Source of the DNA: Fibrobacter sp. UWR3
GTDB lineage: Bacteria > Fibrobacterota > Fibrobacteria > Fibrobacterales > Fibrobacteraceae
Direction of reading: 5' to 3'
Length of the DNA stretch: 64,000 nucleotides
Assembly (NCBI RefSeq): GCF_900143055.1
Contig: NZ_FRCW01000006.1
Location: forward strand, 124,001 to 188,000
The notes under the pieces are model-generated. The model was not told the origin of the DNA, did not search any database, and saw only the letters and a program-made list of their open reading frames with translations. A program made the position numbers and the translations under genes. Of this stretch, positions 1 to 64,000 are shown in pieces (position 1 is the first letter of the stretch; each line of letters starts with the position of its first letter).

Positions 1-1500
1 GCCCAAGCCCGTATAAAGTCCTGAACTTTCCCCCTGGCCTGCAGGCAGTGCAGAAAAGCCATTGTCGACGCTTTCGTAACTACCGGACCAACCGCTAGTC
101 GATTTCAATTTCGTAGTCGTGCTGTCTGCCGCCAACAAGGCCGACCAGTCATTATGCGAAGGCAAGTGCCAACCTTCAGGGCAAACACCTCGAGCCTGGC
201 CATCCGGGCTCTTGCGGACTGAATTACCGCACCCCTTGCAAGCGTCACTCCAGACACCCACGCTATCGACGGCAGCGCTCCAGGTGTAAAGGCGACCATA
301 CCTGGCGCAATTGGTCGAGTCATCCTTATAGCAATAACTTTTCGGAGTCTTGTAGTTGAGGTTCTGCGCCATCCAAATACGGCGTGCGATGTAAACCATC
401 CTGTAAGTTTGGCCATCGCGGGCATCCACAAAGCAACTGTCATCCGTTTCTACATTGCAGGGAGGCGGCTCCGGTTCTGAACTTGACGATTCCACGACAC
501 TGCCAGAAATTGCCTGCGTATCGGGGTCATCCATCACACAACGGACAGAGGCCCCCATGTACTTCGTCAAGGATGCCGTAAATGTCGTGGACCCTTGATC
601 CAGCCTTATGGCAGTGGCCTGTTCGCTCCGTTCATCCGTCGATGTCCAGAAATATGCTTCCTTGCCTTCGTCAAAGAAATCTGCGGATTTGTAACCGGCA
701 GGGAGTGCCGCAAATCCGAAAGAATCATAACCATTACCGTCATCCTCAAAAAGGGCACTCCAGTCCCACCCCGAAGTGGCCTTGAGGTACACTCCCGCCG
801 TCGTCATGGAACCCTCTACCCGCGCACCTCCGACACCCGAGTAGAACAGAACGACCCACTCCGCCTTACTCGGCAAGTGCCAACCGCTGGGGCACACGCC
901 CCGTATGGGATTCTTGAATTCGCAAATATATCCATTGCCACAGATCCTGTCGATTGCATTCCGGAGAGATGCGCTATCGATGGCAATATCCCACGTGTAA
1001 TACCTGCCGTACTTGGAACAGTTGGCTGCATCGTTCTTGTAACAGGTACTGTACCGCGCCGCATAGTTCAGATTTTCGGCCATCCAGGTTTGCGAGCCGA
1101 TCGTTACCGTCTTGTACGTCTGGCCGTCGCGATCGTCGACCAGGGTCCCATACACGCAGTTGTCCTCCGTCTCTGTTTTGCAGGGAACTATCTGCGAAGA
1201 ACTGGAAGAACGGGCAGAACTGCTGCTGGACACTCTTGTCTCGCTAGAGCTCGACTGCGGTTTGACGTTACTGCTGCTGGACACGGCAGACGAACTGCTC
1301 GACTTGGCCAACGAACTGCTAGACACGCTGGACGAAGACAACTCTTCGGTGCTGCTACAGGATTTTTCATCCTCTCCCGGCCTCACAGCAAAGGACTCGT
1401 CGTCACCGCAAGCCACAAAAATGGCCGCGACAAGCATAAACGAGGCAATCAGACTGAATTTTTTGAGGGGGGCGCTGTATTCTAATTTTTTCATATACAT
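1..1500 (-). CDS. FISUMP-domain lipoprotein, 3' end outside window
   Basis: Reading from 1500 leftwards gives a lipoprotein signal peptide ending in the lipobox FVAC followed by GDDE, then a Ser-rich linker of SSSS blocks, one whole FISUMP domain (motifs DDRDGQTYKTVTIG, WMAENLNY, GVCPSGWHLPS, SVRCV), a second Ser linker, and a second FISUMP domain that runs off the left edge. FISUMP (TIGR02145) is a Fibrobacter-expanded domain of unknown function. Likely outer-membrane anchored, possibly surface exposed. GGAG at 1507-1510 fits an ATG at 1500; in-frame ATGs at 1503 and 1494 are alternatives. The family call is firm; the role is unknown. Confidence 0.85.
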   Translation of the reverse strand, partial: MYMKKLEYSAPLKKFSLIASFMLVAAIFVACGDDESFAVRPGEDEKSCSSTEELSSSSVSSSSLAKSSSSSAVSSSSNVKPQSSSSETRVSSSSSARSSSSSQIVPCKTETEDNCVYGTLVDDRDGQTYKTVTIGSQTWMAENLNYAARYSTCYKNDAANCSKYGRYYTWDIAIDSASLRNAIDRICGNGYICEFKNPIRGVCPSGWHLPSKAEWVVLFYSGVGGARVEGSMTTAGVYLKATSGWDWSALFEDDGNGYDSFGFAALPAGYKSADFFDEGKEAYFWTSTDERSEQATAIRLDQGSTTFTASLTKYMGASVRCVMDDPDTQAISGSVVESSSSEPEPPPCNVETDDSCFVDARDGQTYRMVYIARRIWMAQNLNYKTPKSYCYKDDSTNCARYGRLYTWSAAVDSVGVWSDACKGCGNSVRKSPDGQARGVCPEGWHLPSHNDWSALLAADSTTTKLKSTSGWSGSYESVDNGFSALPAGQGESSGLYTGLG

Positions 1501-1600
1501 CATTTTCTCCATTACAAATATAAATAAAGTGTTCTTTCCGGGCATAATTCAAGGAGTATTATCAGGTTCAAACAAACGATTTCTTACTATATTTAGCCAT

Positions 1601-1930
1601 ATGACTAACAGAAACACCTTCGGACGACTCATCCTCTTTATCGTGCTCGGCCTCATCATCGGCGGAGTGCTCGGTGAATGCCTCGGGCTCCTCTTCGGGG
1701 AACTCGGCGAACTCATGAACGCGGGCGGTTACGACAACATCGTGCACAACTTCTTCGTGAAGTCCTTCTCGCCCTCGTTCGGGTTTAACGGAGATAACGC
1801 GAGCCCTGCGGTTCTCGACCTCTACATGATCAAGCTCGCCCTGGGAATCAGTTTCAAGTTTAACGTCGTCAGCATCATCGGCATGGCCATCTCGATATAC
1901 ATCATGAAATGGTCCGGAGGAAATAGGTAA
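1601..1930 (+). CDS. small membrane protein, possibly DUF4321
   Basis: A 109-residue protein. An N-terminal hydrophobic segment (residues about 7-30, LILFIVLGLIIGGVLGE) and a C-terminal one (about 84-104) bracket a soluble loop, so two membrane spans are likely. It resembles short DUF4321-type proteins, but I recognise it only weakly. The stop codon overlaps the gatA start (TAATG), so the two are probably translationally coupled. I rejected a longer frame start at 1112 because it runs antisense through the FISUMP gene. A TATATT box at 1588-1593 lies 7 nt before the ATG and there is no Shine-Dalgarno sequence, suggesting a leaderless message. Confidence 0.7.
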   Translation: MTNRNTFGRLILFIVLGLIIGGVLGECLGLLFGELGELMNAGGYDNIVHNFFVKSFSPSFGFNGDNASPAVLDLYMIKLALGISFKFNVVSIIGMAISIYIMKWSGGNR

Positions 1931-3348
1931 TGGAAACCATCAAGAATTTGAGCGCCAAGCTCGCTAGCGGCGAGATTTCGGCAGTTGCTCTCGCGCAGGA
2001 CTCTCTCGCAAAAATTGAAGCCACCAAGAATTTGAACGCCTATATCAGCGTGCTGAACGAGCGCGCCCTCGCGAAGGCCGCGGAATCGGACAAGCGCCGT
2101 GCCGAAGGCAAGAGTCTCGGCGCGCTGGACGGCATCCCCGTTGCCGTGAAGGACAATATGTGCCTCGAAGGTACGCGCACTACGGCAGCCTCCAAGATTC
2201 TCGACAACTTCGTCGCCCCCTACACCGCTACCGCCATCGAAAAGCTCGAAGCGGCAGGTGCGGTTATCGTCGGCAAGACGAACATGGACGAATTCGCGAT
2301 GGGTTCGAGCAGCGAGACCTCGTACTATGGGCCGGTGAAGAACCCGCTCGACGAATCCCGCGTGCCGGGCGGTTCCAGTGGCGGTTCGGCCGTAGCCGTG
2401 GCCAGTGGCACAGTCGCCTGTGCGCTCGGCTCCGACACCGGTGGTTCTATCCGTCAGCCCGCCGCCTGCACAGGCGTCGTGGGCTTAAAGCCCACCTACG
2501 GCCGAGTGTCCCGCTATGGCCTGCTGGCCTATGCAAGCTCCCTGGACCAGATTGGACCCTTCGGCACTACCGTCGCCGACTGCGCCACTCTCCTTAACGC
2601 CATCTGCGGCATCGACCCGCACGACAACACCACGAGCACCCGCGAACCCGAGGACTTCGGCGCGAAGCTCGACGCAGGCGTGAAGGGCAAGGTCATCGGC
2701 GTTCCCAAGGAATACTTCGCCGAAGGTCTCGACCCGGAATGCAAGGCCGCTATCGAGAACATGCTCAAGAAGATGGAAGCCGAAGGCGCCACCCTCAAGG
2801 AAGTGGGCCTCCCGCACATCGGTTTCGCGGTATCGAGCTACTACATCATCGCAACCGCCGAAGCAAGCAGCAACCTCAGCCGCTACGACGGTGTGCGCTA
2901 CGGCTACCGGAGCAAGGAAGCCCGCAAGCTGTTCGACCTGTATGCCAAGTCCCGCAGCGAAGGCTTTGGCAAGGAAGTCCAGCGCCGTATTCTCCTCGGC
3001 AGCTACGTGCTCAGCGCCGGTTTCTACGACGCCTACTACGTGCAGGCCCAGAAGGTGCGCCGCCTCATCACGGACGACTTCAGCAAGGCATTCGAAAGCT
3101 GCGACGTGATTGCAAGCCCCACGATGCCGGGCCTCCCGCTCAAGTGCGGCATGAACGAGTCCGACCCGATGGCGGTTTACCTGAGCGACATCTACACCGT
3201 GAGCCTGAACCTCGCCGGTCTCCCGGGCGTGAGCGTGCCCTGCGGCATGGCAGGCGGGCTCCCCGTCGGCCTGCAGTGGATTGGCAAGCCGTTCCAGGAA
3301 ACGGACCTGCTCAGCGTCGCCGCCGCGACTGAAAAGCTTGCAAAGTGA
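1930..3348 (+). CDS. gatA: Asp-tRNA(Asn)/Glu-tRNA(Gln) amidotransferase subunit A
   Basis: GatA is the glutaminase subunit of GatCAB, which converts misacylated Glu-tRNA(Gln) or Asp-tRNA(Asn) using ammonia from glutamine. The 472 residues have the amidase-signature triad: Lys74 in PVAVKDN, Ser149 in the GGSSGGS motif and Ser173 in GSDTGGSIRQP, spaced as in characterised GatA. Length is typical. It is coupled to the upstream membrane-protein gene. gatB lies 8 kb away at 11064-12518 and no gatC was seen in the window, so the three subunits are not in one operon here. Confidence 0.97.
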   Translation: METIKNLSAKLASGEISAVALAQDSLAKIEATKNLNAYISVLNERALAKAAESDKRRAEGKSLGALDGIPVAVKDNMCLEGTRTTAASKILDNFVAPYTATAIEKLEAAGAVIVGKTNMDEFAMGSSSETSYYGPVKNPLDESRVPGGSSGGSAVAVASGTVACALGSDTGGSIRQPAACTGVVGLKPTYGRVSRYGLLAYASSLDQIGPFGTTVADCATLLNAICGIDPHDNTTSTREPEDFGAKLDAGVKGKVIGVPKEYFAEGLDPECKAAIENMLKKMEAEGATLKEVGLPHIGFAVSSYYIIATAEASSNLSRYDGVRYGYRSKEARKLFDLYAKSRSEGFGKEVQRRILLGSYVLSAGFYDAYYVQAQKVRRLITDDFSKAFESCDVIASPTMPGLPLKCGMNESDPMAVYLSDIYTVSLNLAGLPGVSVPCGMAGGLPVGLQWIGKPFQETDLLSVAAATEKLAK

Positions 3349-3357
3349 GTGTCGCAC

Positions 3358-3420
3358 CGTCAAGTTTACTTGACGGTATGACCGAACGCAGCAGCGGACG
3401 CCAAAGGCGTCAAAAGCTGA
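3358..3420. repeat. two intergenic mini-hairpins
   Basis: Downstream of gatA are two perfect short hairpins: CCGTCAAG-TTTA-CTTGACGG near 3359-3378 and GACGCC-AAA-GGCGTC near 3399-3413. Neither has a T-run. They precede a REP-like palindrome and a terminator, forming a cluster of small stems. Confidence 0.5.
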
Positions 3421-3435
3421 ACAAGTAATTTCGTA

Positions 3436-3458
3436 GATTCCCGCCTTCGCGGGAATGA
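3436..3458. repeat. REP-like palindrome
   Basis: GATTCCCGCCTTCGCGGGAATGA is a short stem with a TTC loop. It belongs to the family found at eight other places in this window (consensus GATYCYCGCCTTCGCGRGRATGAC). A decayed half copy (GCGCTCGCAAGGATGACA) follows. Confidence 0.75.
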
Positions 3459-3491
3459 AGATGCGCTCGCAAGGATGACATTTATGCAAAA

Positions 3492-3518
3492 AGGCCTGCC
3501 CCGCGGCAGGTCTTTTTT
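3492..3518. terminator. bidirectional terminator between gatA and a FISUMP gene
   Basis: The stem CCTGCC-CCGC-GGCAGG is followed by TCTTTTTT on the plus strand and preceded by AAAAAGG, which gives a short T-run on the minus strand. It separates convergent gatA and the FISUMP gene ending at 3548. Confidence 0.8.
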
Positions 3519-3547
3519 CGCCATACTTTTTCGATTACACTCGTCTA

Positions 3548-6151
3548 TTAGTCCTTCACGCAGCGGACAGGATAAAACGGATCATATCCAGCGTCATCCG
3601 AGACAGCTATGATTCCATTTCCGGTCGTGCCTTTTCCTACATCCATCAGATACCAATTTTCATTCGGGGTCGACGCGTCGTAAACCCACAGATTGGTATA
3701 GTTTCCCTTTCCTTTAAATCCGACATAGCCGGTTTGGCGTTGATACACACCGGTTCCTACAAAGGACATGCCCGTAGAATTGTTGCCTCTATGGTCTGCA
3801 TTCCACCCATAGGACGAATTCAGACTACTTGCCTGATTCCCGTTCAAGTTCGCCAGTTGTTCCGCCTCGCTTTTCGAAGGGATATGCCACCCGCTGGGGC
3901 AGATGCCCTGAACATTGCCGGACATCGAGGGGCACGTTCCGTTATAACATGTGCACCGACGGTCATTCAGCGCAGCCTCCCTGCTGTACAGGCGCCCGAA
4001 GGCTACGCATTCGCTCGGGTCATCATCATAGCAGCGGTTGTTCCCCTCCAGGATGGGGAGTTTCGAAGAATCCGCGAAGTTCAAGTTTTCCGCCATCCAG
4101 GTACGCCCCGCTATATTCAACGTCCTGTACGTCTGTCCATCGCGCGAGTCCGTCATTTCGCCATAACTTACCGACGAATTGAAGAGCACCGCCTTGTCGA
4201 ACGAACTCGAAGATTCCTCGCTCGAGGAACTTTCGCTGCTCGACGAACTCCCGCTACTCGACGATTTTGTACTGCCCGAAGAAGCGGGTTCGGCCCCCGC
4301 ACCGTTCACGCAACGCACCGAAATGTACACCGTCTCTTTCGAATTTTCCGTCAAATACATCTTGTCCTCGACACCCGAAAATACCAGATAGTTTTGGACA
4401 ACTCCGGTGGAATAATACCAGAGCGCAGCAAACCTGCCCTGATTTACATAGTTCTTGTCGGCCCTGACTCCGGAGCCCACCAGAGAAAAACCTGATTCAT
4501 TCGCACCGACTTCCCTATCAACCCATCCGTCCACTGATCGCAAGGTCTTCCTGTTGCCCAAAGTGAAGTCCATCAAATCGTCGACTTCTTCTTCTGACGG
4601 AATGTGCCACCCGTCCGGGCACACGCCCCTATTCAAGCCATCATACAAGCTACACGACTTTCCATAACCGCAAGTGGTGCTGTTCATGGCTGCAGCGCGA
4701 TCGTACAGCCTTCCATATAGAGCGCAGTTGGCGGCGATTCCGCCGTAACAGTAGGAATAGTTCTTCGGGAGCGGCCAGTCGCTGTTTCCTGCAAAGTTCA
4801 AGTTTTCCGCCATCCATGTAGTACCATTTATTTCGACGGTCTTGTACACCTGCCCATCGCGACTATCCTTCAGAGTTCCGTAGGTGACATCCGAGTTGAA
4901 AAAGTTATCCTTGGACGCAGAAGAAACCACAGAACTGCTAGATGACTTCGCGCTACTCGACGAACTGCTGGTGGGAAAAATGCTGAAGGAAGAAGAACTG
5001 AACGAGCTGGAGCTGACTCCGCCGCTCGAAGATGAAATGCTCGAAGATGAAACGCTCGAAGAACTACGGACACTTGATGACAAAGAGACTACATTCAGCG
5101 TGTCATCCGATACACAGCGGACAGAAGCAAAAAGATTGTATGAAAAACCAGAATGTATAATAATATCATTACCCGACTCTCCGCGGAAAACTAGGTAACT
5201 CAAATACGGTCCTTTTATATATGCCCAAACGATTCCAGTCCTTCCAAGATTATCAAAATCTTTATTATAGAAATTGAGCCCCCCCGTTGCCGGCATCGAA
5301 AAGCCCGTGGTATTACCCCCTTCGTTATAAAAGGACCAAGTTTTTGCAGACCGGACTTCTTCAAATTTATCGCCAAATGCGTCTACTAGAGCCGTAACCT
5401 CGTCGCTAGATGGAATATGCCATCCCTTGGGACATACACCGCGAACCAAGGTATCCCCGATATCGCAGGAAGATCCAAGTTTGCAGGCGATGTTGTCCAT
5501 AGTTGCTTCACGTGAATACAAGCGGCCCAGCAGGGCGCAGTTATCATCATCGAAATTAATGCAAGCCGAACGTTCGAGCACTAGCGGATAATCGTCGTTG
5601 CCAGCAAAATTGAGGTTCTCGGCCATCCAGACTCTGTTTCCAATGACAACGGTCCTATAGACCTGGCCATCGCGTTCGTCCGTCATTGTTCCGTATTCGA
5701 TTTCCGGGTTAAACAATTCGTCCTTAGAAGTCAGGGTAAAGGGGATGGACGCCAGTTTGAAATCGTCCTTATCATAAGACCAAGTGATATCAAAATCAAA
5801 ACTTGAGGAACTGTACAGTAAACTGCTTGAAGATTCCGCCCGATGAAACTCGCGACCTTCCGCAGTTAGCGTATCGTCGTAGCCCACCCAGATGTAGACG
5901 GAATCGGCGCGGTCAAAGCGGCACTCGTAACGGTCCTTGTCTCGCCCGATAACGGCTTCTCGGCCCTCGCGCATCTCGTTGCACGGGGTTTCCGACAAGC
6001 CCTTCGCCGTCGTGTATGCATAGTCGTAACCGCGGTTCTTCGCCACCGGAGAAAAGTCGTCATCGTCGCCACAGGCGACCAAACAGAGAGCAAAGAGCGT
6101 GCCCGCAACAAAAAGCGAGCCATGACCCGGCAGCAACAGGAACTTTTTCAT
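3548..6151 (-). CDS. triple-FISUMP-domain lipoprotein
   Basis: An 867-residue lipoprotein. The signal peptide ends in LVAC at Cys27, followed by GDDDD. After a unique N-terminal region come three FISUMP domains (roughly residues 140-345, 395-590 and 650-866) joined by long poly-Ser linkers. Each has the DSRDGQ.Y(K/R)T(V/L) motif, WMAENLNFA, GRLY.R.AA, a (G/V)(I/V)CP.GWHIPS motif and a terminal VRCV. ATG 6151 was chosen because GGAG lies at 6157-6160 and the protein then begins with a normal signal peptide. The open frame extends to 6769, but that part is antisense to the alkyltransferase gene. Function unknown. Confidence 0.9.
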   Translation of the reverse strand: MKKFLLLPGHGSLFVAGTLFALCLVACGDDDDFSPVAKNRGYDYAYTTAKGLSETPCNEMREGREAVIGRDKDRYECRFDRADSVYIWVGYDDTLTAEGREFHRAESSSSLLYSSSSFDFDITWSYDKDDFKLASIPFTLTSKDELFNPEIEYGTMTDERDGQVYRTVVIGNRVWMAENLNFAGNDDYPLVLERSACINFDDDNCALLGRLYSREATMDNIACKLGSSCDIGDTLVRGVCPKGWHIPSSDEVTALVDAFGDKFEEVRSAKTWSFYNEGGNTTGFSMPATGGLNFYNKDFDNLGRTGIVWAYIKGPYLSYLVFRGESGNDIIIHSGFSYNLFASVRCVSDDTLNVVSLSSSVRSSSSVSSSSISSSSGGVSSSSFSSSSFSIFPTSSSSSSAKSSSSSVVSSASKDNFFNSDVTYGTLKDSRDGQVYKTVEINGTTWMAENLNFAGNSDWPLPKNYSYCYGGIAANCALYGRLYDRAAAMNSTTCGYGKSCSLYDGLNRGVCPDGWHIPSEEEVDDLMDFTLGNRKTLRSVDGWVDREVGANESGFSLVGSGVRADKNYVNQGRFAALWYYSTGVVQNYLVFSGVEDKMYLTENSKETVYISVRCVNGAGAEPASSGSTKSSSSGSSSSSESSSSEESSSSFDKAVLFNSSVSYGEMTDSRDGQTYRTLNIAGRTWMAENLNFADSSKLPILEGNNRCYDDDPSECVAFGRLYSREAALNDRRCTCYNGTCPSMSGNVQGICPSGWHIPSKSEAEQLANLNGNQASSLNSSYGWNADHRGNNSTGMSFVGTGVYQRQTGYVGFKGKGNYTNLWVYDASTPNENWYLMDVGKGTTGNGIIAVSDDAGYDPFYPVRCVKD

Positions 6152-6235
6152 GATTTCTCCTTTATCCCACATACCCCAACAGGTACATAATATAGATTTT
6201 TTTCTTTCTCCCCGTAAAAAGTGTATATTTCTAGT

Positions 6236-6790
6236 ATGAAAAAACCGGAAGTAGACATACTGACCATCAAGCACCGCAACATGTGGGGCGAGTGGACCTT
6301 CAAGTTCGAAGGGAACCTCCTGTGCGGGCTCCGGTTTACCGGCGCAGATGAATCGATTGTGCCAAGCACGGTCAAGGCCTGCGCATACGCAAAACCCGAC
6401 AGCGACGAAGCTCTCCCGCGCGCCACAGCAAGGGTTTACAACAACGTTGTACGCGAACTCAACCAGTACCTTTCGGGCAAACTCAAAAAATTTTCCATCC
6501 CGATTAAGTTGTCCGGCACCAAGTTCCAGATGAACGTCCTCGAAGCCATCATGGATATTCCCTACGGCAAAACGTGGACATACAAGCAGGTTGCCGAAAT
6601 TATCGGGCACCCGAATGCAGTCCGTGCCGTCGGGAATGCGCTCCACAGCAATCCCCTGCAGGTCATAATCCCCTGCCACCGCGTGGTCACGAGCCGCGGG
6701 CAGATTGGCGGTTACGCCCTCGGCACCGATTTGAAAAGGCGCCTCCTGTGTATGGAAGGCGCCATTCAAAACGAACTCGAACTGGAATAA
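6236..6790 (+). CDS. ogt: methylated-DNA--protein-cysteine methyltransferase
   Basis: Repairs O6-alkylguanine by transferring the alkyl group to its own cysteine. The 184-residue protein has the active-site motif IIPCHRVV (Cys about 145) and the downstream GGYALG..LKRRLL segment, preceded by the winged-helix region (PYGKTWTYKQVAEIIGHPNAVRAVG). The start is ATG 6236; a GTG 15 nt upstream is possible. TATATT at 6224-6229 lies 6 nt before the ATG and no Shine-Dalgarno is visible. It is divergent from the FISUMP gene. Ogt versus Ada-C type cannot be settled from sequence alone. Confidence 0.92.
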   Translation: MKKPEVDILTIKHRNMWGEWTFKFEGNLLCGLRFTGADESIVPSTVKACAYAKPDSDEALPRATARVYNNVVRELNQYLSGKLKKFSIPIKLSGTKFQMNVLEAIMDIPYGKTWTYKQVAEIIGHPNAVRAVGNALHSNPLQVIIPCHRVVTSRGQIGGYALGTDLKRRLLCMEGAIQNELELE

Positions 6791-6798
6791 ATCCCGCC

Positions 6799-6822
6799 GT
6801 CATCCCCGCGTAGGCGGGGATC
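6799..6822. repeat. REP-like palindrome
   Basis: GTCATCCCCGCGTAGGCGGGGATC, a member of the window-wide palindrome family, sits between the convergent alkyltransferase and PurO-like genes. It could also act as their shared 3'-end stem, though it has no T-run. Confidence 0.75.
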
Positions 6823-6835
6823 TATGAGCATTCAT

Positions 6836-7570
6836 TTACTTGTTCTTATTCACGATAAGCGTTTTCGCCTTGAAGGTCTTCTTGTCAATCCACTTGACCA
6901 TCAGGGAAACCTTGTTGTCCTTGTTCAGGGCGGCCCAGTATTTTTTGAGCGTGTCTTCGGCGTTGTCGAAAATCGGCATCAGTTTCGGAAAGCCGTTGAA
7001 GCTAGGAATCGGGCTTCCGTCGGTTTCGTAGGTGCTGATGAAGTGGCCGAGACCCGGCAAAGCCTTCTCGTATTCGAACGTCATGCGTTCGCAACCGGCT
7101 TCTTCGCTGTTGTTACGGCTCTTGAGAATCGAGAGCTTGTACACGGCGGGGCTTGCGTTCTTGTAGTGGATGCCGGAAATACGCGGCGTGAAGTTCGGGG
7201 CGTCGTCTTCGTACTGGCGCGTGCGGAGAGCGCTTTCGAAGGTGCCGCCGAGCTTGATGGCGTCGTAAATCGTGTCGGTCTGGTCGCCGTTCGTGATAAT
7301 CTGGACGTCGGCCGTGTGGCGTGCCGGGTAGTAGATAATCAGGTGCGGGTCCGTGAGCTTGGATTCATCGAAGGCCTTGGTCTTCATGAAGCCGGTCTTG
7401 GGTTCAATTTCGAACACGCGATTGCGGCTGTTGACGCTACGGCCCATGATCCAGTAGACCTGCACGTAGGACTTGCCGTCGGCGCTTTCGCCGAGGATAA
7501 TGCCACGACCAGGATAGGGGTTATTGGAGAGGGCCTTGAAATTCTGTTTTGCTTCGTCTGTGTATTTCAT
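6836..7570 (-). CDS. IMP cyclohydrolase-like (PurO family) protein
   Basis: A 244-residue protein with an N-terminal NNPYPGRGIILGESADG motif, then YWIMGRSVNSRNRVF and, further on, an ITNGDQTDTI segment. These match the bacterial branch of the archaeal-type IMP cyclohydrolase family (PF07826), which closes FAICAR to IMP in the last step of purine synthesis. TATATT (minus strand, 7578-7583) lies 7 nt before the ATG with no Shine-Dalgarno, so a leaderless message is likely even though it follows a lipoprotein gene by only 17 nt. Whether it is a real cyclohydrolase or a paralogue is not shown. Confidence 0.75.
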   Translation of the reverse strand: MKYTDEAKQNFKALSNNPYPGRGIILGESADGKSYVQVYWIMGRSVNSRNRVFEIEPKTGFMKTKAFDESKLTDPHLIIYYPARHTADVQIITNGDQTDTIYDAIKLGGTFESALRTRQYEDDAPNFTPRISGIHYKNASPAVYKLSILKSRNNSEEAGCERMTFEYEKALPGLGHFISTYETDGSPIPSFNGFPKLMPIFDNAEDTLKKYWAALNKDNKVSLMVKWIDKKTFKAKTLIVNKNK

Positions 7571-7587
7571 GGTCCCAAATATAAAAA

Positions 7588-8973
7588 CTATTCCACTATC
7601 AGGCGCATCTTGTTGCCAAGATTGGAGCTCGTGCCGTCGTCATAGACCAGCAAAGTCGCTTCTTTATACAGGTCCAACGCCTTGATATTGAAACTGACCT
7701 TCGACGTGCAGAGGCAATCGGCCTGCGGGAGCGAAGTATCGTAATGCGGAGTCACGTAGAGCGTAGAATCCTTCATCTCAATTGCAACGCTCTCGAATAT
7801 CGTTCCGCAGGTAAGCACGACTTCTTCAATGACTATCTGCGCAGAATCGCCGTTCACGTACATGTGCGCCACGGGCGGCAAGGCGGCATCTACCATCGGA
7901 TCGTCCGGACCGCTCTTGTTACACTGCGCATCGGCCTTTTCAATCTTCTGGTAGCCCCGATCCGGCTGATTAATCAGTTTATGTCCCAACTCAAGCGGAG
8001 GCCTGTTGTTCTCAAACGCCGTATAGCCAAATCCGGCATATTGTTCATCAAACGTGAATTTCACATCGGCCGTGCAACCGCACTTATACTCCACGCCCTT
8101 CTCGTCGAACCGTTTGAAGTTCACGAAGAGCGTATCCCCTATGACGCTAGCCACGGTATTGCCTGCGTTCAGACTATCCCAAAAAACCTTCTGCGATGCG
8201 GAATCACAGGCATACGACAAATCAACATTAAACAATTCAATTTCCGCAAAGCTGTTAGAGATACCGAGATACGCCCTGGGCGGCTCAGGTTCGGTCGGAA
8301 CATCTGTCATTACCCGTTCTCGGCAGGTCGCCGAGATGGTTTTGAGCGGTACGGGGCCGTTGTAGCTCGGGCGCGAAGAGGAACTCGGCGGCGTCACACT
8401 CGATGAAGAACTTGGCGGAGTCACACTCGACGAAGAACTTGGCGGAGTCACACTCGACGAAGACTGTCCCGGCAGCACCGCGGACGACGACTCGGGCACA
8501 ATACTAGACGAAGAATTATCCACTATAATCGTAATCCTCTTCCTCTCGGGGATAGGGCCGGAAACCACTTCAAAAACCTGATTGTACAACTTGAAATACT
8601 TGATGTCGGCATCGGCTGCAGGAATATCAAACCGATGGTCCGAATAGCAGACCCAGTTTAACGAAACCAAAGTTCCTTCTTGTTCAACAAGCAAGGTATC
8701 GCCATTGCGTTTGACAGACAATTCGTCTCCATGCCATTCGTTGTTGACATGCATATCGGGAATGACAAGCCAATAGCCTTCGCTTTCGTTGCCCTGCAAA
8801 TAGGCCTTCTCCTGCCCCACCAGGTCAGACCCCAAGTTGCATTCCTCTATAGAGGCAACAACCTTCTCGCCAGGCTCTCCGCTGGACGGGCCCGCGGAAC
8901 TCGACGAAGAATCGTCCCCGCAGGCAATGAGCATGAGCGACAGAGCCGCAGTTGTTACAAGTAACTTTTTCAT
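7588..8973 (-). CDS. lipoprotein with two Cys-rich repeat domains
   Basis: A 461-residue lipoprotein: signal peptide to LIAC, then GDDSSSSS, a variable N-terminal part, a Ser/Pro-rich linker containing the tandem SSSSVTPP unit, and two related domains (about residues 218-345 and 345-461). Each domain has a first Cys, a second Cys about 50 residues later, a (D/S)TL(F/Y)V strand and a C-x-C-(T/A) motif (CGCTADVKF, CLCTSKVSF). The neighbouring lipoprotein has a third copy. Good RBS (GGAGG). It is the last gene of the TIGR02147-lipoprotein operon. Function unknown. Confidence 0.85.
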   Translation of the reverse strand: MKKLLVTTAALSLMLIACGDDSSSSSAGPSSGEPGEKVVASIEECNLGSDLVGQEKAYLQGNESEGYWLVIPDMHVNNEWHGDELSVKRNGDTLLVEQEGTLVSLNWVCYSDHRFDIPAADADIKYFKLYNQVFEVVSGPIPERKRITIIVDNSSSSIVPESSSAVLPGQSSSSVTPPSSSSSVTPPSSSSSVTPPSSSSRPSYNGPVPLKTISATCRERVMTDVPTEPEPPRAYLGISNSFAEIELFNVDLSYACDSASQKVFWDSLNAGNTVASVIGDTLFVNFKRFDEKGVEYKCGCTADVKFTFDEQYAGFGYTAFENNRPPLELGHKLINQPDRGYQKIEKADAQCNKSGPDDPMVDAALPPVAHMYVNGDSAQIVIEEVVLTCGTIFESVAIEMKDSTLYVTPHYDTSLPQADCLCTSKVSFNIKALDLYKEATLLVYDDGTSSNLGNKMRLIVE

Positions 8974-8988
8974 GATATCCTCCTTCTT

Positions 8989-9651
8989 TTAATTTTCCTG
9001 TACCGGAAGGGTTTCCTTCTGGTCAAAAACCGTGTAGTTGATACCGGAATAAGCCTTGTCGAGCGTGAACGTGGCCTTCGCCGCACATTCACAACCGTAA
9101 TTCCAGCCCTTGCTCCGGCTAAAAGCCACATACAGCGTATCGCCTTCACTACTGACAACCGGGTGGCCTTCGTTTACGCCCTGCAGGAACTGCTTCTGGG
9201 CATCCTCCTCGCAAGGGATAGCGAAATAGACATTCTGCAAGACAAATTTTACGGAGTCGCCCTCGATGTGCTTGAACGCCTCGGGGCCAGCGACATCCGG
9301 CGCGACGGCGGAATCCAATTTCACATAAATGACGTCATCCACACACTGGATGGAGAAATCGCCCGCATGCGCACTACTATGCGCAACGCCATTGCCGCCG
9401 TCCTCGCACGAGCTGCTGCTTTCTATAACAGAACGTTCACTCGAACTGCTTACGATTCTTATAGAATCATTGTCTCCATTCGGAATTTCAATCGGCGAAT
9501 CCATTCTAAAGTCGACAGACGAACTGCTGTTTGCCGCGATGGTATTGGGATCGATGGTACCGCCCGCGATATCGCTGGCTTCGTCACTGGAACATGCAAT
9601 CAAAAACACCGCGAAAAGAGACCCTATGACAAGGGAGAAATTCTTAAGCAT
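8989..9651 (-). CDS. small lipoprotein with one copy of the Cys-rich domain
   Basis: A 220-residue lipoprotein: lipobox LIAC then SSDEAS, a short Ser-rich region (SSSSERS..ESSSS), and one C-terminal domain with Cys, Cys, GDTLYVAFS and CECAAKATF, then a YSGINYTVFD ending that parallels YAGFGYTAFE in the next gene. The ATG lies inside the 3' end of the TIGR02147 gene (8-nt overlap) with AGGAGG upstream, so translation is coupled. Function unknown; the shared domain and operon suggest it acts with the 461-residue neighbour. Confidence 0.85.
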   Translation of the reverse strand: MLKNFSLVIGSLFAVFLIACSSDEASDIAGGTIDPNTIAANSSSSVDFRMDSPIEIPNGDNDSIRIVSSSSERSVIESSSSCEDGGNGVAHSSAHAGDFSIQCVDDVIYVKLDSAVAPDVAGPEAFKHIEGDSVKFVLQNVYFAIPCEEDAQKQFLQGVNEGHPVVSSEGDTLYVAFSRSKGWNYGCECAAKATFTLDKAYSGINYTVFDQKETLPVQEN

Positions 9652-10477
9652 GGCGAGCCTCCTTTACCTTGTCCGTAACCGGGAAAAACTGGAAATTGAC
9701 TCTACAGACCTGATCCTGGTCCTTGTATTCGTTCGCGATGGAAAGCACCCTCCTGCAGCAGGCGTCTAGCTCGTTTGCTATCCTGCCGTAAGCCTCCTCG
9801 TTCACGCCGAGAGTCACGCCAGTAAAATGACGTTCATCGGGCGCATAACGGTCCACGGCGCGCGCGGCCATGTTCGCCATCTCCTTGTGCATCGCGCGGA
9901 TTGCGAGCGGCAGCGCCTCCTTCGAGCCGATGACGGTCTGTTCCGTTTGCGAATAGGCCTTGTCCCCCTCCTTCTTCAGGAACCCGGCCTTGACCAAGAA
10001 ATCCAGCACGTCGCGAACGTCTTCGGCGGACACGTGCTCCTTGCAGGCATCCGCTATATCACGGGGATTCGCGCCCGGCATCATCGGGATAAGTTCGCGT
10101 AGCACAGGGTATTTCCAAGATTCATAGTACTGGAATGCGTCGCCGTCAACAACGCGCACCTTGTGCTCCAGCGCAATCTTCTGCATTTCGAGCAAGGCGG
10201 CCTTCTTCACGGAATCTTTTTTCGCATTCCCGAACGCAACCATCTCACGGAAATAGTCCTTTTCGTAACCGACAAGCCCCATCGCGTTTGCGACATTCTC
10301 GATTTTCGGTTTGCCCAGCTTGCTTTCGCCCTTGCACACCAACTGCAAAAAATTCGGCGATGTAAAACCGGCGCTCTTGCAGAACTCACGCCACGAGAAC
10401 GCACCCAAGCGTTTGCGCTCGTCGTAGTAGTCCTGAATGTACAGGCGGTAGTCCTTATATTCAAGTATCGGTTTCAT
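9644..10477 (-). CDS. TIGR02147 family (DUF4423-like) protein
   Basis: A 277-residue protein of the second-largest Fibrobacter paralogous family. It begins with the family opening KPILEYKDYRLYIQDYY and has a helix-turn-helix-like stretch, SWREFCKSAGFTSPNFLQLV..GESKLGKPKIENVANAMGL (about residues 25-70). The rest is helical (DUF4423-like). A DNA-binding or regulatory role is inferred, not shown. It overlaps the downstream lipoprotein gene by 8 nt. Its promoter (TTGATT-17-TATATT, 10485-10513) lies 7 nt from the ATG, so the message is probably leaderless. Confidence 0.88.
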   Translation of the reverse strand: MKPILEYKDYRLYIQDYYDERKRLGAFSWREFCKSAGFTSPNFLQLVCKGESKLGKPKIENVANAMGLVGYEKDYFREMVAFGNAKKDSVKKAALLEMQKIALEHKVRVVDGDAFQYYESWKYPVLRELIPMMPGANPRDIADACKEHVSAEDVRDVLDFLVKAGFLKKEGDKAYSQTEQTVIGSKEALPLAIRAMHKEMANMAARAVDRYAPDERHFTGVTLGVNEEAYGRIANELDACCRRVLSIANEYKDQDQVCRVNFQFFPVTDKVKEARHA

Positions 10478-10484
10478 GTCTATT

Positions 10485-10513
10485 AATATACGTTTTTATT
10501 TTCCGAAAATCAA
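10485..10513 (-). promoter_or_regulatory. promoter of the TIGR02147-lipoprotein operon
   Basis: Minus-strand -35 TTGATT (10508-10513), a 17-bp spacer, and -10 TATATT (10485-10490). Only 7 nt separate the -10 box from the ATG at 10477, so transcription would begin at or next to the start codon. The surrounding 200 bp is unusually A+T-rich and otherwise empty apart from the terminator at its far end. Confidence 0.6.
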
Positions 10514-10619
10514 TAGAAAGATACTATACAAAATTAACGTTTTATGTAAAAATACAGCATTTTTCATAAAAAATCCAAAACAAAATTCAAAATACTATAC
10601 ACCATGTATAATACAAAGG

Positions 10620-10647
10620 AAAGCCCCCTCAAAAAACAAGGAGGCTC
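10620..10647 (-). terminator. terminator after the gatB-linked gene
   Basis: On the minus strand AGCCTCC and GGGGGCT form a stem around a T-rich loop, followed by TTCCTTTG. The T-run is weak, but it sits about 40 nt past the stop of the small envelope protein. Confidence 0.5.
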
Positions 10648-10689
10648 GGCACAATGGCTGCGGCTATTAATTTGTATGTAGTATAAATG

Positions 10690-11064
10690 CTACCGTTTCG
10701 GGTTGTAGTTGTTCATGAGCACCATCGCGACGGCAACGCAGAGCATAATGACGCTCCCCACGACAACCTGCTGCTTGTGGTCGTAATCGCGCTTGATGTA
10801 CTTCGGGTCTTCTTCGTTGAGTTCCTGGAGGGTCGGGCCCTCGGCGAGTTTCGTGGAATCGATGCCGCAAATTTCAGCAACCTGCTCCTCGGTCATGTTC
10901 AACGTGCTCACGCGCAGGCTGTCGCACTTGTTTGTGACTTCAGCGGCAGCCGCGGGAATCGCAAGGAACAGGGCAAGGAAAACAGCAAAAACAAGGCGCT
11001 TCGGCGAGCTCAGCGACCTTGTTATCAATTCCGAATTCCGAAATCCGAACTCCGAATTATCCAT
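10690..11064 (-). CDS. small membrane protein coupled to gatB
   Basis: A 124-residue protein with an N-terminal hydrophobic segment ending AIPAAAAEV (signal peptide or span, about residues 24-41), a soluble middle, and a C-terminal span (VVVGSVIMLCVAVAMVLM, about 99-116). Its ATG overlaps the gatB stop (TAATG). The first 15 or so codons (NSEFGFRNSEL) are encoded by a GAATTC-type repeat also found in the helicase gene, so the true start could lie further in (for example at an internal TTG or GTG near residue 25). No family recognised. Confidence 0.7.
   Translation of the reverse strand: MDNSEFGFRNSELITRSLSSPKRLVFAVFLALFLAIPAAAAEVTNKCDSLRVSTLNMTEEQVAEICGIDSTKLAEGPTLQELNEEDPKYIKRDYDHKQQVVVGSVIMLCVAVAMVLMNNYNPKR
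11026..11060. repeat. GAATTC-type repeat inside a coding N-terminus
   Basis: AATTCCGAATTCCGAAATCCGAACTCCG reiterates a short 'TCCGAAnT' word. The same word occurs in the helicase insertion at 48817-48920. Here it encodes the first residues of the gene downstream of gatB. Confidence 0.55.
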
Positions 11065-12518
11065 TATTCCTTCGCGAGTTTGTCGAGGATCTGGTTCACG
11101 AGGCCCGGGTTGGCCTTGCCGCCGGACTTGCGCATGGTCATACCCACGAGGAAGCCCTTGAGAGCCACCTTGCCCGCCTTGAATTCGGCGAACTGGGCAG
11201 CGTTTTCGGCACAGACGGCGCGGACCACTTCTTCGATGGCACCGGTGTCGGTCACCTGCACCAGGCCCTTTTCCTTCACGATAGCTTCGGGGTCCTTGCC
11301 GGTTTCGAACATCTCGGCGAAGACCGTCTTCGCGATCTTTCCGTTGATGGTGTTGTCGGCAATGAGGTTCACGAGCTTGCAGAGGTCTTCGGGCTTGATC
11401 TTGAGGGCGCTGAGGCCGCCTTCCAGTTCCTTCACCTTGGCCAAAAGTTCGGTAATCACCCAGTTGGCGAGCACCTTGCCGTTCTTGCAGTTCTTGGCGG
11501 CGGTGTCATACCATTCGCTCACGTCGCGGTCTTCGGTCAGCACCATGGCGTCGTATTCGGAGACACCGAAGTCGTCCATGAAGCGCTTGCGGCGGGCATC
11601 CGGCAGTTCCGGAAGCGTGCGGCGGATTTCTTCCACGAAGGCCGGGTCGGTCACGAGGCGGACCATGTCCGGTTCCGGGAAGTACTTGTAGTCGTGGGCG
11701 TCTTCCTTGGAGCGGATGACGATGGTCTTGTCGGCGTTTGGGTCGTAACGCTTGGTGCACTGTTCCACTTCCTTGCCGGCATCGAGGGTCGAGGCCTGCA
11801 GGTTCATTTCGCAGTAGAGAGCCTTTTCGAGGTTCGTAAAGCTGTTCAGGTTCTTGATTTCGGCGCGGATACCGAACGGAGCGTCTTCGCTCTTGCGCAG
11901 AGAGATGTTGCCGTCGCAGCGCATGTTGCCATTTTCCATGTTGGCGTTGGACACGCGGGTGTATTCAAGCGTCTGCTTGATCTTCTTGAGCACGAGCACG
12001 GCTTCTTCGGGGCTACGGATATCCGGTTCGGTCACGATTTCGCAGAGCGGGGTGCCGCAACGGTTCGCGTCAAAGTGGGATTCGGTCGGGCTCATGTCGT
12101 GGATGAGCTTACCGGCGTCTTCTTCCATGTGGATACGGGTAATGCCCACGCGCTTCTTGGTGCCGTCTTCCTTGACAATCTCGAGCCAGCCGTTCTTGCA
12201 AATCGGGTGGTCGTACACCGGAAGTCCGCCCGTCTGGGTAATCTGGTAGCCCTTCGGCAGGTCCGGGTAGAAGTAGTTCTTGCGGGTCCACATCGCGTTC
12301 AGGTCGATTTCGCAGTTCAGGGCTAGCCCTAAGCGAATGGCGTATTCCACCGCCTTCTTGTTCGGCACGGGCATGGCACCCGGCATACCGAGGCAAACGG
12401 GGCAAACGTGCTTGTTCGGGGTCGTATTCACTTCGATTTCGCAGCCGCAGAACATCTTGGTTTTAGTCGCGAGCTGGCAATGGATTTCAAGACCGATAAC
12501 AGGACAATAGTTGGACAT
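11064..12518 (-). CDS. gatB: Asp-tRNA(Asn)/Glu-tRNA(Gln) amidotransferase subunit B
   Basis: GatB binds the misacylated tRNA and carries out the kinase and amidation steps of GatCAB. The 484 residues start YCPVIGLEIHCQLATKTKMFCGC and continue with HVCPVCLGMPGAMPVPN, QITQTGGLPVYD and IHMEEDAGKLIHD, all family signatures; the C-terminal tail domain (about 335-484, ending NPGLVNQILDKLAKE) is complete. GGAG five nt before the ATG supports the start. A small CCGTAA/TTACGG stem lies just upstream. gatA is elsewhere in the window. Confidence 0.97.
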   Translation of the reverse strand: MSNYCPVIGLEIHCQLATKTKMFCGCEIEVNTTPNKHVCPVCLGMPGAMPVPNKKAVEYAIRLGLALNCEIDLNAMWTRKNYFYPDLPKGYQITQTGGLPVYDHPICKNGWLEIVKEDGTKKRVGITRIHMEEDAGKLIHDMSPTESHFDANRCGTPLCEIVTEPDIRSPEEAVLVLKKIKQTLEYTRVSNANMENGNMRCDGNISLRKSEDAPFGIRAEIKNLNSFTNLEKALYCEMNLQASTLDAGKEVEQCTKRYDPNADKTIVIRSKEDAHDYKYFPEPDMVRLVTDPAFVEEIRRTLPELPDARRKRFMDDFGVSEYDAMVLTEDRDVSEWYDTAAKNCKNGKVLANWVITELLAKVKELEGGLSALKIKPEDLCKLVNLIADNTINGKIAKTVFAEMFETGKDPEAIVKEKGLVQVTDTGAIEEVVRAVCAENAAQFAEFKAGKVALKGFLVGMTMRKSGGKANPGLVNQILDKLAKE

Positions 12519-12708
12519 AAAAACTCCGTAATTTTACGGGAAAAAGATAGTATTTTAGAACTTAAAACTTAGAACTTAGAACCTAGAAACGCGGAAAAAA
12601 ACGGGGCCGGGATGCAGGAAACAAGAAGAATACTGACATTACGTTACCCTCTTCGTAAAAAAAAGATTATTTTAAAAACGTAAACAAATATTTTCCAGGA
12701 GTTCAGCC

Positions 12709-13488
12709 ATGAAAACTTTAAAGATTCTTGCCATCATCGGGGCCACGAGCCTGTTTGTCGGTTGCGCCTCCATGCCGAGAGAACTTTCGGACCACAAGGA
12801 AATCCCCGGCGGCGAATACACCGGCGAAGCGCAGAACAACCGTCCCGAAGAAATCAAGTACCAGAAGCTCCCCGACAACATGCAGTACGTGCGTGCAAGC
12901 GACTCGCTGGTTATCGCGACTTACAACAAACTAAAAGAAGACCTTTCCGTCGAAGAGGGCAATCTCCCCATCGCAGACTACCTGTTCCTGATGCCGGGAA
13001 CCTGGGAAAAGATTTCGAGCACAGGCCAGAACGAGAACTTCAACAAGCGCAAGAACACCTACACCGTCGAGGCGGGCCCGGAAAAGTTCAAGTTCAAGTA
13101 CGCAATCCCCAAGACCGACAAGTCCGCAAGGCACGCCTGGGAGGGCGTCCGTAAGGAAATCCGCCACCCCGCCTTCTACACGGCTCCCGACGGCAGCGAA
13201 GAAGCAAATGCCGTTGGCGAAATTTCCATCCGAGCCATAAGCACCGAAGAAATGGCGACCATCGTGTGGTTCAGCCCGTTCAAGATGGTGGAACCGCTCT
13301 TCATAGTGAACAACACCTACATGCTCGGGTTCAACAAGAAGGGGCAGTTGGAAGTCATCGACGAACTCCCCTACTACCTGCCCTACGCCGAAAAAATGAA
13401 GGCCATCATCGCCGATTACGAGCGGCAGAAGCAGGAGTATGAGCAGAAGAAAAAGGAATACGAAGAGGCCAAGCGGAATAGCAAGTAG
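12709..13488 (+). CDS. lipoprotein of unknown function
   Basis: A 259-residue lipoprotein: signal peptide ending FVGC at about residue 20, followed by ASMPREL. Unlike most lipoproteins here it has neither a GDD start nor poly-Ser linkers, so it may stay in the periplasm. The body has no recognised domain; the C-terminus is a charged helix (YERQKQEYEQKKKEYEEAKR) likely to be a coiled coil. The start is supported by CAGGAG eight nt upstream. It is a monocistronic plus-strand gene convergent with the PIN-domain gene. Confidence 0.8.
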   Translation: MKTLKILAIIGATSLFVGCASMPRELSDHKEIPGGEYTGEAQNNRPEEIKYQKLPDNMQYVRASDSLVIATYNKLKEDLSVEEGNLPIADYLFLMPGTWEKISSTGQNENFNKRKNTYTVEAGPEKFKFKYAIPKTDKSARHAWEGVRKEIRHPAFYTAPDGSEEANAVGEISIRAISTEEMATIVWFSPFKMVEPLFIVNNTYMLGFNKKGQLEVIDELPYYLPYAEKMKAIIADYERQKQEYEQKKKEYEEAKRNSK

Positions 13489-13499
13489 CCTAGACCGGC

Positions 13500-13949
13500 C
13501 TACACTTCGTCAAGCGTAACAACGAGTGCATCCGTGAGGGTGCGGAAGTTCGCACATTCCGTGAGAATGCAGTCGGCACCGTTCACAAACGCCGTTGCAA
13601 GGCGAAGCGACTCTGCCTCAGTAATTTTGTGATTCGTGCGGGATGCCGCAGCATAGAGTTCGGCAGCCTTCACGGAGATTTCGGAATCCACGGGGCATAC
13701 CTTCACATTCCTCGAATGCTCGAAGAACTCGCGGTACTGGCGGGCAAGCACACCCTCATTTGCACCGAACGCTTTCTGGCTAATTTCAAACAAGGTAACA
13801 GGAGAAACAAGAACCTGCACGTTCTTCTCGTACACCATGTCGAGCACGCCCGATACCGCCGGATAAAAATCCGGGTGCATCTGCAATAGCCGGACCAGCG
13901 GGCCGGAATCCAGAAAAAGAACGCGGCTCTGTCCGATATCCCTTATCAC
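13500..13949 (-). CDS. PIN-domain protein
   Basis: A 149-residue protein with a PIN (VapC-like RNase) layout: N-terminal RVLFLDSGPLVRLL with the first acidic residue, VTLFEISQKAF with a conserved Glu, and a C-terminal ITEAESLRLATAFVNGADCILTECANF. The last part has Cys and Ala in TECANF where the active fold usually has TxDxxF, so activity is uncertain. The GTG start overlaps the upstream stop by 4 nt (GTGA); a longer frame to 14042 would run deep into the previous gene. No antitoxin gene adjoins it. Confidence 0.7.
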   Translation of the reverse strand: MIRDIGQSRVLFLDSGPLVRLLQMHPDFYPAVSGVLDMVYEKNVQVLVSPVTLFEISQKAFGANEGVLARQYREFFEHSRNVKVCPVDSEISVKAAELYAAASRTNHKITEAESLRLATAFVNGADCILTECANFRTLTDALVVTLDEV

Positions 13950-15034
13950 TCGTAAATTTCCATGTAGGCGATATCGTAACGCATGCCGGCACGCACCATC
14001 TTGAAGCGTTCGGCCTTCGGGTAGTAGTACCAGATCATCCACTCGCCGCTCATATCGGTACGCTTGGTCTTGATGGCGATGGGCTTTTCGCCCTTGTAGA
14101 ATTCGCGCTTGTGCGGAATCACGTGTTCGAACGGGCGGTAGGTATGCACGGTCTCGCCCGCCTTGCGTTCGATAAAGCCCTTGCCGCCCTTGCTCCAGGT
14201 GATGAACACCGGGCCGTTTTCGTCCTTCATCTCTTCGCAGCTGTCAAAACCGCTACCGCACCAGAAGAACTCCTTGAACTTGAGCTGCACCTCGGGCATG
14301 TTGAAACTCGCGACCTTGCGCGTGTTGCCCTTGTAGGTTCCGTAGTCGCCCTCAAGCTTGTACTGGCCCGCATTGTACTCGTTGCAGCCGCGCTGAGCGA
14401 CCTTCACCTTACGGCCCGTCACCGCAATGTCTACCGTACAGCCATCTTCCTGGTAAGCCAGACGCGCGTTGCCGTTGGATTCGCGAATTTCCAAGTTGCC
14501 CATCTCGATTTCGGCGCGGTTGCCCTCGGGCCCGTTCTGGATGGTCACATCGAACCGCTTGGGGTTGTTCGGCGACTTTTTCAGATAAACGCTACCCGTC
14601 GCAGAGGCATACTCGCCGCTCAGGTCGAGCGCTTCCTGCTGGAATCGGGCCAGTTCCGCACGGCGCACCCAGACGGTACCGAGTTTGCAGTCGATAGGCA
14701 CGTATGTCGGCGGTTCCTTCGGTTCCTGTTCAACCCAGGTCACCACCTTCTTCTTCTTGGTCTTCGTCTTGACTCGGCCCTTCTTGTCCTTTACCGGACG
14801 GCCCTTCCTGTCGGTCACCTCGACGGTCTCCTTGACCCAGCTGACCTTCTGCACCTTGTCCTTGGGGATGGGCAGTTCCTTTATCCAGTCCGACTTGGAA
14901 AGCTGGCCTACGGGAGCGGACTCGTCCACATCGTTTTTTACTTTCTTGTAAACGGGAAGGGTTTCTTGTGCGAGCGCGAACGTTACGAACAAAACGGCAA
15001 TAAAGCAGAAAATTCTTTTCAAATTAATCCTCAT
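13946..15034 (-). CDS. secreted protein of unknown function
   Basis: A 362-residue protein with a Sec signal peptide (MRINLKRIFCFIAVLFVTFALAQ cut near Gln23). A Lys-rich stretch follows (about residues 60-95, including KKGRVKTKTKKKK). The body is probably beta-rich, with four to five cysteines (CKLGT, DGCTVD, QRGCN, FWCGSGFDSCEE). It ends MEIYE and overlaps the PIN gene start by 4 nt. No domain family recognised; likely periplasmic or surface-located. Confidence 0.75.
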   Translation of the reverse strand: MRINLKRIFCFIAVLFVTFALAQETLPVYKKVKNDVDESAPVGQLSKSDWIKELPIPKDKVQKVSWVKETVEVTDRKGRPVKDKKGRVKTKTKKKKVVTWVEQEPKEPPTYVPIDCKLGTVWVRRAELARFQQEALDLSGEYASATGSVYLKKSPNNPKRFDVTIQNGPEGNRAEIEMGNLEIRESNGNARLAYQEDGCTVDIAVTGRKVKVAQRGCNEYNAGQYKLEGDYGTYKGNTRKVASFNMPEVQLKFKEFFWCGSGFDSCEEMKDENGPVFITWSKGGKGFIERKAGETVHTYRPFEHVIPHKREFYKGEKPIAIKTKRTDMSGEWMIWYYYPKAERFKMVRAGMRYDIAYMEIYE

Positions 15035-15160
15035 GGCACGAAAAATTAACTTTTTTTCAAAAAGTTGTAGTAATTTATCCCATTTTTGGGGGGAATTCTC
15101 CCATTTGTTCGTTAATTTGCTAAACTTTTGACATATTAATTACCAAAGGAGAATTCCGAG

Positions 15161-16609
15161 ATGAAAAAGATGATCCTCGCTTCTTGCATTATGGCAGCGG
15201 CCGTATTTGCCGCCCCTGATGCAGCAGCAACTGCCGCAAAGGCAGACGTTGCACAAAAGGAACTGGACAAGGCTACAGCCGACAAGGCAGCACCCGCAGC
15301 TGAACAGGCAGCACCTGCCGCTGAAGCCGCTGCCCCCGCAGCCGAACAGGCTGCCGAAGCAGCACCTGCCGCCGAACAGGCTGCACCCGCAGCCGAAGCC
15401 GCCCCCGCAGCAGAAGCAGCTCCTGCAGAACAAGCTGCCGCTGACGCTTCGACTGATTCGGCAAGCTCAGCAACCGCCGCTCCGGCTGAAGAAGCACCGG
15501 CCGCAGACGCAGGCTTCACCGAACCCGCGACTGCCGAAGAAAAGGTCGCAGCCGCCGACGAGCAGAAGCCCGCCAAGAAGAAAAAACGCCGCAAGAGGAA
15601 GAAAATGATCCAGAACGCCGTGCTCGAGACCCCGAAGCTCGCGTTCGACATCAATGCTGACTTCGAATTGGAAGCCGGCAAGGTCTTCTGGACCACCGAA
15701 GACGACGAAATGAGCGACAACCTTGAAACCTGGAACGGCGAAGCCAACTTTGCCGTGCTCGCCGAAGGCGAAGACTTCAAGGGCAAGATTGCCATAGCGT
15801 TCTACCCCGGCGATCTCCGCATGTCCGACGAATCCCTCGACAAGAAGGCCAAGAAGGAAGCCCTCCGCGAAGGTACCGAAAAGGGCACCGACGACTACTT
15901 CAGCCTCGACGAAGCCTGGGCATTCCAGGAAACCGACATGTTCAACTTCAAGGTCGGTCGTTGGGACAACACCGACAAGAACGGTGACTACTTCGGTGGC
16001 TACATCGACGGTTACCTGACCGGTTTCATGTCTACGCAGGCTTCCGAAAACCAGCTGCAGTTCGGCTTCACCCCGTCCGAGACGATGGATCTGAATATTT
16101 CTCTCATCAGCAAGTCCGTCAACCTCAACAAGGGTGACCTCCGCGCCGTGTTCAACTTCCACAACCTCGAAGCCCTCAACAACATGAAGATCCAGCTCGG
16201 CTACCGCAGCAACATCTTCGACGTTGTCTACGACTCCGACGCCGAAATCAAGCACAATGTGTCCCTCAAGGCAAACGTCCCCGTGGTCACGAACCTGTTC
16301 AACATCTTCGGCGAAGTGGCTCTCATGAACCTGAGTGCCGATGACGACATGGTCATGCCCATCACGGGCGGTGTCTCGATTTCGCTCCCGGTTATCGACC
16401 GAATCATCCTCGAAGCCGAATACGTGGGTGACCGCGACGAGCACAAGGAATACCAGGGCTTCGCAGCCAAGCACGTGAAGGACGTTCTCGGTGCAGTCTA
16501 CGTCGAGAAGGCCTTCACCGACCGCTTCAGCCTCTCTGCCGGCTTCCACAGCTACGGCAGCACGAAGGACTGGATGCTCTCCGGCAACCTCGTCGGCAGA
16601 ATAAACTAA
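15161..16609 (+). CDS. porin-like outer-membrane protein with Ala/Glu/Pro-rich N-terminus
   Basis: A 482-residue protein: signal peptide (cut near VFAAPDA), a low-complexity region of AAPAAEQ/AAPAAEA units (about 40-120), a basic cluster KKKKRRKRKK (about 138-147), then a beta-strand-rich domain with alternating aromatic residues (FDINADFELEAGKVFW, FKVGRWDNTDKNGDYFGGYIDGY, FGFTPSETMDLNISLIS), ending NLVGRIN. This suggests an outer-membrane barrel with a periplasmic extension that could contact the cell wall. Strong RBS (AAAGGAG). Followed by two terminators. The porin call is inferred from strand pattern. Confidence 0.75.
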   Translation: MKKMILASCIMAAAVFAAPDAAATAAKADVAQKELDKATADKAAPAAEQAAPAAEAAAPAAEQAAEAAPAAEQAAPAAEAAPAAEAAPAEQAAADASTDSASSATAAPAEEAPAADAGFTEPATAEEKVAAADEQKPAKKKKRRKRKKMIQNAVLETPKLAFDINADFELEAGKVFWTTEDDEMSDNLETWNGEANFAVLAEGEDFKGKIAIAFYPGDLRMSDESLDKKAKKEALREGTEKGTDDYFSLDEAWAFQETDMFNFKVGRWDNTDKNGDYFGGYIDGYLTGFMSTQASENQLQFGFTPSETMDLNISLISKSVNLNKGDLRAVFNFHNLEALNNMKIQLGYRSNIFDVVYDSDAEIKHNVSLKANVPVVTNLFNIFGEVALMNLSADDDMVMPITGGVSISLPVIDRIILEAEYVGDRDEHKEYQGFAAKHVKDVLGAVYVEKAFTDRFSLSAGFHSYGSTKDWMLSGNLVGRIN

Positions 16610-16610
16610 G

Positions 16611-16680
16611 AGACCGAGCTCTCCCACCTAAAGGTGGCCATGTACACTAAGCGCTAAAGCGCAAGTGTCCAAAGGTCGCA
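16611..16680 (+). repeat. cluster of mini-hairpins after the porin-like gene
   Basis: Successive short stems GAGACCGAGCTCTC, CCACCT-AA-AGGTGG and ACACT..GCGCT-AA-AGCGC..AGTGT. The small AA-centred loops match hairpins near 3405, 25855 and 47150. They may protect the 3' end of the porin mRNA. Confidence 0.45.
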
Positions 16681-16683
16681 ACC

Positions 16684-16708
16684 GCCCTCGGTTAACACCC
16701 GAGGGCTT
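16684..16708 (+). terminator. terminator of the porin-like gene
   Basis: The stem GCCCTCGG-TTAACAC-CCGAGGGC is followed by TTTGTT. The stem is strong but the T-run short; a second terminator lies 45 nt further on. Confidence 0.6.
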
Positions 16709-16751
16709 TGTTGCTCACGGAGACCGCTCATTCGAAGGTTTGAATTTTGCG

Positions 16752-16783
16752 GAGCTCGCCGGTTGGGCGGGCTCTTTTTTTTT
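16752..16783 (+). terminator. second terminator after the porin-like gene
   Basis: GAGCTCGCC-GGTTG-GGCGGGCTC (one G-T wobble) followed by nine T. A textbook intrinsic terminator. Confidence 0.85.
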
Positions 16784-16800
16784 GGAATCGGAGTGCGGTT

Positions 16801-17574
16801 CTAGAGTGCGGGGGTGCAGGCGGCCTGGCGTTCGGGCAGGTTCTTCCAGTAACGCACCGGCAGGCAACGCCGGAGCAGTTTCGGATTCTCGCGCTCCTTG
16901 ATGGCGATGGACTTGTAGTAGTCTTGCCACAGCTGGGTAAAGCCATCGGACTGGATTGCCTTCACGAACGATTCCTCGTCGGGGAGCGTTACCACTTTGC
17001 TCTCCCCCACCTTGTCGTGCAGCAGCGCATACTTGCGCTTGGAATCATATATAATCCACTTCTCGAACGCGAACCTGTTACGGAAATGCGGTTCCATCAT
17101 GAGGAGGATATCGTACTTCGGTTCTATCTTTGATATGTAGAAATTGCCTGGCCCTTTCGAAAAGCGGACCATCCCGAGCATGTTGCCCGCCTCATGGCGC
17201 ACGGAACCCGCAATCTTGTACAGCGGGAGCATCTCTAGCGATGCGGGGTTCTTGCCGTAGTTCGGGTCATCGCCCGAGAACAGCTTGCGGAGGTAGGCAA
17301 AGATTTTCATTTCTATCCCGCGCTCTTCCGAAAGAAACGCAGTTTCTAACAGGGTGAGCACATCCTCGCTCGCATTGTTCACTATGGCTCGGCGCAGGCG
17401 CATTGCGGAATCCTCGTTCGTCTCCACGCGAAAATTCTGCAGGAACAAATCAACGGGGGCATCGGTATCGCGATCCGGGACGAAGTTTTCGACATCGAGC
17501 CGCTGGGAATAAATTTCGAATATGGCGGAAAGGAAACCGTCAAATGATGAATCGTATGAAATGGAGAGAGTCAT
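16801..17574 (-). CDS. TIGR03915-type DNA metabolism protein (DUF4130)
   Basis: A 257-residue protein with the family's pattern: N-terminal YDSSFDGFLSAIFEIY, then HEAGNMLGMVRFSKGPGNFYISKIEPKYDIL, HFRNRFAFEKWIIYDSKRKYAL, and C-terminal QLWQDYYKSIAIKERENPKLLRRCLPVRYWKNLPE. These proteins almost always sit beside a TIGR03916 radical-SAM protein, as here (next gene upstream). A role in DNA modification or repair has been suggested for the pair; the reaction is unknown. No Shine-Dalgarno is seen. Confidence 0.9.
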   Translation of the reverse strand: MTLSISYDSSFDGFLSAIFEIYSQRLDVENFVPDRDTDAPVDLFLQNFRVETNEDSAMRLRRAIVNNASEDVLTLLETAFLSEERGIEMKIFAYLRKLFSGDDPNYGKNPASLEMLPLYKIAGSVRHEAGNMLGMVRFSKGPGNFYISKIEPKYDILLMMEPHFRNRFAFEKWIIYDSKRKYALLHDKVGESKVVTLPDEESFVKAIQSDGFTQLWQDYYKSIAIKERENPKLLRRCLPVRYWKNLPERQAACTPAL

Positions 17575-17577
17575 AAA

Positions 17578-17700
17578 AACAATTGATGATTGATAATGGA
17601 TGATGGATAATTGATGATGCAGGATGTGTAATGTATATTTCGGGATGCGGGATGTTTTTAGTTGGCAGAACTTAGTTGGCAGTAGGCAGTGTTTATCGCG
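17578..17700. repeat. degenerate short-word repeat between two paired genes
   Basis: The words GATGATTGATAATGGATGATGGATAATTGATGATG and then GGGATGCGGGATG and TTAGTTGGCAGAACTTAGTTGGCAG fill the 131-bp gap. This is a fast-evolving low-complexity spacer inside what should be one operon. Confidence 0.5.
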
Positions 17701-17705
17701 GGCGA

Positions 17706-19013
17706 CTACGCGGAGAGTGCCGCGGGCTGCGGGAAGCTTATCGCAGGCGTCGGCGCAACCGCAGGCGAAGGCAGCGCAATCGGATTGCTGTCGAACAGGT
17801 CGAGCTGGCCGGATTTAGGGCGCGGGAGCAACAGCGGGCGAATCATCTCGGGGTATAGCCGCCGGAGCGACGCGGGAATATCGGGATGGTAGATGAAGTA
17901 CTTCGCGCGTTTCAAGACCACGCCCATCTTCTTCAGGTTCTCGAGCCGTATCTTGCAGTACCGCCGTCCCGAAACAATCAGCCGGGCAGACTTCACGCCG
18001 ATTCCGGGAACCCGCAACAGCATCTCGTAATCGGCAGTCTGGATATCTATCGGGAACAGTTCCAGGTGCCGTAGCGCCCAGCCCGCCTTCGGGTCCAGAT
18101 TCAGGTCCAGGTTCGGGTTCTGCTCGTCGAGAATCTCGTTGTACTCGAAGTTGTAAAAACGCATGAGCCAGTCGGCCTGGTAAAGCCGGTGCTCGCGCAG
18201 GAGCGGCGGCTTGGTGGTAATCGCGGGCAGGCGCTTGTCAGCGTTTACGGGAACGTAGCCCGAAAAATACACGCGCTTCAGGCGTTGCTGGCGGTAAAAG
18301 CCCGCCGAAAGCGTGAGAATCTGGAAATCGCTCTCGCCCGAGGCGCCCACAATCATCTGCGTGCTCTGCCCCGCAGGCAAAAAGTTCGGGGTGTACCTCC
18401 CCCGCGCGCCGCCGTACTCGATCTTGCGTTCGGCAAAGTAGTTCATGGGAGCGTACACCGAAGCGTAGTTCTTGTCGGGAGCGAGGTAAGTGAGCGACCT
18501 CTCCGAAGGCACCTCGATGTTCACACTCGTGCGGTCTGCATAGAGGCCCGCCTCATGAAGCAACTTCTCGGAGGCGCCCGGAATACTCTTCAGGTGGATG
18601 TAGCCCCCGAAACGGTGCACGGTACGCAGTTCCTTCGCGACCTTCACCAGCAGTTCCATCGTGTAGTCGGGCGAGCCCACCACCGCAGAACTCAGGAAGA
18701 GCCCCTCGATATAGTTACGGCGGTAGAATTCCAGCGTGAGGTCTATGACTTCCTTCGGGGTGAACGTCGCCCGCGGGATATCGTTGCTCCGGCGGTTCGC
18801 GCAGTAGGCGCAGTCGTACTTGCAGGCATTCGAAAGCAGGACCTTCAGTAGCGAAATGCAACGGCCATCGGAAGACCACGTGTGGCAAATACCCGCCGGG
18901 CAAGCATCGCCCAGCCCCCTCGGGGGCGCAGAACGCCTAGAGCCGCTCGACGTGCACGAGACATCGTACTTGGCGGCAGCGGAGAGAATATTCAGTTTTT
19001 CGCGGACATCCAT
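17706..19013 (-). CDS. TIGR03916-type radical SAM DNA repair/modification protein
   Basis: A 435-residue radical SAM enzyme. The cluster motif CKYDCAYC (CxxxCxxC) binds the 4Fe-4S cluster, and a C-terminal helix-hairpin-helix (LLRVPGIGVKSARLIV) suggests DNA contact. Around the motif, CHTWSSDGRCISLLKVLLSNACKYDC fits the family. It pairs with the DUF4130 gene downstream. The start is ATG 19013, with AAGG 5 nt upstream; a GTG 24 nt further up (19037) is a weaker option. The substrate is unknown. Confidence 0.9.
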   Translation of the reverse strand: MDVREKLNILSAAAKYDVSCTSSGSRRSAPPRGLGDACPAGICHTWSSDGRCISLLKVLLSNACKYDCAYCANRRSNDIPRATFTPKEVIDLTLEFYRRNYIEGLFLSSAVVGSPDYTMELLVKVAKELRTVHRFGGYIHLKSIPGASEKLLHEAGLYADRTSVNIEVPSERSLTYLAPDKNYASVYAPMNYFAERKIEYGGARGRYTPNFLPAGQSTQMIVGASGESDFQILTLSAGFYRQQRLKRVYFSGYVPVNADKRLPAITTKPPLLREHRLYQADWLMRFYNFEYNEILDEQNPNLDLNLDPKAGWALRHLELFPIDIQTADYEMLLRVPGIGVKSARLIVSGRRYCKIRLENLKKMGVVLKRAKYFIYHPDIPASLRRLYPEMIRPLLLPRPKSGQLDLFDSNPIALPSPAVAPTPAISFPQPAALSA

Positions 19014-19130
19014 ACTTGCCTTTTTGTTTAGTTGCACCTTTGTTCACTATAAATATAAACAAAACTGCACAAAAAAGCAATAGTCCCGTCATTATTTTTA
19101 TAAAAAAGCTCTCGCGAACGAGCGGTCTTG

Positions 19131-19592
19131 TCATCTATGATGGTACGGGTGGTTCTGCATCACCATCTGCACGCGATATAGTTGTTCGGCCATAATCACG
19201 CGGGCATGGTCGTGCGTGAACGTGAGCGGAGAGAGCGAAAGCAGCAGGTCCGCAGTCTTTTTTAGGTTCTCGTCGATACCGTAGGCAGAGCCAATAAGGA
19301 ACACGATATTCCCCGGGAAACGGTCGCGCAGCGTGTCAGAGAGCTTTACCGTATCCATGAGTTTGCCCTCTTCAGACAAAATAACACGGCGGTACTCCGA
19401 CTTGGGGAACTTCTTTTCAAACAGCGCCGCCTCCTGGGCGAGCGACTGCACGCGGTCATCGAGCTTGGATTCCTTGAGTTCCACAACCTCGAGCGGGAAC
19501 ATTCCGCCCCGCAGGCGCTTCACGTACTTTTCCACCTCGTCCGCGATAAACGGCGAACCGGCCTTACCAAAAACTGCGAGAACCCATTTCAT
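19131..19592 (-). CDS. rlmH: 23S rRNA (pseudouridine-1915-N3)-methyltransferase
   Basis: A SPOUT-fold methyltransferase acting on helix 69 of 23S rRNA. The 153 residues show FLIGSAYGI (SAM-binding knot, family usual FxIGGAxG), LSLSPLTFTHDHARVIMAEQLYR and a C-terminal NHPYHHR. Length matches the family (about 155). It is separated from the next gene upstream by an inverted-repeat element (19593-19692). Confidence 0.95.
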   Translation of the reverse strand: MKWVLAVFGKAGSPFIADEVEKYVKRLRGGMFPLEVVELKESKLDDRVQSLAQEAALFEKKFPKSEYRRVILSEEGKLMDTVKLSDTLRDRFPGNIVFLIGSAYGIDENLKKTADLLLSLSPLTFTHDHARVIMAEQLYRVQMVMQNHPYHHR

Positions 19593-19692
19593 ACTAGTTA
19601 TTAGTCATTAGTTATTAGTCATTAGTTTTAAGTCTGGCGGCTATGCCGCGATTATAAAAAAGCCAATGACCATTGACCAATGACTATTGACC
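19593..19692. repeat. long imperfect inverted repeat, copy 1
   Basis: The left arm is built of TTAGTCATTAG/TTATTAG words and the right arm of CCAATGACCATTGACCAATGACTATTGACC words; the right arm's reverse complement resembles the left. A small GGCGGCTATGCCGC hairpin sits in the centre. A second copy with the same order lies at 32594-32711. Confidence 0.65.
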
Positions 19693-19700
19693 CTTCTAAT

Positions 19701-20429
19701 CTATCTGCCTACGCTCAGGCGTTCGATGAGGAACTCGGGCATGCCCGCCTTGCGCATGCGTTCCTGCGTCTGGAACACGTCGTATTCTACGCGGATAATG
19801 CGCACGCACTTCGTCTCGGTATCGAGCAGGCACCAGCTAGCACGGCAATCGCGGTCGCGCGGCTGGCCCACGCTGCCCACATTCACCAGCAGGCGTTCGG
19901 TATTCGCGATGGTGTACTCGTACTCGTCCAGAATCTTGGGGATAGCCATCGGGCGACTCGCCACAATTACCGGGCTGTGCGTATGCCCGATAAAGCAGTA
20001 CGTTCCGTGGAAATGGTCAAAGGCGTCGAGAGCCTCTTCGAGGTCGGTCACGTACACCCAGTCCGCAGGGGAAAGCGGGGATGCATGCACGAAGGTAATG
20101 TCGTTTTCTTCCTTGATGTAAGGGAGCGCCTTAAGGTACTCGATCGATTCCTTGCTCATGTGCGACTGCGTCCATTCGATGGCCTGCTTCGCATACGGGT
20201 TGAACCCCACGCTCGATTCATACTTGATAGCCACGCTGTCGTGGTTTCCGATGAGGCAAAGGTCCATATTGTCGCGAGCAAGTTTCACGCACTCGTCGGG
20301 GTCTGCGCCATAGCCCACAAGGTCGCCCAGGCAGACTCGCCTTTCGACACCATTGTCATTCATGGACTGGAGCACGGCCTCGAACGCCGTCGCATTGGAA
20401 TGAATATCAGAACAAATACCGTAAAGCAT
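19701..20429 (-). CDS. metallophosphoesterase (calcineurin-like)
   Basis: A 242-residue protein with all metal-binding motifs: SDIHSN (D-x-H), LGDLVGYG, IGNHD, and CFIGHTHSPV near residues 150-160. This matches small YfcE/serine-threonine-phosphatase-like bacterial phosphoesterases of about 240 residues. Substrate unknown. It diverges from the SlyD-like gene across only 28 bp, sharing an AATATATT core, and has no Shine-Dalgarno. Confidence 0.88.
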   Translation of the reverse strand: MLYGICSDIHSNATAFEAVLQSMNDNGVERRVCLGDLVGYGADPDECVKLARDNMDLCLIGNHDSVAIKYESSVGFNPYAKQAIEWTQSHMSKESIEYLKALPYIKEENDITFVHASPLSPADWVYVTDLEEALDAFDHFHGTYCFIGHTHSPVIVASRPMAIPKILDEYEYTIANTERLLVNVGSVGQPRDRDCRASWCLLDTETKCVRIIRVEYDVFQTQERMRKAGMPEFLIERLSVGR

Positions 20430-20457
20430 GCGGAAAATTTAATATATTTGCGCGCGT
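20430..20457. promoter_or_regulatory. 28-bp divergent promoter region
   Basis: The whole gap between two divergent start codons is 28 bp, centred on the palindromic AATATATT (20441-20448), which reads TATATT on both strands. It lies 9 nt from the plus-strand ATG and 11 nt from the minus-strand ATG. -35 elements would have to lie within the opposite coding sequences, and neither gene has room for a normal leader. Confidence 0.5.
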
Positions 20458-21042
20458 ATGGAAGTAATCGAAGACAAGACAAAGGTTAGCATCGCCTACG
20501 TGCTGCTCGAAAAGGGCGGACGCATACTGGAAGAAATTCCCGCGACACACCCGTTTGTCTATATCCACGGCTACAACAACATAATCCCGGGGCTCGAGAC
20601 GGCACTCGCGGGGCGCAAGCTCGGCGAGAGGTTCAGCGTCGACATCCCGGCAAACCTCGGTTACGGCCCGTACCGCAAGGACCTTATCCTGAAAGTCCCC
20701 AAGGCAGAACTGCAAGACGTGGGCGAACTCTGGCTCGGGATGGAACTCGAGATGTTCATGGACAACGACATCCGCGAATTCCAGTTGCCCGAGACGGCGG
20801 ACGAGTTCGTCGAAGACCTGAACCTCGACAGCGACGAGAGCGACGGCATATACACGGTCAAGGAAATCTACCGCGACTCCGTGCTCGTAGATGGTAACCA
20901 CCCCTTCGCGGGCAAGGACCTCACGTTCGAGGTCGAAGTCGTTGCCATCGAGGAACCCAGCTTCACTGAACTTGAATCTGGATTTCCCGACCAGGACGAA
21001 TACGACGACGGGTACGAAGACGGCTACGACGAGAAGTATTAG
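20458..21042 (+). CDS. FKBP-type peptidyl-prolyl isomerase, SlyD-like
   Basis: A 194-residue protein. The N-terminal FKBP fold has YIHGYNNIIPGLETALAGRKLGERF and the flap-region VDIPANLGYG, as in SlyD (where the insert-in-flap domain is a chaperone). The C-terminus replaces SlyD's His-rich metal tail with an acidic, Tyr-rich tail (DEYDDGYEDGYDEKY), so nickel storage is unlikely. Probably cytoplasmic (no signal peptide). Followed by a strong terminator. Confidence 0.88.
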   Translation: MEVIEDKTKVSIAYVLLEKGGRILEEIPATHPFVYIHGYNNIIPGLETALAGRKLGERFSVDIPANLGYGPYRKDLILKVPKAELQDVGELWLGMELEMFMDNDIREFQLPETADEFVEDLNLDSDESDGIYTVKEIYRDSVLVDGNHPFAGKDLTFEVEVVAIEEPSFTELESGFPDQDEYDDGYEDGYDEKY

Positions 21043-21079
21043 AGACTAGGGAGGGCAAGCCCTTCGGTGCATATAAACT

Positions 21080-21111
21080 AAAAATCCCCCGGCAAAGCCG
21101 AGGGATTTTTA
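21080..21111. terminator. bidirectional terminator
   Basis: AAAATCCCCCGGC-AAA-GCCGAGGGATTTTT: a G+C-rich stem with A- and T-runs on both sides, between two convergent genes. Confidence 0.88.
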
Positions 21112-21132
21112 AGTTCGCAATTTTCCGCGAGA

Positions 21133-21759
21133 TTAGGCTTCGTCAGCGAGTTCGGGAGCCTTCTTGATCACGTTGCGGCGGCCATAGCGGACCTTGCTCG
21201 GGTCGAAAGTCGTTTCGACCGGGGCAACTTCAGCAGCGGCGGGAGCGGCAACCGGAGCGGCTTCGACTGCGGGGGCAGCCGGAGTTTCAACCGGGATACG
21301 CGGAGCGAGCGGGCGGCGGGCTTCGGCAGCTGCAGGGGCAGCGGCTTCGACTGCGGGGGCCTGTTCGGCGGCGGCAGGAGCAGTAGCTTCAGCCGGCTTG
21401 TTGAATTCGCGGCGCGGACGGTCGGGACGGCCTTCACGGCGGTCACGGCGCGGGCCACGGTCGGGGCGCTGTTCGTTGCGGTCACGGTTCTGGGCAGGCT
21501 GGGCCTGCTTGTCACCACGAGCGTCCTTGTTATTCTGACGATCCTTGCCATGATCCTTATTGTTGTTACGGTCACCGCGCTGAGCCATTTCCTGGGCACC
21601 GACGGGGCGGCGGGAATTCGGCTTCAAGTTCATGTCCGGGGTGAGCTTTTTAACAATCGGAGTATGGAGATTGTCGAGAATCTTGTTAACCTTAGACAGG
21701 ATAACGATGCTCAAAATCACTGCGACGAGCGACAGAGCAATTGCGATGTAGTTTTCCAT
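21133..21759 (-). CDS. membrane-anchored low-complexity protein
   Basis: A 208-residue protein with one N-terminal membrane span (residues 4-22, YIAIALSLVAVILSIVILSKV), then an Arg/Asp/Asn/Gln-rich stretch (about 55-120, with RDRNEQRPDRGPRRDRREG) and an Ala/Pro-rich stretch (122-185), ending in KVRYGRRNVIKKAPELADEA. The layout resembles basic, RNA- or ribosome-contacting tails, but no domain is recognised. It is preceded by the candidate structured RNA on the same strand. Confidence 0.75.
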   Translation of the reverse strand: MENYIAIALSLVAVILSIVILSKVNKILDNLHTPIVKKLTPDMNLKPNSRRPVGAQEMAQRGDRNNNKDHGKDRQNNKDARGDKQAQPAQNRDRNEQRPDRGPRRDRREGRPDRPRREFNKPAEATAPAAAEQAPAVEAAAPAAAEARRPLAPRIPVETPAAPAVEAAPVAAPAAAEVAPVETTFDPSKVRYGRRNVIKKAPELADEA

Positions 21760-21801
21760 CTGGGCACCTCATAAGTAAGGGTTAAGCCACAACGGAAGGC
21801 T

Positions 21802-21982
21802 GGAAAAGACCCGCCGTAGGGGTGATTGCGAGTGTGTGTTGTTTAGGGCCATCTTAATAGCGCTTCTATGGAAGCTTGACGGCCAGGAAGGCTCCTATCC
21901 AGCGGATCTAGTCCGGCTCAGGAATCTGGAGCAGGGCGGTTTTCGCCGCAGCGATAAACCGCAGGGGGCAATCACGGGCGGA
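21802..21982 (-). ncRNA. candidate structured RNA or leader
   Basis: On the minus strand an outer stem (CCGCCCGTGATTGC with GCAATCAC..GGCGG) closes a region of about 180 nt holding at least three further stems: GGCG-AAAAC-CGCC, a long GCTCC...GGAGC arm capped by AGCCGGA-CTAGA-TCCGCT, and GGCC..GCTTC-CATA-GAAGC..GGCC. The 3' side of the outer stem runs into TCTTTT. It could be a free RNA or a 5' leader of the gene at 21759. I could not match it to 6S, SRP, tmRNA, RNase P or a known riboswitch. Confidence 0.4.
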
Positions 21983-22011
21983 AATTTAAAAAAAATTTGT
22001 GTCAAAAAACG

Positions 22012-23115
22012 CTAATTCAGCGCTTTTTCGATAACTTTTTCCATTTTTTCGGACATGGCGTCCCAACTCATGGTGAGAGCGCGCTCGCGGGCGTTCCGTT
22101 CGAGCTCGAAGAGGCGGTCCTTGTCGTGCAGAACGGCCGCAGCCTTCTCGCAGAACCCCTCGGGATCGTCGTTCTCGTACAGGAGGCCGGTCACGCCGTC
22201 CACCACGGAATCCTTGAGGCCCGCGACGTTATTGCTCATCGAGATCGTGCCGCAGAGGTTCGCCTCGATGTTGTTGATGCCCCAGCCTTCCTTGAAGGAG
22301 GGGTTGATGAACAGCGAGGAGCGGCTCAGGAGGTCGCGCTTTTCGTCTTCGGAAACGCGCCCGAGGAACTTCACGGAATCGCGCACGCCGAGCTTATCGA
22401 CCAGCTTTTCGAGTTCGCCGCGGTAGTCTCCCCCGCCGGCAACTTCGAGTACGATACCCGGCACCAGCTCGCGGAGGCGCGGCATGGCATTGATGACAAA
22501 CTGCGCGTTCTTGTACTTCATGAGGCGACCCACGTAAGAAATCACCGGAGGGTCAGACTTGGGTTGAGTCGGGTGGAAGTACTCGGTATCGATGCCGGGC
22601 TCCACCACCTCGATCCACTTGGCCTTGATGCCCATGTCGACAATCTCGTCGGCGGTGCTCTGCGAAATGGCGAGGAACTTCTCGCCCTTGTAGAAGAGCG
22701 CTACCGCACGTTCCATCAAGTACACGTAAAGCGCCATCGGGAAGAACGTTTCGCGGAAAATCGACTTGCGGAAAAAGTGCATCACCATGTGGAGGCGCTT
22801 GACCTTCGTGTTGCACGGCGTGAAGAACGGAATCTTGTTCAGGTCTTCCACGATGAGGTCGTATTCGTGCTGGTGCTTGCGGGCGTAGCGGTGCGCCGTG
22901 TAGTTGAACAGGAACTTGTTGCCCGTACGGATGGTGCGCATGCCGTCGACCACCTCTTCGTCGGGCAGGCCCTTCACGCTATGCGAAAGGACTGTCACCT
23001 CGTAGTTGCGGGCATTGATGCGCTTGAAAATCTCGTGAAAGTACAGTTCGGCGCCGCCCGCTTCCGGGTTCTTGATATCGCGCCAGTTGATAAGCAAAAT
23101 CTTTTTCTTTTCCAC
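22012..23115 (-). CDS. glycosyltransferase family 4 (GT-B)
   Basis: A 367-residue GT-B enzyme. The N-terminal acceptor half starts ILLINWRDIKNPEAGGAELY; the C-terminal donor half has SYVGRLMKYKNAQFVINAM, EVAGGGDYRGELE, and the nucleotide-sugar motif NPSFKEGWGINNIEANLCGT (E-x7-E type). Likely adds a sugar to a glycolipid or polysaccharide at the inner membrane. GTG start with AGG 7 nt upstream. It follows the aminotransferase gene by 15 nt. Sugar and acceptor unknown. Confidence 0.9.
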   Translation of the reverse strand: MEKKKILLINWRDIKNPEAGGAELYFHEIFKRINARNYEVTVLSHSVKGLPDEEVVDGMRTIRTGNKFLFNYTAHRYARKHQHEYDLIVEDLNKIPFFTPCNTKVKRLHMVMHFFRKSIFRETFFPMALYVYLMERAVALFYKGEKFLAISQSTADEIVDMGIKAKWIEVVEPGIDTEYFHPTQPKSDPPVISYVGRLMKYKNAQFVINAMPRLRELVPGIVLEVAGGGDYRGELEKLVDKLGVRDSVKFLGRVSEDEKRDLLSRSSLFINPSFKEGWGINNIEANLCGTISMSNNVAGLKDSVVDGVTGLLYENDDPEGFCEKAAAVLHDKDRLFELERNARERALTMSWDAMSEKMEKVIEKALN

Positions 23116-23130
23116 GTTAGAACCTAATTT

Positions 23131-24468
23131 TTATCCGCGTGTAATATACAAAAATGACATTCTCGCTATCGCTTCCTTGAACTGCGCGGGCTCTTGCAGT
23201 AAGCTGATTACCACCCAGCCGTCCTCATCGAAGTCGAAGAAGAACCCGGGCTGCACCAGCACGTGCTTTTCCTTGAGCAGGCGGAGCGTGAGTTCCTCGT
23301 CGTCCTCCCCCAGGCGGATAACCGCATACCAGCCGCCGAGAACTTCGGGGCAGTACTTGGATGGGAAAGCTTCGCGGAGGGCCTGCCAGTTCTGCAAAAG
23401 GCGTTCCTTGACGCGCGATTCGTAGGCGGCGGACTGCTTGAGGAGCGCGGTGCCGAGAGCCTGCGCCGGGGCGGACACGCTCAGGTAGGCATCTTCCACG
23501 AATTCGAGTGCCGCGCGGATTTCTTCAAAGCGTTCGCGGGGCGCGTAGAAAGCCATCCAGCCGAGCTTGAGCTGCGGGGAACCCACGGCCTTGCTTAAGC
23601 CGTTCAGCCAGAAAATCGGGCACTTCGGACCGTCTTCTGGGAGGTTGACGAAGTCGCCGCCGCCCGCATCCCAAAGAGACTCTCGCCCACTGCCCATCAG
23701 GTATTCCCAACTACGGCGGACCTCCGGCGAAAAACCGTAATCGCCGAAAACTTCGTCGACCACGAGAATCATGTCGTTCTCTTCGCAGAAGCGGACAGCC
23801 GCATTCCATTCTTCGCGGGAAACACAATGTCCCGTCGGATTGTGCGGCGAAACGAGCAGCAGGATTTTCGCTTTCTCGGGAGCAGCCAGCAGGCTGTCGG
23901 TATCCAAAACAAAGCGGAAGGATGTTTCTTTTTTCCTGTCACCCTGGAGCTTTGCGATAGGGGCCATGGATTCTATCGCCTTCGGCTCCAGAATGACACC
24001 TTTTTTCTTCTCCCGTTGCAATTTTAAAAAGTACGGCGCACATTCCAGGTGTTCCAACTGCGCGAGGGTATCGAGGAGCGGGTATCCGGGCATCGGCGTG
24101 AGGATTACATCGCCTGGATCGCAGAATGTCTTGAACAGCACCGAATACGCTTCGCTCGTACTTGCGGTCAAAATGATTTGCCCCGCCGTAAAGTTGCCAC
24201 CACGTTCACGGTAGTACTCCACCACAGCCTCGCGTGCAGACTTCCAACCCGCCGCATCCGGGTTCCAGCAACCGAAATCCTTGCGTGCCTCCTCCACCGC
24301 TACATCCATATCAATCGGCAAGCCCGCCCTTACGGGGCTACTCACCGTCATGTCGACAAACGGAAGCCCACCCTCGGCAGCATCCTTTTTCGCACTCGCC
24401 TTTGCGCGTTCCAGTTCGGCAAAGAACGGCGACGGAGAAAGGTCTTTAGGCAAGCGGGAAGAAAGCAT
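23131..24468 (-). CDS. PLP-dependent aminotransferase, class I/II
   Basis: A 445-residue fold-type I aminotransferase with ILTASTSEAYSVLFKTFCDPGD, LVSPHNPTGH, VVDEVFGDYG and the PLP-binding lysine in GLSKAVGSPQLKLGWM (about residue 268). It matches aspartate/aromatic-type and MalY-like enzymes; the substrate cannot be told. Its ATG overlaps the stop of the upstream FISUMP gene (TAATG), an unexpected pairing of a metabolic enzyme with a surface lipoprotein. Confidence 0.9.
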   Translation of the reverse strand: MLSSRLPKDLSPSPFFAELERAKASAKKDAAEGGLPFVDMTVSSPVRAGLPIDMDVAVEEARKDFGCWNPDAAGWKSAREAVVEYYRERGGNFTAGQIILTASTSEAYSVLFKTFCDPGDVILTPMPGYPLLDTLAQLEHLECAPYFLKLQREKKKGVILEPKAIESMAPIAKLQGDRKKETSFRFVLDTDSLLAAPEKAKILLLVSPHNPTGHCVSREEWNAAVRFCEENDMILVVDEVFGDYGFSPEVRRSWEYLMGSGRESLWDAGGGDFVNLPEDGPKCPIFWLNGLSKAVGSPQLKLGWMAFYAPRERFEEIRAALEFVEDAYLSVSAPAQALGTALLKQSAAYESRVKERLLQNWQALREAFPSKYCPEVLGGWYAVIRLGEDDEELTLRLLKEKHVLVQPGFFFDFDEDGWVVISLLQEPAQFKEAIARMSFLYITRG

Positions 24469-25451
24469 TAGTCCTCGTCCTTAATGCAACGAACGGAGTA
24501 CGCGCGATTAGCGCCATCATCGTCGTAGTAATTAAATCCCGCGTAGAAATTTAGGTACAAATAAAAGGCAGTAGAGGTTGAATTTCCATTTTGTACCGGA
24601 GTAGAACTCCAAAACAGCGCATTATCGCCCAAGTATGTGTAGTATGTGAGGCTGTCATTAAAGAGACCTGCAGGTCGAACAGAGAATCCGTAAGCATCAG
24701 TACACCCAGTACCGCAACTGCTCCATTCATCGGCAGTCATCAATTTTCGCTTAGCATCCTTACCGCCTACGGATTCATAAAGAACATTAAATTCCGTCCG
24801 TGTAGGCACATGCCAACCCTGAGGGCAAACACCCTGCACCCTCTCAGCGGGATTGCAACCGTGAATATACCCGCATCCTAGGCCATCATCGCTATAAACA
24901 GCAGCACTGTCCATCGCGGCACTCCACATATACAAGCGACCATATTCCTCACAATTCGAAAAATCATTTTCATAACAGAAACTGGAGGAATCCAAATTAG
25001 CGGTCGGCCACAAATAGGCAAAATTCAGATTCTCGGCCATCCACCACACATCACCAATTTTCACGGTCTTGTAGGATTGTCCATCACGGTCATCAATCAA
25101 AGTTCCATATTCGCAATCGTCAAAGCCCTCGCCTCTACAAGGTTCCACATAAGCCACGCTTATACTACTGCTATACGAACTAGAAGAAATTTCGGAACTG
25201 CTACTAGACACCCTTGTCTCGCTTGAGCTCGACTGCGGTGTGACCGACGAAGAAGACCTCACGCTCGAAGAATACCTGTCCGAAGACGAGGATGATTGGG
25301 CGGAAGATGACGAAACATCCGAAGACTCCGTGTCAGAGCGCGTCAGGAAGACATCGCTTCCATCGTCTCCGCAAGCGACAAGCATTGTGCAAGCAAAAGC
25401 CCCGACTGGGGCCAGCAACTTCCACAAAGACAACCTTGAAACCGACTTCAT
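24468..25451 (-). CDS. FISUMP-domain lipoprotein
   Basis: A 327-residue lipoprotein: signal peptide to LVAC, then GDDGSD, a Ser-rich linker with SSSS blocks (about 42-95), and one FISUMP domain (about 105-327) with DDRDGQSYKTVKIG, WWMAENLNF, RLYMWSAAMDSA, GVCPQGWHVPT and SVRCIKDED at the end. The linker SSSETRVSSSSS recurs almost exactly in the FISUMP gene at the window start. It is joined to the aminotransferase by a 1-nt overlap. Unknown function; probably displayed on the outer membrane. Confidence 0.92.
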   Translation of the reverse strand: MKSVSRLSLWKLLAPVGAFACTMLVACGDDGSDVFLTRSDTESSDVSSSSAQSSSSSDRYSSSVRSSSSVTPQSSSSETRVSSSSSEISSSSYSSSISVAYVEPCRGEGFDDCEYGTLIDDRDGQSYKTVKIGDVWWMAENLNFAYLWPTANLDSSSFCYENDFSNCEEYGRLYMWSAAMDSAAVYSDDGLGCGYIHGCNPAERVQGVCPQGWHVPTRTEFNVLYESVGGKDAKRKLMTADEWSSCGTGCTDAYGFSVRPAGLFNDSLTYYTYLGDNALFWSSTPVQNGNSTSTAFYLYLNFYAGFNYYDDDGANRAYSVRCIKDED

Positions 25452-25477
25452 TTTTTCTCCTCCTCTTTACAAAAAAA

Positions 25478-25816
25478 CTACTTCTTACGGCGCAGGATGC
25501 CAGCCAACGCCACCGCGATGAGGATACCCGCGGGGAGCACGACGGCGATGGTCAACAGGATGAGCTTTTGGAAGTCGGAGAGACCCTTGATGGATTTCTT
25601 GAAATCCTTGAGTTTGGCTAGCAGGCCGGGCTTGCCGCCCGAGGTGGAGCCGTCGGATTCCTGGCCCAAGTCCTCGGAACCCGCAAAGGCTTCCATCTTC
25701 GGGAGCATCGCGAGCAACTTAGACGCCGATTCCTTAACCGGGCCTACAAAGCCGTCCAGCTTGGAGCGGTACTTTTCGTAGTGTCTCTTGAAAGGGCGCT
25801 TGAGTTGTTCGAGCAT
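25478..25816 (-). CDS. small tail-anchored membrane protein
   Basis: A 112-residue protein. The N-terminal 75 residues are charged and helical (KRPFKRHYEKYRSKLDGFVG..., LAKLKDFKKSIKGLS) and the C-terminus is a single span (LILLTIAVVLPAGILIAVALAGILRRKK). It lies 26 nt upstream of the FISUMP gene on the same strand. AGGAAA about 8 nt before the ATG supports the start. No family recognised. Confidence 0.65.
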   Translation of the reverse strand: MLEQLKRPFKRHYEKYRSKLDGFVGPVKESASKLLAMLPKMEAFAGSEDLGQESDGSTSGGKPGLLAKLKDFKKSIKGLSDFQKLILLTIAVVLPAGILIAVALAGILRRKK

Positions 25817-25837
25817 GTGGATTTCCTTTTCTTAAAA

Positions 25838-25914
25838 GATCCCCGCCTTTCGTCCACAAAGTGGATAACTCAACTAGGGCAACAAGTTGCCAAGTTTCGT
25901 ATAGCGGGGATGAC
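25838..25914. repeat. long-loop REP-like element with two nested hairpins
   Basis: The outer arms GATCCCCGC (25838) and GCGGGGATGAC (25904) are those of the common palindrome, but the loop is about 57 bp and holds two mini-hairpins, GTCCACAAAGTGGAT and GGCAACAAGTTGCC. It lies between leuA and the small membrane protein gene. Confidence 0.65.
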
Positions 25915-25916
25915 AA

Positions 25917-27491
25917 TTAGGCCTTCTTGTAAAGGAGGTTCACGCCGCCGAAGAGGGCGCGCATGTTGGCCTTGAGCGTATCGCTAGAGACGCCGCGGCC
26001 TTCGACCTCGACATCGCCCGCCTTCAGGAGCATGCGGCTAAGCCCGCGGCCAGCCCACAACTTGTCCTTTTCAGGCACCACAAGCTGGCGGTACTTCACG
26101 AGTTCCACCGGCATGCCGATTTCGCGCATGAGCATGAGGGCGGCCTCGATCGGGCCTTCCGCCGTAATGGACCTCACCAGCGGTTCACCATCCTTCTTGA
26201 AGTGGAAAATGAAGCGGTTCTCGTCGGGGATAACCTCGATGTTGTTGAACACCAGGCGGCCGTTCACGTTCACGCGCTGCTCGCGGAACACGTCCAGCAC
26301 GCGCTCGGCGCTGAGTTCGCCTTCCTTTTCGCTGTAGGACTTCAGGATCGGCTGCAGTTCGGCGGCTTCGGCGAGCGTCATCTTGTAGCCGAACTTCGTG
26401 ATAATCTCGTACACGGCGGTGCGGCCGCTCTGGCTCGTGAAGCTCAGGGCGTCGTTCTGGTGGCGGCCGATGATGGAGTAGTCGATGGGGCGGTAGGCCC
26501 CCTTCTTCATGTCCTTCGTCTTGGAGGCGCCATCCTGGTGGATGCCGCTACGGTGCACGATAGCTTCGGCGCCAATCAGCGGGGCGCGGCTGTAAATACT
26601 GATACCCGACCACTGGGAAATCAGGATGGCCGTTTCGTAAATGCGCTCCATGTGCAGGCCCGTATTCACGCCGGAGTTGTGCAGCGCGACCGCAACTTCG
26701 TAGAAATTCGTGTTGCCGCAGCGTTCGCCCAGGCCGTTCAGCGCGACTTCCAGCTGGGTTGCCCCCACGAAGAAGCTTTCGACCGTCGCAGCCGTCGCCA
26801 TGCCCAGGTCGTTGTGGCAGTGCACCGAAATCGTGACGTCCTTCGGGAGCGCCTCGTACACCTGCTTGATCTGGTTCACATACAGGAACGGACGATAACG
26901 TTCCACCGTATTCGGCAGATTGATGGTCGTCGCACCCGCTTCAACCACAGCCTTCAGCACGTCAATCACGAAATCCATGTTTTCGAGACAGTCACCGAAA
27001 TGCTCGGCGCTGAACTCCACATCGCCCTTGTCGCCAACGAGCGACTTTGCAAACTTCACGCAATGAACCGCCTTCTCCTTGACCTGTTCGGGGGTCAGGT
27101 GCAGCACGTGCTCCATCGAGAGCGGGCTTGTCGCAAGGAAGGTATGGATACGCGGGTGCGGCGCAAACTGTACCGCTTCCCAGCAACGCTGGATATCGCT
27201 TTCCACGCAGCGGGCCAGGCCCGAGACAACCACGCGCTTTGCCACCTCGTCGCCTTCTTCGGCCATCTTCGCGGTGAGTTGCGCCAGTTCCTTGCACGAT
27301 TCAAAGTCCATCTCGCTCGAAGCCGGGAAGCCGACTTCGGCCCCCTGCACGCCGAGCTTCAGCAGTTGCAGGTAAACGTCCTTTTTCTGGGCGTTGTTCC
27401 AGGGCTTCGGGAGCGCCTGGTTGCCGTCACGCAGGGTGACATCGTAAAAGAAGGGTTGTCTGTTCGCCATATCGGCACTTACATTGCTCAT
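25917..27491 (-). CDS. leuA: 2-isopropylmalate synthase
   Basis: Condenses acetyl-CoA with 2-oxoisovalerate, the first committed step of leucine synthesis. The 524 residues show FYDVTLRDGNQALPKPW (catalytic DxTLRDG), SVHCHNDLGMATA (HxH metal site), NGLGERCGNTNFYEVA, HRSGIHQDGASK, and a C-terminal LeuA allosteric domain from about residue 390. GGAG 8 nt before ATG. A close homologue such as homocitrate or citramalate synthase is possible, but the leucine-rich leader peptide upstream (27628-27687) argues for leucine synthesis. Confidence 0.93.
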   Translation of the reverse strand: MSNVSADMANRQPFFYDVTLRDGNQALPKPWNNAQKKDVYLQLLKLGVQGAEVGFPASSEMDFESCKELAQLTAKMAEEGDEVAKRVVVSGLARCVESDIQRCWEAVQFAPHPRIHTFLATSPLSMEHVLHLTPEQVKEKAVHCVKFAKSLVGDKGDVEFSAEHFGDCLENMDFVIDVLKAVVEAGATTINLPNTVERYRPFLYVNQIKQVYEALPKDVTISVHCHNDLGMATAATVESFFVGATQLEVALNGLGERCGNTNFYEVAVALHNSGVNTGLHMERIYETAILISQWSGISIYSRAPLIGAEAIVHRSGIHQDGASKTKDMKKGAYRPIDYSIIGRHQNDALSFTSQSGRTAVYEIITKFGYKMTLAEAAELQPILKSYSEKEGELSAERVLDVFREQRVNVNGRLVFNNIEVIPDENRFIFHFKKDGEPLVRSITAEGPIEAALMLMREIGMPVELVKYRQLVVPEKDKLWAGRGLSRMLLKAGDVEVEGRGVSSDTLKANMRALFGGVNLLYKKA

Positions 27492-27561
27492 TTTTCATCT
27501 CCTTGCCGGCTTCCATGCGCCGCAAAGTTCTTTTCCGTGTTCAAAAATAGCATTTTGCCAT

Positions 27562-27595
27562 AAAAAAGAACCCGCTTCGTCACGGAAGCGGGCCC
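27562..27595 (-). terminator. leuA attenuator terminator
   Basis: On the minus strand CCCGCTTC-CGTGAC-GAAGCGGG is followed by TTCTTTTTTA. It lies between the leader peptide stop and the leuA start. Part of its 5' arm (CGCTTCCGTG) can instead pair with CACGGAGCG inside the leader-peptide coding region, the expected antiterminator. Confidence 0.85.
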
Positions 27596-27627
27596 TTTAA
27601 GTTAATTCCTATTTAAAACGAAATAGC

Positions 27628-27687
27628 CTAAAACCTCGCTCCGTGCGCGATACCAAGTAGAAGTCGAAGGTTAAGGATCTTTCTCAT
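27628..27687 (-). CDS. leuL: leuA leader peptide (attenuation)
   Basis: A 19-residue ORF, MRKILNLRLLLGIAHGARF, has Leu at positions 5, 7, 9, 10 and 11 (codons CTT, CTT, CTT, CTA, CTT), the arrangement of an amino-acid-sensing attenuator. Scarce leucyl-tRNA would stall the ribosome on these codons, leaving codons 14-17 (CACGGAGCG) free to pair with the terminator arm and letting transcription reach leuA. The ATG is 7 nt from the -10 box with no Shine-Dalgarno, so the leader mRNA would be leaderless. Confidence 0.8.
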   Translation of the reverse strand: MRKILNLRLLLGIAHGARF

Positions 27688-27694
27688 GCTATAG

Positions 27695-27723
27695 AATATA
27701 CAAAGATTCAGGTGGATTGGCAA
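27695..27723 (-). promoter_or_regulatory. leuA promoter
   Basis: Minus-strand -35 TTGCCA (27718-27723), 17-bp spacer, -10 TATATT (27695-27700). It lies just downstream of the antitoxin-like gene and 7 nt upstream of the leader peptide ATG. Confidence 0.7.
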
Positions 27724-27748
27724 GGGCCCGTTTCAAGACGCCCGCGAT

Positions 27749-27955
27749 CTAGCGTTCCTCCCAGATTCCGTTCGGGAGCTTGCCTATGTCACGGAAGTCC
27801 AGTTCACCGCCGGAGCGCGCAGAAGAAACATTCACGAGGCGCGCAAGCGGCTTGCCCGCACGTTCAATCACGATTTCTTCTTGCGAGAGCGAGACCTGGT
27901 TCAGCAGGTTGCCGAAGTTCTGCCTCGCCTCCATGGCGGTCACTGTCTTTGCCAT
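27749..27955 (-). CDS. Phd/YefM-type antitoxin, orphan
   Basis: A 68-residue protein, MAKTVTAMEARQNFGNLLNQV..., with the Phd/YefM N-terminal pattern (a-x-e-A-r-x-n-f-g-x-L-l-n-x-v) and an ERAGKPLARLV strand. No toxin gene follows: the leuA promoter begins 25 bp downstream. It sits 7 nt after the OmpA gene stop with GAGG as RBS. A longer frame (to 28114) would overlap ompA. It may regulate its own operon or be a remnant of a toxin-antitoxin pair. Confidence 0.8.
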   Translation of the reverse strand: MAKTVTAMEARQNFGNLLNQVSLSQEEIVIERAGKPLARLVNVSSARSGGELDFRDIGKLPNGIWEER

Positions 27956-27962
27956 ACGCGCC

Positions 27963-29174
27963 TCACTTTGCAGGAGATGCTGCCGGAGCGGCTCCTTCGG
28001 CAGGAGCAGCTGGTTCAGCGGCAGGTTCAGCGTTCTGCTGCAGGGCCTTATCCTGAATGACGAGGTCCACGCGGCGGTTCTTCTGGCGGCCTTCCTTCGT
28101 CTTGTTGTCGGCAATTGGCATGGTCATCCCGAGCCCCTTGGCAGTAAGGCGGCCAGCGTCAATGCCCTGTTCCACGAGGAAGTTCTTCACGTTGTCGGCA
28201 CGCTGCTGCGAGAGCTTCATGTTATGCTCGGCAGAACCCGTGTTATCCGTGTTACCTTCGATGGAGACATTGAACTGCTGGTACACGGAGAGGATTCCCG
28301 CAACCTTCGCGAGGCTCGTCTTGAGGTCGGCCTTGAGGGAAGCCTTGTTCACGTCGAACAGGATGTCAGACATGGAAAGGATAATGCCGCGGGCGTCCTT
28401 CGTCACCTGGATGAGCTTGGACTGGAGTTCGTTCAGCTTGTTCATGGCTTCGGCCTGGCGAGCCTCGGCCTTCGCGCGTTCCTCGGCAAGGGCCTTCTTC
28501 TCGGCCTCGAGCTGCTTCTGCAAATCGGCCTGCTGTTTCTGCAGGTCGGCCTCGCGCTTGCTCGCCGCCTTGAGGGCGGCCTGCTGTGCGGCGGCCTCGG
28601 CTTGGAACTTTTCCTGGTTCTGCTGCATTTCGGCCTGGAGGCGCGCGCCCTGGTCCTGCAACTTGGCCTTTTCGGCCTCGAGGTCGTTCATCTTGCCGCT
28701 ACGGGCTTGGTTGATCTGTTCCTGGATAGCCTCGATGGAGCGGGCCGTCGCGGCGCGCTTTTCCCAGTTTTCGGCAGTACGGTTGCGGAGGGCCTGCGTT
28801 TCGGCCTGCGCGGCAATCAGCTTCACGTAGGTATCGCAATTCGCCGTAAGCGTCTGGACCGTCGCAGATTCCGGGTCCTTCTCGAGGGCGTAAGAAAGTT
28901 CACCCGCGTTGGCAAGCGCCTCGCCGTAGGTAAACTTCGCCGTAACGGCATTCGACGGGATTGCCTTTCCCGCATTTTCCACAGCGGCAAGGCACTTTTC
29001 GGCAACGGTCTGCTCGGCGGCAGGTTCGGTCGGTTGTTCAGCAGCAGGCGCTTCGGCAGCCTTCACCTGTTCGGCAGGGGCCGGAGTTTCGGCCGCAGCG
29101 GCAGCAGGGGCCTCGGCAGCAAAGCAAACAGATGCGGCAAGCGCAGAGATAACAAACAAATTCCTAGTCTTCAT
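27963..29174 (-). CDS. OmpA-family protein with coiled-coil region
   Basis: A 403-residue protein: signal peptide (cut after VCFA), Ala/Pro/Glu-rich segment, long helical coiled coil (about 130-255, rich in KLQDQGARLQAEMQQNQEKF and LQKQQADLQKQLEAEKK), then an OmpA C-terminal domain (about 265-385) with SDILFDVNKASL, IEGNTDNTGSAEHNMKLSQQRADNVKNFL and NRRVDLVI, which binds peptidoglycan. It ends in an Ala/Pro-rich tail. Its start overlaps the upstream lipoprotein stop (TAATG). Likely tethers the outer membrane to the wall. Confidence 0.93.
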   Translation of the reverse strand: MKTRNLFVISALAASVCFAAEAPAAAAAETPAPAEQVKAAEAPAAEQPTEPAAEQTVAEKCLAAVENAGKAIPSNAVTAKFTYGEALANAGELSYALEKDPESATVQTLTANCDTYVKLIAAQAETQALRNRTAENWEKRAATARSIEAIQEQINQARSGKMNDLEAEKAKLQDQGARLQAEMQQNQEKFQAEAAAQQAALKAASKREADLQKQQADLQKQLEAEKKALAEERAKAEARQAEAMNKLNELQSKLIQVTKDARGIILSMSDILFDVNKASLKADLKTSLAKVAGILSVYQQFNVSIEGNTDNTGSAEHNMKLSQQRADNVKNFLVEQGIDAGRLTAKGLGMTMPIADNKTKEGRQKNRRVDLVIQDKALQQNAEPAAEPAAPAEGAAPAASPAK

Positions 29175-29572
29175 TACTTCGCCTCCGCCTTCTTGGTTTC
29201 CTGGTCAAGAATGCTCTGGTAGATGAGCTTCCGTTCCACCTCGCTGCGGAGTTCCGCCTCGACGCGTTCGTCTTCCTTCTTGGCGGCATCGCGTTCGGCA
29301 GTCGCAATCGCAAGCCTGTACTCGAGGGCGCTCTGGTCTGCAAGGGCAACAGCCTCCTCGTTCTTACCCGCGGCTTCGAGGGCCTTCGCGGAATCAAGTT
29401 TCGTATTTGCCGAAAGCATCTGGAGGGAATCGGCACTCGCCTCTTCAGCGATGGTCTTGGCTTCGCAGGCCAGGGTTACCGAGCGGTTCGCCTGGGCGGC
29501 ACCACCGGCGCAGCCAGAAAGTACAGCAAGCGATGCCACGGCAAGGCCTGCTACAAAAAATTTTATTTTCAT
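29174..29572 (-). CDS. DUF4398-like lipoprotein
   Basis: A 132-residue lipoprotein: signal peptide to LSGC at residue 21, then AGGAAQ, followed by one helical domain rich in Ala and Glu with a predicted coiled coil (AEEASADSLQMLSAN..., LAIATAERDAAKKEDERVEAEL). DUF4398 proteins are often encoded beside OmpA, as here, with a 1-nt overlap. GGAG is 6 nt before ATG 29572; an upstream in-frame extension to 29683 lacks an RBS. The mature start (CAGG, no acidic pair) suggests it stays in the periplasm. Confidence 0.8.
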   Translation of the reverse strand: MKIKFFVAGLAVASLAVLSGCAGGAAQANRSVTLACEAKTIAEEASADSLQMLSANTKLDSAKALEAAGKNEEAVALADQSALEYRLAIATAERDAAKKEDERVEAELRSEVERKLIYQSILDQETKKAEAK

Positions 29573-29604
29573 AAATGCTCCTTTATCAAAACCAATCAAA
29601 AAAT

Positions 29605-29633
29605 AATATAGCAAAGGACGCCTTGCCAGACAA
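29605..29633 (-). promoter_or_regulatory. promoter of the lipoprotein-ompA-antitoxin operon
   Basis: Minus-strand -35 TTGTCT (29628-29633), 17-bp spacer, -10 TATATT (29605-29610), leaving a leader of about 27 nt that holds the Shine-Dalgarno GGAG. A conventional leadered promoter with the same -10 as the leaderless ones. Confidence 0.7.
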
Positions 29634-29734
29634 ATAAATTCTTTTTTTCGTTTGCAATAAAAAACGGCAAACCGGCGTTTCAATTTATTTACAGGATTTT
29701 CCTGCGCTCAAAAATTTACTATTCTTTACCCACA

Positions 29735-31033
29735 ATGGAACAGCCCGTGCGCACATTCTCCGTCATGCAGTACATGACCTCCATCAAGAACAAACTCGCC
29801 GATACACCGGCGGTCTGGGTGCACGGGGTCATCACACGCCTCACGGACAAGGGCAAGGTCGTCTACATCAGCATCGCGGACTTCGAGGAAGGCAACGTGA
29901 AGCCCATCGCGACGGTCGACCTCACCTGCTTCGCAGGGCAGTACGCAATACTCCGCGCAAAAACGGAAAACTCAGCAACGCCGTTCACCATCAGGGAACA
30001 GCTCAAGGTCTGTTTCCAGATCAAGGCCGACGTCTATATCCCGAGCGGCAAGCTGCAGGCGAAGATTCTCGACATCGACCCGGTCTACACGCTCGGAGAA
30101 CTCGCTCTCACGCGCATGGCCATATTGAAGCGACTCGCGAGCGAAGGCCTGCTCGAAAAGAACAAGCAGACAGAACTTGCGCAAATGCCGTTACGCGTAG
30201 GGCTCATTACCGGCGAAAGCACTGCGGCCTACAAGGACTTTACCACGAGGCTTTCGGCATCGCCGTTCAAATTCACCGTCGTGACAGCGTACGCGAAGAT
30301 GCAGGGGAACGACACGGAATCGAGCGTAATTGCCGCACTCGATGCGCTCCGCAAGGACGAAGAAATCGACGTGGTTTGCATCGTGCGCGGGGGCGGCGCA
30401 AAGACCGACCTGAACTACTTCGACAGCGAGGCGCTCTGCCGTGCCGTGGCAAACTACCCTATTCCGGTATTCACGGGCATCGGGCACGAAATCGACAAGA
30501 GCCTGCTCGACGAGGTGGCATACCTATCGTGCATCACCCCGACCGACTGCGCCAAGCGCCTTGTGGAACGCGCGCAGGAAAGCTGGACCGACCTTGTAGA
30601 ATCCGCGCGGAGCATCGCAAGTTCTGCACGCGACATGCTTACCGAAAACCGCCAGCGGCTAAGTTCTGCGGCAGCGCGCCTGCAACAAGACGTAACCCTG
30701 CAAATCCAGGGCGAAAAGACAAAAATCGTGAGGATGTTCACTTCGCTCGAAAGGGATACGCGGTTCATGCTCCGCGAAGAGACCGCAAGGCTCGACCGCA
30801 ACGTTGAAGGCCTGCGGCAAGGTACGCGCAAGATTCTCGACCTCGCCCAATCGCAGTTCAAGCTGACGGAACTGCGTGTCAAGAGCGCAGACCCCGAGAC
30901 GACACTCGCGAAGGGCTACACGCTCACTCTTGATTCCAGCGGCAAGTTTATCCGCAACGCGGCACAACTGAAGTCCGGAGACACCTTACGGACAAAGTTC
31001 CGTGACGGGACGGTAGAATCCGTAGTACAATAA
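29735..31033 (+). CDS. xseA: exodeoxyribonuclease VII large subunit
   Basis: The large catalytic subunit that degrades single-stranded DNA from either end. The 432 residues have an N-terminal OB-fold (VWVHGVITRLTDKGKVVYISIAD), then LPLRVGLITGESTAAYKDF-type, VCIVRGGGAKTDLNYFDSEALCRA, VFTGIGHEIDKSLLDEVAYLSCITPTDCA and a long coiled coil (about 300-390). The C-terminal DPETTLAKGYTLT motif is complete. No xseB is seen nearby. No Shine-Dalgarno before ATG. Confidence 0.95.
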   Translation: MEQPVRTFSVMQYMTSIKNKLADTPAVWVHGVITRLTDKGKVVYISIADFEEGNVKPIATVDLTCFAGQYAILRAKTENSATPFTIREQLKVCFQIKADVYIPSGKLQAKILDIDPVYTLGELALTRMAILKRLASEGLLEKNKQTELAQMPLRVGLITGESTAAYKDFTTRLSASPFKFTVVTAYAKMQGNDTESSVIAALDALRKDEEIDVVCIVRGGGAKTDLNYFDSEALCRAVANYPIPVFTGIGHEIDKSLLDEVAYLSCITPTDCAKRLVERAQESWTDLVESARSIASSARDMLTENRQRLSSAAARLQQDVTLQIQGEKTKIVRMFTSLERDTRFMLREETARLDRNVEGLRQGTRKILDLAQSQFKLTELRVKSADPETTLAKGYTLTLDSSGKFIRNAAQLKSGDTLRTKFRDGTVESVVQ

Positions 31034-31105
31034 GGCATTCGCATGGACTGCGTATTTGTGTAATAACAGTGTATTCGTGTAAGAACTGCGCCGGACTCGC
31101 GCCGG

Positions 31106-32581
31106 TCAGCGGTGTTCGTTTGTCGTGGGTTCGAGTCCGCGGAAGAATGCGAGTTCCGTAAATTCATCGCGGAGCAACTGGATGCTCGCACCAATCATGT
31201 AAAGACTACCCGTTATCAGGAGCGGGGCTTCATTTAGTTTATCTGAATCGCTAGCGGCCCGCACCTCATCAAGGTATTCGCGGGAAAGTTCGCCCTCGCT
31301 TGCAACAGGCAGGCCAAGCGCCTGCATTTCGCCACGCAGGTCAGCAAGTTCACGGAAGCGCGGGTACGGCGTCTTTGTAATATGCCAGCAGGCAACGTGA
31401 GGCGCCATAAGCTTGAGCATCTCCCCCACATCCTTATCCTTGAGGGCGCCAAACAGGCAGTGAAACTTTTTCCCCGGGTAATACGTGCGCAAGGCTTCCA
31501 CCAGGCGGCGAACCGCGTGCGAGTTGTGGGCCCCGTCCAATATGACGCGGGTCCTGCCGTCCGGGCCTGCAAGCAATTGCATGCGGCCAGCCCACGAGCG
31601 GGTCGCGAGAGTCTTGAGCGCGAGGGCGTCGCTGTATGTAAACTGCGCACCTTTTATAGCCTGCGCAGAATCCGATATAAACTGCGCGCCGTTTATCATC
31701 TGAGCAGCGTTTATTGCGCCAGCAAGATGCGCGCCGTTTAACGCAGGCGTTGCCTTTATAAACTGCGCGGCGTCTATAAACTGCGCGGCGGCCGCCAGCG
31801 ATAAACTCGCATTCTCGACGTAATGGCGCCCGAGATTCGGGAGCACGATGTCGCCACGAATTTCGGGCACAACGCACTTGCACCCGAGAGCAGCCGCATA
31901 TCCGCGCGCTTCTTCGAGCAGGGCACCAGAAATTCCGCCAACGATAAACGTCTTCCCGCGTGCGACTTCGCGCGTGTCGCCACGGCCTTCGCCCGGCACG
32001 CCCAGCACCCCCATCTTCTCGCGGAGAATCGCCGATTCCGTAGGCCCCAAGACCTCGGTGTGCTCGAGCCCGATGCTCGTCACGACCGCAATCTCGCCAC
32101 CCGCAACAGCGGTGCTATCGAGCCGGCCGCCCATACCCGCCTCAAGAACAGCGACATCAATCTTCTGCTCCGCATAGTAGAGGAAGGCGACCAGCGTCAG
32201 GACTTCAAAAAACGTGGGTTCAACCGGAGATGCACCCGCGGCCACGCGCCCCGCCGACACGGAATCTGCGGCGGCCTTCACCTGCAACAGCAGGCGGTCC
32301 AAATCTTCTGCCGGAATGGGAACGTCGTCAATCCGGATACGCTCCCGCAGGCTTACCAGGTGCGGGCTCACGTACAGGCCCGTCTTGAGCCCGTGCGCCT
32401 GCAATACGCCCGCGAGGTAATAACTGGTGGAGCCCTTCCCGTTCGTGCCGACCACGTGAATCGACCTGAACTTTTTTTCGGGATTGCCGAGAGCGTCGCA
32501 TAGCGCACGCGTCGATTCGAGCCCAGGAACCATCCCGAACATCAGGCGCGATTCCAGATATTCCATGCCTGCAGATTGCAT
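31106..32581 (-). CDS. folC: folylpolyglutamate/dihydrofolate synthase with repeat insertion
   Basis: A Mur-ligase-type enzyme that adds glutamate to folates. The 491 residues have SIHVVGTNGKGSTSYYLAGVLQAHG (ATP loop), TEPTFFEVLTLVAFLYYAEQ-type, VLEAGMGGRLDSTAV, GLEHTEVLG, RVILDGAHNSHAV. Between the central and C-terminal domains (after GRHYVENASLSLAAAAQFI) an insertion of about 50 residues is built from an 18-bp tandem repeat encoding NGAQFI-like units. It is longer than usual (about 430) because of this. TATATT lies 6 nt before the ATG and there is no Shine-Dalgarno. Confidence 0.92.
   Translation of the reverse strand: MQSAGMEYLESRLMFGMVPGLESTRALCDALGNPEKKFRSIHVVGTNGKGSTSYYLAGVLQAHGLKTGLYVSPHLVSLRERIRIDDVPIPAEDLDRLLLQVKAAADSVSAGRVAAGASPVEPTFFEVLTLVAFLYYAEQKIDVAVLEAGMGGRLDSTAVAGGEIAVVTSIGLEHTEVLGPTESAILREKMGVLGVPGEGRGDTREVARGKTFIVGGISGALLEEARGYAAALGCKCVVPEIRGDIVLPNLGRHYVENASLSLAAAAQFIDAAQFIKATPALNGAHLAGAINAAQMINGAQFISDSAQAIKGAQFTYSDALALKTLATRSWAGRMQLLAGPDGRTRVILDGAHNSHAVRRLVEALRTYYPGKKFHCLFGALKDKDVGEMLKLMAPHVACWHITKTPYPRFRELADLRGEMQALGLPVASEGELSREYLDEVRAASDSDKLNEAPLLITGSLYMIGASIQLLRDEFTELAFFRGLEPTTNEHR
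31636..31797. repeat. 18-bp tandem repeat inside folC
   Basis: About eight degenerate copies of TAAACTGCGCGCCGTTTA, itself an inverted repeat with TAAAC/GTTTA ends. Being a multiple of three, it keeps frame and encodes (N/K/D)(G/A)AQFI-like units in FolC. Confidence 0.75.
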
Positions 32582-32593
32582 GCGCCAAATATA

Positions 32594-32711
32594 GTTATTG
32601 GTTGTTAGTTATTAGTTGTTGGTCATTAGTTCTTAGTCATTAGTTTTAAATTTGGCGGCGTAGCCGCGATTAAAAAAAGCCAACGACCATTGACCGATGA
32701 CTAGTGACCTC
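32594..32711. repeat. long imperfect inverted repeat, copy 2
   Basis: Same structure as 19593-19692: TTAGTTATTAG words, a TTTGGCGGCGTAGCCGCG hairpin, a run of A, then CCAACGACCATTGACCGATGACTAGTGACC. It lies between the divergent folC and endonuclease I genes. Confidence 0.65.
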
Positions 32712-32718
32712 TTTTATA

Positions 32719-32746
32719 TTGATTGCAGGCAATAATAATCTATATT
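32719..32746 (+). promoter_or_regulatory. promoter of endonuclease I gene
   Basis: TTGATT (32719-32724), 16-bp spacer, TATATT (32741-32746), 26 nt before ATG 32773. The spacing is good and the hexamers match other promoters in the window. Confidence 0.5.
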
Positions 32747-32772
32747 CAAGATATCACACTACGGTTTTTATT

Positions 32773-33498
32773 ATGAAATTATTAGGCCCTATCCTGGTTC
32801 TGGCGGCGCTTTCGTCTATTGTATTTGCGCGCGTAGACCCGACTGCCGCACCCCGGCATTACAACTACCGCGACGCAAGCAAGCAGATGAGGCGCGTCTA
32901 TTACGGCGAACTGCAGGAGACTCTCTACTGCGGCTGCAAATACGACGACAAGAAGAACGTCGACTTCAGCAGTTGCGACTTCAAGCCGCGCGAAAACCCG
33001 AACCGCAAAAGCTACAAGCGAGCCGAGCGCATTGAGTGGGAACACATGGTAACCGCGCACAACATGGGGCACTTTCTGCCCTGCTGGAAAGACGGCGGAC
33101 GCAAGAACTGCAGCGCAAACGACACGACGTTCAAGCTGATGGAGGGCGACATGCACAACCTCTACCCCGCCATCGGCGAGGTGAACGGAGACCGCAACAA
33201 CTTCATGTACAGCCAGTGGACCAACAATCCCGAGCCCATGTACGGCGGCTGCAAGACCATCGTAGATTTCAAGGAAAAGAAGGCGCAGCCTCGCGAAGAG
33301 GCCCGCGGAATCATCGCCCGCGCAAGCTTCTACATGGAAAAGACCTACGGCGTAAAACTATCGAAGCAAGACCGCAAACTCTTCGAAGCCTGGGACAAGA
33401 TGTACCCCGTCACCGAAAAGGAATGCGAACGCGACCGCCGCATCTTCAAGGTACAAGGCGACCACAACCCCTTCGTATACGAAAAATGCCCGCACTAG
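32773..33498 (+). CDS. endonuclease I, secreted nuclease
   Basis: A 241-residue protein: signal peptide (cut after VFA), then the EndA/endonuclease I pattern YYGELQETLYCGCKYDDKK, RAERIEWEHMVTAHNMG (His-Met catalytic region), FKLMEGDMHNLYPAIGEVNGDRNNF, ERDRRIFKVQGDHNPFVYEKCP. It cleaves DNA in the periplasm or outside. The cysteine count suggests disulfides. Start: ATG 32773 begins a normal signal peptide; the frame extends 69 nt upstream without RBS. The stop codon falls within a GCCCGC..GCGGGC hairpin. Confidence 0.92.
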   Translation: MKLLGPILVLAALSSIVFARVDPTAAPRHYNYRDASKQMRRVYYGELQETLYCGCKYDDKKNVDFSSCDFKPRENPNRKSYKRAERIEWEHMVTAHNMGHFLPCWKDGGRKNCSANDTTFKLMEGDMHNLYPAIGEVNGDRNNFMYSQWTNNPEPMYGGCKTIVDFKEKKAQPREEARGIIARASFYMEKTYGVKLSKQDRKLFEAWDKMYPVTEKECERDRRIFKVQGDHNPFVYEKCPH

Positions 33499-33517
33499 CG
33501 CGGGCAACGCAATAAAA

Positions 33518-33544
33518 GATCCCCGCCTTCGCGGGGATGACATC
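33518..33544. repeat. REP-like palindrome
   Basis: GATCCCCGCCTTCGCGGGGATGACATC lies between the convergent endonuclease I and pilT genes, 20 nt past the nuclease stop. It may act as an mRNA-end stem. Confidence 0.8.
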
Positions 33545-33552
33545 GGGTAAAA

Positions 33553-34653
33553 CTACATCCAGCCACGGTCGGACGTACCAGAAATACCGCGAATCTTGAG
33601 ATCGAAGTCATCCTTGTTCGTGGCGGCATTCATTGCCGTCTCGAGCGAAATCTGCTCCGTCCTGTAGAGTTCAAGCAAGGCCTGGTCGAACGTCTGGCTA
33701 TGATACTGCATGTGGCCTTCGGCAATGGCGTGTTCCACCAGCGAAAGTTTGTCCTTGTCGCGGATGTATTCCTTGATGGCAGCTGTATTCACAAGTACCT
33801 CGGCGGCGGGCACGCGGCCCTTGCCATCGGCAGTCGGCAACAAGCGCAGCGAAATAATACCCGCAAGCACTTCAGAAAGGAGAATACGGATTTCGTCGTG
33901 CTGGTGCGGCGGGTACATCGAAAGCACACGCTGAATCGTTTCGGTCGCATTCGTCGTATGGATGGTCGCAAACACCATGTGGCCCGTATCGGCCGCAGTC
34001 AGCGCAATCTGCATCGTCTCGAGGTCACGGACTTCGCCCACCAGCAGCACGTCCGGGTCCTGACGGAGGGCGGCGCGCAGGGCATTCGCGTACGAAAGCG
34101 TATCCACGCCAATCTCGCGCTGCGAAATGATGGACTTGTTGTCGCGGTAAAGGTATTCAATCGGGTCTTCGACGGTAATGATGTTCACCGCTTCCGTCTG
34201 GTTGATGTAATCCAGCATGGAAGCAAGCGTCGTCGACTTACCCGAACCCGTCGTACCCGTCACAAGCACAAGGCCACGGCGAGTAAGCGCAAGGTCACGG
34301 ATAACTTCGGGCAGGTGAAGTTCCTCGAATGCAGGAATCTTCGCCTTGATATGACGAATCACCATGGCAATCGTGCCGCGCTGGCGGAAAACGTTCACAC
34401 GGAAACGGCCCATGTCGCGGGCGCCCACGGCAAAGTCGCATTCCTTGTTAGTCTCGAAACGGTTTTTCTGGTCGCGATTCATGATATCGTCCATGAAGGA
34501 ATCCATCATGCCGGCATCCACACGCGTTTCGAACAACTTTGTCAGTGCACCGTTAATACGGTAAATCGGAGGAACGCCCGTACGGATGTGCAAGTCAGAA
34601 GCCTTGTTCTCGACCATCGCACGGAGCAACTGCTCGATTCTCAAATCAGCCAT
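33553..34653 (-). CDS. pilT: type IV pilus retraction ATPase PilT
   Basis: The hexameric ATPase that drives pilus retraction and twitching. The 366 residues show the N-terminal SDLHIRTGVPPIYRINGAL, Walker A VTGTTGSGKSTTLASMLDYIN, Asp box IITVEDPIEYLYRD, Walker B ALRQDPDVLLVGEVRDLETMQIALTAADTGHMVFATIHT, and AAEVLVNTAAIKEYIRD. A PilU paralogue is possible, but AIRNLI-like motif variants are replaced by AIKEYIRD, common to PilT. It overlaps the TPR gene by 8 nt. Confidence 0.93.
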   Translation of the reverse strand: MADLRIEQLLRAMVENKASDLHIRTGVPPIYRINGALTKLFETRVDAGMMDSFMDDIMNRDQKNRFETNKECDFAVGARDMGRFRVNVFRQRGTIAMVIRHIKAKIPAFEELHLPEVIRDLALTRRGLVLVTGTTGSGKSTTLASMLDYINQTEAVNIITVEDPIEYLYRDNKSIISQREIGVDTLSYANALRAALRQDPDVLLVGEVRDLETMQIALTAADTGHMVFATIHTTNATETIQRVLSMYPPHQHDEIRILLSEVLAGIISLRLLPTADGKGRVPAAEVLVNTAAIKEYIRDKDKLSLVEHAIAEGHMQYHSQTFDQALLELYRTEQISLETAMNAATNKDDFDLKIRGISGTSDRGWM

Positions 34654-37393
34654 TCTGTTCGCCTCCGAACTTGGAATCGTAGGCCTTCTGGACTTCGGCC
34701 AGGCGGTTGGCTATAGCCTCGTTTTCGGGGTCTTTTTCGGCAAGTTCCTTATAAATTTCAAGCGCCCTGTCATAGTGACCCTGTTCAAAATAAATCTCGC
34801 CAAGCGTCGGCGTTTTCATGCCATCGTCCAAATCCGAAGACTGCTTATCAAGCGGAGCCGTCGGGTCTGCAACGAGGCCCGCAGAAACTTCATCATCGGA
34901 ATCTCCCGACATAAGGAAGTCTACACCCTTGTTGCTCGGGAGGTCGGCCTTCTCGTCGAGGGAATCATCGTCGGTATTGAATAGCTGCTTGAACGCACCG
35001 GAGAATTCCGATTCAAGACTGCTTTCGATACCAGCATTGCCTTGCGTTGCTGATACTTCGGGCTGTTCTTCCGCAGCAGCGGGTTCTGCAGTAGCATCTG
35101 CAGCAGGCGCTTCTGCAGGCTTCAGGTCCGCTTCATCAAGCGCATCGTCTTCGCCAAACAGGCTGCTGAACGACTTGTCCAAATCGGATTCGAGAGCTGC
35201 ATCGGCAAGAGGGGCTTCCTCGAGCGCGGCGCCCGTATCTTCTTGGGTCGCTTCCGGAGCGGCAGCGGCTTCCGGCTTCGATTCTTCCACAGGCAGGTCG
35301 TCATCTTCGGCAAACAGAGACGAGAATGCGGAATCCATTTCCTTGTCGAGCTCCGCCCTATCGGAATCAGATTTGGCAGCATCTTCGACAGGCTCAGTTG
35401 TCTCAGTTACGTTGTCCGAAACTTCCGGTTCGGCACTCGCGGTTTCGGCAGGCTTTTCTTCCGGGAGTTCGTCGTCATCGGCGAACAGCGCATCGAAGGC
35501 CTTGTCCACACTGAAGCCGACATCAGCAGATTCATCTGCAGGCTTTTCCTGTGCGGGTTCTTCAGCGGGCAGTTCAAGGTCTGCGGCCTCTTCTGCCGGA
35601 GTTTCCTCCGCGGGCATTTCAAGTGCGGGATCTTCTGCTGGAATATCCAGCGCAGGTTCTTCAGCAGGGGCTTCTTCAACAGCAGGTTCTGCCGGAGTTT
35701 CCTCGGCAGGCATTTCAAGAGCGGGCTCTTCGGCGGGCAGTTCTAATGCAGGCTCTTCCGCAGGAGTTTCTTCTTCGGCAGGCAGTTCGAGACTTGCATC
35801 ATCCGCAGGCTTTGCATCCGGGCTCCAGTTCGCGATATCGAAGGTATCGAGCGATTCTGCAGGCTTGTCATCAGCGGGTTTCTCTTCCGACGGCATTTCC
35901 AATTCGTCGGTCAGAGCGCTTGTAGAATCATTGAGCGAGGGCAGTTCCAGGTCCGCATCTTCGGTTAGTGCGCTTGTCGAACTATCAGCCGGGAGTTCAA
36001 GGTCGGCGGAAACATCGGATTCACCAGCAGGCTGTGCCGGCGGCAATTCCTCGGGCAGCTCGTCTTCACCGAAGATATCGGCAAAAGCGCTGTCCAGGCT
36101 CTGCGGCTTGTCCGCTTCCTTCGCGGGTTCAGGTTCGGGCTCTTCGAGCTTAAGGTCATCTTCTTCTGTACCCAGGCCCATATCGGCCGCGGCAGACTTC
36201 TCGAACATACCACCAGAGAACGATTCTTCCTCAGGCTTCTGTTCTTCGGCAGGTTCTGCCTTCGGGGCTGCAGTATTGCTCGGCAGTTCCTCGGGCAGTT
36301 CGTCTTCACCAAAGATATCGCCAAACGCATCGTCAATGCTCTGCGGCTTATCTTCAACGGCTTCATCGCCAAACACGTTCTTCGCAGAATCCTCGGGAGC
36401 GGCAGGTTCGTCGTCGAGGCTCGTGGGCAGGTCCATCTGGGCAAAAGGCGAAGCGGGCTTCGATTCAGTTGTTTCGCCAAACGAATCCATGTCGTCTTCT
36501 TCACCGAACAGGTCGGCAAACGCAGAACCCACGTCGTTGCCCGAAATCTCTTCGGCTTCCGGGATGTCCTGGTCCAGTGTAATATCGGTCGCGGCATCGC
36601 CCAGCGCCGATTCAAGCGACTGCTGGAGAGAATCAATCGAGGATTCGTCCGCAAGGGAATCATCGTTACCGAGCGAACTCAGGGCCGCAAACGGATCTTC
36701 GTCATCAGAAGCAGAGAACGGGGACGCGCTGGCCTTCGGCTGTTCCGGTTCTTCGGCAGTTTCCGTCGCAGGAGACTCGATATCCATGTCGAGCGACTTG
36801 GAGAACAGGGAATCCTCTTCCTTCGCGGCAGGTTCTTCGCCTGCAGTTGCATCAGCAGAGGCCTCCACCGCCGGTTCGGCAGATTCGGCAGCGCCTTCCA
36901 TCGTAAACTCGCCCATGTCGGGCATTGCAAATTCACTATCCGCGGCAGCCTCGCCCGCAGCGACAGCACCGGCAACGGCGGCAGCACCGACCGCCGCTTC
37001 AGGAACGGCTTCGTATTCTTCTTTCCAGAACGTATCGAGCGGGTCCATATCGTGAACACGGCGGTAGCAACGGTTACGTTCGTCTACGTTTTCAAGCTTT
37101 TCGTAAGCATCGCCCATGCGCTTCTGGGCCGAAAGGCAGAACGGCTCCTTCTGGAGAATCCGCTCGCATTCCTTGACGCATTCCTCGAAGTCACCCAACT
37201 GGAACAACAGCTTGCTGCGGACCAGCATACCGGGAATGTCGCCCGGGTAAAGCTGCAAGACGGCATCGACACGGGCAAGAGCGGTCGTTGAATCGCCCGC
37301 CTGGCTCTCGTAGTCGGCAAGCCATGCGAACGCCATGGACTTGACTTTTTTCTTGCCAACGGTCTTTTTCAGGGAATCCAGAGTAACAGCCAT
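34646..37393 (-). CDS. acidic TPR protein with repeated LFGEDDLP motifs
   Basis: A 915-residue, strongly acidic protein. The N-terminal 125 residues hold tetratricopeptide repeats (WLADYESQAGDSTTALARVDAVLQLYPGD, FQLGDFEECVKECERILQKEPF); the C-terminal 60 hold another (YFEQGHYDRALEIYKELAEKDPEN). Between lie about 700 residues of Glu/Ala/Pro-rich sequence with recurring (A/S)F.(D/S)(I/L)F.(E/D)D(D/E)LP motifs at least eight times and AEEPALE(L/M)PAEE repeats. It lacks a signal peptide and overlaps pilT. Probably a cytoplasmic scaffold in the pilus or gliding system (inferred). Confidence 0.8.
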   Translation of the reverse strand: MAVTLDSLKKTVGKKKVKSMAFAWLADYESQAGDSTTALARVDAVLQLYPGDIPGMLVRSKLLFQLGDFEECVKECERILQKEPFCLSAQKRMGDAYEKLENVDERNRCYRRVHDMDPLDTFWKEEYEAVPEAAVGAAAVAGAVAAGEAAADSEFAMPDMGEFTMEGAAESAEPAVEASADATAGEEPAAKEEDSLFSKSLDMDIESPATETAEEPEQPKASASPFSASDDEDPFAALSSLGNDDSLADESSIDSLQQSLESALGDAATDITLDQDIPEAEEISGNDVGSAFADLFGEEDDMDSFGETTESKPASPFAQMDLPTSLDDEPAAPEDSAKNVFGDEAVEDKPQSIDDAFGDIFGEDELPEELPSNTAAPKAEPAEEQKPEEESFSGGMFEKSAAADMGLGTEEDDLKLEEPEPEPAKEADKPQSLDSAFADIFGEDELPEELPPAQPAGESDVSADLELPADSSTSALTEDADLELPSLNDSTSALTDELEMPSEEKPADDKPAESLDTFDIANWSPDAKPADDASLELPAEEETPAEEPALELPAEEPALEMPAEETPAEPAVEEAPAEEPALDIPAEDPALEMPAEETPAEEAADLELPAEEPAQEKPADESADVGFSVDKAFDALFADDDELPEEKPAETASAEPEVSDNVTETTEPVEDAAKSDSDRAELDKEMDSAFSSLFAEDDDLPVEESKPEAAAAPEATQEDTGAALEEAPLADAALESDLDKSFSSLFGEDDALDEADLKPAEAPAADATAEPAAAEEQPEVSATQGNAGIESSLESEFSGAFKQLFNTDDDSLDEKADLPSNKGVDFLMSGDSDDEVSAGLVADPTAPLDKQSSDLDDGMKTPTLGEIYFEQGHYDRALEIYKELAEKDPENEAIANRLAEVQKAYDSKFGGEQNG

Positions 37394-37651
37394 TTATCCC
37401 TCCAAGGGAAGCAAAATCGCTTCGTCTGCCAAAAGGACAGGTATGCCTTCGCGAACGATATAGGCACGGGAGCCTGCCTCGTTCACGAGAGCCTCGGTCA
37501 AAGTCTCAGAAATTTTCTCGCCCGCGGCATTCTTCAGGGTGCCCGCGGCACTGGCCTGATTGAGGGTTGCCAAAAGGGCATCGTCTGCCATACGGAGTTT
37601 ACCCCGAGTCTCGGGGCAGCACAGAATATCCAAAAGTTTGTAATCGAACAT
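37394..37651 (-). CDS. Trm112-like (UPF0434) protein
   Basis: An 85-residue protein opening MFDYKLLDILCCPETRGKL, the Trm112/UPF0434 start, and ending YIVREGIPVLLADEA. Family members use Cys residues for zinc and partner with methyltransferases; here the second Cys of the usual CPxC is replaced (CCPETRG), so the metal site may be lost. The stop directly abuts the ATG of the 915-residue gene (0-nt gap). Confidence 0.8.
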   Translation of the reverse strand: MFDYKLLDILCCPETRGKLRMADDALLATLNQASAAGTLKNAAGEKISETLTEALVNEAGSRAYIVREGIPVLLADEAILLPLEG

Positions 37652-37729
37652 AAAGCCTTTATAATCAACAACTTATAGTTGATATAAAAATAACTCTATT
37701 TTCGAGAAAAGGATAACCGGAGAGGGCTT

Positions 37730-39418
37730 TTAGTGCAGATATTTGAGGTCTACGAGGGCAAAATTGCCGTTTTTGCCGTTTCCGATGAGCAAATAGACCC
37801 TCAAGCCAAGCTTATCGAGCCAATTTATGTCAAAATCTTCGCGATAACCGGAGAAATTGGACACTACCAGGAGTTCGCGGCAGCCCGTGCGGTTGCAAAT
37901 GCTTTCCATGTCAGAAAGAGGGCCGAGCAGGTGCTTGCGGTTCTCTTCGGAGAGCTTTTCGGGCTCCCCGCTCACGCAGCCGAGAATCTCGATGCCGGGG
38001 ATGACGTTGTAGCTATCGAACCAGTTGTTCAGGGAATCTTCGCGACCGCCGAGCAAGATGGAGCGGTGACGCTTCTTGGCAAAGATGCGGTAGAAATAGT
38101 TTATCCAGAATGCGATACGGCGCCAGGCAAGGAGAGCGAGCGGGATAAAGAGGCTGGAGCAAACCACCAAGGTAATCCAATGAGATTCGTAAGGCAAATA
38201 AGTTGAAGCGTCATCGATAATTGGAGTTTGGGTAAAATAGCGGAACGCAGAATATCCGCCCACAGCAAACAGGTTCAGAGGCACAAGGTAGCGCAAGAAT
38301 TTTTCGCCCTTGAGGCTGGATTCTGTGTATTCACCACGGAACATCAAGAACACAAGGTTTACAACAGCGACAATACCTACAAGCCACCAGTCTTCGAACT
38401 GTGCTAAATCCATAATGGGATGTTTTATAATCGTGTTAGTCCCAGCACACCCACTTTCAAGGCAACTATCTTGGAAGCATATATCCGACACGACGCTTTC
38501 ATAGTTCAGGAACGTAAACGCCCACAAGGCAATCACGCCCAAATCGAGGAACATCTTCCAGAACTTCGGAATCAGGCGCGAGAACATGCCCACGAAGGCA
38601 GCAAACATGATACCGAACGACACGAGGAAATTCGGGACAAAGTAAAGGTCCTTGTGCTTCTTTACAAAGATGAGCATCGCCTTGTAGAAGTCCAGGTAGG
38701 AATCCCAGCGGCGGGTACGGCAGCTCTGGCCCTTGAAATGCAGAATATTTGTCGAAGGCGTGTAGTAGTTCTTGCAGCCAGCAACCTTCGCCCTGAAACA
38801 CAGGTCCAAATCCTCACCGTACATGAAAAAGTCTTCGTCGAAACCGCCCAGCTTTTCGTACAAGTCGCGACGCATGCAGAAGAACGAGCCACTGATGGCA
38901 TCGACCTCGGTCACTTCGTCCGGGTCGGCGTACGTCATGTTGTAGCTTGCAAGTGTCTTGTTCTTCGGGAAGAGAGCGGCAAGGCCAATCGTCTTCGAAA
39001 CGGCAGAGACAATCGTCGGGAACGAACGGCGGCAAGCCCACTGGAGCGAGCCATCCTCGTTCAGAATGCGGCAGCCGACAGTACCCGATTCAGGGTGTTC
39101 TTCCATGAAGTCGAGCACCTTGGTAAAGGAATCGCGCGAGACGACCGTATCGGGATTGATAAAGAACAGGTACGGCTTGGTCGCACGCTTTTCGGCGAGG
39201 TTACAGCCCTTTCCAAAGCCAAGGTTTTCCTTGGAATCAATCCATTCCACTTCGGGGAAGAACTGCCTGATTTCGGGCAGAATCGGCTCGACCGAGCCAT
39301 TATCAAGCACAATAACCTGCGCATCGATTCCCTCGCACGCGTCACGAACGGATTTCAGGCATGCGGGAATGAAATCGCAGGAATTATAGGCAACGATGAT
39401 AATGGAACAGGAATACAT
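37730..39418 (-). CDS. GT2 glycosyltransferase fused to a CoA-binding-like domain
   Basis: A 562-residue protein. Residues 1-270 are a GT-A glycosyltransferase family 2 domain (SIIIVAYNSCDFIPACLKS, VIVLDNGS, ENLGFGKGCNLA, FFINPDTVV, GSFFCMRRDLYEKLGGFDEDFFMYGEDLDLC; rhamnosyltransferase-like). It is followed by about four to five membrane spans and a C-terminal soluble domain (about 430-562, ILLGGREDSLNNWF..., ELLVVSNFSG) like the CoA-binding_3 part of polyprenyl glycosylphosphotransferases but without a transferase half. ATG 39418 is used; a TTG 6 nt upstream is possible. Confidence 0.8.
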   Translation of the reverse strand: MYSCSIIIVAYNSCDFIPACLKSVRDACEGIDAQVIVLDNGSVEPILPEIRQFFPEVEWIDSKENLGFGKGCNLAEKRATKPYLFFINPDTVVSRDSFTKVLDFMEEHPESGTVGCRILNEDGSLQWACRRSFPTIVSAVSKTIGLAALFPKNKTLASYNMTYADPDEVTEVDAISGSFFCMRRDLYEKLGGFDEDFFMYGEDLDLCFRAKVAGCKNYYTPSTNILHFKGQSCRTRRWDSYLDFYKAMLIFVKKHKDLYFVPNFLVSFGIMFAAFVGMFSRLIPKFWKMFLDLGVIALWAFTFLNYESVVSDICFQDSCLESGCAGTNTIIKHPIMDLAQFEDWWLVGIVAVVNLVFLMFRGEYTESSLKGEKFLRYLVPLNLFAVGGYSAFRYFTQTPIIDDASTYLPYESHWITLVVCSSLFIPLALLAWRRIAFWINYFYRIFAKKRHRSILLGGREDSLNNWFDSYNVIPGIEILGCVSGEPEKLSEENRKHLLGPLSDMESICNRTGCRELLVVSNFSGYREDFDINWLDKLGLRVYLLIGNGKNGNFALVDLKYLH

Positions 39419-39504
39419 AGACAAATGCGGAATGTGAAATGTGAGGTGTGGAATGTGAAGTGAGGAATGAAAAAATTACACATTCCACATTACACATTTT
39501 TTTA
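39419..39504. repeat. inverted ATGTG-word repeat
   Basis: GCGGAATGTGAAATGTGAGGTGTGGAATGTGAAG on the left and ACACATTCCACATTACACATT on the right form an imperfect palindrome around AAAAAATT. It fills the gap between two glycosyltransferase genes. Confidence 0.6.
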
Positions 39505-40218
39505 TCATGCGAGCCCTAACCTCAGTTTAAGTACCAGGAAGAATGCTTCGGAGATGATTCCGCCGCTCATCTTGGAGGTTCCACGTGTGCGGTCGGTAAA
39601 TACGATGGGGATTTCCTTCACGCGCATGCCCTTCTTCCAAATCTTGAATGTCGTCTCTATCTGGAAGCAGTATCCGTCACTCTTCATCTTGTCGAGGTTC
39701 AGCGCCTGCAGGGCCTCGCGGCGGAAGCACTTGAAACCGCCGGTGGCATCGCTCACCGGGAGGCGCGTCACCATGCGGGTATAGACGTTCGCACCGTAAC
39801 TAAGAATCAGGCGGCGCAAATCCCAGTTCACCACGCTGATGCGATGATTCTGGTAACGGCTCCCGAGAACCAGGTCGGCATCCTCGGCCGCTTCCAAGAA
39901 GCGCACGAGGTCTGTCGGGGCATGGCTAAAGTCTGCATCCATCTCGAACACGCGTTCATAATCGCGTTCAAGCGCCCACTTGAAACCGGTCACGTAGGCA
40001 GAGCCGAGGCCCATCTTGCCCTTGCGGCGAATCAGGTGCACGCGCGGGTTAGCCTTCGTGAGTTCGTCGACCATGTCGCCGGTACCGTCGGGGCTGCCGT
40101 CATCTACGACAAGCACCTCGAGGCATGCGTTCTGCTCGAGAATCGCCGAAATGATGAGGAGGATGTTTTCCTTCTCGTTATACGTGGGAACAATAACCAG
40201 ACTCTTCGGGAAATCCAT
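39505..40218 (-). CDS. polyprenol-phosphate mannosyltransferase (DPM1-like)
   Basis: A 237-residue GT-A enzyme transferring mannose (or glucose) from a nucleotide sugar to polyprenyl phosphate. Motifs: LVIVPTYNEKENI, VLVVDDGSPDGTGDMVDEL, FEMDADFSHAPTDL (D-x-D), GSRYQNHRIS(V)VNWDLRRLILSYGANVYTR, TGGFKCFRREAL. Length and motifs match bacterial dolichol-phosphate-mannose-synthase-type enzymes. Its product is the usual donor for GT-C membrane transferases, and a DUF2723 protein is encoded nearby. Confidence 0.88.
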   Translation of the reverse strand: MDFPKSLVIVPTYNEKENILLIISAILEQNACLEVLVVDDGSPDGTGDMVDELTKANPRVHLIRRKGKMGLGSAYVTGFKWALERDYERVFEMDADFSHAPTDLVRFLEAAEDADLVLGSRYQNHRISVVNWDLRRLILSYGANVYTRMVTRLPVSDATGGFKCFRREALQALNLDKMKSDGYCFQIETTFKIWKKGMRVKEIPIVFTDRTRGTSKMSGGIISEAFFLVLKLRLGLA

Positions 40219-40243
40219 AATCTATACAACTCCTAACGACAAT

Positions 40244-41176
40244 CTACAAATCTTTGACTCCAAAATTTTCCGCCACAGGGTACGTTCTGCGCCGGTTGCC
40301 GTTCAGCATCTCGCCCAGAAGCCCGAGCGAAAAGAACTGCACGCTCATCACGAGCGAGAAACCGCCCGCAAGCAGGAGCGGACGCACGTGCATCGCACCC
40401 GTCTGGAGCCATTCGTAACCGAAATAGCCACAAACGCCAAGCCCGAGAAGCATAAAGACAAGGCCAATCAGGCCAAAGAAATGCAACGGCTTGTTCGAGA
40501 AACTGCGCATGAACATGAGCGAAACCAGGTCGAGGAACCCGGAAACGAGGCGCGAAATGCCGTACTTGGACACGCCATGAATGCGGGCGCGGTGCGCGAC
40601 GGGCATCTCGGTAATGCGGAAGCCCTGCCACTTGGCCATCACGGGGATAAACCTGTGGTAATCGCCATAGAGTTCGATATAGCGCACCACGGAACTGCGA
40701 TAAGCCTTGATGCCGCAGTTGAAATCGTGCAGGCGCTTGCCACAGACAATCGATACGGTCAGGTTGAACAGCTTGGAGGGGAGCGTCTTGTGCCAGGGAT
40801 CGAGCCTACGCACCTTCCAGCCCGAAACCAGGTCGTAACCTTCCTCGAGAATCTTTATCATCTTGGGAATCTCGAGCGGGTCGTCCTGCAGGTCGCCATC
40901 GAGGGTCGCCACGTAGCGACCCGTCGCCTTCGAGAAACCGAAGGCGAGTGCGTCGGCCTTGCCGCAGTTGAACTGGAAGCGGAACCCCTTCAGGAAGGGG
41001 TATTCCTTCGAGAGTCCTTCGAGGACTTCCCACGTGTTGTCGCGGCTGCCGTCGTCGATGGCGATGACCTCATAGGTAAAACCCGTGGGTTCCATCGCGG
41101 CGACAATCTCTTTCATGAGTTCCGGAAGGTTTTCGCTTTCTTCCTTGACCGGAATGACCATGCTTAAATCCATCAC
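40244..41176 (-). CDS. GT2 glycosyltransferase with two C-terminal membrane spans
   Basis: A 310-residue enzyme of the GtrB/DPM-like branch: MVIPVKEESENLPELM, VIAIDDGSRDNTW, ATLDGDLQDDPLEIPKM, SGWKVRRLDPWHKTLPSKLFN, FNCGIKAYR and ISRLVSGFLDL, followed by two membrane spans (about 230-285). It probably moves a sugar to polyprenyl phosphate for flipping. It lies 10 nt after the DUF2723 gene. Sugar unknown. Confidence 0.88.
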   Translation of the reverse strand: MMDLSMVIPVKEESENLPELMKEIVAAMEPTGFTYEVIAIDDGSRDNTWEVLEGLSKEYPFLKGFRFQFNCGKADALAFGFSKATGRYVATLDGDLQDDPLEIPKMIKILEEGYDLVSGWKVRRLDPWHKTLPSKLFNLTVSIVCGKRLHDFNCGIKAYRSSVVRYIELYGDYHRFIPVMAKWQGFRITEMPVAHRARIHGVSKYGISRLVSGFLDLVSLMFMRSFSNKPLHFFGLIGLVFMLLGLGVCGYFGYEWLQTGAMHVRPLLLAGGFSLVMSVQFFSLGLLGEMLNGNRRRTYPVAENFGVKDL

Positions 41177-41186
41177 GACCTCTACG

Positions 41187-44100
41187 CTAGTTGGCGGCGG
41201 CTACCACCGGATTGGAATCTGCGCTGGCGGAATCGGGCTGTGCCGTATCTGCGGCAGGCTCCTCGACCACCATCGGCTTTTCGGGGCTATTCTTGATCTG
41301 TTCCTTGCTCATCATCAGGCGGGCACGGCCACCTTCATCGTATTCGGGCACGTTCTTGAGTCCGAGTTCAAGGACATCCATCGCCTTCTGCTTTTCGCCC
41401 ACGATATCGTAGACAAACGCAGCGGCCCAGTAGCAGCGCCATTCGTCGCTAAACTGCTTCTGGCCGAGTTCCAGGTACTTGATTGCAGCATTGGTAAGGC
41501 TGTCCGCCTGCGCCTTCTTTTCGGCGGTAAACGGACGGCTCGCACGGAGCGCCGCAATCTTTTCGCGGGCATCGAACGAAATCTGCAGGTACAGGGAAAC
41601 GTAGCTCGAAAGCAGGCGGTTCGTTTCGTCATTGATGTATGCCGTACCATCGCCGAGACCGCGGAACTTAAACACGGTATCGATGAGATCTGCAGCATAC
41701 TTTGCGTCAAACGCGTTGCGCTTCGGTTCAAGGTCGCCCTTCACCAGGTTATAGACGAGGCCTTCCTGCACCATGTACTTCTCGAGGCCCATGAAGTTGG
41801 AGGTACCGACCGTCGTCGAAATCTCGATGGGCTTGTCCATGTTCTGGAGAGCAAGGTCAATCACGAGCTTGTGCTGCGTGAGCATCGTCGAGCTGCGGGT
41901 ACGTGCGGCCCATTCGGTAAAGGCATCCCACACCTGGTAATGCACCTTGAACTGCAGGAGCTTCGCGGAATCGGCAGCAGAAAGCTGCTGGCCTTCCATC
42001 TGGTCGATGCGTTCCTTGAGTTTCGGCATCAGGCGCTGGGCGTTCTTGACCCAGGTAGAAGTCGCATGGTTCGGGTTGTTGTACGAACTGTTGTCGAGCA
42101 CCATGTCGCTATCGATGGTCTTGTGCGTGTAGCTGAGTTTCAGGACCGGCTCGTTATCGAGCATCTGCTTGATATACCAGTCAGTATTGCCCAGCGAGAG
42201 GTTCACCACGCGCACGTCCTTACGGATACCCGCCACTTCCTGTGCAAACCACAGCGGGAAGGTATCGTTGTCGCCGTTCGTGAAGAGAATCGCGTTCGGG
42301 CGGCAGCTATTCAGCAAGTTGTAAGCGTAATCCCAAGGCACCCACAGGCCGGAACGGTCATGTTCCTTGTAGTTGGAGGCGCACGGGACTGCAAAGGAAA
42401 CAAGCACGAGAATTGCGGCAAGAGGCATCGTAAACGCAGCCACGGAACTTGTCGCGCAGGTAAACACGAGAATGCCTGCACCCACGCCGAAAATTAGGCT
42501 CATGAAGATGAAGGCAGGCGTGTAGAAATAGTCACGTTCGCGCACTTCCATGTGGACTGGTTCCGGGAACGGGGCACGGAGCCCGCGCTGGGCAAACCCG
42601 CTCTCGATTTTCTTCCAGTTCACCCACGCCGGAGAATGCTCGTAAACGTCAATTTCCTTCTCGACCTTTGCAATGTCGCCCGCAGATGCACCGCGCTGGC
42701 GCATAGTTTCTACGCGCAGTTTGGCACGTTCGATATTCTGGCGGAGGTCAATCAAGTCGTTCGGATCGGGCACGGAGCCAATCTGTGCGCCCATGGAATT
42801 CAGGTCACCCACGTTACGGGTCATGACAGACACCCAGTAATCGTGCTCGCGGCCTTCCATGCGGGTACCGTCGGCAAAGTTGATGTAGAACAGGAGCCCC
42901 AGCGAGCAGAGCCCGTAAAGCACCGACGTAAATATGCCCAGATGCTTGTTGCGCCTGTAGATGAACACGCAGACAAGAACCAGAAGACCGTTAAAGATAA
43001 GGAATACGAAGAGTTGCTTGGGAATCTGGTCACCCATCATCGTCATCTGCGTCGGGAAATCATAGCCGAAGCGCTTCAGGGGCACGTTATCGCCCTTGTC
43101 GAAGGTGTAGACCCCGTTCGCATAGTTCACGCCACCCACCTTGTAGGGCAGGTACTGCGCCATCTGGTAACCACCGTAACTCATGTTCGGGAACGAGAGC
43201 ACCTGGTGCGCCACCTGGGAACGGCGGTAGAACGCGCGGGTAAGCATGCTTTCGGAACCGTACTGCTTGCGCTCCACGAAGTTGTTGAACGCTTCCCAGT
43301 TCTGGCTCTTGAACAGGTTGCCGAGCTGCAGGTTGCCCTGCTCGTCACGGATGTTGATTTCGGGATTGTTCTCGTCGATAATCGGGTTCAATTCCGAACG
43401 GATAGGAATGTAGAGGTGCGTGCTGTAGCCAATCAGGGCAAAGAACGCAAATGCGAGGGAGAGTCGCACGGCATGGTTCACGTTCGCAGAGAACGGCTTT
43501 GCAAATGCAAGTATGGCAAGCAAGACAAGGCAAATAAAAGAAATCTCGATGAATGCCGAGACCATGTATATCACGGAGCAGAGGAGCGTTCCCGTAATCC
43601 AGATGGGCAGACGTTCCGGGATTTTCTTGGGCTGGGCAACGAGCAGGAGCACGAACACGGCTGGAACCGTAAGCATCGTGTAGAGGTGCGCGCCCACGCC
43701 GAGGAAGGCGATGTAGCAGATGAAAATCAGAATCTTGTCGCTGCCCTCTTCGTCGCGCTTCTTGTACCACACAAGTCCCAGGTACGAGATGAGCATCAAG
43801 ATAAACATAGCGACGCCGTAGACTTCGGCTTCGACCGCATTGAACCAGAAGGTGTCGGAGAACGTGAGGAGGAAACCGGCCACGAGAGCGGCAGTACCGA
43901 GAACGATCGTGCGGACATTGCCGCTAATCTTGTCTGCAAGCCTATCAATGATAGTTTCACCATTCCGCGCAACGCTGGTCTTCACGGAATCGAGAACGGC
44001 GGCAAGGAGTTCCCAGGCAAAGAGGGCCGTCACATAGACCGTCGCCGCAGAACTGAACACCGAGATGTAGTTCACACGCTTCGCGATTTCTTCGACAAAC

Positions 44101-44306
44101 GGGAGCAGCACGATGACCGCACGGGCGAAGAACACGAAGAAAGGCGTTCCAGGGGGGTGCGGGATGCCGAGGGTGTTAGCGCAGGCAACAAACTCGCCAC
44201 AGTCCCAGAAGCTCACCGTGGGCGCCATGGTCAGCGCATACACGACAAGAGCGACAAGGCAGGAAATACCTGCAAATATGTGTTTCATCCATTTTTCCTT
44301 GAGCAT
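41187..44306 (-). CDS. DUF2723 (TMEM260-like) multi-span membrane protein
   Basis: A 1039-residue membrane protein with the DUF2723 signature (TMAPTVSFWDCGEFVACANTLGIPHPPGTPFF near residues 25-60), about 12 membrane spans to residue 670 and a soluble C-terminal part with two TPR-like helices (KYLELGQKQFSDEWRCYWAAAFVYDIVGEKQKAMDVLELGL). Eukaryotic relatives (TMEM260) are protein O-mannosyltransferases; bacterial members probably are GT-C transferases (inferred). It sits directly upstream of two polyprenyl-sugar synthase genes and 3 nt after nusB. Confidence 0.85.
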   Translation of the reverse strand: MLKEKWMKHIFAGISCLVALVVYALTMAPTVSFWDCGEFVACANTLGIPHPPGTPFFVFFARAVIVLLPFVEEIAKRVNYISVFSSAATVYVTALFAWELLAAVLDSVKTSVARNGETIIDRLADKISGNVRTIVLGTAALVAGFLLTFSDTFWFNAVEAEVYGVAMFILMLISYLGLVWYKKRDEEGSDKILIFICYIAFLGVGAHLYTMLTVPAVFVLLLVAQPKKIPERLPIWITGTLLCSVIYMVSAFIEISFICLVLLAILAFAKPFSANVNHAVRLSLAFAFFALIGYSTHLYIPIRSELNPIIDENNPEINIRDEQGNLQLGNLFKSQNWEAFNNFVERKQYGSESMLTRAFYRRSQVAHQVLSFPNMSYGGYQMAQYLPYKVGGVNYANGVYTFDKGDNVPLKRFGYDFPTQMTMMGDQIPKQLFVFLIFNGLLVLVCVFIYRRNKHLGIFTSVLYGLCSLGLLFYINFADGTRMEGREHDYWVSVMTRNVGDLNSMGAQIGSVPDPNDLIDLRQNIERAKLRVETMRQRGASAGDIAKVEKEIDVYEHSPAWVNWKKIESGFAQRGLRAPFPEPVHMEVRERDYFYTPAFIFMSLIFGVGAGILVFTCATSSVAAFTMPLAAILVLVSFAVPCASNYKEHDRSGLWVPWDYAYNLLNSCRPNAILFTNGDNDTFPLWFAQEVAGIRKDVRVVNLSLGNTDWYIKQMLDNEPVLKLSYTHKTIDSDMVLDNSSYNNPNHATSTWVKNAQRLMPKLKERIDQMEGQQLSAADSAKLLQFKVHYQVWDAFTEWAARTRSSTMLTQHKLVIDLALQNMDKPIEISTTVGTSNFMGLEKYMVQEGLVYNLVKGDLEPKRNAFDAKYAADLIDTVFKFRGLGDGTAYINDETNRLLSSYVSLYLQISFDAREKIAALRASRPFTAEKKAQADSLTNAAIKYLELGQKQFSDEWRCYWAAAFVYDIVGEKQKAMDVLELGLKNVPEYDEGGRARLMMSKEQIKNSPEKPMVVEEPAADTAQPDSASADSNPVVAAAN

Positions 44307-44309
44307 GAA

Positions 44310-44768
44310 CTATACTCCCTTATTCGCTTTAGATTTTTGAGTCGGCGTGGTTGCGACAATATTGTGTTTCTGCATGAACCCGGTAAGGAGTCCGTTCACA
44401 AAGGCACCCGAGCCATCCGTGCTGTACTTGGTCGCGATTTGCACCGCTTCGGAAATAGCCACCTTAATGGGGATATCGGGAACGTACAGGAGTTCGACCA
44501 TCGCGATGCGCGACACAATGCGGTCGAGTTTCGCCATACGGTCAATTTCCCAGTGGGCCGATGCCGACTTGATATCCTCGTCGAGTTCATCCCTGTGTGC
44601 CTGCACCAGGTCGACAAGGTTCATTCCGTACTTTTTCTGTTCGTCGGCAAGAGGCTGGGATTCAAGAATACCCGGAAGCGCCTCCCCCGGAGTCTGGCCC
44701 GTAATTTCCATGGCATACAGGAGCTGCATGGCAAAAACGCGCGCGGGTCTGTAAGATATTTTCGGCAT
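44310..44768 (-). CDS. nusB: transcription antitermination factor NusB
   Basis: A 152-residue helical protein that pairs with NusE (S10) in rRNA antitermination. Motifs: ARVFAMQLLYAMEITG, DRMAKLDRIVSRIAMVELLY(V)PDIPIKVAISEAVQIATKYSTDGSGAFVNGLL. It follows ribH by 2 nt, the usual riboflavin-nusB linkage seen in many bacteria. Confidence 0.95.
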   Translation of the reverse strand: MPKISYRPARVFAMQLLYAMEITGQTPGEALPGILESQPLADEQKKYGMNLVDLVQAHRDELDEDIKSASAHWEIDRMAKLDRIVSRIAMVELLYVPDIPIKVAISEAVQIATKYSTDGSGAFVNGLLTGFMQKHNIVATTPTQKSKANKGV

Positions 44769-44770
44769 GA

Positions 44771-45235
44771 TTAGATGACCTTGTAAAGGTTTGCCATTTC
44801 GACGGCGGTAGAGGCCCAGTTTGCACCGAGGTTACCCGCCTTGAGGCCAGCGCGGTTCATCGCCTGGTCAACGGTATCGGTCGTGAGGATTCCGAGAATC
44901 ACGGGGAGCTTGCCTTCGGCAGCGATGCTTGCGACACCGCCGGTAGAAGCGTTCACCACCACGTCGTAGTGGCTGGTTTCGCCGCGGATTACGGCACCGA
45001 TGGCCATCACTGCACTGTACTTCTTGGAATCGGCGAGCCTGCGGCAAACGCCCGGGAGTTCGAATGCGCCCGGAACGCGCACGACAGTCACGTCCTTGTC
45101 GGCAACACCCAGCAGTTCAAGCTGGCGGAGCGCCCCTTCCAGGAGCTTGTCGGTCACCACCTCGTTGAAGCGGGCGACCGCGATTGCAATCTTGAGGCCA
45201 GAGCCATTCAGGGAATTCTTGATTTCTTTAGCCAT
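44771..45235 (-). CDS. ribH: 6,7-dimethyl-8-ribityllumazine synthase
   Basis: Joins 5-amino-6-ribitylaminouracil with dihydroxybutanone phosphate; the penultimate step of riboflavin synthesis, forming 60-mers in many bacteria. The 154 residues have IAVARFNEVVTDKLLEGAL, VRVPGAFELPGVCRRLA, AIGAVIRGETSHYDVV (catalytic His), PVILGILTTDTVDQAMNRAGLKAGNLGANWASTAVEMA. Translation starts 1 nt after the ribBA stop. Confidence 0.97.
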   Translation of the reverse strand: MAKEIKNSLNGSGLKIAIAVARFNEVVTDKLLEGALRQLELLGVADKDVTVVRVPGAFELPGVCRRLADSKKYSAVMAIGAVIRGETSHYDVVVNASTGGVASIAAEGKLPVILGILTTDTVDQAMNRAGLKAGNLGANWASTAVEMANLYKVI

Positions 45236-45236
45236 C

Positions 45237-46478
45237 TTATTTTTCCTCTTTCAAATTCTCTTCGGGCACCGCGCCATCGATATGCAGCTGGTGGCCCATC
45301 TTCTTCTGCTTGGTGAGCAGGTAGAACAGGTTTTCCTTGTTCGGCTTGATTTCTATGGGAACGCGCTCCACAATCTTGAGCCCGTAGGCGGTAATGCCCG
45401 AAATCTTGCTCGGGTTGTTGGTCAAGAGGCGCATTTCCTTCACGCCGAGGTCCGCAAGGATCTGCGCGCCCGTACCGTACTGGCGGAGGTCCGACTTGAA
45501 CCCGAGGTGCAGATTCGCCTCGACCGTGTCCATGCCCTTCTCCTGCAGTTCGTAGGCACGCAACTTGTTGCAGAGGCCAATACCCCTACCCTCCTGCCCG
45601 CGCATGTACAGGAACACGCCGCCGTGCTCGCCGATGAACTTCATGGCGGCGGCGAGCTGTTCGCCGCAATCGCAGCGGAGGCTACCGAAAATGTCGCCCG
45701 TAAGGCATTCGCTGTGCACGCGCACGTAAACCGGCTTGCTGAAGTCGGGGTTACCCGCGACCCACGCCACGTGTTCCACGCCGTCGGTCTTGCTCTTGTA
45801 GGCGTATGCGGTAAAGTCGCCGTACTTGGTACTCACATGCGGGGCGGCCACGCGCTGCACCAGCTTCTCGTTCTTGAGGCGGTAGTCGATGAGGTCGCGG
45901 ATGGAGATAATCTTGAGGCCGAACTTCTTCGCCACTTCCTCGAGCTGCGGCATGCGGGCCATGGTGCCGTCCTCGTTCATGATTTCGATAAGGGCGGCGG
46001 CGGGCCTTAGTCCGGCAAGTTTTGCGAGGTCAACGGCTGCTTCGGTATGGCCTGCACGGCGAAGCACGCCTTCTTCCTGCGCGTAGAGGGGCGAAATATG
46101 CCCCGGACGGCCAAAATCGCTCGGCTTGGAAGCAGGGTCCGAAAGGGCAAGAATCGTCGCCGCACGGTCGTGGGCGGAAACACCCGTAGTGCAGCCTTCA
46201 ATCTTGTCCACCATGATGGTGAACGGCGTACCCAGAATCGAGGTATTTTCCGCAGTCTGGCGGGTCAAATTCAGTTCATGGCAGCGCTGGATAGGCAGCG
46301 GGCAGCAGAGCACGCCACGGCCCTCGTGGAGCATGAAGTTCACCTTCTCGGGCGTAATCTTTTCGGCGGCGATGACGAAATCGCCCTCGTTCTCGCGGTC
46401 TTCGTCGTCGACCACAATCAAGAACTTGCCGTTCTTAAAATCTTCAATGGCCTCTTCAATCGTATTAAGCAAGGTCAC
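45237..46478 (-). CDS. ribBA: bifunctional DHBP synthase / GTP cyclohydrolase II
   Basis: A 413-residue enzyme making both riboflavin precursors. The N-terminal RibB half has [63 protein letters not shown]-type motifs; the C-terminal RibA half (from about 210) has [24 protein letters not shown] (zinc cysteines), [12 protein letters not shown] and [12 protein letters not shown]. It overlaps ribE by 14 nt. Confidence 0.97.
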
Positions 46479-47064
46479 GTTCCTTCAGATAATTTTCAAT
46501 GTACTTGCCGAGCATGTCGACTTCCACGTTCACGATGGTCCCGGCAACCCAGTTACGCAGGTTCGTGCGGGCAAGGGTTTCCGGTATGATGCACACGCGG
46601 ATGGAATCCTCGAACTTCTCGGCGACCGTAAGGCTGATGCCGTTCAGGGAGATGGAACCGCGGCGGATAATGTAGCGCTTGAGGTCCGCAGGCATCTTCA
46701 GGTCGACTTCCACGCCCGTTTCGCGCGGAACCACCTGGATGACCTCGGTAACGCAGTCCACATGGCCCATCACGAAGTGCCCGCCCATAAAGCTATCGGC
46801 ACGGCACGGAAGTTCCAGATTGACCAGTTTACCGACTGCGGCCTGCTTGAAGGCGGTATTTTCGACAGTCTGGTGCATCAGGCAAAAAACCGCTTCATCA
46901 TCGGTACAAGATTCAATGGAAAGGCACACACCGTCGTTAGCGACGCTATCGCCCAGTTTGCAATTCTTGAAAAATCCCGGCGACCTGAGGCGCATCGAAA
47001 GCGCATCGCCTCGAGACTCTATCGAGACGATTTCGCCGGTAGATTGAATAATTCCCGTAAACAT
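46465..47064 (-). CDS. ribE: riboflavin synthase alpha subunit
   Basis: Dismutates two lumazines to riboflavin. The 199 residues hold two lumazine-binding barrels: [16 protein letters not shown]..., [27 protein letters not shown] and [13 protein letters not shown]...[16 protein letters not shown] 47064 is the family's MFTGI start; the frame continues to 47103 without reason. The start codon sits in a CCCGTA-TGTT-TACGGG hairpin and lacks a Shine-Dalgarno. No FMN riboswitch is recognisable upstream. Confidence 0.95.
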
Positions 47065-47100
47065 ACGGGGGAAAATGTAGAAAAAAGGCGAGAGCTGCGA

Positions 47101-47166
47101 CAACGCAAGTATTGCGTTGGCATAGCCGAGCCGCCCTACATGCGTCCTGAAAGGACGCCATGTAGA
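47101..47166 (-). repeat. two hairpins in the ribE leader
   Basis: CAACGCAA-GTA-TTGCGTTG (47101-47119) and CTACATG-CGTCC-TGAA-AGGACGC-CATGTAG (47136-47165) are near-perfect stems just upstream of ribE. Neither resembles the FMN aptamer. They could be repeats or control elements. Confidence 0.5.
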
Positions 47167-47293
47167 AATTTAGTCCCTAGTCAATAGTCATTGGTTTCTA
47201 GAGTTTGCGGGTTTCTAGATGTTTATTAACGGGAACAAAGCCGCTTATTGATGGGTTAGCAGATGTTTATTGAAGGTATGGCGCGCGCGGGGC

Positions 47294-50200
47294 TTACTTT
47301 ATCCGTCCAAAGCGGCTCTTAAGGCGTGCAAGGGAGTCCTCCTCGATGGCATCCTCGCTATCGTCGCCCTTGCGCTTGAACTTGAGGATTTCGAAGTCCT
47401 CGAGCATCGCGCAAGCCTGCAGGTAGAACTCCGGATATTCCGGGTCGTCCTGCTGCATACGTTCCATCTTCGAAAGGATTTCACGTGCATTTTTGAGTTC
47501 ATGGTCCTTCATGAAGCGGGCCTTGAGGAAGGGACGGAACTTTTCGCGGAGGTCCTTGACGGAGAGGTCTATTTTTTCTCCGATTGAAGATGAATTGCGG
47601 GCATCAAGTGTTTTTGAATTGCAGGCATCAAGTGTTTTTGAATCGCAGGCATCAAGTGCGCCGGCGAGCACGTTGAGCCTTTCAAACAAAGTATTATTCC
47701 GGTCAGGGGAATAGAGAGTGACTATGTTCGTGATGGACTTGTTGCTTGCCATGAGTGCGGCAATGGAATCGCGTGCGTGGTCGCCTCCCTGGCGCATCGC
47801 AACCGAAAATTCCCGAAGGATGTCCCAGAACTTGACAAAGGATTCGGCCCCGAGAAGGGCGGATTCATACGTGGCTCGCACGAGTGCAAGGCGGACAACT
47901 TCATCTTCACTACGGGTAGTTGCGGCAAGGTTCCTGAAGTCGCGAATCTTTTTGCCGCGGGAATACTCGAGGCCCGAAAAGCGCACGCAACGGTTTGCAT
48001 CTAGTTTATCCGCAGTGAGCGATTTCAACACCCACGACTTGAGCGCAGTCTGGAACCCGTCGGAATACAGGCCGCCCGTTTCGAGCATGTTCAGGCGATC
48101 GACAATGAGGGAGGAGGAAGCATCGGTCACTTCGGCTGGCTCAGTGACCTTGCCAGGTTGGTGAGCCTGCCGAACCACTACGCGCTTGCGGAACGCCTGC
48201 CAGAAGGCGGATTCTGCCGGAGTCATGAGCGCCGATTCGCACAAGCGCCATCCAAAGCGCATGTCACCAAGCGCAAAGTCAATACCGAAAGTTACGAGAA
48301 CGGGGCGGACCGCGGCAAAAAGCCGGAAACTCCCCCACTCGGGATTGAGTTCGACGGCAAACTTTTCCGGGAAACCGGGCTTGAACACCTTCATGTGCAA
48401 GCGCAGGTGGTTTTCCTTTTCGGGCGTGACCGTCGGGATGTCGGCAACAGTTCCGCCGGTGCCATTGCGCAGTTCCTTCAGGTTCGCAAGCGTTTCGTAC
48501 AGGAGCAACAACGGGGCCTTGTGCGGGTTCGCCTTGAGCTTGTCGCAGAAGGCGTCATCGATAAACGTGCGCTTGCCTTCCAGTAGCTTTTTTGCGGCCT
48601 TGGGCATCTCGCGGATGATAGATTCTGCCATCCATTCGCGCCACTGGTGGATCGAGAGAGCAAGCATCGCAGGCGTCACCTGCGGGAGCATGTCGTAAGG
48701 CAGGTCCAGCGTGATACCGTCGCAGTCGCGCATCGCATCAAAGACCATCTCGCCCACCACCATGCGGCTGGAACCATCCAGACCTTCGATGCGGAACTGT
48801 TCGAGGGAGCCGCCGAGAGAATTCGGAATTCTGATTTCAGATTTCGGAGTTTTCGTTAGTGGTATTTTCACACCGATTTTTTTCAATTCAATTCCGAATT
48901 CCGAATTCTGACCTCCGAACTCATTCTGCTCCAGCCAGAACTTCGCGTCAAATTTCAGGAACTGGTCCGTGTGTTCGCGGATGTAGTCCTTGAGCGTCTT
49001 GATGGAATTGACCTCGTGGGCAATGCGCGTGTAGTAATCCACCAAGGCATCTTCGCTCGGGGCCAGCCCGAATTGACGCTTGCGGGCTTCCAGCGCATGC
49101 AAGTCCTCGACCACACGCTCGTTGTGCGTCATGAACGCGAACGGGCGCGCCATCTGACCAAGCACAACGGCCTCGCGCCAGAAAATCTCGGCACATTCAT
49201 TAGGGTTCACGCGGGCATAATCCACGCGGTGGCCGCGGCTAATCACGAGCCCGCGGAAGCTCACCTCTTCCACCGCTTCCACGAAGCCGCGTTCCTGGTT
49301 CCACGTAGGCGCATACCAGCGGCGCGTGCAGAAGGGTTCCGCCACCTGCATAATCCATTCGGGCTTGATTTCAGCAGCCTTGTTGAGGAAGATGCGGCTC
49401 GTCTCGCGCACCTCGGCGCTAAAAAGCCATTCCACGCTCTTGCCGTAAAGGTCACTGCCCGGGAACACGTGCGTCTCGCGCCCGCTCACCAGGCGGTAAC
49501 AACCGTTTTCCAAGTCGCGCAGGGCAATGCCGCCCAGGAATCCCGAAAGGAGCGCAATGTGCAGGTTGTCGCGATGGAAGCTGTCCAGCGGGCACACGCG
49601 ATTCTCGAATTTCACGTCGAGGATGCGCCCGAACTGTTCGTACAAATCAATCCATTCGCGGCAACGCAAAAAGTGCAGGCTGTTCTTGTCGCAGAACTTG
49701 CGCAGCTTATTCCAGGTCTTGCCATCCCATTCGGCGCAGAAGGCATTCCACATGCAGATGAACGTGAGGAAATCGCTCTTGTGGCCCGCGAACCTGCGGT
49801 GCAGCTGGCGGATGCGGGTGCGTTCGGGTTCCTCGCTCGGCACCACCCGCGGATCCTGGATGGAAAGCGCCGAGCAGACAATCAGCGCGGGCTGCAATAC
49901 GCCGGCATCCCGCGCCCGCAGGAGCACCGCCGAGAGAGCCACGTCCATCGGGAGGCGCGTCATCTCGCGGCCGAGCTTGGTTACATGCCCGCTGGCGTTG
50001 TCGGCGGTAAGCGCACCGAGTTCAAAAAGCGTCTTGTACGCGCCGCGGAACGCCGAATGCGGTGGCGACTGCAGGAACGGGAAATTCTCGAGTTCCAGCC
50101 CGAGGCTGCGCAATTGCAACACAACATTCGCGAGATTACTCCGCCGGATTTCCGGCTCCGTAAACTCGTCCCGCTTCTCGAAATCCTCGGGAGAATAGAG

Positions 50201-51358
50201 GCGGATGCAAACGCCGGGCTTCACGCGCCCCGCACGCCCGGTACGTTGCCGCGCAGACGCTTTCGAGATGTCCTCGACAGGCAATCCCTGGATACGCGAC
50301 TGCGCGTTGTACCGCGAAATGCGGGCCGTACCCGTATCCACCACGTAGGCGATTCCCGGAATCGTGAGCGAAGTTTCCGCGATATTCGTCGCGAGCACCA
50401 CGCGGGTCTTTTCCGTATGCTTAAAAATGCGTCGCTGTTCATCGGGGCTCATGCGCCCATAAAGCGGGAGGATATCGAACGTCGCGGAGTCCAGTTCGTG
50501 CGCAAGTTCGCCCGCCAAATCCTGGATGTCACGTTCCGTCGGTAAAAAACAGAGCAGGTGGTCGCGGTGGCGCGTTTCCAAGTCAAGAATCGCATCGCGC
50601 GCCTCGTCGAGCAAGCCCGAATCGCCCTTGCCGCTGGTGTCGCGCCCCGTATTGTCATCCCCGCGAAGGCGGGGATCTCCATTCCCACCACCGAAATAAT
50701 ACTCCACATCAACGGGGAACGTTCGTCCCTCGGCTTCCATCACGCAGCTGTTGTCGTAAAATTCCTCGAAGAGCTTGGCATCGAGCGTCGCGGAGGCCAC
50801 AATCAGTTTGAATTCCGTGCGTTCATGCAGAACCGTCTTGAAAATGCCGAGCAAAATGTCAATATTCAGCGAGCGTTCGTGCGCCTCGTCAATCACGATG
50901 GCCGAATACTGCCTAAAGAGCCTGTCGCGGCGGAATTCCTGCAACAAAATGCCGTCCGTCATCACCTTGATGGGGGCGTCACTCTGGCCCTGTTCCCAAA
51001 AGCGGATCTTCGTGGAGACAAGCGTTTCGTCCTTGAGTTCTTCGCGCAGGCGGTCCGCAATGGAAATCGCCGCTAGCCGGCGGGGTTCTGTCACACCGAT
51101 TTTGAAACCTCTCTTGTCATCCCCGCCTTCGCGGGGATCTCTTTCTCGAACAGCATCATTAAGATTCTCGCCTTCGCGAGAATGACGAACTGCAGCATAC
51201 CACTCTAGCAAAAACTTCGGCAACTGCGTGGATTTACCAGAGCCCGTATCCGCTTTGACAATCACTACCTGGTGTTTTTCGAGCAAATCGAAAAACTCTT
51301 CCCGATGTTCGACAACGGGAAGTTCCGGGTAGGTAATTTTCAAGTTCTCGTAAGACAT
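47294..51358 (-). CDS. hrpA: HrpA-type DEAH-box RNA helicase with repeat insertions
   Basis: A 1354-residue DEAH/RHA helicase: Walker A ADTGSGKST (residues 36-44), VTEPRRLAA, VMTDGILL, DEAH at 157-160, SAT at 189-191, LATNIAETSLTIPGI, QRTGRAGRVKPGVC(I)RL, then the HA2/OB region and HrpA-specific DUF3418 C-terminal domain. Length is near the family's (about 1300). At least five spots carry repeat DNA in frame (near residues 57-82, 213-238, 810-850, 1060-1080 and 1230-1255). HrpA acts in mRNA processing and rescue of stalled ribosomes. Gene ends beside a repeat-rich gap. Confidence 0.93.
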   Translation of the reverse strand: MSYENLKITYPELPVVEHREEFFDLLEKHQVVIVKADTGSGKSTQLPKFLLEWYAAVRHSREGENLNDAVRERDPREGGDDKRGFKIGVTEPRRLAAISIADRLREELKDETLVSTKIRFWEQGQSDAPIKVMTDGILLQEFRRDRLFRQYSAIVIDEAHERSLNIDILLGIFKTVLHERTEFKLIVASATLDAKLFEEFYDNSCVMEAEGRTFPVDVEYYFGGGNGDPRLRGDDNTGRDTSGKGDSGLLDEARDAILDLETRHRDHLLCFLPTERDIQDLAGELAHELDSATFDILPLYGRMSPDEQRRIFKHTEKTRVVLATNIAETSLTIPGIAYVVDTGTARISRYNAQSRIQGLPVEDISKASARQRTGRAGRVKPGVCIRLYSPEDFEKRDEFTEPEIRRSNLANVVLQLRSLGLELENFPFLQSPPHSAFRGAYKTLFELGALTADNASGHVTKLGREMTRLPMDVALSAVLLRARDAGVLQPALIVCSALSIQDPRVVPSEEPERTRIRQLHRRFAGHKSDFLTFICMWNAFCAEWDGKTWNKLRKFCDKNSLHFLRCREWIDLYEQFGRILDVKFENRVCPLDSFHRDNLHIALLSGFLGGIALRDLENGCYRLVSGRETHVFPGSDLYGKSVEWLFSAEVRETSRIFLNKAAEIKPEWIMQVAEPFCTRRWYAPTWNQERGFVEAVEEVSFRGLVISRGHRVDYARVNPNECAEIFWREAVVLGQMARPFAFMTHNERVVEDLHALEARKRQFGLAPSEDALVDYYTRIAHEVNSIKTLKDYIREHTDQFLKFDAKFWLEQNEFGGQNSEFGIELKKIGVKIPLTKTPKSEIRIPNSLGGSLEQFRIEGLDGSSRMVVGEMVFDAMRDCDGITLDLPYDMLPQVTPAMLALSIHQWREWMAESIIREMPKAAKKLLEGKRTFIDDAFCDKLKANPHKAPLLLLYETLANLKELRNGTGGTVADIPTVTPEKENHLRLHMKVFKPGFPEKFAVELNPEWGSFRLFAAVRPVLVTFGIDFALGDMRFGWRLCESALMTPAESAFWQAFRKRVVVRQAHQPGKVTEPAEVTDASSSLIVDRLNMLETGGLYSDGFQTALKSWVLKSLTADKLDANRCVRFSGLEYSRGKKIRDFRNLAATTRSEDEVVRLALVRATYESALLGAESFVKFWDILREFSVAMRQGGDHARDSIAALMASNKSITNIVTLYSPDRNNTLFERLNVLAGALDACDSKTLDACNSKTLDARNSSSIGEKIDLSVKDLREKFRPFLKARFMKDHELKNAREILSKMERMQQDDPEYPEFYLQACAMLEDFEILKFKRKGDDSEDAIEEDSLARLKSRFGRIK
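47591..47667. repeat. 24-bp tandem repeat inside hrpA
   Basis: Three copies of GCATCAAGTGTTTTTGAATT-type units encode LDA(C/R)(D/N)S(K/S)(T/S) in the helicase C-terminal region. The period, 24 bp, preserves frame. Confidence 0.75.
48125..48178. repeat. in-frame 'PAEVT' repeat inside hrpA
   Basis: GGTCACTTCGGCTGGCTCAG and GTGAGCCTGCCGAACCAC encode VVRQAHQPGKVTEPAEVTDA in the helicase. The peptide looks like those commonly produced by a palindromic repeat rather than by a protein fold. Confidence 0.6.
48817..48920. repeat. in-frame GAATTC-type repeat inside hrpA
   Basis: GAGAATTCGGAATTCTGATT on one side and CAATTCCGAATTCCGAATTC on the other form an imperfect palindrome of about 100 bp, encoding NEFGGQNSEFGIE...PKSEIRIPNSLGG. 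A related word repeat lies at 11026-11060. Confidence 0.7.
50652..50675. repeat. REP-like palindrome inside hrpA
   Basis: GTCATCCCCGCGAAGGCGGGGATC encodes GDPRLRGDD in the loop after SAT and the FPVDVEYYFGGG strand of the helicase. Confidence 0.85.
51116..51186. repeat. two REP-like palindromes inside hrpA
   Basis: GTCATCCCCGCCTTCGCGGG (51116) and GATTCTCGCCTTCGCGAGAA (51163) lie 22 bp apart within the helicase N-terminus and encode RHSREGENLNDAVRERDPRE, shortly after Walker A. Confidence 0.85.
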
Positions 51359-51385
51359 TCTAGCTATGAGTTATCCATTCAAGCA

Positions 51386-51409
51386 GATTCTCGCCTCCGC
51401 GAGAATGAC
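51386..51409. repeat. REP-like palindrome upstream of hrpA
   Basis: GATTCTCGCCTCCGCGAGAATGAC lies 28 nt before the hrpA start codon, in what would be its leader. Confidence 0.8.
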
Positions 51410-51451
51410 GAAAAAAGGACTACTCTATCATTACTCATTATCAAGGATCCA

Positions 51452-51491
51452 GATCCTTCGACTACGTGCTACGCACTCCGCTCAGGATGAC
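51452..51491. repeat. ATCCTTCGACTnCG...CTCAGGATGAC repeat
   Basis: GATCCTTCGACTACGTGCTACGCACTCCGCTCAGGATGAC is a second palindrome family: arms ATCCT/AGGAT around a larger loop with its own GTGCTACGCAC stem. A sibling lies at 51655-51698. Confidence 0.65.
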
Positions 51492-51500
51492 ACATTAGTG

Positions 51501-51638
51501 TCATTCCTTAATGTGTCCGCACTTGTCGCAGGTAAGCTTGTAGCTGTTGTCGGGGTCGACAACCATCACGCCGTCGCATCCCGGCACTTCGCACGGGAGT
51601 TCTCCCGGCATCACTTCGCGGTAAGTTTCCTTATCCAT
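51501..51638 (-). CDS. small zinc-ribbon-like protein
   Basis: A 45-residue protein, MDKETYREVMPGELPCEVPGCDGVMVVDPDNSYKLTCDKCGHIKE, with two Cys pairs (CEVPGC and CDKC) that could bind one zinc ion. GTGAGG 9-14 nt upstream supports the ATG at 51638; the longer frame (51704) runs into a palindromic repeat. No function known; too short for a definite family. Confidence 0.7.
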   Translation of the reverse strand: MDKETYREVMPGELPCEVPGCDGVMVVDPDNSYKLTCDKCGHIKE

Positions 51639-51654
51639 TTTACAATTCCTCACT

Positions 51655-51698
51655 AGATTCTTCGACTTCACGCCTGCGGCGTTTCGCTCAGAATGACA
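51655..51698. repeat. ATTCTTCGACTnCA...CTCAGAATGACAC repeat
   Basis: GATTCTTCGACTTCACGCCTGCGGCGTTTCGCTCAGAATGACAC lies between the zinc-ribbon and rfbD genes, with its end only 5 nt before the Shine-Dalgarno of the small gene. Arms ATTCT/AGAAT. Confidence 0.65.
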
Positions 51699-51706
51699 CA
51701 ACAAAC

Positions 51707-52621
51707 CTACGCTTCAATTTCCTTCAGGTAACGAGCGAGGGCATCTTGCCACGTGGGGAGCGGTTTGAATCCGGCTTCCACGAGTTTACTCTTGTCCAAG
51801 CGGCTGTTGAACGGGCGCGCCGCCTTGCTGAGGCCGTATTCGGCTGTAGTCACCGGAACAACCTTCGTCGCAAGCCCAGCCTGCCTGTAGATTTCGCAGG
51901 TAAAGTCGTACCAGCTGATGAACCCGCCCTCGTTCGTGGCATGGTAATAGCCGTACTTTTCGGTCTCGTTCATGTCGATAAGCAGGCGCGAAAGGTCGAG
52001 CGTGTAGGTAGGCGTGCCAATTTGGTCGTTCACCACGCGCACGGTATCGTGGGTCTTACCCACGTTGAGCATCGTCTTGATGAAGTTCTTGCCATTGAGA
52101 CCGAACACCCAGGCGATACGCACAATAAAGTACTTCTCCAAGGTTCCGCTCACGGCAAGTTCGCCCTCGAGCTTTGTCTGGCCGTAAACGTTCAGGGGCT
52201 TGTAATCCTTGCAGTCGGGCTTCCAAGGTTCCGTTCCCTGGCCATCAAACACGTAGTCCGTGCTGATGTAGGTCATCTTGCAGCCGAGTTTCTTGCAGAC
52301 ATTCGCGATGTTCTGCGTACCGCCAGCGTTCACCGCACGGACCTTCGCCACGTTCGCATCGTCCTCGGCCATGTCCACAGCCGTCCATGCGGCACAGTGA
52401 ATCACCGCATCCGGGTTCACTTCCGAAATTGCCTTCTCGACAGCCGCAGCATCCGTAATGTCGAGCTGCACGTAAGGCATCGTCGTCACGGCAGAACCGT
52501 CGGCAACTCCGCTATAGGCCGGAGCCATGTCAGAGCCCACGCCCGTATGGCCACGCTTCGCAAGTTCATTCATCACGTCGTGGCCCAGCTGGCCACCCAC
52601 ACCTGTCACAAAGAATTTCAT
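51707..52621 (-). CDS. rfbD: dTDP-4-dehydrorhamnose reductase
   Basis: Reduces dTDP-4-dehydrorhamnose to dTDP-L-rhamnose, the donor for cell-surface rhamnose. The 304 residues show the Rossmann motif VTGVGGQLGHDVM, NPDAVIHCAAWTAVDMAEDD, YISTDYVFDG, YGQTKLEGE (YxxxK), RIAWVFGLNGKNF, and VNDQIGTPTYT. Length typical (about 290-300). No rfbABC genes are nearby. It follows the small zinc-ribbon region. Confidence 0.95.
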   Translation of the reverse strand: MKFFVTGVGGQLGHDVMNELAKRGHTGVGSDMAPAYSGVADGSAVTTMPYVQLDITDAAAVEKAISEVNPDAVIHCAAWTAVDMAEDDANVAKVRAVNAGGTQNIANVCKKLGCKMTYISTDYVFDGQGTEPWKPDCKDYKPLNVYGQTKLEGELAVSGTLEKYFIVRIAWVFGLNGKNFIKTMLNVGKTHDTVRVVNDQIGTPTYTLDLSRLLIDMNETEKYGYYHATNEGGFISWYDFTCEIYRQAGLATKVVPVTTAEYGLSKAARPFNSRLDKSKLVEAGFKPLPTWQDALARYLKEIEA

Positions 52622-52657
52622 AGTAAAACCTCTAGGGAGAATATAGAAAATCTATCC

Positions 52658-53488
52658 CTAGCCAAGCACGAACTTCTCGATAACCTCGGTGATTCCCGAA
52701 TGGTTGTTGTCGTTAACCGTCACGTAGTCGGCAACGTCTTTAGCCACCTGCGAGGCGTTCGCCATCGCGACACCGGTACCTGCCGCCTCTATCATCGGGC
52801 AATCGTTTTCTTCGTCGCCCACCGCAATCGTATCGGCAACCGGCACCTTGTAGAAGTCGGCCATAAAGCGTACCGCGGCTCCCTTGTTGCTTAGCATGTG
52901 CGAAAACTCGAGCATCTCGGGCTTGCTGAACACGTCGAAGAGCTTGCCCTCGGTGGTCTTGCGCATCTCGGTGCGGAAATCCACGAGGCCAGAATGTTCG
53001 AAGGGCGTAATGATGTTCACCTTGATGGGCGGTTTCACCACGACGTTCACAAACTCGCCGTAATAATCGCGGATATCCTTTACGACAACGTAATCCATCT
53101 TCATCAGGCGGCAATACGTCTTGAGCTGTTCCGTCTCGTATTCCGAAACAACAAGGTCGCCCGAGTAGGTGTGTGCGTGCATCCCGCGGGCGTGAGCGGC
53201 ATCCATGATGGCCTTGACCTCGTCGACGGGAATGTACCGCGTGAGAATCGGTTTCTTTTCGCCGCAATCGTAAATGAGCCCGCCGTTGAAACTCACGAGG
53301 AAAAATCCAGGTTCCAGGAACCCGTACTGCTCCGCCAATTGCTTCACGCTCGTGAGCGGCCGGCCCGTAGTCATCACGAACTTGTGGCCCGCATCGATCA
53401 TCGCGCGGATAGAGCGCATATCGGTTTCCGAGATGCGCTTGTCGTCGGTCAGGAGCGTACCGTCAAGGTCCGTGAACAGGATTTTCAT
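52658..53488 (-). CDS. Cof-type HAD phosphatase
   Basis: A 276-residue HAD hydrolase of the Cof subfamily (IIB): FTDLDGTLLTDDKRIS with the nucleophile Asp, MTTGRPL, C-terminal KGAAVRFMADFY and VGDEENDCPMIEAAGTGVAMANA. These dephosphorylate sugar phosphates or FMN; the substrate is unknown. ATG 53488 begins the family-typical MKILFTDLDGT; TATATT at 53497-53502 is 8 nt upstream and there is no Shine-Dalgarno. Confidence 0.92.
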   Translation of the reverse strand: MKILFTDLDGTLLTDDKRISETDMRSIRAMIDAGHKFVMTTGRPLTSVKQLAEQYGFLEPGFFLVSFNGGLIYDCGEKKPILTRYIPVDEVKAIMDAAHARGMHAHTYSGDLVVSEYETEQLKTYCRLMKMDYVVVKDIRDYYGEFVNVVVKPPIKVNIITPFEHSGLVDFRTEMRKTTEGKLFDVFSKPEMLEFSHMLSNKGAAVRFMADFYKVPVADTIAVGDEENDCPMIEAAGTGVAMANASQVAKDVADYVTVNDNNHSGITEVIEKFVLG

Positions 53489-53505
53489 CGCGGGCAAATA
53501 TAGAA

Positions 53506-54375
53506 TTAGTCCTTCACGCAACGGACGGAGAACCCGATATCTTTATAGTGAAAATACGGATGCACATACTCATAAGCATAGCCCAAGTAAATCGAGTACG
53601 CATTTTTTTCAGCATATTCTATAGAAGTCCAGAAGTGCAACTCCTTACCCTTTGCTTGAAATTTTCCAAATTCGTGGGAACGACTTCCTGCAGGAATAGC
53701 CGTGAAGCCGAATTCATCCGTTCCGTTGCCACTCTCATACCACCCGGACGTAGACTTGAGTTTTGTGCAGGCGGTCGATATACCCCCGACTGCAGCGGCC
53801 AATGTTTCCCATTCCGCTTTGCTCGGCAAGTGCCATCCCTCGGGGCATATACCACGCACAGGGTCAGTCGGCGAGCATGTCGAGCCATAACCACAACCCT
53901 TGCCGCTCGAACTCCAGGTGCCTACGCTGTCCATGGCAGCCGCCCAAGTATATAAGCGACCGTAATCGGAGCAATTCTTTGCAGCATTATCGTAGCACCA
54001 GCTAGTTGAATCAGAGCGGTTGAAGCCAAAGTCATAGGGAACGTCAGTGTACGCATAGTTGAGGTTCTCCGCCATCCATACCTGGTCACCAATTTTCACT
54101 ATCCTGTAGGTCTGGCCGTCACGGTCATCCTTAATGCAGTTCTTGTCTGTTTCGACATTACACTGATTCTTTTTATCTTCAGAACCCGACGATTTCGCCG
54201 AGCTGCTGGACTTGACTGAAGAAGACGAATCTCCCGAAGGCTTCGTCGCGAAATCGCTGTCATCGTCGCTACAGGCGACAAAGAAAAACGCCAAGAAAAG
54301 TGCAAATGCAAAATGTATGGATCCTCGCCTTCGCGAGGATGACAACAGTCCAGGATGACACCATAAATTTGTCAT
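53506..54375 (-). CDS. FISUMP-domain lipoprotein with repeat-encoded n-region
   Basis: A 289-residue lipoprotein with one FISUMP domain (about 85-288; DDRDGQTYRIVKIG, WMAENLNYAY, GRLYTWAAAMDS, RGICPEGWHLPS, SVRCVKD) after a short Ser-rich linker. The lipobox is FVAC then SDDDSD. The signal-peptide n-region (LSSSRRRGS) is encoded by a REP-like palindrome (54319-54343), giving the arginines it needs. GGAGG 4 nt before ATG 54375 fixes the start. Downstream HAD gene begins 18 nt after its stop. Confidence 0.9.
   Translation of the reverse strand: MTNLWCHPGLLSSSRRRGSIHFAFALFLAFFFVACSDDDSDFATKPSGDSSSSVKSSSSAKSSGSEDKKNQCNVETDKNCIKDDRDGQTYRIVKIGDQVWMAENLNYAYTDVPYDFGFNRSDSTSWCYDNAAKNCSDYGRLYTWAAAMDSVGTWSSSGKGCGYGSTCSPTDPVRGICPEGWHLPSKAEWETLAAAVGGISTACTKLKSTSGWYESGNGTDEFGFTAIPAGSRSHEFGKFQAKGKELHFWTSIEYAEKNAYSIYLGYAYEYVHPYFHYKDIGFSVRCVKD
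54319..54343. repeat. REP-like palindrome in a signal-peptide n-region
   Basis: GGATCCTCGCCTTCGCGAGGATGAC lies between the start codon and the hydrophobic core of the FISUMP lipoprotein, encoding SSSRRRGS. Confidence 0.85.
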
Positions 54376-54432
54376 ATTTCCTCCTATTATATTTCAAAAA
54401 TATAATAAAGAGGAATTTAGAGTCAAGAGCAA

Positions 54433-56802
54433 TCAGAAAAACATATCTCCAAAGCGGACGATGACGCCGGCAAACACGACGCTCACCATGGTCATGAGCT
54501 TGATGAGGATGTTGAGCGAGGGACCCGCGGTATCCTTGAACGGGTCGCCCACGGTATCGCCCACCACGGCAGCCTTGTGCGTATCGGAGCCCTTGCCGCC
54601 GTAGTTGCCCTTCTCGACAAACTTCTTCGCGTTATCCCAGGCGCCACCCGAGTTGTTAAGCATGGTGGCAAGCGCAAACCCGCTCGCAAGCCCGCCGGCC
54701 AACAGCCCGAACACGCCCGCTACACCCATGAATAGGCCCACCAGCACGGGCACGATCACCGCAAGAATAGACGGCACGATCATCTCGTGCTGGGCACCCG
54801 TCGTCGAGATATCCACGCAGCGCGCGTAGTTCGGCTCGGCGGTGCCCTCCATGATTCCCGGAATCTCGCGGAACTGGCGGCGTACCTCCTCCACCATAGC
54901 ACTTGCAGCACGCCCCACCGCCTTGATGGTGAGCGCACAGAACACGAACGTCATCATCGCGCCGATAAACAGTCCGCCGAGCAGCATGGGGTTCATCAGG
55001 TTCAGGTTGTATATCTGCATGAAGTCCGCGTAATTTACCTTGCTCGCGACCATACCGAGCAGGTCGCCGTTCTCGGCAATCGCACGCGTGCCGCCATCCA
55101 GGAACTTGACGCCAGCGACACCCGAAAGCGCATTCGCAAGGTCGCTCGCGCCGTTCGCAAACGCGACGGAACCTACCTTCCACACGCCCTCCGCAGAGGT
55201 CGCGAGGTGCCCGAGCCAAATCTTCACTTCTTCCACATACGAGGCGAGCAAAGCCATTGCGGTAAGGGCGGCAGAACCAATCGCGAATCCCTTGCCCGTC
55301 GCGGCGGTAGTGTTCCCGAGCATATCGAGTTCGTCGGTACGGGCGCGCACTTCGGGGTCGAGGCCCGCCATCTCGGCGTTGCCGCCCGCGTTGTCGGCAA
55401 TCGGCCCGAAGGCATCGGTCGCAAGCGTAATGCCGAGCGTGCTGAGCATACCCACCGCGGCAAAGCCCACGCCGTAGAGGCCCATCGCCATGTTGTCAAA
55501 ACCACCGGAGCAGCCAAACGAGAAGATGATACCCACCACAATCGTTACCACCGGGAGCCCCGTGGAGAACATGCCCACAGATATGCCGTCGATAATCGTG
55601 GTCGCAGCCCCGAGCTTCGCCTGGCCCGCAATGCCACGCGTGGGCTTGTACGCATCGGAGGTGTAGTACTCGGTAAACTGCCCGATCAGGATTCCCGCGG
55701 CAAGGCCCGAAAGCACGGAGCCGAATATGCCCATCGAGATGAAGTCGAGTTTCACGAGCACGAGGAGCGCCACGAGGATAAGCACCGAGGAGCCGAGCGT
55801 ACCCGTAAGGAGCGAACGCAACAGCGACTTCGTGTCGGCGGTTTCCTTCGTGCGCACCGCAAAAATCCCCACGAGGGAAAGGACAATCCCGATTGCCGCC
55901 ACCACCATCGGGGCGATTACGAGCTTCATACCGCCCATCGGGAGGGCCGCCCCGAGGGCAGCCGTCGAGAGTATGGACCCGCAGTAAGATTCGTAGAGGT
56001 CGGCGCCCATCCCGGCGACATCCCCCACGTTGTCACCGACGTTATCCGCAATGGTCGCCGGGTTGCGCGGGTCATCCTCGGGGATGCCCGCCTCGACCTT
56101 GCCCACAAGGTCGGCGCCGACATCGGCCGCCTTCGTGTAAATGCCTCCACCCACGCGGGCGAACAGCGCCTGCAGGGAAGCGCCCATCCCGAAGGTGAGC
56201 ATGGTTGTGGTGATTTCCACCATCTTCGCATGCGCCCATTCTGCGTTATTCACCATATCGGCGCTCCAGGCCCCGAGCGAGAGCTTTGTGGCCACATCGG
56301 CGCCGAAATTCCACACGTTGTTGTCGTAGATGTAGTTGAGCGCAAAGAACCAGGCCGAAATATCGAGCAGGCCGAAACCCACCACCACGAGCCCCATCAC
56401 AGCACCGCTCCGGAAGGCGATGACAAGCCCGCGGTTCAGGCTGCTGATGGCGCCATTCGCCGTACGGGAACTCGCGTATGTCGCGGTCTTCATGCCCAAA
56501 AAGCCACAAAGCCCGCTGAAGAAGCCGCCCGTAAGGAAGGCCACCGGCACGAACGGGTTCTGGATGCCCATGACGGCAAGCACCACGAATACCACGAAAA
56601 GCACGGCAAATACGATGGAGACCGTCTTGTATTGCCGCCGCAGGTAGGCGAATGCACCCACGCGCACGAAATGCGCAATCGCCTTCATCTTGCGGGTGCC
56701 GTCGGGTTGCCGCTTCATGAAGCGGTAGAAGAATAACGCCATGGCGAGCGCAATCAACGCTGCAACCGGAACCAAATACCAATAGCATGGAATAGTAAGC
56801 AT
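54433..56802 (-). CDS. hppA: membrane-bound ion-translocating pyrophosphatase
   Basis: Couples pyrophosphate hydrolysis to H+ or Na+ export across the inner membrane. The 789 residues have about 16 spans and the active-site motifs KAADVGADLVGKVEAGIPEDDPRNPATIADNVGDNVGDVAGMGADL and, C-terminally, GGAWDNAKKFVEKG... and KAAVVGDTVGDPFKDTAGPSLN. LGNTTAATGKGF carries Ala where K+-independent enzymes usually have Lys, suggesting the K+-dependent subfamily. ATG 56802 has GAGG upstream; the frame's 11 extra residues are unlikely. Na+ versus H+ specificity not decided. Confidence 0.95.
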   Translation of the reverse strand: MLTIPCYWYLVPVAALIALAMALFFYRFMKRQPDGTRKMKAIAHFVRVGAFAYLRRQYKTVSIVFAVLFVVFVVLAVMGIQNPFVPVAFLTGGFFSGLCGFLGMKTATYASSRTANGAISSLNRGLVIAFRSGAVMGLVVVGFGLLDISAWFFALNYIYDNNVWNFGADVATKLSLGAWSADMVNNAEWAHAKMVEITTTMLTFGMGASLQALFARVGGGIYTKAADVGADLVGKVEAGIPEDDPRNPATIADNVGDNVGDVAGMGADLYESYCGSILSTAALGAALPMGGMKLVIAPMVVAAIGIVLSLVGIFAVRTKETADTKSLLRSLLTGTLGSSVLILVALLVLVKLDFISMGIFGSVLSGLAAGILIGQFTEYYTSDAYKPTRGIAGQAKLGAATTIIDGISVGMFSTGLPVVTIVVGIIFSFGCSGGFDNMAMGLYGVGFAAVGMLSTLGITLATDAFGPIADNAGGNAEMAGLDPEVRARTDELDMLGNTTAATGKGFAIGSAALTAMALLASYVEEVKIWLGHLATSAEGVWKVGSVAFANGASDLANALSGVAGVKFLDGGTRAIAENGDLLGMVASKVNYADFMQIYNLNLMNPMLLGGLFIGAMMTFVFCALTIKAVGRAASAMVEEVRRQFREIPGIMEGTAEPNYARCVDISTTGAQHEMIVPSILAVIVPVLVGLFMGVAGVFGLLAGGLASGFALATMLNNSGGAWDNAKKFVEKGNYGGKGSDTHKAAVVGDTVGDPFKDTAGPSLNILIKLMTMVSVVFAGVIVRFGDMFF

Positions 56803-56905
56803 AGAGACCTCTTTTTTACTAGACCTGGCCGGCATCCGACGACCTTATAAAGAAATCTATACCCAAAAGAGCCGAAAAGGACTATTTTTTTTAAATTTTC
56901 CCTCC

Positions 56906-57688
56906 ATGTTGGAAAGCCTCAACCTCCATTTCGCGTTCTACGACTGGCTGCTCGTGTTCATGGTGACCGCATTGGGCGTTTTCAGCGCCTACACCAAGGA
57001 CCCGCAACTCAAGGCCGTAGCCGCCACCATCCCCATCCCCTGCGGGTTCGCCTACATAGCCGTCGGGCTCCCGATGGGGGCCGCAAACGCCATTTCGGGG
57101 TTTATGTGCTTTCTCTACGTGCATATCGTGCGAATCCTCCACTACAAGGTCAAAATCCCGATTATTCCCTCCATCGCGCTCGGACTCGCCTTCTTTGTCG
57201 CCCTCGGCACCTTCCTCATGCCTATCGTCCCCGATACCGAGGCCATGTTCCTCGGGGTATGCGCATTTGATTTCATCGTAGGAGTAATCTTCTTTCAAAA
57301 GCAGAAGTACAAGTCCGGCGTACGCTACAAGACCCCGCTCCCCGTGTACATCAAGGCCCCAGCCATCGCGGGTGTCGTCTCGGGCCTCATGGTCATCAAG
57401 CACCTCATGGGCGGTTTTTGCACGAGTTTTCCGATGATGAACTCCATCGTGAGCTACGAGAGCCGCTACTCCTTGGGCGACCAGTGCAGGCAGCTCCCGC
57501 TGTTCCTCATCGCGGGCCCCATCATGTTTATCGAGATGCGCTACCTCGAAATATACCTCCACCTGAACCACTGGATAGTGCTCCTGTGCGGGTACGCCCT
57601 GTTCGCGTGCATCTACTGGCCGCTGAACCAGGAACTCAAGCGCCGCAACGAGCGCGCCGACGCATCGTATTCGGGCGAAAAGAAGTGA
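56906..57688 (+). CDS. multi-span membrane protein of unknown function
   Basis: A 260-residue, very hydrophobic protein with seven to eight predicted spans (first YDWLLVFMVTALGVFSAYT, later AGVVSGLMVIKHLMGG, IVLLCGYALFACIYWPL) and a polar C-terminus (ELKRRNERADASYSGEKK). No motif or family recognised. It diverges from hppA. No clear Shine-Dalgarno; TTTCCCTCC precedes ATG 56906. Possibly a transporter or integral enzyme. Confidence 0.7.
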   Translation: MLESLNLHFAFYDWLLVFMVTALGVFSAYTKDPQLKAVAATIPIPCGFAYIAVGLPMGAANAISGFMCFLYVHIVRILHYKVKIPIIPSIALGLAFFVALGTFLMPIVPDTEAMFLGVCAFDFIVGVIFFQKQKYKSGVRYKTPLPVYIKAPAIAGVVSGLMVIKHLMGGFCTSFPMMNSIVSYESRYSLGDQCRQLPLFLIAGPIMFIEMRYLEIYLHLNHWIVLLCGYALFACIYWPLNQELKRRNERADASYSGEKK

Positions 57689-57736
57689 AAATTGCCACAA
57701 AAGGGCGTTTTAGGGCACCTTTTGCCAAATTTTTAC

Positions 57737-57765
57737 TTGTAAATCGGGGTAGAATAAATTAGATA
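57737..57765 (+). promoter_or_regulatory. promoter of the histidine-phosphatase lipoprotein
   Basis: TTGTAA (57737-57742), 17-bp spacer, TAGATA (57760-57765), then 7 nt to ATG 57773 with no Shine-Dalgarno. Same geometry as the leuA leader and TIGR02147 promoters. Confidence 0.5.
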
Positions 57766-57772
57766 TAGAATT

Positions 57773-58885
57773 ATGAAAAAATTAGCAGTTCTCCCCATTT
57801 CCCTGTTTGCTGCACTCGCCCTCACCGCCTGCGGTGACGACAGTTCCAGCGGTCCCGACAACACGCCCCCGAGTTCCGGCATCGAGCAGCCGGGTTCATC
57901 CGACGGTACCGACCCCACGTCCTCTGCAGGGCCGGAGGGAACTCTCCCCGGCACGTCTTCCGACGGCATTGAACTTTCTTCCTCCAGCATCGCACCGGTC
58001 GACCCGGGCACGACATCTAGCGGAAGCACCACGCCGACGGTAGAATTCACGACCGAAGCGGTCGCGCTTCCGGACATGGGCTGCGTCACCGAACCCGTAA
58101 CCTTCGGTTCGGGCGTAAAGGTCACCTGCAACGGTGAATTTGCGGGCAACATCCTCGACGACAGCGACACCTCCCCGTTCGACCCGAACGCGGCCGCCTA
58201 CACGAGCTTCGTCAGCATCAAGAAGGTGTTTGCCGCGCTACAGCCCACCGACAAGGCAGTGTTCATCCTGCGCCACGCCCACCGCACGGCCAGCACCGAC
58301 GTGGACGGAGTCCTTACCGGACTCGGTTACGAACAGGCTATTTCTGTCGGCAAGCAGATTGCAAGCACCGAAGACGTGAAATACTGGCATTCCGAAATCC
58401 CGCGCACGCAGCAGACCTGCATGGCAATAGCCCAGGGTCGCGGGCAGACAACATTCTCGCACATGGCCCTCAAGGACCTGAACGGAGGCTGGTTCGAGAA
58501 GGATCACGCAAAGATTGAGGAATACAACGCGACTGTTTCAAGCAGCTACGACGTCGTTTCTCGCTGGGCGTACAACGAATACCCTGACCCGACCGTAAAC
58601 TACGACGAAGGATTCTACGACCTCATGGAACGCGGCACCCAGTTCATGAACGAGATCATCATCGCCCAGGTCGCCGCACAGAGCCGCATCAGTGTCGTGG
58701 TCTCGCACGACCAGATGCTCTACCCGCTCACGATTTTCGCAACGAGCAGGCTCCTGGAAATGAAGCACCACGAAGACAAGAGCTGGCTCAACTTCCTCGC
58801 GGGCGTCGCCGTGATTATCCACGCCGACGGTTCCGTCAAGTACGTGCCGGTCATGGGGCTTGACGAAGGTACGGTGCAGTCGTAG
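57773..58885 (+). CDS. lipoprotein of the histidine-phosphatase superfamily
   Basis: A 370-residue lipoprotein: signal peptide to LTAC, then GDDSSSG and a Ser/Pro/Gly-rich linker (to about residue 85), followed by a domain with the phosphohistidine motif ILRHAHR (family RHG), TGLGYEQAISVGKQ, SEIPRTQQTC and a second catalytic-type His in VVVSHDQM. A secreted acid phosphatase/phosphoglycerate-mutase-like role is plausible; the substrate is unknown. trmO begins 12 nt after its stop, so the two may be cotranscribed. Confidence 0.85.
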   Translation: MKKLAVLPISLFAALALTACGDDSSSGPDNTPPSSGIEQPGSSDGTDPTSSAGPEGTLPGTSSDGIELSSSSIAPVDPGTTSSGSTTPTVEFTTEAVALPDMGCVTEPVTFGSGVKVTCNGEFAGNILDDSDTSPFDPNAAAYTSFVSIKKVFAALQPTDKAVFILRHAHRTASTDVDGVLTGLGYEQAISVGKQIASTEDVKYWHSEIPRTQQTCMAIAQGRGQTTFSHMALKDLNGGWFEKDHAKIEEYNATVSSSYDVVSRWAYNEYPDPTVNYDEGFYDLMERGTQFMNEIIIAQVAAQSRISVVVSHDQMLYPLTIFATSRLLEMKHHEDKSWLNFLAGVAVIIHADGSVKYVPVMGLDEGTVQS

Positions 58886-58897
58886 GCCATTCCGGGC

Positions 58898-59581
58898 ATG
58901 GACAGCCTGAACCTCAAGATAATCGCACGCATCAAGAGCGACTTTCCCGAAAAATTCGGGATACCCAGGCAGAGCGGGCTTGCACCCGCCCTGCATTCTG
59001 TTATACGGTTCGAACCCGAATTCAGGAACACGGACGCGCTCCGCGGGCTGGAGGGATTTAGCCACCTGTGGCTCCTCTGGATTTTTTCGGAGAACATGCG
59101 CGAAACCTGGAAGCCGACAGTGCGCCCGCCGCGCCTCGGCGGGAATACGCGACTCGGGGTGTTCGCCACCCGCAGTAGCTTCAGGCCGAACCCGATTGCG
59201 ATGAGTTGCGTAAAAATCGAAGAAATCCGCCTTGAGGGAAACGACGGTCCCGAGATTGTCGTGAGCGGCGCCGACCTGATGGACGGAACCCCCATCGTAG
59301 ACATCAAGCCCTACCTGCCCTACGCGGACTCTGTCCCGAATGCGGCGGGCGGCTTTGCAGAAAGCAGGCGCTACGACAACCTGCAGGTAGAAATCGCACC
59401 GGAGATTCTCGGGCACATTCCCGGAGACAAGCGGGATGCGCTCATCCAGGTTCTGGAACAGGACCCGCGGCCCCACTACCACGACGACCCCGAACGCATC
59501 TATGGGATTGCGTTCGCCGGAATGAACGTGAAATTCAAGGTAGCAGGCAAAGTGCTGACCGTAACCGGAATCGACAAATAA
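58898..59581 (+). CDS. trmO: tRNA (adenine-N6) methyltransferase TrmO-like
   Basis: The TsaA/TrmO fold methylates N6 of t6A37 in tRNA-Thr. The 227 residues show RIKSDFPEKFGIPRQSGLAP, LRGLEGFSHLWLLWIF, TVRPPRLGGNTRLGVFATRSSFRPNPIAMSCVKIE, and DLMDGTPIVDIKPYLPYADS, with C-terminal PHYHDDPERIYGIAFAGMNVKF. Fully typical. No Shine-Dalgarno. It probably shares the upstream promoter. Confidence 0.95.
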   Translation: MDSLNLKIIARIKSDFPEKFGIPRQSGLAPALHSVIRFEPEFRNTDALRGLEGFSHLWLLWIFSENMRETWKPTVRPPRLGGNTRLGVFATRSSFRPNPIAMSCVKIEEIRLEGNDGPEIVVSGADLMDGTPIVDIKPYLPYADSVPNAAGGFAESRRYDNLQVEIAPEILGHIPGDKRDALIQVLEQDPRPHYHDDPERIYGIAFAGMNVKFKVAGKVLTVTGIDK

Positions 59582-59712
59582 AAAGCCCCGAGGCTTGCGC
59601 CCCGGGACCTACTCGAACACTACCCTATCACTCCATTCCAAGCCAAACCCAAGGTTGCCTCCTAACCGGTTTTTCCTTGTTTGCGATTAGAGTTCGCGTT
59701 CCAGTATTCTAA

Positions 59713-60957
59713 TTACTTTATCTGAACCTTCTGCACGGAGCGTTCGGAACCGACCTGCACGGAGAGCATGTAGCTGCCCTGCGGGAGCCTTGCGGTATCG
59801 AACCCGAGCGAACCGCCTGCAAAGCTGTCACTGAAGTCGAGGACGGCCTTGCCCTGCATGCTGAACACCTTAGCGACAATCGGACTCTTTTCCATCGCGA
59901 CCGGGATTGTTACCTTGCCCGCATTCACGACAGCCTTGCCGATAAAGCGCGACTGGGCCTGCGGCACATCGATTGCCGTAGGATCGATCGTACCGATATA
60001 AGAAGAGGAGTACGACGGCCAGCCGTGATGGCGGCTAGAGCTGGACGATTCCACTACAGCCTCGCTCGAGGAACTCTCAACGACAGCTTCACTACTGCTT
60101 GATTCGGCTGCAGTCCCGACAGGCTTGACCTTGTCGCCCAGCACCTCGATCATCTTTTCGGCATAGCGCTTGCCGAAGTCGCGGTATTCCTGTGCGGTAA
60201 AGTGCACGTTCTGACCATCGCCCAGAGCCTGGTTGAAACCTTCGGAAGAGACTACGTAGAAGTTCTTGGACTGCTGCGGGAGCTTCGCGATGTTTTGGTT
60301 CGCACCGGCACTGCTACCGCTGCGCAAGACCTCACCCGCGAGGAACGGGATATCGTTACCGAGCCCCAGATCCTTGACGATGTTGTCGTAGACGCCTTTG
60401 ACCTTGGAGGGCCACTGGCCGTCTCCGGCATCCGTTTCGCCCTGGTGGAAAATGATACCCTTGATAACGCCTTCTTCCTGGGCCTTCTTGGCCATCTCGA
60501 TCAAGCGTCCGTAGGGGTTTCCTCCATATTCGTTAATGCGCTGGGTCATCCAGCTCTGCTGACTCTGGGCGTAGCTTGCGTATTGATCCTTGTCGAATAG
60601 CTTGATGCTGCATCCGGCGACAGCCACCACGATGACCCCCACCTTGATCTGGGGGTCCGTCTTTTCGACCATGGTACGACCAAAATAGTCCGTGGGGCCG
60701 AGTTTTGCACCCTGACAGTGCGCAAGCGGAGGCACGGCAGTAGACCATTTGCCCTTGGTCTTGCCCGAGCAGGAACCGTTATTGGCGGCCCAGAGAACCT
60801 GGAAACGTTCGTCGACAGTCTTATCCTGCTGCCCGACATCGCCCTGACCTTCCATGTTGGACTGGCCAAACGCGAGATAGATGTGGAAGTTCGGGTCCGG
60901 AGCAGCGTATACAGCCGTAGCGGCGCACGCTGCGAGCGCCAAAGTCTTAAGATTCAT
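59713..60957 (-). CDS. CE6-type carbohydrate esterase (acetyl xylan esterase-like)
   Basis: A 414-residue secreted protein: signal peptide (cut near VYAAPDP), a SASA/CE6 esterase domain with the SGNH serine in IYLAFGQSNMEGQGD, then VIVVAVAGCSI and the block GIIFHQGETDA plus a C-terminal DGQNVHFTAQEYRDFG (His), a Ser-rich linker (SSSSEAVVESSSSS), and a C-terminal domain (FIGKAVVNAGKVTIPV ... SMQGKAVLDF ... LPQGSYMLSVQVG) resembling T9SS sorting domains. CE6 esterases deacetylate xylan; the family is known in F. succinogenes. ATG 60957 follows GGAG by 7 nt. Confidence 0.85.
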   Translation of the reverse strand: MNLKTLALAACAATAVYAAPDPNFHIYLAFGQSNMEGQGDVGQQDKTVDERFQVLWAANNGSCSGKTKGKWSTAVPPLAHCQGAKLGPTDYFGRTMVEKTDPQIKVGVIVVAVAGCSIKLFDKDQYASYAQSQQSWMTQRINEYGGNPYGRLIEMAKKAQEEGVIKGIIFHQGETDAGDGQWPSKVKGVYDNIVKDLGLGNDIPFLAGEVLRSGSSAGANQNIAKLPQQSKNFYVVSSEGFNQALGDGQNVHFTAQEYRDFGKRYAEKMIEVLGDKVKPVGTAAESSSSEAVVESSSSEAVVESSSSSRHHGWPSYSSSYIGTIDPTAIDVPQAQSRFIGKAVVNAGKVTIPVAMEKSPIVAKVFSMQGKAVLDFSDSFAGGSLGFDTARLPQGSYMLSVQVGSERSVQKVQIK

Positions 60958-61134
60958 TTTTTTACTCCATAAACAACATAGGCCCATAACCCAAGCCTAC
61001 AGGAGTTAAAATAAATACAAATCGGGGCCACTTGACGCCAAAACAGCAAATTCCGTTGTATAAAAGAGCAACACTAGTCCCATTTTGCCCCAAAATTTAT
61101 ATATATTCCTAAAAAACATTCCCGGAGGAATACT

Positions 61135-61641
61135 ATGAAGAAAATTTTCCTGACAGCCATCGCCGCAGCGAGCCTCTGCTTCCTTTCTGCCTGTAGCGAT
61201 GACGAAAGCGAACCGACCCTTGAAGAACTCTGCGCCGCAGGCCTGAACGAGGACTGCCTCGTAGGCACCTGGAACCTGAACGGCATCGAAACCATGGACG
61301 GCTCCCAGGTATGGCACAATTACGGGACAGCACCGAGCACGCTCGTCATTACCGACGACGGCAAGTTTGAATTCACGTTCACCACGAGCAACGTTTCTGA
61401 AATGGCATCAAGCGGATGTGGCGGAACCAAGACCTACGGCAGTTGGGAAATCCTCGGCGCAAGCCTCAAGATCAAAATCGGGCGTTCCGATTGCCTGATT
61501 ACGGGACAATCCTACACGCTTACACCGACCCTCAGCGTAACCAACCTCAACTTGAACAAGGTTGTGTTCCACGAGAACGACATGACGGACGCACTCACGA
61601 AGGCGAACTCTACCGAGAACTTCGTCCGCGTGATGCAGTAA
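61135..61641 (+). CDS. small lipocalin-like lipoprotein
   Basis: A 168-residue lipoprotein: signal peptide to LSAC, then SDDESEP, followed by a domain with the pattern LVGTWNLNGIETMDGS, STLVITDDGKFEFTF, GGTKTYGSWEILGASLKI, which is the layout of lipocalin-like beta-barrel lipoproteins. No enzyme motif. GGAGG 6-10 nt before the ATG supports the start. TATATT at 61102-61107 may be its -10. A terminator follows. Confidence 0.75.
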   Translation: MKKIFLTAIAAASLCFLSACSDDESEPTLEELCAAGLNEDCLVGTWNLNGIETMDGSQVWHNYGTAPSTLVITDDGKFEFTFTTSNVSEMASSGCGGTKTYGSWEILGASLKIKIGRSDCLITGQSYTLTPTLSVTNLNLNKVVFHENDMTDALTKANSTENFVRVMQ

Positions 61642-61666
61642 TAAGGAAACTGATATTACCAGGAGA

Positions 61667-61690
61667 GTCCCGCTTGCGGCGGGACTTTTC
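61667..61690 (+). terminator. terminator of the lipocalin-like lipoprotein
   Basis: GTCCCGC-TTGCG-GCGGGAC followed by TTTTCG. It lies in the 50-bp gap between convergent genes. Confidence 0.75.
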
Positions 61691-61692
61691 GT

Positions 61693-63681
61693 TTATGGCT
61701 GGTTCCAGCGCTGCTCCTCGTACTCGTGGAGGAACTGAATCGCAGACTGCAGGCGTGCCTGCATCTTTCGGGATACGCGCGAATCCTCTTCGCCCGCAGG
61801 CATCTCGCTTTCGCAGCGGGCAAGGAACGCCCCGACAGTCTCGCCGGGATGGCGAACAAGCCCGATTCTTGCAAGCGACTTTTCCGCAGCCTCGAGCCCT
61901 TTAACCCAGTGCTGTACGGACTGCGCGTAACCCGCATTCGACTTGCGGCGACGGAGCACCCGCACGAACCTGAACGAAATGACCGCAAGTACGATGCATC
62001 CAAGAACAACATAGAGGGCTGCCATCGAAAGAATATTCTGCACGGCATCCTGCCAGGAATTCAGGGCAAGTCTCCATTCCCCATCGCGCAACACGTGGAA
62101 AACGCGGGCCGTCCGCGCCCGGACCCATTCAAACTTCATGTCAAGCCAGGAGGGGCGTTCCATCTTTACTACAAAAAGCGGCGGCGTCGGGTCGAAGGGA
62201 ATCCACCTACCGTCGAACAGTTCTACCCATGCGTGCGAAGAATTGCGGCGGAACAGTGCGTAAGGGCGTCCCGGCTCGACTTCCGGGCGGGCAAAACCCG
62301 TCACGTAACGTGCAGGGATACCCGCACGACGCAGCAGCAATACAGACAACGTTGCATAATACTCGCAATAGCCCGAGCGGGTCGCCCAGAAGACTCTAAG
62401 CGGGTCGGAATGCGGGGCAATTTTGCCTTCGGCGACGGCCCTAGATTCGTCGACCTTCAAGGAATACGCAAAATGGTTCAGGAAATAGGAACGGATAGCG
62501 TCGGAATAGGCTACCGACTTCAAAAGACCCGGATACTCGGCAAGCGTATCGAGCCCCATTTCCATCGCAACCGTATCAAGGAAGCCTGCGAGGGGAGCAA
62601 AGACCTGCAGGTAGGCGCTATCGGGCACATCTCCATAACCGCTATGTGTGGAATTAGGGTCGGCGGAATCCGTCGGCATATAGTAGAACCAGTCTCCCCG
62701 CCGGGTTTCGCCCTGCTTGAATATGTTCGGCCTGAAATATTCCACGGAATCCGCATTCTTCGCGGCAACAGCAACGGCATGGTAAGGGGCGAAAATAAAC
62801 CCGAAATTGTCGAGCGAGGATTGCACCCACACCGGGCGTGTGCTATCGGCAGACGACACGGAATCGCGGGTTTCGAACACGGCGTAATCCACCTTGTAGC
62901 GCGAAGCGTAGAGCATGCGGTCGTGGTGTGCCGGAAGTTTCCAGATGCCACCCACGTATTTTTCGTACACGGCTGCGCGCATATACTTCGGAGCGAGAGT
63001 ATCCCACACGCGCAATACGACCTCGCGGTTGTACTTGCCCGCAAAGTTGGATTCGAACGACCCGAGCTTTACCACAGGGTCAAAACCCATCAGGTGGCGC
63101 TTGGCGTAGTAGTCCGCCATCCTTTCGGCACGGTTATGCCCGTGCGACTGCCAGTATTTTAGCCCCCCGAAAGATATTGCCGAGAGCCCCAGGAACAATA
63201 GCAAGAACAGCGCGTGCTTCCACCACTTGACTCCAGGACGTGCATAGGCATGCAGCAGGAGCAACAACGCAAAGACATTAAGCAGGACTCCATAGCGCGA
63301 CGCCTGAAAACAACTGAGCAGCAAGACGGCAACACCGTTGAACAGCACGAAAACATCGTAACCGCCATTCCCGAGACTGCGTTTCTGCAAATACGCGAGC
63401 GAAAGCAGGTAGTAAGCGGGGATGAACACGAGCCACGGAGACATCCCGTATTCCATCTCGGGGCTAAGCACCCACCAGATGGCAAAGGGAACAATTAACC
63501 CGTAGGCGACAGACTTGCGGTAAACAGGAACGCGCAACGCATCGTAGCGAAAAAGGAGAACGATAAAAGCTGCGACAAAGATAATGCCAAGCCAGGGCAA
63601 GTCGGAAGATAAGCCCAGGTTCAGCGAAGCTGCGCAAAGGAGGATTGTCTTCGCCTTTTCGCGGAGGGAGAACCTTCTCAT
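61693..63681 (-). CDS. transglutaminase-like membrane protein (TgpA type)
   Basis: A 662-residue protein. The N-terminal half has several membrane spans (about 7-180, DUF3488-like); the extracytoplasmic transglutaminase core (about 420-510) carries WATRSGYCEYYATLSVLLLRRAGIPARYVTGF, then NSSHAWVELFDGRWIPFDPTPP, giving the Cys-His-Asp triad. A final span (AALYVVLGCIVLAVISFRF) and a cytoplasmic tail follow. Its start overlaps the upstream gene (ATGA), matching the frequent DUF58-TgpA pairing. ATG 63681 has GGAGG 7 nt upstream. Substrate unknown. Confidence 0.88.
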   Translation of the reverse strand: MRRFSLREKAKTILLCAASLNLGLSSDLPWLGIIFVAAFIVLLFRYDALRVPVYRKSVAYGLIVPFAIWWVLSPEMEYGMSPWLVFIPAYYLLSLAYLQKRSLGNGGYDVFVLFNGVAVLLLSCFQASRYGVLLNVFALLLLLHAYARPGVKWWKHALFLLLFLGLSAISFGGLKYWQSHGHNRAERMADYYAKRHLMGFDPVVKLGSFESNFAGKYNREVVLRVWDTLAPKYMRAAVYEKYVGGIWKLPAHHDRMLYASRYKVDYAVFETRDSVSSADSTRPVWVQSSLDNFGFIFAPYHAVAVAAKNADSVEYFRPNIFKQGETRRGDWFYYMPTDSADPNSTHSGYGDVPDSAYLQVFAPLAGFLDTVAMEMGLDTLAEYPGLLKSVAYSDAIRSYFLNHFAYSLKVDESRAVAEGKIAPHSDPLRVFWATRSGYCEYYATLSVLLLRRAGIPARYVTGFARPEVEPGRPYALFRRNSSHAWVELFDGRWIPFDPTPPLFVVKMERPSWLDMKFEWVRARTARVFHVLRDGEWRLALNSWQDAVQNILSMAALYVVLGCIVLAVISFRFVRVLRRRKSNAGYAQSVQHWVKGLEAAEKSLARIGLVRHPGETVGAFLARCESEMPAGEEDSRVSRKMQARLQSAIQFLHEYEEQRWNQP

Positions 63682-64000
63682 AGGGAGACCTCCCCCGCAT
63701 CCAGGTTTTCTGCGGGAACCAACAAGGTGTCGTCGCGCGGTTCGGCCGGCTTGTCGCAAACCACGACCTGCTTGCTCACAAGCGGGTCGGCAGCCGCAAA
63801 GAGCCCCACGCGGAGCACGGGCCCCATCGGGCGCGCGGCGGGCGACCAGAGTTCCGGCTCGCGGGCATTTTTTTCGCGTGCATTTTTTTCGCGCGCATGT
63901 TTATCGCGAGCATCTCCACGCGAATAGATTTCCGCGCGGGGTATGCGCGCAAGCGTTTCGAGCAGCGCGCTTTCCGCGTGCGTGCCCGCAATCGAAATTT
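63678..64000 (-). CDS. 3' end of a DUF58-like gene (5' end outside window)
   Basis: The visible 106 residues read ISIAGTHAESALLETLARIP ... AADPLVSKQVVVCDKPAEPRDDTLL and overlap the transglutaminase start by 4 nt. The position just upstream of TgpA, and the ETLARIP ending, fit a DUF58 protein of the MoxR-DUF58-TgpA cluster, but the domain body is not visible, so this is inferred from context. It includes a 15-bp tandem repeat encoding AREKN. Confidence 0.55.
   Translation of the reverse strand, partial: ISIAGTHAESALLETLARIPRAEIYSRGDARDKHAREKNAREKNAREPELWSPAARPMGPVLRVGLFAAADPLVSKQVVVCDKPAEPRDDTLLVPAENLDAGEVSL
63864..63920. repeat. 15-bp tandem repeat in the DUF58-like gene
   Basis: About four copies of GCATTTTTTTCGCGT-type units, encoding (A)RDKH-AREKN-AREKN-ARE. 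The period keeps frame. Confidence 0.65.

Follow-up and report, generated by a model that had tools for sequence, protein, structure and literature searches.

A probable leucyl-tRNA-sensing transcription attenuator upstream of leuA in Fibrobacter and other families of its class

What is the role of a 19-codon reading frame crowded with leucine codons that lies between a promoter and leuA, the gene for 2-isopropylmalate synthase, in a Fibrobacter genome? The window examined in this study, meaning the whole stretch of 64,000 nucleotides that was analysed, carries the parts concerned on its minus strand in the 5' to 3' order P1, 7 nt, leader ORF, 35 nt, hairpin, T run, 70 nt and leuA. The features at the two ends of this arrangement are as follows:

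27695-27723, minus strand: promoter P1, consisting of TTGCCA (27723-27718), a 17-nt spacer and TATATT (27700-27695), with 10 of 12 matches to the consensus
27628-27687, minus strand: leader peptide ORF MRKILNLRLLLGIAHGARF, 19 codons and a stop, with no Shine-Dalgarno sequence and probably leaderless, showing synonymous Leu codon changes in relatives
27655-27675, minus strand: putative regulatory Leu codons 5, 7, 9, 10 and 11 (CTT CTT CTT CTA CTT)
25917-27491, minus strand: leuA, 2-isopropylmalate synthase, 524 aa (NF042434, 544.6 bits against a cut-off of 500)

The original prediction had named a TTGCCA-17-TATATT promoter and a 19-codon ORF with five Leu at positions 5, 7, 9, 10 and 11, and both were read from the minus strand as claimed, the promoter at 27723-27695 and the ORF at 27687-27628. 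As is expected of an attenuator, the short ORF is rich in codons for the amino acid that its neighbouring gene helps to make, with five Leu within codons 5-11 and leuA following. A short ORF with at least five Leu in seven codons was found in combination with a terminator 3' of it and a TTG/TA...T promoter a single time in the window, and in none of 40 dinucleotide-shuffled windows.

The pattern of substitution in relatives indicates which property of the ORF is under selection. A set of 20 leaders belonging to one length class retains Leu at codons 5, 7, 9, 10 and 11, with synonymous changes at codon 5 (CTT/TTG/CTG), codon 7 (CTT/CTG) and codon 11 (CTT/TTG), and codon 10 is CTA in all 20. CTA accounts for 37% of leader Leu codons (78 of 211) compared to 2.4% of those in the genes of the window. 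Outside the Leu run the leader peptide drifts; since Leu persists through codon changes and the rest of the peptide varies, the codons, rather than the peptide, are indicated as the signal. An arrest peptide, in which a specific nascent chain and not a shortage of leucyl-tRNA would stall the ribosome, is a highly improbable explanation: the N-L-x-L-L-L core is fairly constant in one clade, but the peptides of the class differ widely (MQVKTGALLLLGLLTELDGGLR, MTFTAPANTLGLLLSLLG and MQNCKSNRLQLSSLLLGRSN) and have only Leu runs in common, and the downstream gene makes leucine. Direct sensing of leucine by the leader RNA as a riboswitch, T-box or protein-binding element has nothing specific in its favour and is hardly credible, given that no Rfam family reached its gathering score (the best scored 24.6 against 44) and that, apart from the ORF and the switch stems, the leader shows little sequence conservation, whereas the reading frame and its Leu codons are kept.

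If the codons are read as a signal, a structure is needed that can respond to the position of the ribosome. Three further features are pertinent here:

27562-27592, minus strand: intrinsic terminator, with stem arms CCCGCTTC (27592-27585) and GAAGCGGG (27578-27571), loop CGTGAC and T run TTCTTTTTT (27570-27562)
27637-27645, minus strand: putative antiterminator 5' arm CACGGAGCG, equal to leader codons 15-17 (nt 43-51)
27581-27590, minus strand: putative antiterminator 3' arm CGCTTCCGTG, common to the terminator 5' arm and loop

The hairpin described beforehand is present at 27592-27571 on the minus strand, with its T run extending to 27562. A mutually exclusive pairing between the leader and the terminator arm had also been proposed, and such a pairing was found, although the leader arm comprises codons 15-17 and not codons 14-17. 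Pairing of 27645-27637 with 27590-27581 leaves one T bulged, and the duplex, predicted at -21 kcal/mol, reaches towards the leader stop codon (27628). The single-sequence duplex is not always beyond shuffles (6/200 in the window and 102/200 in the relative L040). Across lineages, arm and partner change jointly (GGAGCG with CGCTCC, GAAGCG with CGCTTC); in relatives, T-A, C-G, A-T and G-C are all seen at pair 7 of the antiterminator. In a permutation test on 18 combinations, whose rows were aligned by hand with the shared GCG/CGC as anchor, cognate arms paired better than permuted arms (125 versus a mean of 114, P 0.0006), and this was also the case after collapsing to 12 combinations (P 0.0045). 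Duplex energies favoured the cognate arms as well (P 0.019 for the genus and 0.009 for the class), kinship being handled in all of these P values by collapsing duplicates only. The terminator ahead of the structural gene is kept in Fibrobacter and in families f2, f3 and f5, but not in f4; the terminators of the DLRLINLL clade are bulged, and were located by an anchored search.

Folding agrees with covariation in pointing to the mutually exclusive antiterminator that is expected of an attenuator. When window RNA extending up to the terminator loop was folded with nt 1-41 masked, as by a stalled ribosome, the antiterminator formed (-20.0 kcal/mol), while masking of nt 41-70, as by a ribosome at the stop codon, left no antiterminator (-3.8 kcal/mol). 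The full-length RNA folds preferentially as the terminator, even under the stall mask. Because the terminator is the more stable structure once its 3' arm has been made, antitermination must be kinetic, with timing deciding the outcome, as it is in known attenuators. With ribosome footprint sizes taken as standard values, a ribosome stalled in the Leu cluster has its leading edge at approximately nt 41-44, where the arm begins (nt 43), and a ribosome at the leader stop codon spans approximately nt 41-70 and with it the entire arm. Stalling is thus predicted to free the arm, and a terminating ribosome to mask it, in the window and in most relatives; L014, L033 and, in part, the L018 group (with Leu at codon 13) fit this geometry poorly. 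Families f3 and f5 have the arm at the leader stop codon or just 3' of it, where a terminating ribosome would still cover it. The parts of the leuA attenuator, their conservation, their covariation and their geometry can all be read at the sequence level.

There is accordingly little doubt in our assessment that this region attenuates leuA transcription by way of the translating ribosome, sensing charged leucyl-tRNA, and the conserved Leu codons together with the covarying antiterminator support the original prediction of such control in Fibrobacterota. From these elements we infer leaderless initiation, stalling, termination and a response to leucine at the leuA leader. RNA from P1 would begin at most a few bases ahead of the leader ATG, and leader translation would be initiated by ribosomes at the RNA 5' end. 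With leucyl-tRNA plentiful, the ribosome would get to the leader stop, its footprint lying over codons 15-20; the covered arm could not form the antiterminator, the terminator hairpin would fold and RNA polymerase would halt before leuA. With leucyl-tRNA scarce, the ribosome would stall in the Leu cluster at codons 9-11, with the rare CTA at codon 10, and the arm from nt 43 would be free to pair with CGCTTCCGTG once this had been made, so that the terminator would be blocked and leuA transcribed.

The first step of this scheme depends on how the leader is translated. P1 resembles sigma-70 promoters, and its predicted RNA start falls about 0-3 nt from the leader ATG. In the window the ATG lies 7 nt past the -10 box, with similar distances in relatives, which is too close for a Shine-Dalgarno sequence; this spacing accounts for the claimed start without one and means that the leader RNA is probably leaderless. 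At 5 of 46 gene starts in the window, an in-frame ATG close to the start is preceded by a TATNTT motif at a distance of 3-9 nt, versus 1% of all ATGs, which suggests from sequence that leaderless mRNAs are common in Fibrobacter. Whole genes with such TATNTT-ATG spacing include those starting at 6236, 10477 (minus strand), 20458 and 32581 (minus strand).

The distribution of the attenuator was examined at the level of genus, order, class and phylum. A Leu-rich leader ORF (four to six Leu in eight residues) precedes every one of the 36 leuA copies from the genus for which upstream sequence was available, and in all 36 of these copies P1, the Leu-rich ORF and the terminator stay together. Of 63 named loci, a set that overlaps the 36 copies in genomes, the Leu-rich ORF is present in 60 of 60 Fibrobacter records with enough upstream sequence and absent upstream of leuA in the three non-Fibrobacter LeuA relatives. 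The closest LeuA matches come from Fibrobacter succinogenes, Fibrobacter sp. MAGs and F. intestinalis ATCC 43854. Outside the genus, the same plan recurs in L038, from another family of the order, and in all 12 leuA copies read from the class families f3 and f5 (L039-L050). Leaders outside the genus have other sequences and the same order of parts, as in MSKAHAQLLLLGLSG, where GGAGAGTG is set against CCCACTC. In f4, a third family of the class (L181 and L182), the leaders MTQTIQQSLFLLLQLHKG and MTTTIQQSLLLLPSTHKG precede LeuA of another type and are associated with a hairpin that has no T run; this leader may act in another way, through Rho or translation. The phylum families that were looked at beyond these, f6-f10, have LeuA of another type and no such leader. 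The check put forward with the original prediction, that Leu codons and compensatory changes be conserved, was borne out both within Fibrobacter and in further families of its class, and comparison of sequences thus leaves a class-wide leucine attenuator well supported.

Between the terminator and the leuA start codon, two additional elements were identified:

27542-27550, minus strand: conserved CTATTTTTG (also given as CTATNTTTG), candidate second promoter P2, kept in nearly all genus copies
27499-27527, minus strand: leuA ribosome-binding site AAGGAG (27504-27499) and possible hairpin CTTTGC/GGCAAGG (27527-27501)

P2 has no counterpart in the original prediction. Motifs like the P2 sequence sit before leuC, hisG, ilvB, pheA and cimA, and seven were observed in the window compared to 2.4 expected; it is perhaps a general Fibrobacter -10 motif. 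If P2 is a promoter, part of leuA transcription bypasses the attenuator. The conserved promoter-like CTATNTTT between the hairpin and leuA would also suit a different reading, in which the hairpin is a plain terminator of some other RNA, the Leu-rich ORF has arisen by chance and leuA is transcribed only from P2. Such an arrangement has next to no likelihood, however, as the ORF, P1 and the terminator occur together in all Fibrobacter copies and in the class families, Leu is kept despite codon change, and the shuffled windows never yielded the combination. The possible hairpin further downstream would mask part of the leuA ribosome-binding site, and its RNAalifold energy is weak (-3.7 kcal/mol) and without useful covariation; L033 has an inserted complementary pair, GTTCCC/GGGAAG, at this position. 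An apparent TAG within LeuA of several relatives was identified as the natural stop, placed one codon earlier. Just 3' of leuA (25478-25816, minus strand) lies a gene whose 112-aa product belongs to no Pfam or NCBIfam family and has one likely membrane helix; relatives of this protein are present in 76 of the 99 leuA loci examined.

Attenuation of leuA appears not to be the only case of its kind in this genome. A second candidate leader is located outside the window:

L180:5249-5305 (G000:C11, about 21748), same genome: Trp leader MKMNSAIRFNRWWWGSRT ending in a stop (Trp-Trp-Trp), leaderless-looking, before trp genes

The Trp leader is followed by a terminator (AAAGGC-TTTCGGACTCCCGAA-GGCCTTT and T's). 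The CGGACTC of that terminator is a possible partner for GAGTCCGG at the leader stop codon, in a pairing that taken alone is not beyond shuffles (36/500). The layout thus resembles trp attenuators (trpL) in having a terminator along with an antiterminator arm that matches it. Before trpE, other Fibrobacter carry MMNFVTSATMNRRWWRGL or similar sequences (RRWW leaders), ending in a stop. When Fibrobacter genomes were inspected gene by gene, no convincing leader peptide was found before ilvB, hisG, leuC, pheA or leuS, and none was found before hom in relatives, the hom match in the genome itself being incomplete. It is conceivable, although we would lean slightly against it, that leaderless leader-peptide attenuation is an old and general form of amino-acid control in the class to which Fibrobacter belongs, serving leu and trp at least; a start at the RNA 5' end would take the place of the ribosome-binding site and hold polymerase and ribosome in step, and P2 would provide a basal, unattenuated supply of leuA.

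There are several known systems with which the leuA leader may be compared. The enterobacterial leuL-leuABCD system has a Leu-rich leader, a rare Leu codon, mutually exclusive antiterminator and terminator stems, and leuA downstream. The Fibrobacter leader is alike in all of these respects, but it is shorter, is probably leaderless, and has its arm inside the last codons of the leader, and leuC lies elsewhere in the genome, away from leuA. Enterobacterial leader families in Rfam scored below their gathering thresholds (Thr_leader 20.8 of 55, Trp_leader 18.5 of 41), and no leucine leader family is listed; the Fibrobacter leu leader would work like these enterobacterial leaders and is not a member of their sequence families.

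In Actinobacteria, leuA leaders have been published (PMC1262725, PMC3890552), and Streptomyces lividans has a leaderless LeuL1, MRFGLLLLSCRGEGL, before leuA and LeuL2 before leuS (PMC8079986). A Leu-run peptide from leaderless RNA before leuA is common to these LeuL/LEU systems and Fibrobacter. A typical intrinsic terminator is missing from the actinobacterial leuA leader (PMC8079986), and the LEU element is drawn as a pseudoknot that base pairs Leu codons with the leuA Shine-Dalgarno sequence (PMC1262725); in contrast, the Fibrobacter leader has a clear terminator and an antiterminator that joins leader codons to the terminator arm, and in these features does not fit the LEU element. Leader-peptide attenuators of amino acid operons have been inferred in Flavobacterium psychrophilum and reported as strong clues (PMC9723704), which would place such control in Bacteroidota, a phylum other than Proteobacteria and Actinobacteria. 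Leader-peptide attenuation was for a long time described chiefly from the latter two groups; an earlier paper stated that no case had been shown beyond them until its own in Firmicutes, and its main text does not mention Fibrobacter (PMC2965389).

In the literature searched, which was mostly without subscription papers and where absence is not proof, no paper was found that joins Fibrobacter with attenuation and leader peptides; nothing on Fibrobacterota in that literature contradicts the claim that the attenuator had gone undescribed for the phylum. As far as could be seen, the leu attenuator is therefore new for Fibrobacterota, its mechanism being classical ribosome-mediated attenuation. Class-wide leu attenuators in Fibrobacterota, with their covariation and the accompanying Trp case, would widen the range of leader-peptide attenuation, and they would offer, in important fibre-degrading bacteria of the gut, natural variants for the study of attenuation that sets out from a leaderless start.
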